Of a stretch of DNA of 40,614 nt, positions 1 through 40,614 are shown one piece after another. This DNA is from a virus. The number at the start of each line of letters is the position of its first letter. Positions within the stretch are counted from its first letter, which is position 1. The position numbers and the translations under genes were made by a program. A model generated the notes under the pieces. That model searched no databases and was not told where the DNA came from. It saw only the letters and a list, made by a program, of their open reading frames with translations. The stretch is taken from positions 1 to 40,614 of the IMG/VR virus record IMGVR_UViG_3300027597_000015, one strand, 5' to 3'.

Positions 1-191
1 CTTGAGAACCAGTAGTTCCTTGAGTACCTTGAAGACCCTGAAGTCCTTGAGAACCAGTAGTTCCTTGAGTACCTTGAAGACCCTGAAGTCCTTGAGAACC
101 AGTAGTTCCTTGAGTACCTTGAAGACCCTGAAGTCCTTGAGAACCAGTAGTTCCTTGAGTACCTTGAAGACCTTGAAGTCCTTGAGAACCA
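1..191. repeat. 45-bp tandem repeat encoding Gly-X-Y triplets
   Basis: Four copies of a 45-bp unit (1-45, 46-90, 91-135, 136-180) and an 11-nt partial copy follow each other with a single visible base difference in the fourth copy. Each unit encodes 15 residues (five Gly-X-Y triplets) of the minus-strand fibre gene. The array continues past the window edge. Near-identity at the DNA level suggests recent expansion by slippage or unequal recombination. Confidence 0.95.
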
Positions 192-1090
192 GCAATTGCA
201 ATTGGAGCCCAACTAACTCCAGCACCAGTAGATACAAGAACTGATGTTGTAGTTCCTACAGAGTTATTGAAATCATAAAGTCCACCAGTAAGTCTCAGAT
301 TACCTTGAACGTGTAATTTTTCTGTTGGAGTTACTGTTCCTATACCAGTGTTACCAGAAATCGTTACATTGTCATCAATATTTGTTGTTCCACTTTGTGA
401 ATTTAATTCTAAGTTTCCAAAAGTGCTATAAATTAAATTCGCAGAACCTATACCAAGCTCAATGTCGTGAGCATCCACACCACCATCAAATGAACCTTTA
501 CCATAAAAATTAGCATCTCTCCAACGATTTGCTCCAAGACCTATCTGTGTTGGTCTTCCAATATCATAAACACCATCACCAGTAGGATAAAAATTTGAAG
601 AGATTCTTCCAGGAATACTAATTAAATCAGTACTTCCAGCACCAAGAGTTACACTTCCATTAACTTGTAATTTTGTTGTTGGATTTGTCGTCCCTATACC
701 AACATTACTTGATGTACTTATACCTGCTGTATATGTAACCCATTGGGATGAAGTTCCACCACCACCTCCACCACTTTGAAAGATAGTTCCATTTTGATAT
801 AAGTTTCCTGTGAAATTAATATCACCAGAAACCCAGAGTCTTGTCGTTGGATTTGTTGTTCCTAAACCAACATTTCCTTCTGTATAATATAATCCAACAC
901 CTACTGTTTCCGTCCAAGGTGTTAATAATGTTACAGTTGTTCCGACGCCGACACCACCAGTATCCTTCTTCGCAAACAAACGACCATCATAAGTATTAAG
1001 TGCTAATTCACCTAATTCCAAGTCTGCGTTTTGTGGTCTCTTTCCTTCTACGGCAGATCGTCGAATGCGAAATGGTAGTTGTTCGGACAT
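1..1090 (-). CDS. Tail fibre/adhesin with collagen-like repeats (C-terminal part missing)
   Basis: The gene starts with ATG at 1090 and runs off the left edge; 363 codons are visible. The N-terminus (MSEQLPFRIRRSAVEG) is followed by modules of the type VGIGTTNPTTKLQVNGS, which are frequent in tail fibres of marine T4-like phages. A Gly-rich hinge lies near residues 105-112. The last about 60 visible residues are collagen-like Gly-X-Y triplets (GLQGTQGTTGSQ units). Collagen-like segments in phage fibres form trimeric stalks, so the missing part probably holds more stalk and the receptor-binding tip. A late-type promoter (1135-1142) lies upstream, overlapping the stop codon of the preceding gene. 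Which host receptor it binds cannot be told. Confidence 0.85.
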   Translation of the reverse strand, partial: MSEQLPFRIRRSAVEGKRPQNADLELGELALNTYDGRLFAKKDTGGVGVGTTVTLLTPWTETVGVGLYYTEGNVGLGTTNPTTRLWVSGDINFTGNLYQNGTIFQSGGGGGGTSSQWVTYTAGISTSSNVGIGTTNPTTKLQVNGSVTLGAGSTDLISIPGRISSNFYPTGDGVYDIGRPTQIGLGANRWRDANFYGKGSFDGGVDAHDIELGIGSANLIYSTFGNLELNSQSGTTNIDDNVTISGNTGIGTVTPTEKLHVQGNLRLTGGLYDFNNSVGTTTSVLVSTGAGVSWAPIAIAGSQGLQGLQGTQGTTGSQGLQGLQGTQGTTGSQGLQGLQGTQGTTGSQGLQGLQGTQGTTGSQ

Positions 1091-1104
1091 CGGTATATAC
1101 CTAC

Positions 1105-1132
1105 AAAAAAAGAAGGATTATATAATCCTTCT
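1105..1132 (-). terminator. Hairpin with T-run between two fibre genes
   Basis: A perfect 22-nt palindrome (1111-1132) is followed on the minus strand by a run of T (1110-1105), which fits a rho-independent terminator for the 53-aa gene. The stem is AT-rich and has no clear loop, so strength is uncertain. Because the late promoter at 1135-1142 would start transcription about here, the same sequence may instead form a hairpin at the 5' end of the next mRNA. Confidence 0.55.
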
Positions 1133-1134
1133 AG

Positions 1135-1142
1135 TATTTATT
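1135..1142 (-). promoter_or_regulatory. T4-type late promoter (AATAAATA)
   Basis: On the minus strand the sequence reads AATAAATA, one base from the T4 late consensus TATAAATA. It overlaps the TAA stop of the 53-aa gene and lies 45 nt upstream of the ATG at 1090. No -35 element is expected for this promoter class, which depends on gp55, gp33 and the clamp. Confidence 0.55.
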
Positions 1143-1299
1143 CTTCTTCTTTGTTTAGTTCAACAAGTGCTTCAAGTGCTCCTTGAACTTTTAAAAATTG
1201 TTCCTTCTTAGTAACAAATTGTCTTTCTAAACTTTGTAATTCTTCTGCCAAACTTTGTAGTTGTTTGGTAAGATTTTCAATCATTTCTTGTTGTTTCAT
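1138..1299 (-). CDS. Small coiled-coil protein, 53 aa
   Basis: ATG at 1299, TAA at 1140-1138. The protein begins MKQQEMIENLTKQL and is almost entirely charged and heptad-like (L/I/V every 3-4 residues with Q, E and K between), ending in ELNKEEE, so it should be a single coiled coil. It sits between a collar-domain fibre gene and a collagen-like fibre gene, each unit having its own late-type promoter (1324-1331 for this one). A role as a fibre-associated or fibre-assembly factor is an inference from position and coiled-coil character; no family was recognised. Confidence 0.75.
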   Translation of the reverse strand: MKQQEMIENLTKQLQSLAEELQSLERQFVTKKEQFLKVQGALEALVELNKEEE

Positions 1300-1323
1300 A
1301 TGAATATAGAATCATTATAGAGG

Positions 1324-1331
1324 TATTTATC
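1324..1331 (-). promoter_or_regulatory. T4-type late promoter (GATAAATA)
   Basis: The minus strand reads GATAAATA, 25 nt upstream of the ATG of the 53-aa gene and overlapping the TGA stop codon (1332-1330) of the preceding gene. It differs at one position from TATAAATA. Confidence 0.65.
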
Positions 1332-1917
1332 AAGTTTTCATAATGAAAGCAAGTGCATAGTATGGAGGAAGGTTTGCATTTATTTGGTTATTTGCAGTTC
1401 CAGCATATGAAATATTTGCATGCCCAGTACCTGTAGTCCTAGTTTGACCTCCATATCTTGGAGTATTAAGATCATTTCCTTGAAGTCTTAGTGGATTATT
1501 ATCTGGACTGTTTATTCCTGGATCATAATTGTGAGTGTGACCAGCATCAGTGTGATTATGATAAGGAATTATTGCATCCTTATTACCACCAGTTTGATTG
1601 ACACCAACTCCAGGATAAACACCATCTCCTCCACTAGTAGCACCTACAATAAACCTATCCTGTAGATTTGGAGTTCCATTTGTTCCATTGCATAATGCCC
1701 ATCCAGTTGGAATATTTGCAATAGTTCCAGACCACATAATAATTCCACCAGTAGGAATTACAGCTCCAACAGCAAGTTGCGCAGCAGTTATAGTATTATC
1801 AGCAATCTGTGCAGCAGTTATAGTTTTATCAGCAATCTGTGTAGCAGTTATAGTTTTATTGTCAATATCTGCTCCAACAATTGTTCCGTCTCTATAAATC
1901 TGTACTTCGGTAGGCAT
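1330..1917 (-). CDS. Tail collar-domain fibre protein, 195 aa
   Basis: The N-terminal about 50 residues hold three near-repeats (NKTITATQIAD, DKTITAAQIAD, DNTITAAQLAV), encoded by 30-bp direct repeats at about 1790-1880. Residues about 53-95 match the phage tail collar domain (PF07484 type: IPTGGIIMWSG, IPTGWALCNG, TPNLQDRFIVGA). A His cluster HNHTDAGHTHNY follows, resembling the HxH metal site of T4 gp12 short tail fibre, and the end LPPYYALAFIMKT is the usual collar C-terminus. This makes it a compact fibre or fibre tip. A TTAAATA late-like box lies 24 nt upstream with a good ribosome site (AAAGGA). Confidence 0.85.
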   Translation of the reverse strand: MPTEVQIYRDGTIVGADIDNKTITATQIADKTITAAQIADNTITAAQLAVGAVIPTGGIIMWSGTIANIPTGWALCNGTNGTPNLQDRFIVGATSGGDGVYPGVGVNQTGGNKDAIIPYHNHTDAGHTHNYDPGINSPDNNPLRLQGNDLNTPRYGGQTRTTGTGHANISYAGTANNQINANLPPYYALAFIMKT

Positions 1918-1939
1918 TTGAGAATCTTTCCTTTTATTA

Positions 1940-1947
1940 GTATTTAA
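1940..1947 (-). promoter_or_regulatory. Late-type promoter (TTAAATA core)
   Basis: The minus strand reads ATTAAATACT in the gap between two fibre genes, about 24 nt upstream of the ATG at 1917. It keeps the TAAATA core of the late boxes in this window but lacks the preceding A/T pattern, so it is the weaker of these candidates. Confidence 0.45.
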
Positions 1948-1959
1948 TCAAAAAATCTA

Positions 1960-4900
1960 TCAATATTTGATGCACGCCAGAAGTGCTACGTTTCTTGGGC
2001 GGGTTTCTGTTCCACCATTACCATACATAGAAAAACTTGTAGAGTTTTGTGGTCTATTTCCGGGTCCCATTGACCAAGCTTCCCCCAATGATCCTGATAT
2101 TTCAACTTGTAATCCATCAATTGATGTTTGGTGGTTATGACTCTTGAAGTCATCTGCCTGCGTAGAACCAAAAGTTCTTCCAGCATCAGCACCACTCCTA
2201 CCATCTGTCCAACCACGAATAAACTCACCTCTTAAATCTGGAAGTTTTCCGGCAGCACCATAAGTGCTTCCGAGAATAGCATAAAGAGCAGAGAAGTTGG
2301 CAGTAATTCCTTGAACTGTTCCAGTTCCATTTGGTATAGTATCACCATTTGCCTTAAGATATCCAGATGGTGCTGTTGATGTTGCGAAATGGAATACTGC
2401 CCCAGCTGGAACAGCTTGAGTTATATAAGTATTTGAATCAACGGAACCATCTGCTTTTAAGAATTGACTTGCAGTTCCACCTGATTTCACAAATGATGAT
2501 GCAGTTGCAATTCCTACGGTAATATTGGGAGTTCCTGTAAGATTGGAAGCAGTAGCAGCATTACCAGCAAATGAAGATTTCCAAGCAAGACCAGATGCTG
2601 TATTACTATCAGCAGTTAATATCTGATTATCACTACCAACACCAAGTTTAATTCCTAAATTATCAGTTGCAGAACCAACTAAAAGCACACCTTTAACACC
2701 ATCCCAATCTTGGTTTTGAGTAAGGCCACCCAATCCACCAAAGGCAATAATAAAACAAGATAGACCAGCAGTAGGAGGATTGGTCCAAGCAGATGCTGGG
2801 AATGTTATATTGCTACCAGAAGTTGTGTAATCTGTATTGGCTCTTTGTATAATACCACCAACAGATACAAGTAAATTTTCTGCACTAATTGGAGTAAATG
2901 CTGTATTATCTATTGTTCTAAGTGCAAATGTTCTAGTTCCACTTGCACCATTTCCATCAAAAGTTATAGATTGTAGTTGAATTGAATTTCCATTTGGCAA
3001 TGTGCTGTTCGTAACTGGTGGTTGAATGGAAAATCCAGCAGCAGTATCAAGTTCTGACTTTGTTAATGCTTTAGCAGTACCAGTTGCTCTCAATAAGAGT
3101 GCTTCATTTATTGCATTTGTAACTTTAAATCCTGATGCAGTTACTTGACCTGTAACTCCTAAAGTAGTTCCAACAGTTACTCCACCAACAACTTCTAAGT
3201 CTCCAGATGTTTTTATTTTTCCACTGGAAGTAAGAGTTCCAGTATTAGTTACATTGCCACTAGTATCCACAGAGAACTTGTTGGAACCCGAAGCAGTTAG
3301 GTTGAAAGCACCACTAATATCCAAACTACCAGCAATTACTGTATTTCCAGTAGTACCAGCAACAGTAAATTTATTGGTGTTTAATGTTAAACCACCACCA
3401 GCAGTTAATCCACCAAGGAAGGTTGCATTACCACTCGTATCAATCTTTAATTTAGTTTCTGGTAAAAATCCACCACCAAGATTTCTATCAAAACTTTCAT
3501 CATCAAAATAAGCAGTATCAGGTCTTGCAAGTTTCCAAGAATTACTATCACTTACATCAATACCAGCATACCAACGTTGTTTGTTAGTGCCATTTAAATT
3601 ATTATCCCAAGAGATTACAGCATCACCACCATTTCCTGAGTTTGTAATTCTTAAATGACTTCCTCTGGTTTCTGTAAGAGTATTATTTATAGTTGCAGTG
3701 ATGGTTCCACCAGTACCAATTCCCAATCTATCATTTGATTGATTTTGGAATATAATTGGTGAATTGTGATTGTGATTTACGACAAATCCAGAAGCACTTG
3801 ATGATAATTGAGATCTACCAGCAGTAGAACTAGAACCATCAATACCAATGGTTCCACTGACTACTAATTTGTTGGTTGGATTTGTGATTCCAATACCAAG
3901 GTTTCCAGTACCAGTAAGAGTTGCAATTGGTGTTGTTCCAACATACCATTTAAATTGTGCGTTATTATCAGGAACAGAAGACCACAAAGCAGTATTTTCT
4001 ATACCAAGTGCATAATCAGTAGTAGAAGAAGTAAGATTTGGATCAAATACAATTTTAGTTCCAGTACTTCTTGTCGTAAATGTAGGAGGATCCCAAGCAC
4101 CATCTTTAACAAAATCAATTCGGTTTCCACCAGAACCATTCAGGTATATTTGTCCTCCACCAGTTGCAGGATTGTTTGCTTGTGTGGACTGGAATTGCCC
4201 TGATGTGTGAAGTTTTGAAGTTGGATCTGTGGTTCCAATACCAAGATTGCCAAGAATATAAGCATTATTTGCTACTTCTAAATCATAAAGTCTTGATTTG
4301 AGTGCAGTATTGGAATTTGCAATAGTTGGTGGGTCAACATAAATTGCATAAGAAGTTCCACCAACTCCACTAAATTTTGCAGTCTTTCTAACATTAATAA
4401 CATCAAAATTGACATCATTCAATACAACGTTTGATGTGAATGCAACAGTACCAGTGACTGATAAATTTTGAAGTTTGGTATCCCCCGCAACATATAATTC
4501 CGCATCACCAACACCACCAATACCAGAGAATATACTTGTGTCTCCAATACCAAGTCTATCAACTCTAATATCTAAAATATCAGCAGAATTACTAATCAAA
4601 CCAAACTTCTTCCATTCATTATTGACATATACTTGACCGATAGAACCATCAGTTGGATTTGCCTTTAATGAAATATCACCAGAGTTGGAAGATGGAACAG
4701 TTAAAGATGTTGGAGTAGAAATACCAACAGTAATTAACTTGCCTTGTGATGCAGTCCCTTTGATGAATAAATTTTTTGTATTAATTCCTTCTTCTGCAGT
4801 ATTCGTAACTTTTTTTGTAAAGTTTACAGGACCATAGAATTGAGAACTTTGATTTCCATTATCACCACCTTCAACAGTAATTCTTTCTTTTACAAGGACA

Positions 4901-7900
4901 TCATCGAAAATACCACTTGATTTATTTTGATTTTCTCCTTGTGCGTCGTCACCAGTAAAGGAAATGATAGGTGCATCAATAACTCTTTCTTCACCAGTAG
5001 CAGAACTTGTTTTTGTAGTTCCCGAATAAAATTCACCCAAGTCATTCATACCACTATAAACGACTGTACCACCTGCCTGTTCTCTTGCTTGGGAAGTCAA
5101 TATATCATCTTCCGTAAGAGTTCTAGTTTGCTTTTGGGGCATACCAGTTGAATAGTTACCAGGACCATATCCAAGATACTCAAAGGTATGACTTGATGCT
5201 CTCATAAATGAAGGTCTACGAACTTCCATTGGAAGAACGTCAATCTTTTTGACTTGAGTTCCTACTTCGGCAGTTGTCTTGTAAGTACTAAATTGTCCTC
5301 TAAGAACTTCAAATGTATTTCCAGTTGGAGCACTTGCAAGACGAAGAATTTCAGCATTAATAAGAACATAATCACCACGATTAAATCCAGCAGCACTACT
5401 CAATCCAACAGTAGAACTAGAAGTTGTTAGTGTAATGGTTAATGACGTGGTAATACCAGCATAAATGTATGAACCTCTGGAACCAAGATTTTCTTCTCCT
5501 CTGGTTAAGTTTAATGCGTTTGCACTGATAGCACCTTTAAGAAGTGTTCCTGTTGTTGATGCTTTTGTTTGAGTTACAATTCCAACATAGAACGTGAATG
5601 TATTGAGACCAACATTCTCTTTAACAAAGAAAGAACCATCATAAATCGTATGACCACTTTCAACAATTGTAAATTTATTACCTGCAAGTAATCCGTGTGC
5701 GGTTGATGTGGTAACAGTAACAATTCCTGTTGATACAGAATCAAACCGGAACGAAGTAATTCCAACTCCTTTTGATGATAAAACTGCTGTTGGTATTCTT
5801 CCATTTGTATTTTGAGTATAAGCAGATACTCCAGCAGGATTATAAATGGTGAAAGATTTAGAAGATGGAACACTCAAAATCTTATATACACCATTTAAAT
5901 TGGTTTGGTTAAATCCAGAAAGTTCAATACCATCTCCAATATTATTATTAATTTCATTAACTGATATTGTTGAATTAACCGAAGGAGTAATTCCAGGTGG
6001 ACCAGAAACTGTTAATGTATTTCCAACAACATATGCAGAACCTGGGTCAACGATACTTACAGATTGAACTGTTCCCGCAGCCAGATTTGCTCTTACCGAA
6101 CCGTTTGCTCCAGAACCACCAGTAAGACTTGATGCATAAATTGTAGTATTTCCATAACCAGCACCAGCAACAGAGATTGATACTCTTTTTAATGAGTTTA
6201 ATGTGTGCTCTACATCTGTAAAAACAGTAATTGTTGTTCCTGCAATTCCACTTGTTGATATACCAGTAATTCCAAAACCAATTCTTGTATTCCTTACGAA
6301 AGAATTGATTGCTTCTTTGGTGATTGATTTTTTCTTATCACCAGTGACTACTTTACCTAATGTTTTTATATCTGCATAACTAACTGCTTCAGTTGGGTCT
6401 GCATTAAAATTATCACGGTCAATTTGTGGATAAAGATTTCTTATATCCTGATTAAATGATTTTAATGAAATTCCATATCCAACTGATGAAACTGGTCTTA
6501 CATTTGATGCAAGAATAGTTAAATTATAAATTCCATCTTGACCTTGAGTTCCAGGAACGTGATTTTTGATGGTATTTACTCTGTAAATAAAATAATTTCC
6601 AGAATATTGTTCTCTAGATACTAAAGGTAATTGGTCTCTTTCCTGCCTAGTATCACGTTCATTGATTAGGTTTGTATAAGTTCCTGGATTAATTTTTACG
6701 CCAGAAATTTGATAAGTAAATTGTTTTGTGCTTGGAACTGAAAGAACTTGATATGAACCGTTATAAGTCGAAGTTAACCCAGTGCCAAGTGGATTATTTG
6801 TACTCTTAATCTTTTGGACTTTGACTTTATCACCAACTATAAATCCGTGTGGAAGTTCTGTCGTTGCTGTTACAGTTTGTGTCCCATTCGAAACATCCCC
6901 AACTGTTGCATTTGAGATAATTTTTTCATTTCTCAAATAGGTAGGTGGTGTCGAACCATTAATGGTATATGTATTGTCAAATGAAATTGTGCTTACTCCA
7001 ACAGTTTTGGATTCTTGTAATATAAATCCTCCTTGTGGTGGTCTTGCATTTGTAAATTCTTTTGGAATTACATAACGAACCTTATAAACTCTATCTTCAA
7101 TGGAACGAGTATCAACTTTACGTTTTACAAAAGTTGATGCAGTTTCATTTCCCAATGATGTAGTTCCAAGATTAACAATTGTATTATAAATTTGATTTGT
7201 TGTAGTTGTTGTTGAACCTGTAATATACCACTGATTTTGTGTTGTACTATATTGAATAGGATGCCCTAAATCACCAGGCAATTTATCAGTTACAGAACTT
7301 ATAATAGTAAGTGTACCACCGTTATTATTAATTCCTGTTATTGGTTGATTTGCAATTGCATCATTTAGTGAATATGCAAGTTTAATTTCATTTGAACCAA
7401 GTCCTGTAGTGATTGCATAATAAACAGTATCTACATCAATTCCATCTGGTGCTTGACTTGTATCACTAAAAATTCTTACACTCTCACCATTGTAAAGTTG
7501 ATGATTGGCACTTAATGTAAATGTGTTATTGGTAATATTATTTTGTGTTCCAGTTTTTGTTACTGTATAAGTTTTCTTTGCAGAAACACCAGTTCCGCTT
7601 GGAACAGGCATTAAGATTGGAGATGTGTATGTTGTTTGTGCCGTTCCAACAACAACCGTAAGATTCAAAGTATCATTTTCTCTTGCACCAATTCTATAAC
7701 CATCAACTTGATGTGTTGGTGCAATATCTTGGGATTTGTAATTATAAAGGTACAAATTACTTGTAGTTGCAGCACTTATTGTTTTTGTAACATCTAAAGA
7801 CAACCAAGTAACTTCATTTTCAATATCATCAATCTCTTTTGGCGGGATGATGTGCGTAATGTAACCTACATCATCTCTATCAAATGATTCATCTCTAAAT

Positions 7901-9471
7901 CCAACCGACTCAAGAGAAATGGCACCAAAGTTTGAGTTTGAGTTGGTGATGGACATATCACCACCACTTTCAGTTACAAAGTGTTTAGCAAAACCAATTG
8001 CGAAAATTGAAACACATTGAATAAATCCGTTATTTGATACACGAATGTGTGTATTTTCATAATCTGGTTTATAAATCGCATTCCCATTCGTATGTAATGG
8101 TCTTTGAGTGCTGTTAATATCTAAAGTTGCATTACTTTGATAAGCACCATTCTCATAAACTAAGAAAGCATTATCATCTTTTTGAAGTGAAACCCCAGTA
8201 AACTGGGCAACTACCATACTCTTAAATCCATCTGCCTTTGCTCCATCGGCCCACATTCCATTAAGACCATAAACGGAACGAATGGAACAATTGAAGACGT
8301 AAGGAGACGCAGAACTTACTGTATCTGATTCAATTGTTACAATACCACTCTCATAATCACTTGCTACTGGACTTGCGTTTGCTGGTGCGGCAGTAGATGT
8401 ATAAGTAAATGTTGTTAAACCAACAACTTCTTTTACTGTAAATGAACCATTAAATGCTGCTCCATCTGCTGCAATGCCAGAAATCAAGACAGGACTATCA
8501 ATAGCCAATCCGTGTGGTTTATCGTCTCCTGTTAAGAAATCTTTGGTTGTTACGGTAATAACATTTTTTGGAGTAACTATACCATCTCCACCAAAAATTG
8601 ATGAAATGCCAATTGGATTTGCTTGAAGTGAACCAACAATACGGTATTCATCAGTAGAAGGTTCAAAATCACTATTGCTTGGATAGTCAAGAATTCCTCT
8701 TCCTGTTGTATCACCATATGCTTTTGCGACCTTATAATAATACATATCAAGGTCAGTCAAATCGGTCTGTTCGGTTCCACCCAAAACAACCTTATTCACA
8801 CCATCTGCATAGGCAAATGATACTAATTTATGGTGAGAATAATTAGGAACAAAACGATTATCTGTATAATCTCTAAATACTGTCTTTGTTGTATCAGCAT
8901 CTAAAAATGTAAAGATACTAAAATAACAAGTACCAGTTACATTGAAGATACTGCTATTTTCAACAGTAGTATCCTCTGGATTTGGAACATAAAGAGGACG
9001 AATTTTTGTCTTTCTTAAATCATAACCAATAATGGATGTGCCACGAGGTAAAATAACACCACCATTAACCGAGTTAAATTTATATAAGTCGTTATTTGTA
9101 TCTAAAATATCATAATTTGTATTTGTATTAAACTCATCAAGAGTTGTAGAGGTCCAAGTTGTAGCACTTGTTCTCTTTTTATAAGTTACGTTATTTCCAG
9201 ATGCCGTAATTGAATAACCAGGTCTATTGTCAATATAGTGAGTTCCTGGATAAACTAAAATTGTAGTTCTATCAATCTTATCGTTATTTCTTCCGTTCTG
9301 ATATGAAAATCTTGCTGCTTCAATTAATGCTCTTTGAATTGTTTTAAATGGACGAGTTAAAGAGTTTCCTTGATTCTCAAAACTATCAGTAGCATCAAAA
9401 TCTGATGGACTTACATAAAGAATATTACCTTCTGCATTCTTTAAGAAATTTTCTAATCTAGAGAGAGGCAT
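1960..9471 (-). CDS. Giant tail fibre/adhesin, 2503 aa, beta-helix start and collar end
   Basis: This is the largest gene in the window. The N-terminal part (MPLSRLENFLKNAEGN, then ILYVSPSDFDATDSF and RPFKTIQRALIEAARFSY) looks like the start of a pectin-lyase-like right-handed beta-helix, common in large cyanophage virion proteins. Around residue 500 a segment (VSIFAIGFA, SGGDMSITNSNSNFG) is shared with the 1164-aa protein further right. A long middle region is rich in Gly, Thr and Ser with repeated GIGTTxPTxKL modules. Residues about 2354-2503 are a phage tail collar domain (GAVFHFATSTAPSGYLKANG, LPDLRGEFIRGW, SHNH, RPRNVALLACIKY). It is probably a trimeric long fibre or large baseplate adhesin. 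The upstream unit has a terminator (9517-9535) and this gene has its own late promoter (9501-9508). Confidence 0.88.
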   Translation of the reverse strand: MPLSRLENFLKNAEGNILYVSPSDFDATDSFENQGNSLTRPFKTIQRALIEAARFSYQNGRNNDKIDRTTILVYPGTHYIDNRPGYSITASGNNVTYKKRTSATTWTSTTLDEFNTNTNYDILDTNNDLYKFNSVNGGVILPRGTSIIGYDLRKTKIRPLYVPNPEDTTVENSSIFNVTGTCYFSIFTFLDADTTKTVFRDYTDNRFVPNYSHHKLVSFAYADGVNKVVLGGTEQTDLTDLDMYYYKVAKAYGDTTGRGILDYPSNSDFEPSTDEYRIVGSLQANPIGISSIFGGDGIVTPKNVITVTTKDFLTGDDKPHGLAIDSPVLISGIAADGAAFNGSFTVKEVVGLTTFTYTSTAAPANASPVASDYESGIVTIESDTVSSASPYVFNCSIRSVYGLNGMWADGAKADGFKSMVVAQFTGVSLQKDDNAFLVYENGAYQSNATLDINSTQRPLHTNGNAIYKPDYENTHIRVSNNGFIQCVSIFAIGFAKHFVTESGGDMSITNSNSNFGAISLESVGFRDESFDRDDVGYITHIIPPKEIDDIENEVTWLSLDVTKTISAATTSNLYLYNYKSQDIAPTHQVDGYRIGARENDTLNLTVVVGTAQTTYTSPILMPVPSGTGVSAKKTYTVTKTGTQNNITNNTFTLSANHQLYNGESVRIFSDTSQAPDGIDVDTVYYAITTGLGSNEIKLAYSLNDAIANQPITGINNNGGTLTIISSVTDKLPGDLGHPIQYSTTQNQWYITGSTTTTTNQIYNTIVNLGTTSLGNETASTFVKRKVDTRSIEDRVYKVRYVIPKEFTNARPPQGGFILQESKTVGVSTISFDNTYTINGSTPPTYLRNEKIISNATVGDVSNGTQTVTATTELPHGFIVGDKVKVQKIKSTNNPLGTGLTSTYNGSYQVLSVPSTKQFTYQISGVKINPGTYTNLINERDTRQERDQLPLVSREQYSGNYFIYRVNTIKNHVPGTQGQDGIYNLTILASNVRPVSSVGYGISLKSFNQDIRNLYPQIDRDNFNADPTEAVSYADIKTLGKVVTGDKKKSITKEAINSFVRNTRIGFGITGISTSGIAGTTITVFTDVEHTLNSLKRVSISVAGAGYGNTTIYASSLTGGSGANGSVRANLAAGTVQSVSIVDPGSAYVVGNTLTVSGPPGITPSVNSTISVNEINNNIGDGIELSGFNQTNLNGVYKILSVPSSKSFTIYNPAGVSAYTQNTNGRIPTAVLSSKGVGITSFRFDSVSTGIVTVTTSTAHGLLAGNKFTIVESGHTIYDGSFFVKENVGLNTFTFYVGIVTQTKASTTGTLLKGAISANALNLTRGEENLGSRGSYIYAGITTSLTITLTTSSSTVGLSSAAGFNRGDYVLINAEILRLASAPTGNTFEVLRGQFSTYKTTAEVGTQVKKIDVLPMEVRRPSFMRASSHTFEYLGYGPGNYSTGMPQKQTRTLTEDDILTSQAREQAGGTVVYSGMNDLGEFYSGTTKTSSATGEERVIDAPIISFTGDDAQGENQNKSSGIFDDVLVKERITVEGGDNGNQSSQFYGPVNFTKKVTNTAEEGINTKNLFIKGTASQGKLITVGISTPTSLTVPSSNSGDISLKANPTDGSIGQVYVNNEWKKFGLISNSADILDIRVDRLGIGDTSIFSGIGGVGDAELYVAGDTKLQNLSVTGTVAFTSNVVLNDVNFDVINVRKTAKFSGVGGTSYAIYVDPPTIANSNTALKSRLYDLEVANNAYILGNLGIGTTDPTSKLHTSGQFQSTQANNPATGGGQIYLNGSGGNRIDFVKDGAWDPPTFTTRSTGTKIVFDPNLTSSTTDYALGIENTALWSSVPDNNAQFKWYVGTTPIATLTGTGNLGIGITNPTNKLVVSGTIGIDGSSSTAGRSQLSSSASGFVVNHNHNSPIIFQNQSNDRLGIGTGGTITATINNTLTETRGSHLRITNSGNGGDAVISWDNNLNGTNKQRWYAGIDVSDSNSWKLARPDTAYFDDESFDRNLGGGFLPETKLKIDTSGNATFLGGLTAGGGLTLNTNKFTVAGTTGNTVIAGSLDISGAFNLTASGSNKFSVDTSGNVTNTGTLTSSGKIKTSGDLEVVGGVTVGTTLGVTGQVTASGFKVTNAINEALLLRATGTAKALTKSELDTAAGFSIQPPVTNSTLPNGNSIQLQSITFDGNGASGTRTFALRTIDNTAFTPISAENLLVSVGGIIQRANTDYTTSGSNITFPASAWTNPPTAGLSCFIIAFGGLGGLTQNQDWDGVKGVLLVGSATDNLGIKLGVGSDNQILTADSNTASGLAWKSSFAGNAATASNLTGTPNITVGIATASSFVKSGGTASQFLKADGSVDSNTYITQAVPAGAVFHFATSTAPSGYLKANGDTIPNGTGTVQGITANFSALYAILGSTYGAAGKLPDLRGEFIRGWTDGRSGADAGRTFGSTQADDFKSHNHQTSIDGLQVEISGSLGEAWSMGPGNRPQNSTSFSMYGNGGTETRPRNVALLACIKY

Positions 9472-9500
9472 CTTACTCGCACTATAATCTTTTCTAGTTA

Positions 9501-9508
9501 TATTTAGA
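9501..9508 (-). promoter_or_regulatory. Late-type promoter (TCTAAATA) of the giant fibre gene
   Basis: The minus strand reads TCTAAATATAAC, 30 nt upstream of the ATG at 9471 and directly after the terminator at 9513-9535. The CTAAATA form is the variant described for cyanophage late promoters. Confidence 0.7.
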
Positions 9509-9512
9509 CGCT

Positions 9513-9535
9513 AAAAAACCTCCCAAAAGGAGGTT
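9513..9535 (-). terminator. Rho-independent terminator of the small-gene cassette
   Basis: On the minus strand a 7-bp stem AACCTCC/GGAGGTT (9535-9529 and 9523-9517) with a 5-nt loop is followed by a run of T (9518-9513). It lies just after the stop of the 90-aa gene and just before the late promoter of the giant fibre gene. Confidence 0.85.
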
Positions 9536-9542
9536 CTAAAGT

Positions 9543-9815
9543 CTATTCATCACAAGGCATATCTTGTGGATTTTCTAGTTCCACATCGAACAAACAAGGA
9601 TGTGCTTCTTCATCTATAAGATAGAAAGATGAACGATACAAATCTTCTGGTTCAAATCTTCTTTGTAAATCTGCTTGTTTCATTAAATCTGGGTCTTCAT
9701 ACGCATAATGTGGTAGTTCATCAAACGTAAAGGGAACTTCATTAATAAAATACATCTTCACAATCATACTACCTTCATTATACCAGCAGTAGGCATATGT
9801 GATCTTGTATTTCAT
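9543..9815 (-). CDS. Unknown acidic protein, 90 aa
   Basis: ATG at 9815, preceded by TAAGGACAATAAA, where the stop of the upstream 60-aa gene overlaps the ribosome site, so translation is likely coupled. The protein (MKYKITYAYCWYNEG...) is rich in aromatic and acidic residues (DELPHYAYEDPDLM, FEPEDLY, EEAHPCLF) and ends NPQDMPCDE; no signal peptide or membrane segment is visible. No family was recognised. With its neighbour it forms a two-gene unit bounded by terminators inside the tail fibre block. Small acidic proteins expressed from host-type promoters are often host-takeover factors, but that is inference. Confidence 0.7.
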   Translation of the reverse strand: MKYKITYAYCWYNEGSMIVKMYFINEVPFTFDELPHYAYEDPDLMKQADLQRRFEPEDLYRSSFYLIDEEAHPCLFDVELENPQDMPCDE

Positions 9816-9825
9816 TTTATTGTCC

Positions 9826-10008
9826 TTACATACTTGTATTTAACTCATTCAGTTCACCACGAAGTTCAGCAAGTTTTGCCGTCGCAAGACACTCCACACA
9901 CGTCCAATATGTCTCACCACTAATTGGGAAGTTCTCATCAACAAAATGTGCTGCCATATCTTCCTGCATTCCACGGAGGTCAGCAAGAGTGTCTTTGGTA
10001 ATCATCAT
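9826..10008 (-). CDS. Unknown small protein, 60 aa
   Basis: The likely start is one of two consecutive ATGs (10008 or 10005); a further-upstream TTG at 10014 is also in frame but would put the start very near the probable transcription start. The protein (MMITKDTLADLRGMQEDMAAHF...) is mostly helical and amphipathic, with a WTCVEC pair of cysteines in the middle and a helical end (LAELRGELNELNTSM). The C-V-E-C pair could bind a metal only if dimeric or with a partner. No family was recognised. It is the first gene of the cassette driven by the promoter at 10035-10043. Confidence 0.65.
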   Translation of the reverse strand: MMITKDTLADLRGMQEDMAAHFVDENFPISGETYWTCVECLATAKLAELRGELNELNTSM

Positions 10009-10034
10009 AAGCAAAACTCGTTCGGTGCTTCCAT

Positions 10035-10043
10035 ATCATAGCA
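10035..10043 (-). promoter_or_regulatory. Extended -10 sigma70-like promoter of the small-gene cassette
   Basis: The minus strand reads TGCTATGAT, an extended -10 box (TGnTATGAT), 27 nt upstream of the first gene. The -35 region falls in the terminator of the preceding fibre gene and is poor, as extended -10 promoters allow. No TAAATA late box is present here, unlike the flanking fibre genes. Confidence 0.5.
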
Positions 10044-10044
10044 C

Positions 10045-10071
10045 AAAAAGACCCCCCTTGTGTGGGGGTCT
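10045..10071 (-). terminator. Strong rho-independent terminator after the S74 fibre gene
   Basis: On the minus strand an 8-bp GC-rich stem AGACCCCC/GGGGGTCT (10071-10064 and 10056-10049) with a 7-nt loop is followed by five T residues (10049-10045). It closes the unit that ends with the 970-aa fibre gene. Confidence 0.9.
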
Positions 10072-10091
10072 GTGCCACTTTGAAAAGTGCC

Positions 10092-13004
10092 TCAACCAAA
10101 AACTTTTTTATAAACTTCGTCCAATCTTTCTTTTAAAATATCATTTTCTGCTTTCAGTTCTTTAACTGCCTCAACCAAAGCACCAATCACACCATTATAA
10201 TTGACTGTCTTGATTTCTTCACCATTTACAAGTTCTGGTAATACTTTCTCAACTTCTTGTGCGATAACACCAGCAGAGGACCTATTGGTTTCTTTCCAAT
10301 CGAAAGTTACACCACGAATTTGAATCACTTTTGCTAATGAACCATCAATTTGATGAATATTAGTTTTTAAGTTGAAATCCGAAAGTGAATCAAAATCAGT
10401 AGACGTTGTAACACCAGAAACAAAAATATTAGTAGCAGTTAAGAATCCTACTGTTGCAACTCCAATATAAGCATCAGTGGCAGTTAAGAATCCTACTGTT
10501 GCAACTCCAATATAAGCATCAGTGGCAGTTAAGAATCCTACTGTTGAGATACCAAAAACATTAAGTTGTTGAGTTGTTAAATTTGTTGTTGTTGTAATTC
10601 CTAAAGTACTGACCCCAGTAATTCTAACATCACCAACAACTGTAAGTTTTGATGTTGGATTTGTAGTTCCAATACCAACACCAGTTTGATTGATTCTTAC
10701 TTGCTCGTTTGCTGATAAAAATCCACCAGCAAAGAATGAAAGATACTTTGCTGCATTACTAGTAGCAATACCAATTGATAAACTACCATCAGAAGTATAT
10801 AAGTATCCATCCAATGCTCCATTGACCGTCCAAGAACCAGAAGAGAAAGTACTATTATTAATACCTAAGTCAATAAAGTTTGTTGTATCAGACCCAGTAT
10901 CTGCCGTAGCAATCAAATCAGCAGAAGCACTTGTACCAGCAAGAGAGTTTCTTATATTAAGTTGAGTATAACCATCTACACTGCCAGTAAAATCAGCAAT
11001 CGCATGTGTTAGCCCAGTAGTTGGAAGAGCATTATTAGTAATTGTGAGTTTATATTCTGGAATTGTGGTTCCAATACCAATAGAACCATTAGCACTCACA
11101 ATAAAAGCAGTTCCATCTGGACTTGCTTCATCTTCAACTATCAGAGCATTTCCAGAACCAGTTTGAGTAATTCTTACTGCATTTGATGATGTATTACTAG
11201 AAACAATTAACTGCTGAAGAGTTCCAACACTCGTTATGCCAGAAGCAGTAGAAACACTAGATGCAAGTTCAGTGGAACTTAAAACTGGATTATCATTGAT
11301 TTGATAAACTTTTCCATTTGCAAGGTTAAAATTTTCACTTGATTTTAATGCACTTGAACCATAGTTCCATAGTAAAGTTTTTTGAATTGAAGTTGAACCA
11401 ATACCAATTCCAGCACCATCCAATAAAATAGGGTCTGTAAAGGAAACTGCAACTCCAATTGTTTTAGCACTTGATTGTATAGTTGCTTGTGTGGTTGTAA
11501 CTGTTGTCCCATCAACTTGAAGATTTCCAAGAATTCTTACAGTTCCTGTGGATACACCAATTTGATGTGGACTAATATAAATTGTATTTGGACCACTAAT
11601 AATACCTGTGGCAAATCCTATATTTTCTGTTGAAATACCAGTTGAAAATGAAGTAGCAGTTATAATGCCAGAAGTATTGATGTTGATAGTAGAACTTACG
11701 TTATTAGCAGTAGTTGCTGTACCAGAGAAAGTGGTAGCGGTGATAATTCCTGCTCTAAAGTTTCCACTTGCATCACGAGCAACAATTGCTCCTGCTGTGT
11801 TGGCACTTGTTGCATTTGATGTTACTGTAAATGTAACTGCAGTTCCTGTTGCTTGATTTGCAGTAAAGGTCGCAATACCAGATAATCCCGTTCCTGATGT
11901 TTTGAGGTCTAATGTCCCATCACCAACAGTGATTCCACTGGTGGTTACTCCAGTAATTATGCCCTTACTATTGACTGAAATTGATGGAATAGCAGTGCTT
12001 GAACCATAAGTTGCAGAAGTAACACCAGAAAGTGCTAAAGTTACTGCCAATCCAACATTTTGAGTTCCATTAAATGCAACAGAAGAACCAGTGGAAACAT
12101 CACCACTTACACTAAAATATCTTGTATTTTGTAATTGTATAGCAGTATCTGCTATACCAGTAATAGTGCCTTCAATTGGTCCTACAAATTTAGAAGCAGT
12201 TATAATACCACTAGTGTTTACATTGGCAGTTGTAGTTAAACCAGAAGCAGTAGTTGCTGTTCCAGTAAGATTTCCTACAAAACCTCCAGTAGCAGTTATA
12301 ATACCACTAGTGTTTACACTTGCAGTTGATGTTAAATTAGAAGCAGTAGTTGCTGTTGCAACATTGCCAGAAATACTAATATTATAAGTTCCGGATAATC
12401 TTGCGGTACTAACAATACCAGTAGTTATATTTGCTGCATCTGCAAGATTTGTAGCAGTAGTAGCAGTACCTTGAAAAGTTGGAGCAGTAACAGCACCTAT
12501 AAATCTCCCAGTACCATTTACATCCAATCCTGCTGCTGGTGTATCTGTTCCAATTCCTAGATATTTTGCAGCAGGATTAAAAATAATATAATTGTATGAT
12601 GAAGAAACACTCGAAATAGTCCCAGAAGTTTGAGGTGTAACTAAAAGGTACTGATATTCACCAGTATTGATTGTGGATGATTGATTTGTTAGTACTCCAG
12701 TTAAACTAACACCAGAACCAACAAAACGAGTAGCACTTACAATACCAGAAATATTTGCATTTCCACTTACATTTAATCTTTCAGTTAGAACTGTGGTTCC
12801 TATACCAACTGAATAAGTATTTGATAAAACTAAATTCGATGCAACTCTACCACCGATGGAAACGTCAGTACTAATAGCAACAGTTGGTGCGTTAAGATTC
12901 AAACTTCCCGCATAAGTGATGGTAGAAGATGCTATAGAAATTGTTGGCGTACCAGGGTCACCAACAAAGTTTATCCCCTTTACTCCAAAGTTTTTATCTG
13001 CCAT
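10092..13004 (-). CDS. Tail fibre with C-terminal S74 self-cleaving chaperone, 970 aa
   Basis: The body is made of Gly/Thr/Ser-rich modules (GTATTASNLTSTASVNTSG, GIGTTNPTSKLTVVGD) typical of trimeric phage fibres. Residues about 875-970 form a peptidase S74 intramolecular chaperone: SDFNLKTNI at the start, GVTFDWKE, AGVIAQEVEKVLPELV, VNYNGVIGALVEAVKEL, then a C-terminal coiled coil. The Ser875/Lys880 pair (S-D-x-x-L-K) matches the catalytic dyad of S74 domains, which help the trimer fold and then cut themselves off. So the mature fibre is expected to end near residue 874. A late promoter (13018-13025) precedes the gene and a strong terminator follows. Which fibre position it occupies on the virion is unknown. 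Confidence 0.9.
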   Translation of the reverse strand: MADKNFGVKGINFVGDPGTPTISIASSTITYAGSLNLNAPTVAISTDVSIGGRVASNLVLSNTYSVGIGTTVLTERLNVSGNANISGIVSATRFVGSGVSLTGVLTNQSSTINTGEYQYLLVTPQTSGTISSVSSSYNYIIFNPAAKYLGIGTDTPAAGLDVNGTGRFIGAVTAPTFQGTATTATNLADAANITTGIVSTARLSGTYNISISGNVATATTASNLTSTASVNTSGIITATGGFVGNLTGTATTASGLTTTANVNTSGIITASKFVGPIEGTITGIADTAIQLQNTRYFSVSGDVSTGSSVAFNGTQNVGLAVTLALSGVTSATYGSSTAIPSISVNSKGIITGVTTSGITVGDGTLDLKTSGTGLSGIATFTANQATGTAVTFTVTSNATSANTAGAIVARDASGNFRAGIITATTFSGTATTANNVSSTININTSGIITATSFSTGISTENIGFATGIISGPNTIYISPHQIGVSTGTVRILGNLQVDGTTVTTTQATIQSSAKTIGVAVSFTDPILLDGAGIGIGSTSIQKTLLWNYGSSALKSSENFNLANGKVYQINDNPVLSSTELASSVSTASGITSVGTLQQLIVSSNTSSNAVRITQTGSGNALIVEDEASPDGTAFIVSANGSIGIGTTIPEYKLTITNNALPTTGLTHAIADFTGSVDGYTQLNIRNSLAGTSASADLIATADTGSDTTNFIDLGINNSTFSSGSWTVNGALDGYLYTSDGSLSIGIATSNAAKYLSFFAGGFLSANEQVRINQTGVGIGTTNPTSKLTVVGDVRITGVSTLGITTTTNLTTQQLNVFGISTVGFLTATDAYIGVATVGFLTATDAYIGVATVGFLTATNIFVSGVTTSTDFDSLSDFNLKTNIHQIDGSLAKVIQIRGVTFDWKETNRSSAGVIAQEVEKVLPELVNGEEIKTVNYNGVIGALVEAVKELKAENDILKERLDEVYKKVFG
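10438..10546. repeat. 45-bp direct repeats in the S74 fibre gene
   Basis: A 45-bp unit is present twice without difference (10438-10482 and 10483-10527), followed by a partial third copy of about 19 nt. It encodes TVGFLTATDAYIGVA-type 15-residue units just before the S74 domain. Identity at the DNA level points to recent duplication. Confidence 0.9.
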
Positions 13005-13017
13005 CGGTCTTTTTAGT

Positions 13018-13025
13018 TATTTATG
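13018..13025 (-). promoter_or_regulatory. T4-type late promoter (CATAAATA) of the S74 fibre gene
   Basis: The minus strand reads CATAAATA, 14 nt upstream of the ATG at 13004, inside the 65-nt gap after the 552-aa gene. It differs from TATAAATA only at the first base. The short distance would give a leader of only a few bases. Confidence 0.6.
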
Positions 13026-13069
13026 AATTGGGAACTAGGCATACCGAAAAACATAATATAAATTCAGTG

Positions 13070-14728
13070 TTAGAGTAAAGTATTTCTAGCAAATCTATAA
13101 GTCGTCAAACCACTAACACCAGTTTGTGGAGTTGCTTGAAGAATACAATTTCCACCACTAATTGTTGCTCCAATAGAAACAATTGGTAAATTATTATACA
13201 TTACTCCATATTCTTGTGAATATGCAGTAGTTTGATCTTGTGTCACAAGAACCTTTTGTGCCTGAATAGAAGAACCAAAACCAATATGAATTGTGTATTC
13301 GGCAACCTTAAAGTCAGTAGAAGAAACAGAGAAACTATCTATCGTTGTAGAAATACCAACAGATGCAAAAAATGTTCCAACTCCAGTTTTTATTCCATAA
13401 GTTTCAACTTGAAGTGGTGTTCTTGGATTTGTGGTTCCTATGCCAACAGAACCAGAAATATAAGCACCACCAGTAACTTGAAGTCTTTGTGCTGCTGTTC
13501 CAGTAGAAGTTGCTGTTCCTATAATAACTGGCCCATCAGTAAATGTGGAAAAACCACTAACGTTTATGGAAGGAAAATTTTGTCCTGTAGATGATGATAA
13601 ACTTCCAACCAAAGTGCCATAAAATGCATTAGCAGTTATAATCCCACTAGTGTTTATGTTAATAGTAGAACTTACGTTATTAGCAGTAGTTGCTGTACCA
13701 GTAAGATTTCCAGTAAGATTTCCTACAAAACCTCCAGTAGAAGTTATAATACCGGAAGTATTAATATCAATAGTAGAACTTACGTTATTGGCAGTAGTTG
13801 CTGTACCAGTAAGATTTCCAGTAAAACTAGAAGCAGTTATAATACCAGAAGTATTAATATCAATAGTAGAACTTACGTTATTGGCAGTAGTTGCTGTTCC
13901 AGTGAGAGTTCCAGTAAAACTAGAAGCAGTTATAATACCAGAAGTATTAATATCAATAGTAGAACTTACGTTATTGGCAGTAGTTGCTGTTCCAGTAAGA
14001 CTTCCTACAAAACCTCCAGTAGCAGTTATAATACCAGAAGTATTGATACTGGCAGTTGTAGAGAACCCAAGAGCAGTAGTTGCTGTTGTTGCTGTTCCTG
14101 TAAGATTTCCTGTGACATTTCCTGTAAGATTTCCCACAAAAGTAGTAGCAGTTACAATACCCAATACTTTTGTATTACCAATAACGTCAAGTTTTACTGT
14201 TGGTTGTGTCGAACCTATGCCAATATTTGTATTAGAATATACAAAATCAGGTGCTCCTGCTAAAAGACCACTACTTGCCTTATATGGTATCGAATCTACG
14301 TTTCCTGGACCAATTAAATCTGTTACAGAAATTCTAACTGTTGCAATACCAGTTTGTTGTGTTACTGCTGCTCCAACAAAATCTACTGTTACACCAGTGC
14401 CAACAAAATTAAATCTATTAAAACTATTTGCTGCACCAACTTGAATATTGTTATTAAATACAGTAAAAGAACCAGGAATTAATCCAGATCCAGTTATTTG
14501 AGAAGAAGCAACCCAGTATCGTTTTCCGGTATTTCCACCAGCAGCAACTAAAACATATTGAGTTGCGCCAATTGGAGGAGGATTTGCACCAATAGAAGAA
14601 AGTCCAACTAATGGGTCACCCAAATCTGGTTCTGCTTGGTCCAGACCCAAAAATTCATAACGGTCTGTCGTAAGACCAGTTTGTGATTTCTTTTTAACTC
14701 TCTTGCTGAGAAATCCTGGAGTTGCCAT
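13070..14728 (-). CDS. Repeat-rich virion/fibre protein, 552 aa
   Basis: The basic N-terminus (MATPGFLSKRVKKKSQTGL) leads into a short region with GATQYVLVAAGGNTGKRYW, then a stack of 31-residue repeats of the type TATTANNVSSTIDINTSGII, and a non-repetitive C-terminal domain (YTIHIGFGSSIQAQKVLVTQ, YGVMYNNLPIVSIGA, TYRFARNTLL). The conserved ends with an expandable middle suggest an attachment domain, a stalk and a beta-rich tip. It follows the 120-aa gene by 7 nt, so both are probably on one mRNA. The repeats resemble parts of the 970-aa and 1164-aa proteins. Exact virion position is unknown. Confidence 0.85.
   Translation of the reverse strand: MATPGFLSKRVKKKSQTGLTTDRYEFLGLDQAEPDLGDPLVGLSSIGANPPPIGATQYVLVAAGGNTGKRYWVASSQITGSGLIPGSFTVFNNNIQVGAANSFNRFNFVGTGVTVDFVGAAVTQQTGIATVRISVTDLIGPGNVDSIPYKASSGLLAGAPDFVYSNTNIGIGSTQPTVKLDVIGNTKVLGIVTATTFVGNLTGNVTGNLTGTATTATTALGFSTTASINTSGIITATGGFVGSLTGTATTANNVSSTIDINTSGIITASSFTGTLTGTATTANNVSSTIDINTSGIITASSFTGNLTGTATTANNVSSTIDINTSGIITSTGGFVGNLTGNLTGTATTANNVSSTININTSGIITANAFYGTLVGSLSSSTGQNFPSINVSGFSTFTDGPVIIGTATSTGTAAQRLQVTGGAYISGSVGIGTTNPRTPLQVETYGIKTGVGTFFASVGISTTIDSFSVSSTDFKVAEYTIHIGFGSSIQAQKVLVTQDQTTAYSQEYGVMYNNLPIVSIGATISGGNCILQATPQTGVSGLTTYRFARNTLL
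13634..14120. repeat. 93-bp in-frame repeats in the 552-aa fibre gene
   Basis: Nearly identical units begin at about 13634, 13742, 13835, 13928 and 14024, giving spacings of 108, 93, 93 and 96 bp, all multiples of three. Each encodes about 31 residues (NNVSSTIDINTSGIITASSF type). Differences are few and the insertions (12-15 bp) keep the frame, so copy number can change without breaking the protein. Confidence 0.9.
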
Positions 14729-14735
14729 TTATCTA

Positions 14736-15098
14736 TTATTGATTTGAGGTTTCAAGAACACTTGTAATAAACTTAAGTTTTGCTGGAGTCGTACTTGCAC
14801 TTCCGACGATTGTAATGAAGTCACCAGTTTCCAATACCAATTTACCAGGCAATAGATTTGCTGTATCATTTGCTGGAATTGAAAAATCTTTTACGATTTC
14901 TGTGGTTACAGTTGAACCAGAACTTACACGATTGTGATACCAACTAATCGATTGAGTACTATCACTAATATTAGCACACTGAGCTAATAGAAATACTCCA
15001 ACATATCCTGCGGGTGCTGTGTAAACAAGATCAGTCGTCAACCCAACAACTTTGGTATATGTTTTAAAATTATTTACTGCTGCTGCCGCAATTGCCAT
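14736..15098 (-). CDS. Small virion-type protein, 120 aa
   Basis: ATG at 15098 with a strong ribosome site (TAAGGAGGAG) that overlaps the stop codon of the preceding 1164-aa gene. The protein (MAIAAAAVNNFKTYTKVVGL...) is beta-rich with no Cys-rich or membrane segment: TDLVYTAPAGYVGVFLLAQC, SISWYHNRVS, PGKLVLETGDFITIVGSAS. This looks like a jelly-roll or beta-sandwich structural protein. It lies between two fibre genes and is co-transcribed with them, so a fibre-base, collar or decoration role is plausible but not shown. Confidence 0.75.
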   Translation of the reverse strand: MAIAAAAVNNFKTYTKVVGLTTDLVYTAPAGYVGVFLLAQCANISDSTQSISWYHNRVSSGSTVTTEIVKDFSIPANDTANLLPGKLVLETGDFITIVGSASTTPAKLKFITSVLETSNQ

Positions 15099-15113
15099 TT
15101 CTAATACTCCTCC

Positions 15114-18100
15114 TTAATCTGATAGTGCAAGAATAAATGGTGTCATAGTAGTGAATAGTGCTTTTGTAAAATCTCTACCTGATATTTGACCTGTTGATTG
15201 GTTAATCACAACACCATCACCAATATTAAAATTACCTGATTGGTCTGTACTTGTATAAGTTACAGTTCCACCATCAATTTGAACTACTTTGTTTTCAGGG
15301 ATTACAACACCACCAAGAGCAGGTTTTGCTGTAAAGATGTTTGTACCAGCACCAACGTGTTCGAATGAAATTGTGGATGCGAGTTGTAAACTTCCTCTTG
15401 CAAAATAAACAGTCGTTCCAGCACTAACTGTATTATTTAGTGTCTGTAAAAATGTGACTGTGGAAATACCAGCAGAAGGTAAAGTTGCAGAAGCAACCTT
15501 ATAATAAATTGGTTGATAATTCGAAACAGATGCTGTTGCTGTTGTTCCTGCACCTCCTGGTCCTGCGATTGTAATTGTTGCACCAGCATTTAAATATTGA
15601 GAACCAGAATTTAAAACGTTAATTTCGGTGACTGAACCATTTACAACTGTTGCTGATGCTTGTGCGGCAACTCCATTTGGTCCAGTTGGATCACTAATCG
15701 TAACAGTTGGTTGACCTGTATATCCAGAACCACCACCATCTACTCGAATAGTATTGATATTATAATATAAAGTTCCAAAGTAACAAGATTGACCGTCATA
15801 AGGACGATTGGTTCCAACACCAGAAATCGTAATTACATTTGACCTTGCTGCTGCTTCTGTTGTTGCAGTTCCAGTATAACGGTAAATGGATTTCGTTGTA
15901 TTATCTCCCACACCAACTGCATAAAGACCGTAATTGCCAAATGATGAGTTGGAGTTCGTAATATCACACTGCCCACCAGATGCTGTATAAATTGCTATAT
16001 CATCACAAATCGTAAAGATAGAAACTAACTGTGCGTATCCACCATTTGTAATTGAAACACCAATACCACCTTGATTGTATTGAGTATAACTATCAACACT
16101 CATCGAACCAGTTACACCAATATCATCTTGGTCTCCTGGTTCTGCTGTAAATCCATCAACTTTGAGACCAATACTATTTGCAATAAAGTTAGTGCAGTTA
16201 CGAATATAAGGTCCCTTGTCAATATTTCCAACACCTGGAGAGAATGATGGGTCATTTGGATTGGTAGTTCCAATGCCAGAATTGCCTGGATATGTGGTAT
16301 TAATTCCCACACCAAGAACACTCAATCCTTGATTGATGATCGTTGTAACAACACCAACACAAGAGTAAATTGCTGATACAACATTTGCACAACCACTTAA
16401 ACTTTGATTTCCATATGCACCATCGGGTTGCATACTTAAATCTTTTACTTGAGTATAATATGTTTGATAATTTCCACCACTTGTTTTTGCAAATGAAACA
16501 TTATTGATGCACGACCTTGCAATTCCAGCAGCATAGTTTAGTGCATCAATTGTCTCTGTTTTTACTCCAACAATATGCTGAAGTGCTCCTGCTTCCGTAT
16601 AATATGATTTGCCTGCGCCAACAGACTTGGAGTTTCCACCTCTTGTGATATCATAACAAACTGCTTTAAAAATCGATACGATATCTTCCTTGCAGTTTCT
16701 TATTGTACTTACACCAATTGTAAATGCTGGACTTCTATAATCAGTGCTCGTCAAATATCCCACAGTCTCACTTGCAATAAAATCAAGATTCAATCGAATC
16801 ATTCTTGCTGCATCAAAAAATCTATCTGATGAAACACCAGACAATGGAACAAATGATATAACTGATGCACCATTAGTTGCAGGAGAACCATTAAAATTCA
16901 GGTTTGTCATATGACAACCGTTATTTACATAGAACAAATCTCGATCTGGATATTGTGGAGTTACGGTACAGTTACGAAGTTCTGTTCCTTGCACGGAAAC
17001 ATTTGCTGCTAATGTAATGGGATTGTTTTCGACAAAAGTTCCAGGGAATACCTTAATTGTATCTCCAGGTAATGCAAGTGCTGCTGCTGCTTTGATTGTT
17101 CTCTTTGCATCACTTTCCACCAAACCAGTATTTGTGTCACTTCCCAAATAAGAAACATAAATTGTTTTTCCAATTGAAGTCTTAATTCCAACTTGAACTG
17201 TTCCTTTTCCAAGTGCTTGAGAAGAAGTTAAAGTAAGACCAGTTCCTATTGTAAGTTGCGTTACAATGCCAACTAAATTAAGTCCACTTCCAGAGAAGGA
17301 AGACCCAGTAACAATTCCAGCAGAATTTAATTCACTTACAGTAGTAACACCAAGAGTTGTAATTCCTGTTGCTCTAAAATTAGTAACACTAATAACACCA
17401 AGAGTTGTAATTCCTGTTGCTCTTAAATTTGTAACAGAGGCAATACCACCAATAACATTTACTGATGTCGTTGCTGTGGATGCTTGAGAATCACCAGTAA
17501 TACTAATATTATAAGTTCCAGATAATCTTGCTGGATCTATTATACCAGTTGTTATTCCCGAAGCATTTGAAAGATTATTAGCAGTTGTAGCAGTTCCAGA
17601 TAGATTTCCACTAAATGTGGTTGCGGTAATTATTCCAGAAGAAATATTAATCTGACCTACAGTAGTAATACCAATATACGCATTTGTAATTGAAGCAATC
17701 CCAATGGTTGCTATTCCAACACTTGCAATTCCAGTATTAATTCTATCAAGAGAAGTAATTTGAATTCCTCTAAGATAATCAACAGTTAAATTAGTAATAC
17801 TGGCAGTACTAATATTAGATAATGTAGTTGCTGTTAAAATTCCAATTGTTGCATTTGGTGTAGAAATATTAGATGCTGTTAAAAATCCTACAGTTGAAGT
17901 TCCAGAAACATTAGAGTTGGTTGCTCCCAAAAATCCTATAGTAGCAACTCCAATTGAAGCACTCGTGATTGTAGAATATCCAATAGTTGCGGTATTCGTT
18001 ACTGTTAGATTTGTGGTTGTGGTAAGACCTAAATTGGAATTGCCACTAATGTTTAAACTTGTTCCAGTAACATTACCACCAGAAAGATTTGTAGCAGTAG

Positions 18101-18608
18101 TAGCAGTTGCCGCATTTCCGGAAATATTAACGGCATAAAGACCTGGTGTTAAATTTGATGCAGTTGCAGCAGAAGAAACATTAATATTATATGTTCCTTG
18201 CATTCTTGCTGGATTTATAAATCCAGCAAGAATATTTTCAGCACGAGTTAAGTATTGAGATCCTAATGCTCCATAAACATTAATATTATAATAACCAGAC
18301 AATCTTTCACTACTAATAAAACCAGAAGTTATACCAGCAGCATTTGTAAGTATATTTGCACTATTTACATCAATTCCATAATAACCAGATAATCTAGAAG
18401 AACTAATTGTTCCGGAAGTTATATTCGCAGCATCATTTAATGTGTCTGCACTCGTTGCATTTCCTTGTAGAGTTCCAACAAACTTATCTGCGGTTATAGT
18501 TGTAGCACCAACAATACCACTTCCTTGGAGATTTAAATTATCACCAGAAGCCAACTCCTCAATTTGCTTGGATGTTGGATTTGCTATAAGTGGAAATCTG
18601 TCCGTCAT
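15114..18608 (-). CDS. Tail fibre with pectin-lyase-like beta-helix, 1164 aa
   Basis: Residues 1 to about 450 are repeat modules (RLSGYYNINV, ITSGFISSERLSG, TATTANNLSNAS, RATGITTLGV). From about 480 a beta-helix-like domain starts (KTIYVSYLGSDTNTG, RTIKAAAALALPGDTIKVFP, TFVENNPITL), the layout of pectin-lyase-type fibres. A later segment (VSIFTICDD, SGGQCDITNSNSSFG) is shared with the 2503-aa protein, and a GSGY-type module (GGGSGYTGQPTVTI, NSGSQYLNAGATITI) is shared with the gp5 C-terminus. The C-terminus (TGQISGRDFTKALFTTMTPF) is compact. Beta-helix domains of this kind bind or degrade surface polysaccharide in other phages; no catalytic residues can be assigned here. Confidence 0.85.
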   Translation of the reverse strand: MTDRFPLIANPTSKQIEELASGDNLNLQGSGIVGATTITADKFVGTLQGNATSADTLNDAANITSGTISSSRLSGYYGIDVNSANILTNAAGITSGFISSERLSGYYNINVYGALGSQYLTRAENILAGFINPARMQGTYNINVSSAATASNLTPGLYAVNISGNAATATTATNLSGGNVTGTSLNISGNSNLGLTTTTNLTVTNTATIGYSTITSASIGVATIGFLGATNSNVSGTSTVGFLTASNISTPNATIGILTATTLSNISTASITNLTVDYLRGIQITSLDRINTGIASVGIATIGIASITNAYIGITTVGQINISSGIITATTFSGNLSGTATTANNLSNASGITTGIIDPARLSGTYNISITGDSQASTATTSVNVIGGIASVTNLRATGITTLGVISVTNFRATGITTLGVTTVSELNSAGIVTGSSFSGSGLNLVGIVTQLTIGTGLTLTSSQALGKGTVQVGIKTSIGKTIYVSYLGSDTNTGLVESDAKRTIKAAAALALPGDTIKVFPGTFVENNPITLAANVSVQGTELRNCTVTPQYPDRDLFYVNNGCHMTNLNFNGSPATNGASVISFVPLSGVSSDRFFDAARMIRLNLDFIASETVGYLTSTDYRSPAFTIGVSTIRNCKEDIVSIFKAVCYDITRGGNSKSVGAGKSYYTEAGALQHIVGVKTETIDALNYAAGIARSCINNVSFAKTSGGNYQTYYTQVKDLSMQPDGAYGNQSLSGCANVVSAIYSCVGVVTTIINQGLSVLGVGINTTYPGNSGIGTTNPNDPSFSPGVGNIDKGPYIRNCTNFIANSIGLKVDGFTAEPGDQDDIGVTGSMSVDSYTQYNQGGIGVSITNGGYAQLVSIFTICDDIAIYTASGGQCDITNSNSSFGNYGLYAVGVGDNTTKSIYRYTGTATTEAAARSNVITISGVGTNRPYDGQSCYFGTLYYNINTIRVDGGGSGYTGQPTVTISDPTGPNGVAAQASATVVNGSVTEINVLNSGSQYLNAGATITIAGPGGAGTTATASVSNYQPIYYKVASATLPSAGISTVTFLQTLNNTVSAGTTVYFARGSLQLASTISFEHVGAGTNIFTAKPALGGVVIPENKVVQIDGGTVTYTSTDQSGNFNIGDGVVINQSTGQISGRDFTKALFTTMTPFILALSD
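17348..17443. repeat. 48-bp direct repeat in the 1164-aa fibre gene
   Basis: Two copies of a unit encoding (S)VTNLRATGITTLGVI and VTNFRATGITTLGVT start at about 17348 and 17396, 48 bp apart and nearly identical. It is one more example of in-frame duplication inside the fibre modules. Confidence 0.75.
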
Positions 18609-18666
18609 TACTTATTGCTGGTACTTTTTTTCTTATAATATATAGGTTTCATTCTATGGAGCAAAA

Positions 18667-20556
18667 TTAAATAGTTCCAATACCAACAGTGGAAGAAGAT
18701 GTTTTTCCTGTATCTGGATTGAAATAATATGTTGGTGGTTCAAACTGTTTTAAATCTACTGCTCGCAATGCTGCAAGTTCTGTTTTGAGTTTATTGACCT
18801 CAACATCACCATATACTCTTCCTTGCAAAACAGCAAATGCTTGTCCTTCCATCTTATCTCGGATACTTCTCAGAGCACTTGATGATGTAATTAAACTATC
18901 AATCTTTGGAGTGTTTCTTGCAATAATCGCATCTCTACTTGTTTCTGCAGTAGTAATTGCAGTATCAAGTGGTGTACAAGTACCAGCACTTGGATTATTC
19001 GAAGATGTTCCCGTATAACCAATACCAAAAGGAGTTGTTGAACCAAAACCAACAGTAATTGTATCCCCCTCTTGTGCGTATGTGGATGATGTGGATATTG
19101 CGGGATACCCAGTAATTCCATAAGTATAAGTAATCTTAATAGGCCAAGAAGTATTGCCAGGATAATATCTCTCATAACCAGCACCACAGGCAGGTTCTGG
19201 GTATGTTGTCCTTAAATATCTTTCATTATCATTTAATTGTGCGTCTGTTTTATCCGAAAAACTAGAAGTCATCACCTCTTTCCATTGGAAAGGACCGACT
19301 GGACTTCCATTATTCACTCTTACTAACTTATGTCCAAATCCAAGTGCATCATTTCCCATAATTCCAACAGTTACTGGGTCTATAGGATTGTTTGAATAAT
19401 CAAATATAGTTGCGTCAGTTTGTGTAGTTCTTATATCTGTAAAATTGGTATTGGTTGCTGCCTTTATGGATGTACCACTCAAAATTACTGATGGAAATGT
19501 GGATAAAATACCAACCGTAAATGAACCATTTGTTGTATTACCAATTGCTGCGGTACTTACAATCAAACTATTTACAGATACTGATGTGCTTATCATTGAA
19601 CCAACACCAGCACCACCATAATTTGGATTCCAAACTATCTGAGATTCTATTGTGGTTCCAATACCAGAAACTGTTGTATTAAGTGCCAAAACACCAGAGA
19701 GAGTTATTGTATCTCCAACATTAATATTTCCAGTAGTTCCAATTCCAGTATGTGCGATAATAGTAGAACCAATACTAATTGAACCACTAAATTGTGTAGA
19801 AGATGCTACAATTGCTGTCGTTCCAAATCCAACAATTGAAGGTAAATTCGCAGAAGAAAATACTGTTGGATTATCTACATTGTCAGTAATTGTATCTCCA
19901 ACTTGTAAATTTGATGTACCATCACTACTTAATATTGCTAAACTAGAACTTCCTATATTAATATTGCCTAAAAATTCTTTAACAATATTTGCACCATAAT
20001 CCTGGTTTTGTGGTCTTCTATAATATTTTATTCCATATTTACCATAATCCGTCTTTACATTTGGATTTTTCTTACATTCATATATCGTATCTCCAAAATA
20101 GAAACCCCCAAATCCATAAGATTTTGTACCTATCTGTTCCCAATACAAATCACTTTTACAACCAGCAGCAATCCTAGCATCATAAGCAGTTTTTACTGAT
20201 GCAATCGCAACATTAATCTCATCAACAAGAGGGATAATTTCTTTATCTATATTTTGAATAAGAGCATCAAATCGATCAATCTTAATATCCATAATTGTTA
20301 ATTGATCCTTTAGCATCTCAACTTCTGCGAGTTTTCGGTCTAACTCTGTTTGTTGGTCCGCAATAATAGTTGCTGTAATTGAAGTATCACTATTTCCTAC
20401 ACCTATTCGTTGATTGTCTAATTGTGCTTGAAGAGTATTTACATTATTTGATGGTTTCTCATAATATTCTTGAGATTGACCGATGGACGCAAAATATTGC
20501 GAGACTGTGGAATTAATCTCTTGTATTTCAGCAATATAATCTCTTTCATTGGCCAT
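18667..20556 (-). CDS. Virion structural protein with coiled-coil ends, 629 aa
   Basis: The N-terminal about 130 residues are helical with a coiled coil at about 65-125 (QQTELDRKLAEVEMLKDQL, IDRFDALIQNIDKEIIPL). The middle is beta-rich, with aromatic and Cys residues (CKSDLYWEQIGTKSYGFGG, YECKKNP) and short GxTI repeats, and the C-terminal about 110 residues are again helical (TTAETSRDAIIARNTPK, VEVNKLKTELAALRAVDL). This arrangement suits a rod-like or neck/fibre component. A late promoter (20597-20604) lies 41 nt upstream. No named family was recognised; a structural role is inferred from context and architecture. Confidence 0.78.
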   Translation of the reverse strand: MANERDYIAEIQEINSTVSQYFASIGQSQEYYEKPSNNVNTLQAQLDNQRIGVGNSDTSITATIIADQQTELDRKLAEVEMLKDQLTIMDIKIDRFDALIQNIDKEIIPLVDEINVAIASVKTAYDARIAAGCKSDLYWEQIGTKSYGFGGFYFGDTIYECKKNPNVKTDYGKYGIKYYRRPQNQDYGANIVKEFLGNINIGSSSLAILSSDGTSNLQVGDTITDNVDNPTVFSSANLPSIVGFGTTAIVASSTQFSGSISIGSTIIAHTGIGTTGNINVGDTITLSGVLALNTTVSGIGTTIESQIVWNPNYGGAGVGSMISTSVSVNSLIVSTAAIGNTTNGSFTVGILSTFPSVILSGTSIKAATNTNFTDIRTTQTDATIFDYSNNPIDPVTVGIMGNDALGFGHKLVRVNNGSPVGPFQWKEVMTSSFSDKTDAQLNDNERYLRTTYPEPACGAGYERYYPGNTSWPIKITYTYGITGYPAISTSSTYAQEGDTITVGFGSTTPFGIGYTGTSSNNPSAGTCTPLDTAITTAETSRDAIIARNTPKIDSLITSSSALRSIRDKMEGQAFAVLQGRVYGDVEVNKLKTELAALRAVDLKQFEPPTYYFNPDTGKTSSSTVGIGTI

Positions 20557-20596
20557 AATAATTAATTATATTCTCTTTCTTTATAGTAATTAAACA

Positions 20597-20604
20597 TATT
20601 TATT
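20597..20604 (-). promoter_or_regulatory. T4-type late promoter (AATAAATA)
   Basis: The minus strand reads CCAATAAATATG. It overlaps the TAA stop codon of the 300-aa gene (20602-20600) and lies 41 nt upstream of the ATG at 20556. Confidence 0.6.
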
Positions 20605-21502
20605 GGACTATTGCTTCTGTCCCAGAAGAAGTATATTGGCTATTGTCACCAGGATAGTCATTATAAGTTCCTTCATACTCTGGAATATTTTTATCTGTAT
20701 CTGCTCTTTCACCATAAACAGTATAATAGCAATTTATAGCAGAACTACAATTATTTTTAATTAAAATTTTAGTTCCCCATTCAATCTTATCCACATACAA
20801 TTCTTGATGTGATCCAACTGGAGTTAAATTTACAGTAATTGTTTCTGGATCTACTAATCTTCTCCAATATTCTGGTAATTCAATTACATTTGAGTTATTC
20901 AGTCTTCCTCGTACATACACATCCGCACTTGGACCTTCAATACAAACGTGCCTCAATCTCCACCCTTCCTTCGTTGGGTGTGGAATATCAAATGGTTTTT
21001 TTCCGGTGCATTTGGTAATATCAACACCTGGACCCAAAACACCAACGTTAGCCACAATAGTGTTAAAAACTCCTGCTTGTGCTTGAATTAATGGGGTTAT
21101 AGTAACTGCTTGACAAACCTTTGGCCCTTGTGATATGTTTACTGCCGATTGTATTTTAGCGCCATTATCAAGATTAAGTGCGGCTGCAATTTTTGCTCCA
21201 ATTCTACTAGTAAATCCAAAAATATTTGATACTCCTAAATCATTTATAGTTCCTGCCGTATTTGTAATGCCAGCAAAATTTGATATTCCTGTAACTTCCA
21301 AAGAAGCAGGAGCAGCAACACCCAATGGTGTTCCAATCATACAAGTTGCTCGTGCAACTCCAATCTGTGGCGTTAAACCAATATAACAAGGTCCATTGAT
21401 AACTGCAGTTCCTGGAAGTAGTTTTGCTCCAGCAGTTAAAAATGATGTATCAAGTTGTCCTACAACTAGTTTTTCACCAACATTTGAAATAGTGCAATCC
21501 AT
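20600..21502 (-). CDS. Virion structural protein, 300 aa
   Basis: ATG at 21502 with a ribosome site AAAGGAT. The N-terminal half is Gly/Ala-rich with short repeats (ISNFAGITNTAGTINDLGVS). The C-terminal about 140 residues form a conserved-looking globular domain beginning KPFDIPHPTKEGWRLRHVC and containing EGPSADVYVRGRL, LPEYWRRLVDPETITVNLTP, GSHQELYVDKIEWGTKI, then YYTVYGERAD. A domain of this type recurs at the ends of phage and giant-virus fibre proteins; I am recalling the pattern and not a named family. It follows gp5 and the beta-helix gene, so it may sit on the baseplate or fibre tip. Confidence 0.8.
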   Translation of the reverse strand: MDCTISNVGEKLVVGQLDTSFLTAGAKLLPGTAVINGPCYIGLTPQIGVARATCMIGTPLGVAAPASLEVTGISNFAGITNTAGTINDLGVSNIFGFTSRIGAKIAAALNLDNGAKIQSAVNISQGPKVCQAVTITPLIQAQAGVFNTIVANVGVLGPGVDITKCTGKKPFDIPHPTKEGWRLRHVCIEGPSADVYVRGRLNNSNVIELPEYWRRLVDPETITVNLTPVGSHQELYVDKIEWGTKILIKNNCSSAINCYYTVYGERADTDKNIPEYEGTYNDYPGDNSQYTSSGTEAIVQ

Positions 21503-21520
21503 AATTATTATCCTTTTGGT

Positions 21521-22093
21521 TTATTTGGAACAAATAGATGCAAAGAAATCCTTAAAATCTTTGATTGCTTTTAATATTTTACCCATTATAGAAGAACTAT
21601 CAGTATCCACACCAGAAGAACACGATGCTTTTGTTGATGTTGCTAAATCTAATGATGTGCCAGCAATTTGAGTCTTATTGGCACCAGCAAAAGAAATATT
21701 TGTTCCCTGGCCTGATACTGTTGGTGCATCCATATTAACTTGTTTTGATGCTTGAATTGTAACTTCTCCCCCAACTCCATCAACACCAACTAAACGAATA
21801 TTTGCTGCTTTGAGGGTTATAGTTCCATTTAATGCTTGAATAAGAATACTTCCATTTTCAGCATCAATAATTCTCGCAAATTCCTCTGGATTTTTAACAT
21901 TAAATCCAGATACTTCTTTTAATGTCCCATTAATAGCAAAATCACAATTTCCATTTTTATACATATTAATTCCTTGTTTAGTTGGTGTTGATAACCCCAA
22001 CTCTATATCACCATTTGCGAAACTTTTAGTTCCAGCCTCAAACCTATACCAATCGGTTTGAGTTACTTGTTGATTTTCGTTACATCCACTCAT
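21521..22093 (-). CDS. Beta-helical spike-like protein translationally coupled to gp5, 190 aa
   Basis: The ATG at 22093 overlaps the TGA of the gp5 gene (ATGA), so I choose it over the upstream TTG at 22099. Residues about 70-150 show an alternating beta-strand pattern with short turns (NGSILIQALNGTITLKAANI, GGEVTIQASKQVNMDAP), as in the triple-stranded needle of T4 gp5. The end is a short helix with Cys (IMGKILKAIKDFKDFFASIC). The gp5 homologue just upstream shows no such needle. The protein may therefore be the cell-puncturing needle supplied as a separate chain. This is inference from sequence periodicity and coupling. Confidence 0.75.
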   Translation of the reverse strand: MSGCNENQQVTQTDWYRFEAGTKSFANGDIELGLSTPTKQGINMYKNGNCDFAINGTLKEVSGFNVKNPEEFARIIDAENGSILIQALNGTITLKAANIRLVGVDGVGGEVTIQASKQVNMDAPTVSGQGTNISFAGANKTQIAGTSLDLATSTKASCSSGVDTDSSSIMGKILKAIKDFKDFFASICSK

Positions 22094-24381
22094 ACACAAT
22101 CCACCACTGATGTTACAATTCCAGCAATTGCTGCTTGATTTACTTGATCTTGAGTGATCGTAGTATATATTGGAGTAAATTTCATAATTGGAACAACATT
22201 TGCAGCAACTCCTGACCTGGTATTTATAGTTAATGTTGGTGTCCTATCAAATCCACAAATTGGATTTGTTAGTGGTTGAATGCCAATAATAGCACCAGAA
22301 CCAGGAGTTACTATTGGAGTATAGGTATTCTTACCATCTGTGATTGTATCCCCAGTTGTATATCCATATCCAGGTGCGATTACAATTATATTTTGAACGC
22401 AACCAGACACATCACCAGAATTTGCAACATTAGTTCCAGTTCCTCCAGTTCCAGTTCCTCCAGTTCCTCCAGTTCCAATTCCTCCAGTTCCTCCAGTTCC
22501 AGTATCAGATCCTATATTTGTATAATTTCCTTGTGCGTAACCAGAACCAGGATTAGTAACGTATATGGTTTCAATTGAACCAGTATCTTGATTGATTATG
22601 CTTTGTGCTTCTGCTCCAGAACCACAACCACTATTATCAACAATAGAAATTGTCGGTGGAATTGTATATCCAACACCACTACTTAATATTTCAACTGAAA
22701 ATATAGATCCAGTATTATCAACAATTGGTATTGCCTTCGCTCCTATGCCATCACCAAAAATATTAACAATTGGTGGAATACAAGTAGCATACTTTGATCC
22801 AACTGGTAATGGTACAATATCATATTGACTTGTTGGATTTTGAACTTTTTGATTGCATTTATTAAAGATATTATTAAATCTTCCATTAATTCCAGCATAA
22901 AGTGGAGTCACTGCAAGTGCATCTTCAATAGATCCCAAATCTTTACTCACACCTTTAAATACATTCACACCATCAACCATTTTTTCCCAATTGTCCGCAT
23001 CTTTTTCACTTGGACCAAATTTAGAAGCCCAAACGTGTGGAGTTTTACAAGCAAGACCAGTGCATTCAAGAAAACTAAAAATTTGTGATGCCAATGAACT
23101 TGCTTGATTTAAAATTCCAGAAACAGTTGAAAGACCACCAGTCAACCAACCAATTCCAGACATAATAGTAGAAAGTGCGCTTTCTATACTATCCATTACT
23201 TTTGCTAAAATTCCAGCAGTCCATTGCTCTACTGCACAAACTGGGGCATTGATTGTATTTGCTGCTAAATCGCCAAGAAGATTTTCAATGAATGGGAGAA
23301 AATTAAGTTTTTCAAGAATACAAAAAATTACATCTAATATTTTTTTCATTGTCTCCAAAACAATTGTTTGTTGTGGAGGAGGAACAACCAGTCCTACAAG
23401 TTTTCTAAAAGCCCAAGCAATACATTTGAAAATTGTATTTCTTAAATTATTGATAATTAATTTTATAATTCCACCAATTTGTCTAGCACATTTTTTAATT
23501 GAATTTCCAATATCTACAATTTCATTTAATACTGGGTCAATATAAGTACTTAAATACTTATCCAATCCATTTGTGACTGCAATAAAATCTTGAAGACCTT
23601 GTGTGATTTGACCGATTAAATTATTTTGACAACCATTTGCACCAATATAAGTTTTATCGCATTTTTTTTCTATTCCATAAGTTGATTGAGCCTGGCAAAC
23701 CAATTTATCTCCAAATAAATTTAATTTGGGATCAAATGCATTGATATTTGTTGTAAATCCTTTCACACTATCCCAAGAAACACTGTTCTTTAGAATACCA
23801 CTAGCATCAAGTCCAACATCAAGGTTTGCTGCATCCGCAAACGAAATTGGTATTGGTGAAGTTTCTTGTGTTGTAGATGCTGTTGGATTTGCTTGGTCTA
23901 TTTCTTTATTTTTTCTTACTTCTCTTTGTGTTGATTGTATTTTGCCTCCAGGATGACCTGTAAATGGTTTAAATCCTGAACTCATATCTGCTTTTACATT
24001 CTGCTCACTAATTAAGTTCTTAACACCATCACTTCTGTGGAGAAGACCAAGAACTACTGGTTGTTGTGCGTCATCACCATCTAAGAAAAAACCAAAACAA
24101 GTTTCTCCACCTTTTAGATCTAATGTTTTTCCTGTTCCTCCTTGAGCGCTACCAAAGGCAGGGTCTATCATTACCTGCGCCCAAGGTAAATCCTCATCAC
24201 TCAAAACAGAACCAGAAAAAGGATGATAACCAATAATTCTTACTTTACAACGATAGTTCCAATCACCATTAAAATAATCTGCTGCCTTTTTCCAATAATC
24301 TGGATGAGCAACTTGTCCTATCCACCAACTGAAACCATCTTTACCGATGTAATTGGATTTTAATAAAGCTTCTTCAATCAT
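22090..24381 (-). CDS. gp5: gp5-like baseplate hub/spike protein without lysozyme, 763 aa
   Basis: Residues 1 to about 120 match the gp5 N-terminal OB-fold (LLKSNYIGKDGFSWWIGQVA, YRCKVRIIGYHPFSG, DEDLPWAQVMID, GGETCFGFFLDGDDAQQPVV). T4 gp5 then has a lysozyme domain; here none is seen. Residues about 250-450 are hydrophobic helices with several Cys (IIKLIINNLRNTIFKCIAWA, ILDVIFCILEKLNFLPFIEN). From about 540 come GSGY-type beta modules (VEILSSGVGYTIPP, IYVTNPGSGYAQGN), a Gly-Thr linker (residues 627-650) and more of the same module to the end. It should sit at the centre of the baseplate on the gp27-like ring. The start overlaps the 69-aa gene by 8 nt. Confidence 0.88.
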   Translation of the reverse strand: MIEEALLKSNYIGKDGFSWWIGQVAHPDYWKKAADYFNGDWNYRCKVRIIGYHPFSGSVLSDEDLPWAQVMIDPAFGSAQGGTGKTLDLKGGETCFGFFLDGDDAQQPVVLGLLHRSDGVKNLISEQNVKADMSSGFKPFTGHPGGKIQSTQREVRKNKEIDQANPTASTTQETSPIPISFADAANLDVGLDASGILKNSVSWDSVKGFTTNINAFDPKLNLFGDKLVCQAQSTYGIEKKCDKTYIGANGCQNNLIGQITQGLQDFIAVTNGLDKYLSTYIDPVLNEIVDIGNSIKKCARQIGGIIKLIINNLRNTIFKCIAWAFRKLVGLVVPPPQQTIVLETMKKILDVIFCILEKLNFLPFIENLLGDLAANTINAPVCAVEQWTAGILAKVMDSIESALSTIMSGIGWLTGGLSTVSGILNQASSLASQIFSFLECTGLACKTPHVWASKFGPSEKDADNWEKMVDGVNVFKGVSKDLGSIEDALAVTPLYAGINGRFNNIFNKCNQKVQNPTSQYDIVPLPVGSKYATCIPPIVNIFGDGIGAKAIPIVDNTGSIFSVEILSSGVGYTIPPTISIVDNSGCGSGAEAQSIINQDTGSIETIYVTNPGSGYAQGNYTNIGSDTGTGGTGGIGTGGTGGTGTGGTGTNVANSGDVSGCVQNIIVIAPGYGYTTGDTITDGKNTYTPIVTPGSGAIIGIQPLTNPICGFDRTPTLTINTRSGVAANVVPIMKFTPIYTTITQDQVNQAAIAGIVTSVVDCV
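22434..22503. repeat. Short tandem repeats encoding the Gly-Thr linker of gp5
   Basis: Units CCAGTTCCT and CCAGTTCC are repeated about eight times on the plus strand, encoding TGTGGTGGIGTGGTGGTGTG on the minus strand (residues about 627-650). The simple repeat can change length in frame and forms a flexible linker between two beta modules. Confidence 0.85.
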
Positions 24382-24583
24382 TGTAAATTCTACACTCCAA
24401 TGCGTTTGGGTTTAAATCACAAAATAGTTCTAATGAATTTGGTGCCACTGTGGACTCTGGATGATTATTTTGATATTTTAAAAGTTCTTCCAGATATGCT
24501 TGTAGATATCTCTTTCTTTGTACGTTCAATGAGGAATTTTCTAGTTCCTCATATATGTTGTTTATAAGTTCTTGTAGTTCCAT
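24374..24583 (-). CDS. Small helical protein between gp27-like and gp5-like genes, 69 aa
   Basis: ATG at 24583, TGA at 24376-24374, overlapping the gp5 start by 8 nt. The first 40 residues are amphipathic helices (MELQELINNIYEELENSSLN, RKRYLQAYLEELLKYQNNHP), followed by an extended tail with two Cys (LELFCDLNPNALECRIYND). It sits inside the hub operon and is translationally coupled to gp5, so it may be a hub assembly factor. No family was recognised. Confidence 0.7.
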   Translation of the reverse strand: MELQELINNIYEELENSSLNVQRKRYLQAYLEELLKYQNNHPESTVAPNSLELFCDLNPNALECRIYND

Positions 24584-24588
24584 TTCTC

Positions 24589-25878
24589 TTATTTATTTGG
24601 ACTATAAAGACCGTAACTATCACGAATTAATCTCAAACTTGTAACCATTTGCCCACCCTCAAAATGATGTCTCAATTCTTTAATTAAATAATATCCACTC
24701 TGCTCTTCATCTGATGTCATATTTGTATTTCTATCTATTCGTAGAAACTCTGCGTGAATAATTCCACCTGCTTTCAAATTTACATTACAAGGAACAACCA
24801 TATTTAGTGCTTGTGTAAACAATAAATTGTATCTAGAGTATGACATTGCCATATCAGCACCACTTCTTAACTTATCACTCACTGAACCATCTGGTTTTAA
24901 TGCTCCCCTATCTGATGTTCTTACCATAATACGAGAAATGCTATCACCAAACTCATCAGATACAGCAATACTTTCAGCACCACCCAATTTATTCTTAACT
25001 TGGTCTTTTACTTTATAAGTATACAAATCCAAAGTATTGGAATACAAATCATAAAAATAAGTTTTATTTGCATACATACCAACTCGTAATGATTTCATTA
25101 AGTCGATATTCTTTTCATAGTTATAATTTAATATATTAAAATTGGTTTTTGCCTGATTTTCTTCAATTACTTGCGTGAAAAGATAGTATGGTATATTTTC
25201 TTTATCGGCACTATTGGTTTGTATCTTTGTGCTTGAAACTAAACTATCAATACTTCTAAAATTAAATCCATCTTTGTTTTCATAAAATAAGAATCCAGCA
25301 GTTCCTCTTGCTTCTTCTCCTGAAGTTCCTGAATTTTGTCCGTTTGCTGGAACTGCTTTTGGTCCCAACCAAGTTAAAACGTGAAATGGTTTGCGATTGT
25401 TTCCGATGAAAGAATAATCATTTGATGTTTGTTCTATGTTTTCAGTTTTATACTTTTTAGTTTTTAAATCATTTTTAAGAATTTTAGTAACAGTAGATTG
25501 CAAATTTCCTCTATAAATTGTCTGACATCTTGAAGTCTCATTTGTTAATCCTTCACGAGAAACAAGATGTAAAGTAAAGATTTCATTTGAGTGTTGTGCG
25601 TCAAGATTACTTACTTTATAAACATATAAGTCATCAAGCACAAACTCACCAAAAGCAGTATCAACACTAATTGTAACTTTCTCTCCACCACGAATTGGTA
25701 AAATATTAAACAAGGACGAACTGTTCATTAGTTGTGCTATAGCAGTCACACAAGGAGACAAAATATCCTCAAAATAATCAAAGAACAAACAAGAGTTTGT
25801 AACATCAACAGTTGTACTACCATCCAAAGTTTGAATGGTAAAATAATTGGGTTTAAATGAACCTACTGCTGCTGCCAT
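24589..25878 (-). CDS. gp27: gp27-like baseplate hub protein, 429 aa
   Basis: The length is close to T4 gp27 (391 aa) and the gene lies in the hub operon next to gp5, the known partner of gp27. Early strands (FTIQTLDGSTTVDVTNSCLF, GGEKVTISVDTAFGEFVLDD, YVYKVSNLDAQHSNEIFTLH) and the end (QSGYYLIKELRHHFEGGQMV, TSLRLIRDSYG) have the pattern of hub proteins of the gp27/gpD type, which form the torus on which the spike is mounted. The ATG overlaps the TAA of the M23 gene (TAATG), so translation is coupled. The assignment rests on position and fold pattern; direct sequence similarity to T4 gp27 is not obvious. Confidence 0.7.
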   Translation of the reverse strand: MAAAVGSFKPNYFTIQTLDGSTTVDVTNSCLFFDYFEDILSPCVTAIAQLMNSSSLFNILPIRGGEKVTISVDTAFGEFVLDDLYVYKVSNLDAQHSNEIFTLHLVSREGLTNETSRCQTIYRGNLQSTVTKILKNDLKTKKYKTENIEQTSNDYSFIGNNRKPFHVLTWLGPKAVPANGQNSGTSGEEARGTAGFLFYENKDGFNFRSIDSLVSSTKIQTNSADKENIPYYLFTQVIEENQAKTNFNILNYNYEKNIDLMKSLRVGMYANKTYFYDLYSNTLDLYTYKVKDQVKNKLGGAESIAVSDEFGDSISRIMVRTSDRGALKPDGSVSDKLRSGADMAMSYSRYNLLFTQALNMVVPCNVNLKAGGIIHAEFLRIDRNTNMTSDEEQSGYYLIKELRHHFEGGQMVTSLRLIRDSYGLYSPNK

Positions 25879-27959
25879 TACGTTGCGGAAAGATTGGTGA
25901 GTAACATTGTTTTCATAAGACTATTTACCACTTGACCTTCTGTTGGTCCAGGCATAATCACAGTTCCACCACCTCCACCTCCTCCAACAGGAATGAAGAC
26001 TGGTTTTTGTCCTCCACTACCTCCACCCATCATTATAGGCATAATCACAGAAGCACCACCTGGTTGATTATATGATGGATAACTACTCATTTGATTTATT
26101 AACCCTTTTTTATACATCTCAAGCATTTTGGGGTCTGCTTCTGGTCCACCAATTCCAGGTCTCTTTGAAGCATCCATTATTGCTTTAATTCTGGAAAGAT
26201 TTGAATTTGGATCACTTGCTTCATTTGCAATAATAGATTTATGATACATTACATTTAATTTTTGTGCTTTTGCTAATTTTTCAACCAATTCAGCAGTTTT
26301 TAAATTATATTCCTTTTCTCCAGAAGCACCAGTTTCACCTTTTGTCACATCAGCATGTCCTGCAAAAATATGATATGCTCGTTTAGGGTCTTTCATCATT
26401 GCTTCAACTATTTTTTTTGCATTTGCTTCAGCACCTAATGCCATATCTGATTCTAAAATATTTCCACCTCGATTTGTAACACCCAATCCTCCTCTAAAAT
26501 TTTTACCATAAGTCCCGAAACTAGAAACAAGTGCTTGAGAAACAGCAGTATCTGGACTAGTATTACTTGGAATTAATCCTGTTTTTTGTCCTTTTGCATT
26601 TGGGTCTGCGTGTAATTCTAAAACAAAAGGATTAGAACCTGCTCCCGAAACTCCTGCCTTTGGTTTGACTTTTATATTTCCACCAAATCTAAAATACTTA
26701 TCTCCTTCATTATTTGGTATTGAAATTCCACCTCCTCCTCTTCTAACTTCAAAATGGACGTGAGGTCCCGTAGAATTTCCTGTGCTTCCTACATTTCCAA
26801 TTACAGTTCCAGGTTCTATTTGTTGTCCTTCTTTGACTGATATTTTACTTAAGTGCCCATAAAGAGTTGTATTGCCACCAGGGTGGGAAATCATAACCAT
26901 ATATCCGTATCCACCATCATTCCATCCAGCAGAAGTAACGGTTCCTGGTTGAATTACACTTACTGGGGTTCCATCTGGTCTTGGGTAATCAACACCAGTG
27001 TGTGTTCTCCCCCATCTCCATCCATAAGGAGAAGATACAACCCTACTTGGAATATCTCCACCTTCTGCAGTCATCTCTGGAAGTTCTCCTGGAAGTTCAG
27101 GAGAATCGGGAATTGCATCTGGATCTAAACCATAATCTAACATCATTTCATCAGAACCAGCAGCAGATGCGGCAGCATTTACCATTGAAGCAAATGATTT
27201 ATTAATAAATTCTTCAAATTTTCCAACCGACTGTTCGAATTTACTTATAGAATCAACAAAAGAACTAGACCCACCAGTAAGTGCTTTTTGTTTTTCTTCT
27301 TGTCCTTTTAATCGTTCGGCAAGTTTTTGTTTAAGAGCACTTCCACCTTCATATACCCTATCAGCAGTATATCCACCAAGAAAACTTCCAGCCATACTTC
27401 CAACAACAAAACCAAGTCCAGGAATAGGAATAAGTGCTTGACCGATTGCTCCCCCAAGAAGACTACCAGCAAGTGCTCCACCTGCTCCTGCTGCTGATTT
27501 TCCTACACTTTCACCTTCCGCAAGACCAGTCGCAAAATCAAGTCCAGCAAATAGTGCATTACCAACACCAACTGCTCTCATACCACCCAATTTCAATCGT
27601 GGTCCTCTAATTGTTGGTTTTGGTGGTCTTATGTTTGATGGTTTTTGTGGTTTTCCTAACTTTCCTCTACCTGGAAACATATTACCAACAAATCCAGCAA
27701 GGTCCAATGCTCCACTAAACAAAGAACCCAGTAGGTTTCCTGGTCTTCCAAAATTACTTGCGATATTTAAACTAGCAAGTGCTTTTATCTTTTTCTTGTC
27801 TGGTAGTTTTAATTTTTCTAATGACCTTTTTTCTACTTCTAAAAATTTACCAAAATTAATGTATTCACGTTGAAACTTTGGTAAAGAGCTTGACCTTGAA
27901 CCAAGTGAAACAATATTATTTGCCGCAGCAACTAATGGAGAAGAGAGTGTTTTTTTCAT
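25878..27959 (-). CDS. Tail protein with M23 peptidase and possible permuted amidase, 693 aa
   Basis: Residues about 156-196 are a Gly-zipper hydrophobic stretch (GGALAGSLLGGAIGQALIPI) that could enter a membrane. Residues about 303-406 are an M23/lysostaphin-type endopeptidase with all metal and catalytic residues present: H320 and D324 (HTGVD), H369 (LYGHLS), H400 and H402 (HVHFE). Residues about 444-600 look like an Amidase_3 domain with its halves in swapped order: LELHADPN (H450), GNILESD (E503), then FAGHADVTKGETGASGEKE (H535, E550). The C-terminus is Gly-rich with VIMPIMMGGG and VFIPVGGG. It is probably a baseplate/tail lysin that opens peptidoglycan at infection, replacing the lysozyme missing from gp5. 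Both ends overlap neighbours as TAATG. Confidence 0.85.
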   Translation of the reverse strand: MKKTLSSPLVAAANNIVSLGSRSSSLPKFQREYINFGKFLEVEKRSLEKLKLPDKKKIKALASLNIASNFGRPGNLLGSLFSGALDLAGFVGNMFPGRGKLGKPQKPSNIRPPKPTIRGPRLKLGGMRAVGVGNALFAGLDFATGLAEGESVGKSAAGAGGALAGSLLGGAIGQALIPIPGLGFVVGSMAGSFLGGYTADRVYEGGSALKQKLAERLKGQEEKQKALTGGSSSFVDSISKFEQSVGKFEEFINKSFASMVNAAASAAGSDEMMLDYGLDPDAIPDSPELPGELPEMTAEGGDIPSRVVSSPYGWRWGRTHTGVDYPRPDGTPVSVIQPGTVTSAGWNDGGYGYMVMISHPGGNTTLYGHLSKISVKEGQQIEPGTVIGNVGSTGNSTGPHVHFEVRRGGGGISIPNNEGDKYFRFGGNIKVKPKAGVSGAGSNPFVLELHADPNAKGQKTGLIPSNTSPDTAVSQALVSSFGTYGKNFRGGLGVTNRGGNILESDMALGAEANAKKIVEAMMKDPKRAYHIFAGHADVTKGETGASGEKEYNLKTAELVEKLAKAQKLNVMYHKSIIANEASDPNSNLSRIKAIMDASKRPGIGGPEADPKMLEMYKKGLINQMSSYPSYNQPGGASVIMPIMMGGGSGGQKPVFIPVGGGGGGGTVIMPGPTEGQVVNSLMKTMLLTNLSAT

Positions 27960-29689
27960 TATCCGTCAACGATATTGTAAACCATTCTAGAATAAAGAAC
28001 CAAGAAATTATCTGTATTTGCTGCTGGCAAAAATGGAACTGATGGTCCACTCCCTTGTGAAGGTGGAGGAGCACTTGCCCCACCACCACCTGTTTGTTGT
28101 TGTCCTCCACCACTCAAATTAATCGGCATCACAACAGGTTGTTGTTGCTGCTGTGATGGTGGTGGTTGAGAAACATTTGTTGCTAAGTTTTTATATTGTT
28201 CTCTTTTTTCTGGTGGAAGCATCCAATCTGGCAAACCTGGGCCACCTTGTCCAGGTGCCGGTTTTAGTGTTGATGATGGTAATACTGGTGCTGGTGGTGC
28301 TCCAAGAATTGCACCTGGTGTTCTTTTGGACTGTCTTTCTCTTATTTGTTGTAAAAATTTTCTATTTTTTTGTTCGTGTGGATTGTTGGGTGTGTAAGCA
28401 GATCCAACTATTGGTTTGCTGTAGGCAGCTCTTTCAAATTCATTATAAAAAAGACTTGCTGCATCTTCTGGTGTTTTGGATGCTTTCATTCTTTCCAAAG
28501 TTCCAAGTTGTTGTGCTTCTATGACACCATACTGCAATTGAGCTTGATTGCTCATTGGGTCAAGATTTTTTGATTTTGCCCATTCTCTAAATTTTGCCTC
28601 TCTGTTTTTATCTAACTGAAACATTCCAAAATAACCACCCTCTGGTGCATTAGTTCTATAACCACTTTCCCTCATCGCATTGGATAACATACCGTAAGCA
28701 ACATTTTCTCCATAATTTTGTTTAAGATAATCAAACATTTGAGATTCAATTTGTTCTTGATTCCCACTAATTATTCCTGTATCTGGTGGATTTATACCAG
28801 GACCACCAGGACCACCAGGACTACCAGGACTACTCCCACCACCTCCTCCACCACTAGAAGAACCCTTTGATTTTTCGTTCTTCATATTAAATAATTTGCT
28901 GATTACATTTGCAAATCTATCAACAATTGAAGAAAACTTATCAACAACATCTCCAGGAATATCTGGCGATGTTTGTGCTGCTTGTGCTTGGTCTTGTGGA
29001 CTATCAGAAAGTGCATTCACCGTACCAGCACCAAGAGCACCAAGTCCTAATGCACCAGCACCAAGAGCAAGCATTTTTCCTTTTCCACCCATCATTCTTC
29101 CTAGTCCTCTTGGAGCAGATTTCCTCAATCCACTACCAGGAATATCAACATCAAGATTCAATCCTCCACCACCAGAAGGTGAAGCAACAGGAAGATTGGA
29201 TAATTGTTTTACAATTTTGATTATAACTTGACGAATTAATTTTGCAACCTCAAAACTTTCAGTAAATGATTTTTTAAGTGTTTCTAAATTATCTCTTACC
29301 TTATCAATATTTTTTTTATTGCCAAAGAAATTTATAAAACCTAATGCAGTCTTATAAACATTTAAAAACTTACCAAGAATTCCAATTGGTTTTGCATCAT
29401 CTACTTGTTTCAATCTTCTTTGATAATCAGAAGAAAACCCTTGAAGTGTTTTATTAATTGTGCTCGTTACATTATTATTAATATTTGTAGATATTGTGCT
29501 TACAATACTGCCTGTCGCAGAAGGTGCTGGTTGAACTCCTGCTCTTTGAAATCCTACGATTTTATTTGCAGCACTATTCACAACAGAAGCACCAAGTATA
29601 GAACCACCCGAAATAAAGTTCTGTGCTGCTGCTTTATTTGTATTCTGTCTTCCTACTATTTTTTCTGGACTAAGAACAGAACTAACCAT
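27959..29689 (-). CDS. Tail protein with phage_lysozyme2 domain, 576 aa
   Basis: The N-terminal 160 residues are helical. A hydrophobic Gly/Ala/Leu segment lies at about 205-226 (MLALGAGALGLGALGAGTVN), a likely membrane-active helix. A Gly/Ser/Pro linker (275-300) leads to residues about 310-450, which resemble the phage tail lysozyme family (PF18013): ESQMFDYLKQNYGENVAYGM, NAMRESGYRTNAPEGGYFG with E341 the probable catalytic acid, then FQLDKNREAKFREWAK. The C-terminus is Pro/Gln/Gly-rich (QQQQQPVVMPINLSGGGQQQ), similar in design to the end of the M23 protein. It overlaps gp51 by 8 nt and the M23 gene by 1 nt, so hub genes are translated together. Confidence 0.85.
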   Translation of the reverse strand: MVSSVLSPEKIVGRQNTNKAAAQNFISGGSILGASVVNSAANKIVGFQRAGVQPAPSATGSIVSTISTNINNNVTSTINKTLQGFSSDYQRRLKQVDDAKPIGILGKFLNVYKTALGFINFFGNKKNIDKVRDNLETLKKSFTESFEVAKLIRQVIIKIVKQLSNLPVASPSGGGGLNLDVDIPGSGLRKSAPRGLGRMMGGKGKMLALGAGALGLGALGAGTVNALSDSPQDQAQAAQTSPDIPGDVVDKFSSIVDRFANVISKLFNMKNEKSKGSSSGGGGGGSSPGSPGGPGGPGINPPDTGIISGNQEQIESQMFDYLKQNYGENVAYGMLSNAMRESGYRTNAPEGGYFGMFQLDKNREAKFREWAKSKNLDPMSNQAQLQYGVIEAQQLGTLERMKASKTPEDAASLFYNEFERAAYSKPIVGSAYTPNNPHEQKNRKFLQQIRERQSKRTPGAILGAPPAPVLPSSTLKPAPGQGGPGLPDWMLPPEKREQYKNLATNVSQPPPSQQQQQPVVMPINLSGGGQQQTGGGGASAPPPSQGSGPSVPFLPAANTDNFLVLYSRMVYNIVDG

Positions 29690-29861
29690 TTTGTTGTTGC
29701 TGCTGTTTTAATTTTTCTTCTTCGATGTGTTGCTGTAAAAGTGCTAAGTAAATATCCCTCTCCCAAGGAATCATTGCTTCTATCTCAGTTAATGAATATT
29801 TATGGAACTGCATCAAGGCAAAATTAATTCTAAAATATGACTCTAGTTCCATATGAGCCAT
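29682..29861 (-). CDS. gp51: Baseplate hub assembly catalyst gp51, 59 aa
   Basis: ATG at 29861 two bases after the gp26 stop; TAG at 29684-29682 overlaps the next start. The protein (MAHMELESYFRINFALMQFH, then KYSLTEIEAMIPWERDIYLA) has the pattern I recall for cyanophage gp51: a short helical protein with the W-E-R-D-I-Y core and a charged tail (EEEKLKQQQQQNG). In T4 gp51 is a catalytic factor in hub assembly and is not part of the finished particle. Position between gp26 and the hub lysins supports the call. Confidence 0.75.
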   Translation of the reverse strand: MAHMELESYFRINFALMQFHKYSLTEIEAMIPWERDIYLALLQQHIEEEKLKQQQQQNG

Positions 29862-29863
29862 AC

Positions 29864-30592
29864 TTAACCGAAAAAAGATGTCAATCCCTCCAACGTAACT
29901 TCACTTTCTGCTTTAGTTTTTGGATTTGTAACTTTTACGGTATGAGAAAGTCTAGGCATCGTATCAAAGAACCTCTCAATTTCCTTAAACTGATTTGGTG
30001 TTAAAGTTTCAATCCAATCAGTCAATTCTTTTTTGGTAGAATCCGCAGCGGACCAACTTTCCTCTGCGTTAAAAATAACATCAATACAAGAAGCAATTAT
30101 ATCAAAAGACCTGTCAATACTTGATGAACTTTGATTTGAACTAAAATCAAAATTAGTTTTAATAAATTGGTCCAATGAAGGATACTTCATTCTCAAAACC
30201 AAATCAGTATCAAGTTGAATGTCTCTATTGTGTTCTGGATCTTCTTGAACTTGAATTTGGTCTATGAAAACAGTCACTGGAACTTGCGTTTCTCCATCAT
30301 CACCACAAGTTATAATCAAGTCAAGACTTTCTCCAACTGACTTACCACGAACATTTAAGAAAATATATTCAATATCAAAAGTAGGTAATTCTTCTACTTT
30401 AATTCCTTTTGTTAAAATGCAATCTTTTAATACTTGCTTGATTGCATTTGTAATTTCTTTTGTGCTTTGACTTTCAAGAGCAAGAATTAATATCTTCTCT
30501 TCTTTGACTAAAAATGGTCTGTATTTAATTGTTTTTCCAGTTGATGGTAAAACCAATTCATATTGTGGAGTTGAAATCTTGGGTAATGGCAT
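29864..30592 (-). CDS. gp26: Baseplate hub subunit gp26, 242 aa
   Basis: The start (MPLPKISTPQYELVLPSTGK, then TIKYRPFLVKEEKILILALE) is the signature of the T4 baseplate gp26 family (PF12322). The rest is acidic and helical, with ELTDWIETLTPNQFKEIERF and MPRLSHTVK before a short end (LEGLTSFFG). T4 gp26 has 208 residues. It works in hub assembly with gp51, gp27, gp5, gp28 and gp29, several of which are neighbours here. A late promoter (30614-30621) lies 22 nt upstream. Confidence 0.88.
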   Translation of the reverse strand: MPLPKISTPQYELVLPSTGKTIKYRPFLVKEEKILILALESQSTKEITNAIKQVLKDCILTKGIKVEELPTFDIEYIFLNVRGKSVGESLDLIITCGDDGETQVPVTVFIDQIQVQEDPEHNRDIQLDTDLVLRMKYPSLDQFIKTNFDFSSNQSSSSIDRSFDIIASCIDVIFNAEESWSAADSTKKELTDWIETLTPNQFKEIERFFDTMPRLSHTVKVTNPKTKAESEVTLEGLTSFFG

Positions 30593-30613
30593 AATTTATA
30601 CTATCATTAAAAT

Positions 30614-30621
30614 TATTTATT
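30614..30621 (-). promoter_or_regulatory. T4-type late promoter (AATAAATA) of the gp26-gp51 hub operon
   Basis: The minus strand reads GGAATAAATAATT, just after the stop codon of the gp54-like gene and 22 nt upstream of the gp26 ATG. It differs from TATAAATA at the first base. Confidence 0.65.
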
Positions 30622-30624
30622 CCT

Positions 30625-31383
30625 CTATTTCCCTTTGTTTCTCTCCATTGTGTATCTAGTATATTGGAAAGTCACCGTTGTTTTTGTAATTTGACTTCCC
30701 TCATAAGTCAAAGGCATTGCAGTTAAATTAGTTGGAAATGCATCAATCATTCTATAAGTCAAATGTGGGGAATATCCAATATTTTCTGGGTCATTACTAT
30801 TAAAAAATCTTTCAAATTTTGTAATAGAAATAATTCTTTTATAGTCATCTGGATATCTGAATCGGAAAAAGTCTGGTCTTTCTTTTGCTCTACTATTACC
30901 TTGACCGACTTCACTTGCAGGAATCCTACCCAAGTCAGAATATAATGGATTAATATAATTCATCCATTCTTCAAAAAGTCTAATCAATTGATGCCTATTA
31001 TCCACATAAAAAGTTACTGTAAATTCTGGAAAAATTCTTCTCGTTGGAAATCGTTCAATTGTTCCTTGACGACTTCCCATCTCTTCAGTGACATCAAATT
31101 GTGCTCCAGGAATTATTGCTTCCGCACAATAAAAGTCATATAAAAATGTTTTTCTGTCATTTCTAGTGATATCAGAATCACTCAACCACTTCATCAATCC
31201 AGTTCCACCAGCATCGGCATCTTGATTTGTTAAGTGTAAAGATAATTTAAATTGACTGGTAAGAGATAAATTTCCAAAAATATCTCTTGCTCCTGGAAGT
31301 CCGTTTTTTGGACTTCCATCAGTCATTTTAACATAGAATGGTCCTATGTCTGGTTTTCCTCTTCCTGGAGCTGGAGAAGCCAT
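30625..31383 (-). CDS. gp54: gp54-like baseplate tail-tube initiator, 252 aa
   Basis: The protein has the build of the phage tail-tube family: an N-terminal arm with a K/G-rich start (MASPAPGRGKPDIGPFYVKM), beta strands (FPEFTVTFYVDNRHQLIRLF), an EEWMNYINPLYSD helix and a C-terminal strand pair (LTYRMIDAFPTNLTAMPLTY, then ITKTTVTFQYTRYTMER). The order W-M-N...P, Y-x-x-x-I-x-I, F-P, L-x-Y, T-V-T-F-x-Y is the one I know from T4 gp54. T4 gp54 has 320 residues and starts polymerisation of the tail tube on gp48, whose homologue is encoded divergently next door. A gp19-type paralogue is the alternative. Confidence 0.65.
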   Translation of the reverse strand: MASPAPGRGKPDIGPFYVKMTDGSPKNGLPGARDIFGNLSLTSQFKLSLHLTNQDADAGGTGLMKWLSDSDITRNDRKTFLYDFYCAEAIIPGAQFDVTEEMGSRQGTIERFPTRRIFPEFTVTFYVDNRHQLIRLFEEWMNYINPLYSDLGRIPASEVGQGNSRAKERPDFFRFRYPDDYKRIISITKFERFFNSNDPENIGYSPHLTYRMIDAFPTNLTAMPLTYEGSQITKTTVTFQYTRYTMERNKGK

Positions 31384-31384
31384 C

Positions 31385-31392
31385 TATAAATA
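31385..31392 (+). promoter_or_regulatory. Consensus T4 late promoter (TATAAATA) of the gp4-gp53 unit
   Basis: The plus strand reads TATAAATA, exactly the T4 late consensus, 22 nt upstream of the ATG of gp4 at 31414. It overlaps the leader of the divergent gp54-like gene. Confidence 0.8.
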
Positions 31393-31399
31393 TCTTAAG

Positions 31400-31407
31400 T
31401 GTTTATA
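31400..31407 (-). promoter_or_regulatory. Late-type promoter (TATAAACA) of the gp54-like gene
   Basis: The minus strand reads TATAAACA, one base from TATAAATA, 17 nt upstream of the ATG at 31383. It lies 7 bp from the opposing consensus promoter, within a 30-bp divergent intergenic region. Confidence 0.5.
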
Positions 31408-31413
31408 ATATGT

Positions 31414-31881
31414 ATGCCTCGTAACGAAGATAGTAAATATAGACAGGGAAAATATAGACCCCATAATCCACAAAAATATGGTGGAGACCCATCAAATATT
31501 GTTTATAGATCTTCTTATGAATTGAAGTTTATGCAATATTGTGATTTGACTGAAAGTGTAAACTCCTGGAAAAGTGAAGAATTTTGCATCCCCTACCGTT
31601 CACCAATTGATAATAAAGTTCACCGATACTTTCCTGATTTTTTTGTGAAGTATAGAGATAAAGAAGGCAACAATCGAACTCTTGTTGTTGAAATCAAACC
31701 ACAAAAAGACTTAAAAATGCCTGAAACAAATCCAAAAAGAAGAACAAAGTCTTGGGCGTATTCAGTTAAAATGTGGGCCATCAATCAAGCAAAATGGGAA
31801 GCAGCAAGAGATTGGTGTGCTGATAGAAAATATGAGTTCAAGATTTTTACAGAAAAAGAATTGGGGATTCCAGTCAAATGA
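31414..31881 (+). CDS. gp4: Head completion nuclease gp4 (gp50/65), 155 aa
   Basis: I choose the ATG at 31414 over an in-frame GTG at 31399, because it begins the conserved MPRNEDSKYRQGKYRPHNP and gives a length near T4 gp4 (150 aa). A PD-(D/E)XK nuclease core is visible: RSSYELKFM (E36), HRYFPDFFVKY (D75) and LVVEIKP (E93, K95). Conserved basic residues follow (PKRRTKSWAY), and the end is WAINQAKWEAARDWC. In T4 gp4 is needed to complete DNA-filled heads before the tail joins; its nuclease-like fold is known. It is the first gene of the plus-strand late unit and overlaps the next gene by 4 nt. Confidence 0.85.
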   Translation: MPRNEDSKYRQGKYRPHNPQKYGGDPSNIVYRSSYELKFMQYCDLTESVNSWKSEEFCIPYRSPIDNKVHRYFPDFFVKYRDKEGNNRTLVVEIKPQKDLKMPETNPKRRTKSWAYSVKMWAINQAKWEAARDWCADRKYEFKIFTEKELGIPVK

Positions 31882-32375
31882 TCGCAGATGACATCAGAAA
31901 GCAAGCAGGCAACAAATATCGTAGCACTGATTGGTGGACAAATTCACTAATGAATGAGTTGAGAAATCAACAAAAAAGAGATATTAATGAAGCAGATACT
32001 GGATTTATAAAACCAGGTGATTTGGTTTTCTTTTTATATTCCGCAAAGTATCCACAAAAATATGAATACTGGGATAAACACCCTTTGTCTTATGTTTTAG
32101 ACATTAGTTTTAATGAAGGTTGGTTTCTTGGAGCAAATCTCCATTACCTCAATCCACAATACCGTGGAGGTGTCGCACAATCCTTTCTAAATAAAGAAGG
32201 AATTGTAAACGCACCCAAGAAAACTTTACACAAATACCTCTTCTCTGGGGTAATGACCGAATTCTTTAAAGTGCCTGAAAAAGAATGGAGAGAGGTATCA
32301 TTACTTCCAACAGAGAAGTTTGTTGATAAAAGAGGTCAACCAGTATTTAAAACCAAAGTTTGGGACGCACCATAG
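31878..32375 (+). CDS. Conserved phage protein of unknown role, 165 aa
   Basis: The ATG overlaps the gp4 stop (ATGA), and the gene ends exactly where the gp48-like gene starts. A recognisable block (KPGDLVFFLYSAKYPQK, WDKHPLSYVLDISFNEGWFL, GANLHYLNPQYR) resembles a motif that recurs in many T4-like and other marine phages (a strand-rich FF-Y-x-P-K ... NLHYL-x-P-x-x-R pattern); no named function is known to me. The N-terminus (TDWWTNSLMNELRNQQKRD) is helical. Position between head-completion and tube-cap genes suggests a virion or assembly role. T4 has gp53 directly after gp4, but the real gp53 homologue is two genes further on. Confidence 0.75.
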   Translation: MIADDIRKQAGNKYRSTDWWTNSLMNELRNQQKRDINEADTGFIKPGDLVFFLYSAKYPQKYEYWDKHPLSYVLDISFNEGWFLGANLHYLNPQYRGGVAQSFLNKEGIVNAPKKTLHKYLFSGVMTEFFKVPEKEWREVSLLPTEKFVDKRGQPVFKTKVWDAP

Positions 32376-33881
32376 ATGGCTCAAAATCCTAATATAAATT
32401 TTACAACCGCAAATAGTATAATTAATGTTAATGGAACTATTGTGAAAGCCATTAATGTTAATGACCCTTCAAAATATTCTGCTGGACAACCAGTAGACCC
32501 AAACAGCAATGATCCTCTCATAAAAGGATTAAATTATACAATTGATGGTGGCCCAAATGGAACTGGAAAAGTAAGTTATTCTAAAAATGGTGTAAACTAT
32601 GATAGTTTGAATAGTTATGCACAAAGTCCTGCAGCAAGATTTGGTGGTGGATATACAGCAAATACCACAAAGAATATTCAAACTGCAATGCAAAAAAATC
32701 TTGCAACTGCAATATCAACATCATTACCAACACAACCATCTGCACAAAACCCAAATCCAGGTGGCAATATAGGAATAACAGCAGCAATACCAGGATTAGG
32801 TGGAATACAAGGGTTAATTGATGCATTAACAACACCTGGATTGCCAGGTATACAAAACTTAAATTTTTCAAGCAAAAATGAAAAAGACTTATTTAAAAAT
32901 GGAGGACTTTTAAAATATCCTAGTGATATTTTAGAAAATCAACAAGATACATTACAAATTACAATGTATAACTATCAAGCACCTCTTGGAGATGCGTTTC
33001 TCAAAAGTAATTCATCAGATATTTTTGCAAAAGGATTACAAAGAAATAGCGCTCTAAAAGAACGTATAGGAACTGTAATTTTGCCAATTCCCTCTGGAAT
33101 TCAAGACAATAATGCGATAAGTTGGGGTGATGATAGTATGAATAATTACTCTGCAGGAGTTGCAAATTATATGATTGGTAAAACACAAGAAGCAATACTG
33201 GGTCAAGCAGGTGCAGCAGCAGGTGCAGCAGCATTAGGAATATCACCACAAATGTTTATAACACTTTCGACACTTGCTCGTGCTGGGGTGTCCCCAGATA
33301 ACCCTTTAATAAAACCTAGTATTATTTCTCAACTTTTGAAAAATGCTGGAGTTGAACTTCCAGCAGAAACTATTTTAGCAAGAGGTGCTGGTATTGTACC
33401 AAATTCAAATCTTGAATTATTATTTCAAGGTCCAACACTTCGTTCATTTGGTTTCACTTGGCGTATGAGTCCAAGAAGTGAACCAGAAGCAAGAAATGTA
33501 AAAAGAATTATTCGTATGTTTAAACAGGGTAGTGCTCCAAGAAAATTAAACTCACAATCTGGTGCTGGTGCTAATTCTCTTTTTCTTGGAACTCCAAATG
33601 TTTTTAAACTTTCATATAAAACAGCAGGAAATAAAGAAATATCTGGATTAAATAAATTTAAGATATGTGCTCTTGTCAATATGAGTGTAGTTTATGCTCC
33701 TGATGGTCAATGGGCTGCATATGATGAAGGACAACCAGTATCTTTAACAATGAATTTAAACTTCCAAGAAATTGAACCTGTATATGAAAGTGATTATCAA
33801 ACAAATCTTTCAGATGAGTTTAAAGGTAATCTTAGATTAGATAATTATAGCCCAGTAAAACCAGATGATGTAGGATACTAA
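32376..33881 (+). CDS. gp48: gp48-like baseplate tail-tube cap, 501 aa
   Basis: The C-terminal about 160 residues match the tube-cap family: GPTLRSFGFTWRMSPRSEPE, VKRIIRMFKQGSAPRKL, LFLGTPNVFKLSYKTAG, NKFKICALVNMSVVYAPDGQ, and EGQPVSLTMNLNFQEIEP. The N-terminal half is less conserved, Gly/Pro/Asn-rich with a segment of Gly/Ala/Ile (GNIGITAAIPGLGGIQGLI) and an Ala-rich helix (QAGAAAGAAALGISPQM). It is longer than T4 gp48 (364 aa), with the extra length in the first 200 residues. In T4, gp48 closes the hub and gp54 starts the tube on it. Confidence 0.82.
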   Translation: MAQNPNINFTTANSIINVNGTIVKAINVNDPSKYSAGQPVDPNSNDPLIKGLNYTIDGGPNGTGKVSYSKNGVNYDSLNSYAQSPAARFGGGYTANTTKNIQTAMQKNLATAISTSLPTQPSAQNPNPGGNIGITAAIPGLGGIQGLIDALTTPGLPGIQNLNFSSKNEKDLFKNGGLLKYPSDILENQQDTLQITMYNYQAPLGDAFLKSNSSDIFAKGLQRNSALKERIGTVILPIPSGIQDNNAISWGDDSMNNYSAGVANYMIGKTQEAILGQAGAAAGAAALGISPQMFITLSTLARAGVSPDNPLIKPSIISQLLKNAGVELPAETILARGAGIVPNSNLELLFQGPTLRSFGFTWRMSPRSEPEARNVKRIIRMFKQGSAPRKLNSQSGAGANSLFLGTPNVFKLSYKTAGNKEISGLNKFKICALVNMSVVYAPDGQWAAYDEGQPVSLTMNLNFQEIEPVYESDYQTNLSDEFKGNLRLDNYSPVKPDDVGY

Positions 33882-33882
33882 A

Positions 33883-34716
33883 ATGTCATATTTCAGAGAA
33901 CTTCCAAATTTCGAATATATTGCGAATTTTCCTAATCAGTCATTTAATGACGATTATGTCGTAGCAAAAAATATATTCAAAAGAGCAAAATTACGTAGTG
34001 ATATTGCAAATGCCGTAACTGCTTTTAACTATTATCAAATTATTGATAACGAAAGACCAGACCAAGTTGCTGCAAAAGTTTATGATAACGCAGAACTCGA
34101 TTGGGTGATTTTAACCACCAACAATATCACAAATATCAATCAAGATTGGCCGTTAGATAATAATAGTTTTTATAAGTATCTTATTGATAAGTATGGAAGT
34201 GATGAAGAACTTGGAAAAACACATCACTGGGAAACTGTTGAGTTTAAAGATGAATATGGACGTGTTGTAGTTCCTGGTGGTTATCAAGTTGACCCAGCAA
34301 AAGCACTATCAGTCACCACTTCTGAAGGTCAAAACGATTATATTTTAAGTGAGTTTCCAAATGAAAATACAAATTATAGTATTACAATCAACTTAAATCA
34401 ATATCTTCCTGTTTATAATGGTGAAACAGAAACCGCACAAGCAATCATAAAAGATATTGATCTTAACTCGTCTACATTAAAAGTTGCTGGAAGACAAAAT
34501 AAAATTGATATTAGTGTCACAAATATTTTAGATAATTGGCCTACTAGTTGGGGAGGAAATACTACAATCAAGGGAAGATCTCAAAATACTAAAATTCAAG
34601 TTCTTGATATTGCATTTGAGAATGATATAATCCTTAATCCATTATTATATGAAATTGTAGGAGAAGAAGTAAATGGTGAAATTGTCCCTGTGTTTAAATT
34701 TAGACAACAAATCTAA
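33883..34716 (+). CDS. gp53: Baseplate wedge subunit gp53, 277 aa
   Basis: The gp53 family core (PF11246) is clear in residues about 1-105: MSYFRELPNFEYIANFPNQS, NIFKRAKLRSDIANAVTAFN, ERPDQVAAKVYDNAELDWVI, then LTTNNITNINQDWPLDNNSF. The rest is a beta-rich extension (YSITINLNQYLPVYNG, ILDNWPTSWGGNTTIKGR) not found in the 196-aa T4 protein. gp53 locks the wedge arms to the hub in the baseplate. It follows the gp48-like gene by 1 nt. Confidence 0.88.
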   Translation: MSYFRELPNFEYIANFPNQSFNDDYVVAKNIFKRAKLRSDIANAVTAFNYYQIIDNERPDQVAAKVYDNAELDWVILTTNNITNINQDWPLDNNSFYKYLIDKYGSDEELGKTHHWETVEFKDEYGRVVVPGGYQVDPAKALSVTTSEGQNDYILSEFPNENTNYSITINLNQYLPVYNGETETAQAIIKDIDLNSSTLKVAGRQNKIDISVTNILDNWPTSWGGNTTIKGRSQNTKIQVLDIAFENDIILNPLLYEIVGEEVNGEIVPVFKFRQQI

Positions 34717-34719
34717 ATA
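34712..34719 (+). promoter_or_regulatory. Late-type promoter (TCTAAATA) overlapping the gp53 stop
   Basis: The plus strand reads ATCTAAATAAAA, 14 nt upstream of the next ATG and containing the gp53 stop codon. The TAAATA core and preceding TC match the form seen at 9501-9508. Part of this match is forced by the stop codon. Confidence 0.4.
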
Positions 34720-34732
34720 AAATAAAAACCAT

Positions 34733-35029
34733 ATGTCTACCCCAACTCCTATAAGTGGTGTAAAAATAAAAATATCAACCGACGTTCAAGCAACTTCTAT
34801 CACTGACACAAATTCGTCCAAAGTATCAACTTCATCAATTAAAGAAGTAAGTAATTATGAATATGAAGTTTTGGAAAATGAAAAGAAAAGAAAAATATTA
34901 ATCCTAAAACCAGAATACTTATCAGTCTTTGTAAGTGATATGAAAAATATTATGAAATATGCGGAATCTTCACAATACGTAGATCAAAATACTAAACGTG
35001 GTTATAATCCAAAAATAACTGGGGTGTGA
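34733..35029 (+). CDS. Unknown small late protein, 98 aa
   Basis: ATG at 34733, TGA at 35029. The protein (MSTPTPISGVKIKISTDVQA...) has a Ser/Thr-rich N-terminal half and a helical C-terminal half (EYEVLENEKKRKILILKPEY, LSVFVSDMKNIMKYAESSQY, VDQNTKRGYNPKITGV). No family was recognised. It is the last gene of the plus-strand unit and faces gp32; the hairpin between them has its T-run only in the minus direction. Confidence 0.7.
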   Translation: MSTPTPISGVKIKISTDVQATSITDTNSSKVSTSSIKEVSNYEYEVLENEKKRKILILKPEYLSVFVSDMKNIMKYAESSQYVDQNTKRGYNPKITGV

Positions 35030-35040
35030 ACCCTACAGAC

Positions 35041-35071
35041 AAAAAAATACCCCCGATTTTTTTCGGGGGTA
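35041..35071 (-). terminator. Terminator of the gp32 unit (between converging genes)
   Basis: A 9-bp GC-rich stem TACCCCCGA/TCGGGGGTA (35048-35056 and 35063-35071) has a T-rich loop. In the minus direction it is followed by seven T residues (35047-35041), so it terminates gp32 transcription. In the plus direction the hairpin is followed by AAAATGG without a T-run, so it is a weaker stop for the 98-aa gene. Confidence 0.9.
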
Positions 35072-35098
35072 AAATGGATTTAAAAGTCGATTTTGAAA

Positions 35099-36001
35099 TC
35101 AGGACTCTGCCAACTTTTGGAAGTATGAAAGTGCATCATCCTCGTCTTCGTCATCATCACTAGAAGCAGAAGAACGAACTGAAACAGATTCCTTCACAGA
35201 ACGTGAAACTTCAACTTCTTCCTCTTCATCAATCGTTTCAGGGTCTTGGAACTTGGGAGTTCCCTTGAGACCAAGTGTATAATCAAGACGTTTCTTCAAA
35301 TCTTCATAAGACTTGAATTCACTTGGAGCAACAAAATCATTCAAGTTATTGAGTGATTTGTAGATTGCTTCCAGTTCATCATCGTCATCAAGAAGAGCAG
35401 AAGGTGATGCAAATTCAGATTTATCATAGTTCCAATAACCATCTTTCTTCACCAACTTCAGTTTGAAGTTAGCACCCTTCCAGAAATCAAAAGGATTGAT
35501 TGGTTCTTCATCATCAAACTCTGGTTGCATAGAAGCCATAATCTTATCAAAGATTTTCTTACCAAACTTATAAAGGAACACTCGTCCTTCATTCGCAGGG
35601 TTCGCAGGATCTTTTACAACATAGATGTTTGCGAAATACGAAAGCTTACGCTTGCGATCACGAACAATATTTTGATTATCTTTACTACCAGTATTCCAAA
35701 GTTCTCTGTTTGCTTCACATACAGGACAGTTTTGTCCCAAAGTTGTGAGACAGTTATCAATCAACCAACCACCAGTTCCTTGAAATGCGTGAGACCAGAC
35801 CTGAGCCCAAGGTAGATCACAACCTTCGGGAGCAGGAAGAAAACGGATTACAGCAGAACCAGTTCCACCTTTATCCATTACAGGTTTCCAAAAACGATCA
35901 TCATCTTTGGAACCACCGTCGTTGAGTTTTTCAACTTGTTTGATGAGTTTCTCGGTCAAAGAACCCAGTTTTGATTGCTTCTTCAAATCAGCAAATGACA
36001 T
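35099..36001 (-). CDS. gp32: Single-stranded DNA-binding protein gp32, 300 aa
   Basis: gp32 coats single-stranded DNA at replication forks and in recombination and repair. The N-terminal basic domain (MSFADLKKQSKLGSLTEKLI) is needed for cooperative binding in T4. The core has the Zn site with H71 (WSHAFQ), C84 (IDNC), C92 and C95 (NCPVC), the same order as H64, C77, C87, C90 of T4. FLPAPEGCDLPWAQVWSHAF is a conserved block. The C-terminus is acidic (SDDDEDEDDALSYFQKLAES), the part that contacts other replication proteins. It has its own sigma70 promoter and a periodic leader that looks like an autogenous operator. Confidence 0.95.
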   Translation of the reverse strand: MSFADLKKQSKLGSLTEKLIKQVEKLNDGGSKDDDRFWKPVMDKGGTGSAVIRFLPAPEGCDLPWAQVWSHAFQGTGGWLIDNCLTTLGQNCPVCEANRELWNTGSKDNQNIVRDRKRKLSYFANIYVVKDPANPANEGRVFLYKFGKKIFDKIMASMQPEFDDEEPINPFDFWKGANFKLKLVKKDGYWNYDKSEFASPSALLDDDDELEAIYKSLNNLNDFVAPSEFKSYEDLKKRLDYTLGLKGTPKFQDPETIDEEEEVEVSRSVKESVSVRSSASSDDDEDEDDALSYFQKLAES

Positions 36002-36003
36002 TT

Positions 36004-36053
36004 GTATTCTCCGTATTTTTTGTATTGAGAGTATTGGATGTATTATCCGTATT
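36004..36053 (-). promoter_or_regulatory. 9-nt periodic AATAC leader of gp32 mRNA (probable translational operator)
   Basis: In the minus strand six AATAC boxes lie at an exact 9-nt spacing (36053-36049, 36044-36040, 36035-36031, 36026-36022, 36017-36013, 36008-36004), covering the whole gap from the probable transcription start to the ATG at 36001. The ribosome site GGAG lies between boxes 5 and 6, 7 nt from the ATG. The leader is A-rich and has little chance to fold. T4 gp32 represses its own translation by cooperative binding to an unstructured leader, so this is probably the same kind of operator with one box per bound monomer. Confidence 0.75.
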
Positions 36054-36054
36054 A

Positions 36055-36083
36055 ATTATAGCAGATATAAGGTCAGTCGTCAA
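36055..36083 (-). promoter_or_regulatory. Consensus sigma70 promoter of gp32
   Basis: The minus strand reads TTGACG (36083-36078), a 17-nt spacer, and TATAAT (36060-36055) preceded by TGC, so it is both a near-perfect -35/-10 and an extended -10 promoter. The -35 box lies inside the last codons of the DUF1825-like gene. Start of transcription is expected near 36048. Confidence 0.85.
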
Positions 36084-36405
36084 GGGTCTTTTCGAGGTTT
36101 TCAATCGACTCTTCCATCTTCGCAAAGAATGTATTGATATTGTCTCCTGGTTCTAATCCAAATAATAAAGCAGAATCAAGAATTCGATTCTTCATTTCTA
36201 TTGCTTCTGGATCATTAGATAGGGATAATCTAAAAATAAAGACTTTTTGTTTTTCTAAAAAATTCTTCATTGTTTCTAGAAGGTCCTTTTTTTTATCCGA
36301 ATCGGAAAAAGGAATTTCAAATAATTCACTAAAAAGTTTGTGTTGAAGTTCATCAAGTTCAAACAAAGATTCTCTGACCTGTTCTGAATCAAAAAATCCA
36401 CTCAT
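36073..36405 (-). CDS. DUF1825-like protein, 110 aa
   Basis: The start (MSGFFDSEQVRESLFELDEL) and the middle (KKKDLLETMKNFLEKQKVFI, FRLSLSNDPEA) follow the DUF1825 pattern (GFFDSE-x-V, K-x-x-x-E-x-M-x-x-x-x-x-K-x-F-x-x-R-x-x-L-S-x-D), a small helical family of cyanobacteria whose role is unknown. The C-terminus is acidic (MEESIENLEKTLDD). The start overlaps the gp59 stop (ATGA), so it is coupled to gp59. Its place between gp59 and gp32 is where T4 has gp33 and dsbA. The family match is made from memory of the pattern. Confidence 0.75.
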   Translation of the reverse strand: MSGFFDSEQVRESLFELDELQHKLFSELFEIPFSDSDKKKDLLETMKNFLEKQKVFIFRLSLSNDPEAIEMKNRILDSALLFGLEPGDNINTFFAKMEESIENLEKTLDD

Positions 36406-36992
36406 AAAACAATCTCCTTGACAATTTGTTTATACTTTGCTACATCAATATTTAGAAAAGGTTGATACTTGCGAATTCTCAGACTGACGGTTTCCCACAC
36501 TGGGTCTGTTAGTTTCTTATCAAACTTTTTCACATAACCCAATATCATATCCAATATAACCATTGTCTCCAAACTGATTGCTTTTTGAAAATACTTTTTG
36601 AGAATTTCTGGATGTTGATTGTTTTTTATCTCAAATAATTCCACAAAACTATCTTTGTTTATAAAGATTTCTGCTTCTGTTTTGAATAAGTAAAAAAGAC
36701 TTTGAGATTTTTTCAACCAATTTGTATAAACTTGTTCTCCATTCTCAATGATTTCACCAATCCATAAAGATTGAGTGTCATTACATTCTGCAAAGTTTGC
36801 TACAAAATATGCTTTGATTTCATCATCATTTTTCTGTCTAGAAGTTCGTTCAAAGAAATACCTATCCTTCCTCTTATGAAAAGAATCCAGAGATGCTCTG
36901 GACTTTCCACAATATTTAAAGTAATCGTAATTTTCTTTTGTAAAATGATTTTTGAATGCTAAGTAAGTTTTATATACATCAAAAGGAGTCAC
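36402..36992 (-). CDS. gp59: Helicase loader gp59, 196 aa
   Basis: The start is GTG at 36992, overlapping the gp33 stop (GTGA); an ATG start would lose the conserved opening. The first block (TPFDVYKTYLAFKNHFTKEN, YDYFKYCGKSRASLDSFHKR, KDRYFFERTSRQ) is the gp59 signature. T4 gp59 has 217 residues. It binds fork DNA and gp32 and loads the gp41 helicase. The remainder is helical, with an LWIGEIIENGEQVYTNWLKK segment. It is grouped with gp32, its binding partner, and gp33. Confidence 0.9.
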   Translation of the reverse strand: MTPFDVYKTYLAFKNHFTKENYDYFKYCGKSRASLDSFHKRKDRYFFERTSRQKNDDEIKAYFVANFAECNDTQSLWIGEIIENGEQVYTNWLKKSQSLFYLFKTEAEIFINKDSFVELFEIKNNQHPEILKKYFQKAISLETMVILDMILGYVKKFDKKLTDPVWETVSLRIRKYQPFLNIDVAKYKQIVKEIVL

Positions 36993-37243
36993 AATGGCAA
37001 TTTAGCACGAGTAGTTTTTTTCAAAAAATTCAATTCCATAGCATCATTTTTAAGTTTCTCTTTCAATGGTTTAGAAACTAATTTAGATATAGTATCAATT
37101 TCAATGCTATTTTCTTCACAATATGTGACGATTGCATCAATATAATTGATTTTGGATTCTTTAACAATATTCTCTATATCCTGAGCGAACTTTTGAGGAC
37201 ATAGAAACTTGTTATTTAATTCTTCCTTGAGTTTATCATTCAT
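36989..37243 (-). CDS. gp33: Late transcription coactivator gp33, 84 aa
   Basis: I choose the ATG at 37243, which overlaps the exonuclease stop by 8 nt; an upstream in-frame start at 37366 would lie deep inside the exonuclease gene. The protein aligns with T4 gp33 (112 aa) in its central part: FAQDIENIVKESKINYIDAI, VTYCEENSIEIDTISKLVSK, PLKEKLKNDAMELNFL, with the same E-E/CEENSI block as in T4. In T4 gp33 bridges RNA polymerase beta-flap and the sliding clamp for transcription at TATAAATA promoters, the class seen in this window. The T4 C-terminal clamp-binding tail is replaced here by TTRAKLPL. Confidence 0.82.
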   Translation of the reverse strand: MNDKLKEELNNKFLCPQKFAQDIENIVKESKINYIDAIVTYCEENSIEIDTISKLVSKPLKEKLKNDAMELNFLKKTTRAKLPL

Positions 37244-37976
37244 ACTGCTGAAGTTTATCTCTAACAAATTCTCTAATATATTCGGTGAGTAACTTAATGT
37301 ACTTTCCTTTATCATACTCTTCATAAATTTCGCATTCTCCATTTTCACAAGCCATAATGATGACAAATTTCTTTACCATTATACCAGTCATTTCATATAA
37401 CATGCAAGCATAAGCAGCACATTGAACGAAATAATGCTCAATCCAATCTCTTGGTTTTGGTTTCTTAGAAGTTTTAAAGTCAATGACTGCTAATTCACCA
37501 TTGTATTCGGCAATACAATCAACAGTTCCCGCAATACCTAAAACTTTGCTATACAAAGAATTTTCAAGTGCGTGAATATTATTTATCTTATTCAAATAAG
37601 GTTTCGCAATTCCAAATAACATTTGCGAAATTGGAAGAACCTCAGAATTAAACTCTTCATTCTTCAAATACATTTCAGCAAGTGTATGCATATCAGTCCC
37701 ACGACTGGTTGCTTGCTTTGTGATTTTATTTGCTTGTTCTTCTCCTACTTTTTTTCTCCAATCAGCAAAGAACTGACGGTTCTTATGACTGGTTACAGAA
37801 GTAATGGAGACCAATTTAATTAACTGGTCTTCATTTGGAACCTTATAATAACGAACTCCATCAATGGTCTCCCTCTCCAATTGAGGGAGATTCAAATTCA
37901 CATAATTAAATCTTTCTATTTTCTTTTGCTTTGAACCATATAATTCATTATATTTTTCAATTAAAGGATTTGACAT
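37236..37976 (-). CDS. PD-(D/E)XK exonuclease (MGME1/Cas4-like), 246 aa
   Basis: The ATG at 37976 overlaps the phoH stop (TGATG), which I prefer over an upstream in-frame GTG at 37979. The nuclease core is visible: RGTDMHTLAE (H97), GIAGTVDCIA (D153), LAVIDFKTS (D166, K168) and the motif IV QCAAY (Q185, Y189). It is similar in layout to mitochondrial MGME1 and RecB/Cas4-type single-strand exonucleases, and a protein of this kind is common in T4-like cyanophages. It probably acts in phage recombination or in degrading host DNA; which substrate it prefers cannot be told. It stands between phoH and gp33. Confidence 0.85.
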   Translation of the reverse strand: MSNPLIEKYNELYGSKQKKIERFNYVNLNLPQLERETIDGVRYYKVPNEDQLIKLVSITSVTSHKNRQFFADWRKKVGEEQANKITKQATSRGTDMHTLAEMYLKNEEFNSEVLPISQMLFGIAKPYLNKINNIHALENSLYSKVLGIAGTVDCIAEYNGELAVIDFKTSKKPKPRDWIEHYFVQCAAYACMLYEMTGIMVKKFVIIMACENGECEIYEEYDKGKYIKLLTEYIREFVRDKLQQYE

Positions 37977-38734
37977 CACAACCCGAGTTCAAGTTTTGCA
38001 GTAATATATTCTTTCACAAGACCAGAACGAACAATGTCATCAACACCAAATTCGACCAGTTCGAATGAATCCATTTTTCTCAAAATATTCATAAAGTCAA
38101 CAATGCCATTTCTCTCATTTGCTTTTACTAAATCAGATTGAGTTGCATCACCACAAAAACAAATTCTACTATTTTCACCAACACGAGTGATAATAGAATC
38201 CAATTCGTGAAAATTAAGATTCTGCATCTCATCAATAATGATAATTGAATTATCAAGTGTTGTACCACGAATAAAAGATGTACTCCAGAACTTTACAGTT
38301 TCCTGAGATTTGAGATTACCATAAAGCATCTCAAAATCAGCATCACTTGGCATCTGGAACATATACTTTACCATATTCTTATAAGGAATTTGATAAAGAG
38401 CAGACTTATCATCGTGGTCTCCTGGGAGAAAACCAATTTCACGAGTTGCTACAAGAGAACGAACCACATAGATTTGTTCGTATGGTGTTGTCTCATCAAA
38501 TACATCTTTGAGTGCGTTGTACAGAGTGATAAATGTCTTGCCTGTACCAGCAGCACCATAAGCAACTAAATGCTTACCTTCCTCATATGCCTTAAAAAGT
38601 TTCCTTTGATTTTCTGTAAGAGGTTCAATATCAACCAAATAGTCAGCACTAATTGGTTTTCTTTTTTTCATTTGCCTAGTCGTCAAACCAACTCCAATTG
38701 GGTGGTTGTCATTGCTCCTTCTTTTTCTTGCCAT
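37976..38734 (-). CDS. phoH: PhoH-like ATPase, 252 aa
   Basis: Walker A GAAGTGKT (residues 60-67), Walker B IIIIDEMQN (164-172) and a sensor-like ICFCGDATQSDL are in the order of the PhoH family (PF02562), and QIYVVRSLVATREIGFLPGD is a conserved block. The N-terminus is basic (MARKRRSNDN). PhoH is almost universal in marine T4-like phages; its exact biochemical role in phage is unsettled, although bacterial PhoH2 proteins are helicase/RNase fusions and many phoH genes respond to phosphate. No PIN nuclease domain is present here. It starts 2 nt after the 80-aa gene. Confidence 0.93.
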   Translation of the reverse strand: MARKRRSNDNHPIGVGLTTRQMKKRKPISADYLVDIEPLTENQRKLFKAYEEGKHLVAYGAAGTGKTFITLYNALKDVFDETTPYEQIYVVRSLVATREIGFLPGDHDDKSALYQIPYKNMVKYMFQMPSDADFEMLYGNLKSQETVKFWSTSFIRGTTLDNSIIIIDEMQNLNFHELDSIITRVGENSRICFCGDATQSDLVKANERNGIVDFMNILRKMDSFELVEFGVDDIVRSGLVKEYITAKLELGL

Positions 38735-38736
38735 AG

Positions 38737-38979
38737 TTAAATAGGTTTTACATTTGCACCTGGGACTTTTGAAACCTTGTGTAGGACATCATTCCATCCA
38801 GGGTTTCTTCTGATATGTTTACTTAATAAATCCCCAACCTCTCCTGGTGAGGCACAACCCTTAGACCAATCTCTATGCCATTCTGGATTGTCTTTATACC
38901 ATTGAGTAATGTCATGAACACTCATTTCAATTACTTTTGTTTCACCAGTTTCTTTGTGAATAATTGGATATATTGCCAA
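38737..38979 (-). CDS. Small FmdB-like conserved phage protein, 80 aa
   Basis: The start is TTG at 38979: a strong ribosome site GGAGG lies 8 nt upstream, and the ATG that contains it is followed at once by a stop. The protein (MAIYPIIHKETGETKVIEMS, VHDITQWYKDNPEWHRDW) resembles the zinc-ribbon FmdB type without its Cys pairs; the end (NPGWNDVLHKVSKVPGANVK) matches the D-V-L-x-K tail of small cyanophage proteins of this type. Role unknown. A TCTAAATA box lies 28 nt upstream of the start codon, so it may head the phoH-exonuclease-gp33-gp59 unit. Confidence 0.75.
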   Translation of the reverse strand: MAIYPIIHKETGETKVIEMSVHDITQWYKDNPEWHRDWSKGCASPGEVGDLLSKHIRRNPGWNDVLHKVSKVPGANVKPI

Positions 38980-39006
38980 AAGTTATACCTCCATTTTATA
39001 TAAAAT

Positions 39007-39014
39007 TATTTAGA
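39007..39014 (-). promoter_or_regulatory. Late-like box (TCTAAATA) before the phoH unit
   Basis: The minus strand reads GATCTAAATAATT just after the thyX stop codon. It matches the late promoter form at 9501-9508. A TATATA sequence follows and could serve as a sigma70 -10, but no good -35 lies at 17 nt, so the class of this promoter is open. Confidence 0.45.
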
Positions 39015-39770
39015 TCAGGGACTCAAACGTGCCTTATGAAGACGCTTCTCCTCATAATAACTAAAAATCTCAGGAACCCATTCTTTAATGATAGGGACCA
39101 TTGCTTCACAAAGTGCCTGAATTTCTACTTGTGCATCCAACTTTGCACGAAGATCGAGAAAGTGTAGTGCAGCACGAAGAGAGAATGAGACTACAAAGTT
39201 CTGACGAATATTTTGAGGAAGATAATCGCGGAGATGTTCTTCTGCCATACCACGAGTATTGTAACCCTCTGCATACCTCTCAGATGCCGACAGACAAAAC
39301 TTTAACTGCCTTTCGTAATCTTCCCTAGTCCATTCATACTTATGCCCTTTACGGTCAAGGTAGAGACCTTCTGGACGCACATAATAAACCTTTTCTGGTT
39401 TCAGTTCACCCTTGGCAACCTTAAGTACACGACGACCAGTATAACGTTGAGATTGAACATCAAAAGACACACCAACACGATGAGTTCGTGCCTGAACCAT
39501 TACATTATGAACAAATCCAACGCAATCCAAAGTAATCGCAGGATGCTCCAATGGACCCCAGTGCCCACGTTCATTTGCAAGTAGTTGCTCAATAACCCAT
39601 TTACCACATTCCTTTTCATTTGGTGGAAGTTTGGTATGAATGGGATCTTCGGAATAGTCATTCTTACCTCCTTGCCATACAAGAGTTTGTGGAAGTTGTG
39701 TTTGATTAAGCATCACAACTTTCATTTCTTTATCCAATTCAAGAAGATCTTTTGCTTTAATTGGTTTCAT
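39015..39770 (-). CDS. thyX: Flavin-dependent thymidylate synthase ThyX, 251 aa
   Basis: ThyX makes dTMP from dUMP using FAD, NADPH and methylene-tetrahydrofolate, which supplies thymine for replication of the AT-rich phage DNA. The motif RTHRVGVSFDVQSQRY (residues 95-110) is the THR-X8-S-x-R-Y form of the ThyX signature. GHWGPLEHPAIT (70-81) is the other conserved block near the active site, and NIRQNFVVSFSLRAALHFLD the substrate-side helix. The length is typical. The gene overlaps the upstream 54-aa gene by 4 nt. Confidence 0.95.
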   Translation of the reverse strand: MKPIKAKDLLELDKEMKVVMLNQTQLPQTLVWQGGKNDYSEDPIHTKLPPNEKECGKWVIEQLLANERGHWGPLEHPAITLDCVGFVHNVMVQARTHRVGVSFDVQSQRYTGRRVLKVAKGELKPEKVYYVRPEGLYLDRKGHKYEWTREDYERQLKFCLSASERYAEGYNTRGMAEEHLRDYLPQNIRQNFVVSFSLRAALHFLDLRAKLDAQVEIQALCEAMVPIIKEWVPEIFSYYEEKRLHKARLSP

Positions 39771-39934
39771 TTCTTTCCAAATCCTTTTGATGTAAGTTTT
39801 TCTAATTCAACAAGTTCATTTTCCACAACTCTCAATTGTGATCTCATTTCTTTTAGTTGTTTGTCTGAATACAAATGTTCTTGTTTGATTAATCTTTTAA
39901 GTAGTTTAACTAATTGCCTCGATCTACTAGTCAT
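39767..39934 (-). CDS. Small coiled-coil protein before thyX, 55 aa
   Basis: The ATG at 39934 overlaps the stop of the upstream 51-aa gene by 8 nt. The protein begins MTSRSRQLVKLLKRLIKQEH and is basic, with a heptad pattern through LKEMRSQLRVVENELVELEK, ending SKGFGKK, so a coiled coil is likely. It overlaps the thyX start by 4 nt (ATGA). No family was recognised; a similar short gene before thyX is something I recall from cyanophages, not something I can verify here. Confidence 0.7.
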   Translation of the reverse strand: MTSRSRQLVKLLKRLIKQEHLYSDKQLKEMRSQLRVVENELVELEKLTSKGFGKK

Positions 39935-40082
39935 CATATTCCTCAAATATTTCATCGTAATCAATAATTTTTTGATTACTTTTTGCTTTATGTGCTTGAA
40001 CGTCTGTGTAGATTTCTGCCTTCAAAGAATCCAAAAGCAGTTCCATATTCCTTATAATCAGTTTAACTTTTTCTCTATCCAT
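39927..40082 (-). CDS. Small acidic helical protein, 51 aa
   Basis: ATG at 40082, TAG at 39929-39927. The protein begins MDREKVKLIIRNMELLLDSL and ends QKIIDYDEIFEEYDD, with a single amphipathic helix and a very acidic tail. It is the first gene after the promoter at 40104-40132 and overlaps the next gene by 8 nt. The promoter is of host type, so expression is probably early. No family was recognised. Confidence 0.65.
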   Translation of the reverse strand: MDREKVKLIIRNMELLLDSLKAEIYTDVQAHKAKSNQKIIDYDEIFEEYDD

Positions 40083-40103
40083 ATAATAAAGTTATCTTCA
40101 GTT

Positions 40104-40132
40104 ATTCTACACAAAAAAAGGGGAGAAGTCAA
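40104..40132 (-). promoter_or_regulatory. Sigma70 promoter embedded in a terminator
   Basis: The minus strand reads TTGACT (40132-40127), a 17-nt spacer and TAGAAT (40109-40104). The -35 box is the loop (plus one base of the stem) of the terminator at 40113-40142, and the spacer contains its T-run. It should drive the 51-aa, 55-aa and thyX genes. Confidence 0.75.
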
Positions 40133-40142
40133 TTCTCCCCTT
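40113..40142 (-). terminator. Strong rho-independent terminator
   Basis: On the minus strand a 10-bp stem AAGGGGAGAA/TTCTCCCCTT (40142-40133, minus direction, and 40127-40118) with a 5-nt loop is followed by seven T residues (40119-40113). It closes the unit that ends with the 40145-40444 gene and is overlapped by the promoter of the next unit. Confidence 0.92.
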
Positions 40143-40144
40143 AA

Positions 40145-40444
40145 TTATTTTCTTTTTTTTGTTTCTTTTGGGACATATCCATAAACTTTTGGACTTACTT
40201 TTCCATCAGTCCATTTAATTTCTTTAATTGTACCCTTTCCATATTCATCATAATAAGTATCAAACACTTCCACCTTGCTGCCTGCTTGCACTATATCATA
40301 TTTTTCTTTATCTTTTAGAAGATACGTCACAAGATAAGAATTTATAGGAAGACTCTTATCTTGTGCTAATGTTCTATCACAATCTTTATGTATAATATTC
40401 AATATTTTTCTCCAGTTTTCAACCTCTATTTCCCCAAACAACAT
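40145..40444 (-). CDS. Conserved phage protein of unknown role, about 99 aa
   Basis: The ATG at 40444 overlaps the end of the upstream gene by 26 nt; an in-frame ATG at 40495 would give 116 residues but lies deeper in the upstream gene, so the shorter form is preferred with modest confidence. The C-terminal part is a compact beta-rich domain (LPINSYLVTYLLKDKEKYDI, VQAGSKVEVFDTYYDEYGKG, TIKEIKWTDGKVSPKVYGYV) ending in a basic tail (PKETKKRK). A helix with W-R-K-I-L-N precedes it. No named family was recognised. It is followed by the terminator at 40113-40142. Confidence 0.65.
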   Translation of the reverse strand: MLFGEIEVENWRKILNIIHKDCDRTLAQDKSLPINSYLVTYLLKDKEKYDIVQAGSKVEVFDTYYDEYGKGTIKEIKWTDGKVSPKVYGYVPKETKKRK

Positions 40445-40614
40445 CAGGGTATGCTTCTGAAACAATTTCTTTATTGATTTTATATCTATTTTCAAGTTTC
40501 TTATCTTTACACAAACAAAGAATTTCTGCTTCTAATGGATGAAGACCTTCAAGAAGATTTACAAAAATATTTTCTCTACGAATTCCGTTCAACGTATCAT
40601 TTCCACCTTTAATG
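40419..40614 (-). CDS. DUF6433-like protein, C-terminal part (start outside the window)
   Basis: The reading frame is open from the right edge to TGA at 40421-40419, about 65 residues. The visible part (IKGGNDTLNGIRRENIFVNL, then LEGLHPLEAEILCLCKDKKL and IVSEAYPDVVWGNRG) is the C-terminal pattern I recall for DUF6433 proteins of T4-like cyanophages, whose function is unknown. The rest of the gene lies to the right. Confidence 0.7.
   Translation of the reverse strand, partial: IKGGNDTLNGIRRENIFVNLLEGLHPLEAEILCLCKDKKLENRYKINKEIVSEAYPDVVWGNRG

Follow-up and report, generated by a model that had tools for sequence, protein, structure and literature searches.

The window, that is the whole stretch of 40,614 bases analysed here (40.6 kb), comes from a T4-like cyanophage and encodes a gp26-type baseplate protein, gp53, a gp48-like tail-tube cap and a gp5-like hub, together with gp32, PhoH, Thy1 and CP12. 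One of its tail genes, coding for a protein of 693 residues, lies between the gene of a tail lysozyme-like protein and that of a phrog_350 tail protein (Table 1). From its N to its C terminus, this protein comprises a hydrophobic and glycine-rich region, an M23 endopeptidase domain, an amidase-like domain that we read as circularly permuted, and a C-terminal tail. The open reading frame, the M23 domain and the motif positions are as an earlier, sequence-only reading of this DNA had given them, according to ORF analysis, Pfam and motif location. The M23 domain belongs to the Peptidase_M23 family, scoring above the Pfam cut-off and carrying H320xxxD324 and H400xH402.

Table 1. Coordinates of the tail protein gene, its domains and its neighbours in the window.
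Feature	Position	Strand	Basis or remark
693-aa tail protein gene	25878..27959	(-)	ORF; relatives aligned over full length
Peptidase_M23 domain, residues 319-409	26733..27005	(-)	Pfam PF01551, 108.4 bits (cut-off 28.7)
Probable circularly permuted amidase_3-like domain, residues 442-598	26166..26636	(-)	Exchange of halves, BLASTP, rotation scan, rotated alignment
First segment, residues 442-521	26397..26636	(-)	Corresponds to C-terminal half of ordinary relatives
New junction, residues 522-527	26379..26396	(-)	Old C terminus joined to old N terminus; best rotation start 526, plateau 505-529
Second segment, residues 528-598	26166..26378	(-)	Corresponds to N-terminal half of ordinary relatives
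H450 codon, putative zinc ligand	26610..26612	(-)	Invariant after rotation
E503 codon, putative catalytic glutamate	26451..26453	(-)	Invariant after rotation
H535 codon, putative zinc ligand	26355..26357	(-)	Invariant after rotation
E550 codon, putative zinc ligand	26310..26312	(-)	Invariant after rotation
Adjoining 576-aa protein, Phage_lysozyme2 (tail lysozyme) domain	27959..29689	(-)	Pfam PF18013, 52.8 bits (cut-off 28.2)
Downstream 429-aa tail protein (phrog_350)	24589..25878	(-)	Syntenic S-H9-1 orthologue, 28% identity, E 6e-41
CP12, 69 aa	24374-24583	(-)	Pfam, 39.6 bits
gp5-like baseplate hub protein	22090..24381	(-)	Syntenic gp5 in S-H9-1

Cyanophages carry a two-gene cassette, flanked by gp26 and the phrog_350 tail protein, whose cell-wall enzymes vary. 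It consists of lysozyme2 followed by the M23-permuted amidase protein in the window, of a protein whose match to a cell-wall hydrolase is weak and sub-threshold, followed by an M23-amidase protein, in S-H9-1, and of an amidase followed by M23 in RB11-B; lysozyme2 and M23 are united within one protein in B23, and Sf-FS3 has M23 without amidase. The pairing of M23 with an amidase is not special to the phage of the window, as S-H9-1 has the same pairing, followed in gene order by the orthologous tail protein, CP12 and gp5. Pfam found no lysozyme domain in the gp5-like hub protein of the window. Because of this, and because the cassette enzymes vary, the lysozyme2 and M23-amidase proteins are probably tail lysins. 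The C-terminal part of the gp5-like hub protein contains glycine/threonine-rich repeats. CP12, a regulator of the Calvin cycle, is found between the tail protein and gp5 in S-H9-1 and S-SSM7 as in the window.

Past the M23 domain, the sequence-only reading had noticed pieces of a zinc amidase in swapped order. The motifs LELHADPN (starting at residue 447, with H450), GNILESD (499, E503), FAGHADV (532, H535) and GEKEYN (547, E550) follow one another as motifs 3, 4, 1 and 2 rather than in the linear order of Amidase_3. The first segment holds β3 with LELHAD, a helix, NRG, the E503 strand and a C-terminal helix, and the second holds β1 with IFAGHAD, E550, α1, β2 and α2. Homologues of the domain in ordinary order were found in gp094 of Microcystis phage Ma-LMM01, in Synechococcus phages S-H9-1 and RB11-B, and in viral contigs at 17 loci (L049-L065; 15 distinct sequences) and at L124. 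The latter, a more divergent ordinary member sharing GEKEYN with the window, was considered as a second permutant (46% match) and rejected, its frame being in ordinary order. The C terminus of gp094 reads GHRDG...E...LEIHFDA...NRG...VEVG, the ordinary order. No relative was found in cellular genomes in two scans.

The settings of these homologues differ. The S-H9-1 protein QPB08112, annotated as hypothetical, occupies a syntenic position and has M23 followed by the amidase-like domain as in the window, but its amidase-like domain is in ordinary order and overall identity is low. Ma-LMM01 gp094 (phrog_30576, annotated as a baseplate protein) has the homologous domain with all catalytic residues, but the order is the ordinary one, the domain follows a Phage_base_V-like baseplate domain, and M23 lies in the next gene. 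The 'endolysin' of Synechococcus phage RB11-B, XYR95762, likewise has the homologous domain in the same tail-lysin cassette, but in ordinary order and in the gene preceding the M23 gene. In S-B43 (L048, 1584-3716), the frame encoding the amidase-like domain has no gene annotation and breaks off after ...SLIEFLSTGVEI, near the beginning of the domain; on the opposite strand, an overlapping ORF carries a tail-fibre protein annotation.

The relation between the two orders was analysed by a rotation scan, in which a profile of ordinary members was compared with every rotation of residues 441-604. The best rotation started at residue 526 and scored 46.0 bits in a single piece spanning profile positions 2-139 of 180, against 28.6 bits for the native order, which covered one half only. 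Scores did not exceed 9.5 bits for 300 shuffles over rotations, nor 3.7 bits for 92 tiles of other window proteins. In a leave-one-out control, 7 ordinary members peaked at most 2 residues from their own natural start. Taken alone, the first segment scored 31.3 bits against positions 76-139 of the canonical profile, and the second 13.0 bits against positions 2-61, also matching positions 3-48 of the Pfam Amidase_3 profile. The reciprocal test with a profile of the permuted clade was informative for L124 and Ma-LMM01 only, both of which gave their highest score with the cut placed ahead of the EIH strand; in S-H9-1, RB11-B and three contigs, the score of the weaker half was too low. When Ma-LMM01 was compared with the window domain by BLASTP, two matching pieces came out in swapped order (E 2e-7 and 3e-5), and PHROG 30576, the family of the Ma-LMM01 baseplate protein, matched the exchanged sequence in a single stretch. 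In the rotated alignment, GH535, GAxGE550, E-x-H450-x-D, NRG and E503 are invariant in 17/17 sequences, so that three zinc ligands (His, Glu, His) and the catalytic Glu of Amidase_3 lie at homologous positions. MAFFT misaligned a mixed set that included first halves of the ordinary relatives; this alignment was discarded and the second halves alone were retained. The rotation test and the rotated alignment thus establish a circular permutation with new termini between α2 and β3. The ordinary-order homologues, which weigh most, and BLASTP, rotation scan and rotated alignment bear out the swapped order proposed by the sequence-only reading, and the four residues it had listed, H450, E503, H535 and E550, are the same in the unpermuted relatives once these are rotated. 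It had also described a helix-rich end: helices do lie there, but they are β2-α2 of the ordinary fold and not an addition. The sole part missing from the window domain is the C-terminal helical stretch, which is shortened.

Matches to Pfam Amidase_3 itself (PF01520, NALAA-3) are below the curated cut-off of 27 bits. The native domain scored 18.2 bits, residues 531-574 matching profile positions 3-48; exchanging the halves gave a single stretch up to profile position 83, still sub-threshold at 19.4 bits. The majority of the unpermuted relatives are likewise below the cut-off, among them Ma-LMM01 gp094, which matches Amidase_3 at 343-460. A Pfam search with a tandem-duplicated domain, suggested by the sequence-only reading, did exceed the cut-off with 33.3 bits, but we discount this score as one half is counted twice; unrelated families also score higher with such a duplicate. 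PDB sequence searches with the window domain and with the unpermuted family profile returned no amidase, just weak unrelated matches. The link of the domain to zinc amidases comes from structure prediction, because the fold predicted for an ordinary relative matches NALAA-3. The AlphaFold2 model of this relative, L049 (pLDDT 84.7, pTM 0.84), had amidases as its best PDB matches in Foldseek, and in VIA its first 24 entries were all NALAA-3, with Z scores of 11.3-13.2 against 8.7 for the next fold. Homology over both halves places the window domain in the cyanophage amidase-like family of S-H9-1, RB11-B and Ma-LMM01. Judged by these comparisons, it is homologous, in permuted order, to a cyanophage family that has the NALAA-3 fold and lies outside Pfam Amidase_3 proper, to which we do not assign it because its score stays below the cut-off and its motifs are out of order.

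We consider it very probable (about 0.87) that residues 442-598 arose in nature by circular permutation of a cyanophage NALAA-3 (amidase_3) zinc amidase domain, with one zinc site and a predicted enzymatic activity. The chain would start just ahead of the H450 strand and go on to the strand of E503 and the C-terminal helix; a junction of about 6 residues would then lead into what was the N-terminal half, where H535 and E550 lie. By homology, H450, E503, H535 and E550 would form a single zinc site, which may cut the MurNAc-L-Ala bond of cyanobacterial peptidoglycan, while the M23 domain of the same chain would cut peptide crosslinks and the neighbouring lysozyme2 protein would attack the glycan. 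All three activities would presumably act from the baseplate hub during DNA injection.

The permuted domain most likely works like an amidase, to go by its residues. It is unlikely that a permuted amidase fold has lost catalysis and now has no role beyond binding peptidoglycan or contributing to the structure of the hub. Such a loss would fit a domain that scores below the Pfam cut-off, in a protein whose M23 domain alone could do the cutting. The four catalytic residues are, however, invariant between permuted and ordinary members and kept in all distinct full-length relatives that were aligned, and no part of the protein is better conserved than the permuted domain, whose identity is 84-100% compared with 55-94% in M23. 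Purifying selection acts on this domain: dN/dS is 0.05-0.10 for the nearer relatives and, measured against the window, reaches 0.32 in L018. The M23 domain is a mosaic in L003-L018, its identity to the window ranging from 94% (L017) to 55% (L004, L018), which suggests that this module has been exchanged by recombination among close relatives. In L020, the frame is broken inside the permuted domain near 4258 and the protein ends at 519 aa, owing to a sequencing error or a broken copy.

The window domain was modelled as a monomer, with an input alignment that included half-domain rows from ordinary relatives, and the confidence of the best model is moderate (pLDDT 74.7, the five models going down to 35.2; pTM 0.77). 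Its elements run β-β-α-α-β-α-β-α-β-α, which is the ordinary order rotated, minus one short helix. These models bear on the improbable case in which the swapped halves are homologous to an amidase but the site is built between chains, by domain swapping with neighbouring hub subunits. Hub proteins of T4-like phages are oligomeric and our models are monomers, so that swapping between chains would be conceivable; yet every element is formed in the monomer model at that pTM, and the short junction and clean rotation fit folding within one chain.

Structure prediction, which the sequence-only reading had suggested, gave the elements in rotated order, but order-dependent searches of the PDB with the window model by Foldseek and VIA returned no amidase, only weak matches to assorted α/β folds. 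The missing amidases are expected for a permutant, yet they are no positive evidence for one. A BFVD search with this model ranked the S-H9-1 protein first, weakly (E 0.013). The assorted matches of the native order are what short motifs arranged by chance in an unrelated α/β domain would give; this explanation is very improbable, since the rotation scan rises far above shuffles and tiles, the halves match separately and BLASTP to Ma-LMM01 is significant for both, and the ordinary-order homologues refute it. The window is a single virus record, but an assembly or frame artefact swapping two pieces of an ordinary gene can be practically dismissed, being refuted by independent contigs: the permuted order is shared by 21 viral contigs with 21 different metagenome identifiers, forming one clade, with domains 80-100% identical to that of the window and diverging at synonymous positions. 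Additional scans with wider queries found no further permutant.

With the circular permutation retained as the preferred reading, one may ask whether it is functional rather than neutral. With its new N terminus directly behind the M23 linker, just ahead of the H450 strand, the domain might put formation of its zinc site under the control of the virion, through tension, contacts in an oligomer or release at injection, and the amidase would then become active only once the hub opens; we regard this as doubtful. To our knowledge, all other amidases of the NALAA-3 fold are in ordinary order, so the permuted order is probably the derived state. A permutant and its unpermuted homologue at one genomic position offer a clean test of the effect of chain order on folding, stability and activity. 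The tail-lysin cassette of T4-like cyanophages appears as a place where two adjacent genes trade cell-wall-cutting modules, and the amidase-like family it contains has to date carried the annotations hypothetical, baseplate or endolysin. Searches with a linear profile fail to detect the permutant, and similar cases may therefore go overlooked elsewhere.

We found no report of a natural circularly permuted NALAA-3 / amidase_3 domain in the openly accessible literature. The known members of this group (CwlV, AmiC, Ami1, PlyPSA) share with the unpermuted relatives of the window domain the fold, the His-Glu-His ligands and the catalytic Glu, but they differ from the window domain in having the ordinary order, and its sequence similarity to them is below the Pfam cut-off. 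A precedent for permutation in a superfamily of cell-wall enzymes is given by the circularly permuted NlpC/P60 families (LRAT-like, YaeF/G6R; PMC6403190), which differ from the window domain in being of an unrelated cysteine peptidase fold. HydH5 of phage phiIPLA88 is likewise a virion protein with two cell-wall-cutting domains (PMC3150257), but these are CHAP and LYZ2, unrelated to those of the window protein and without permutation.
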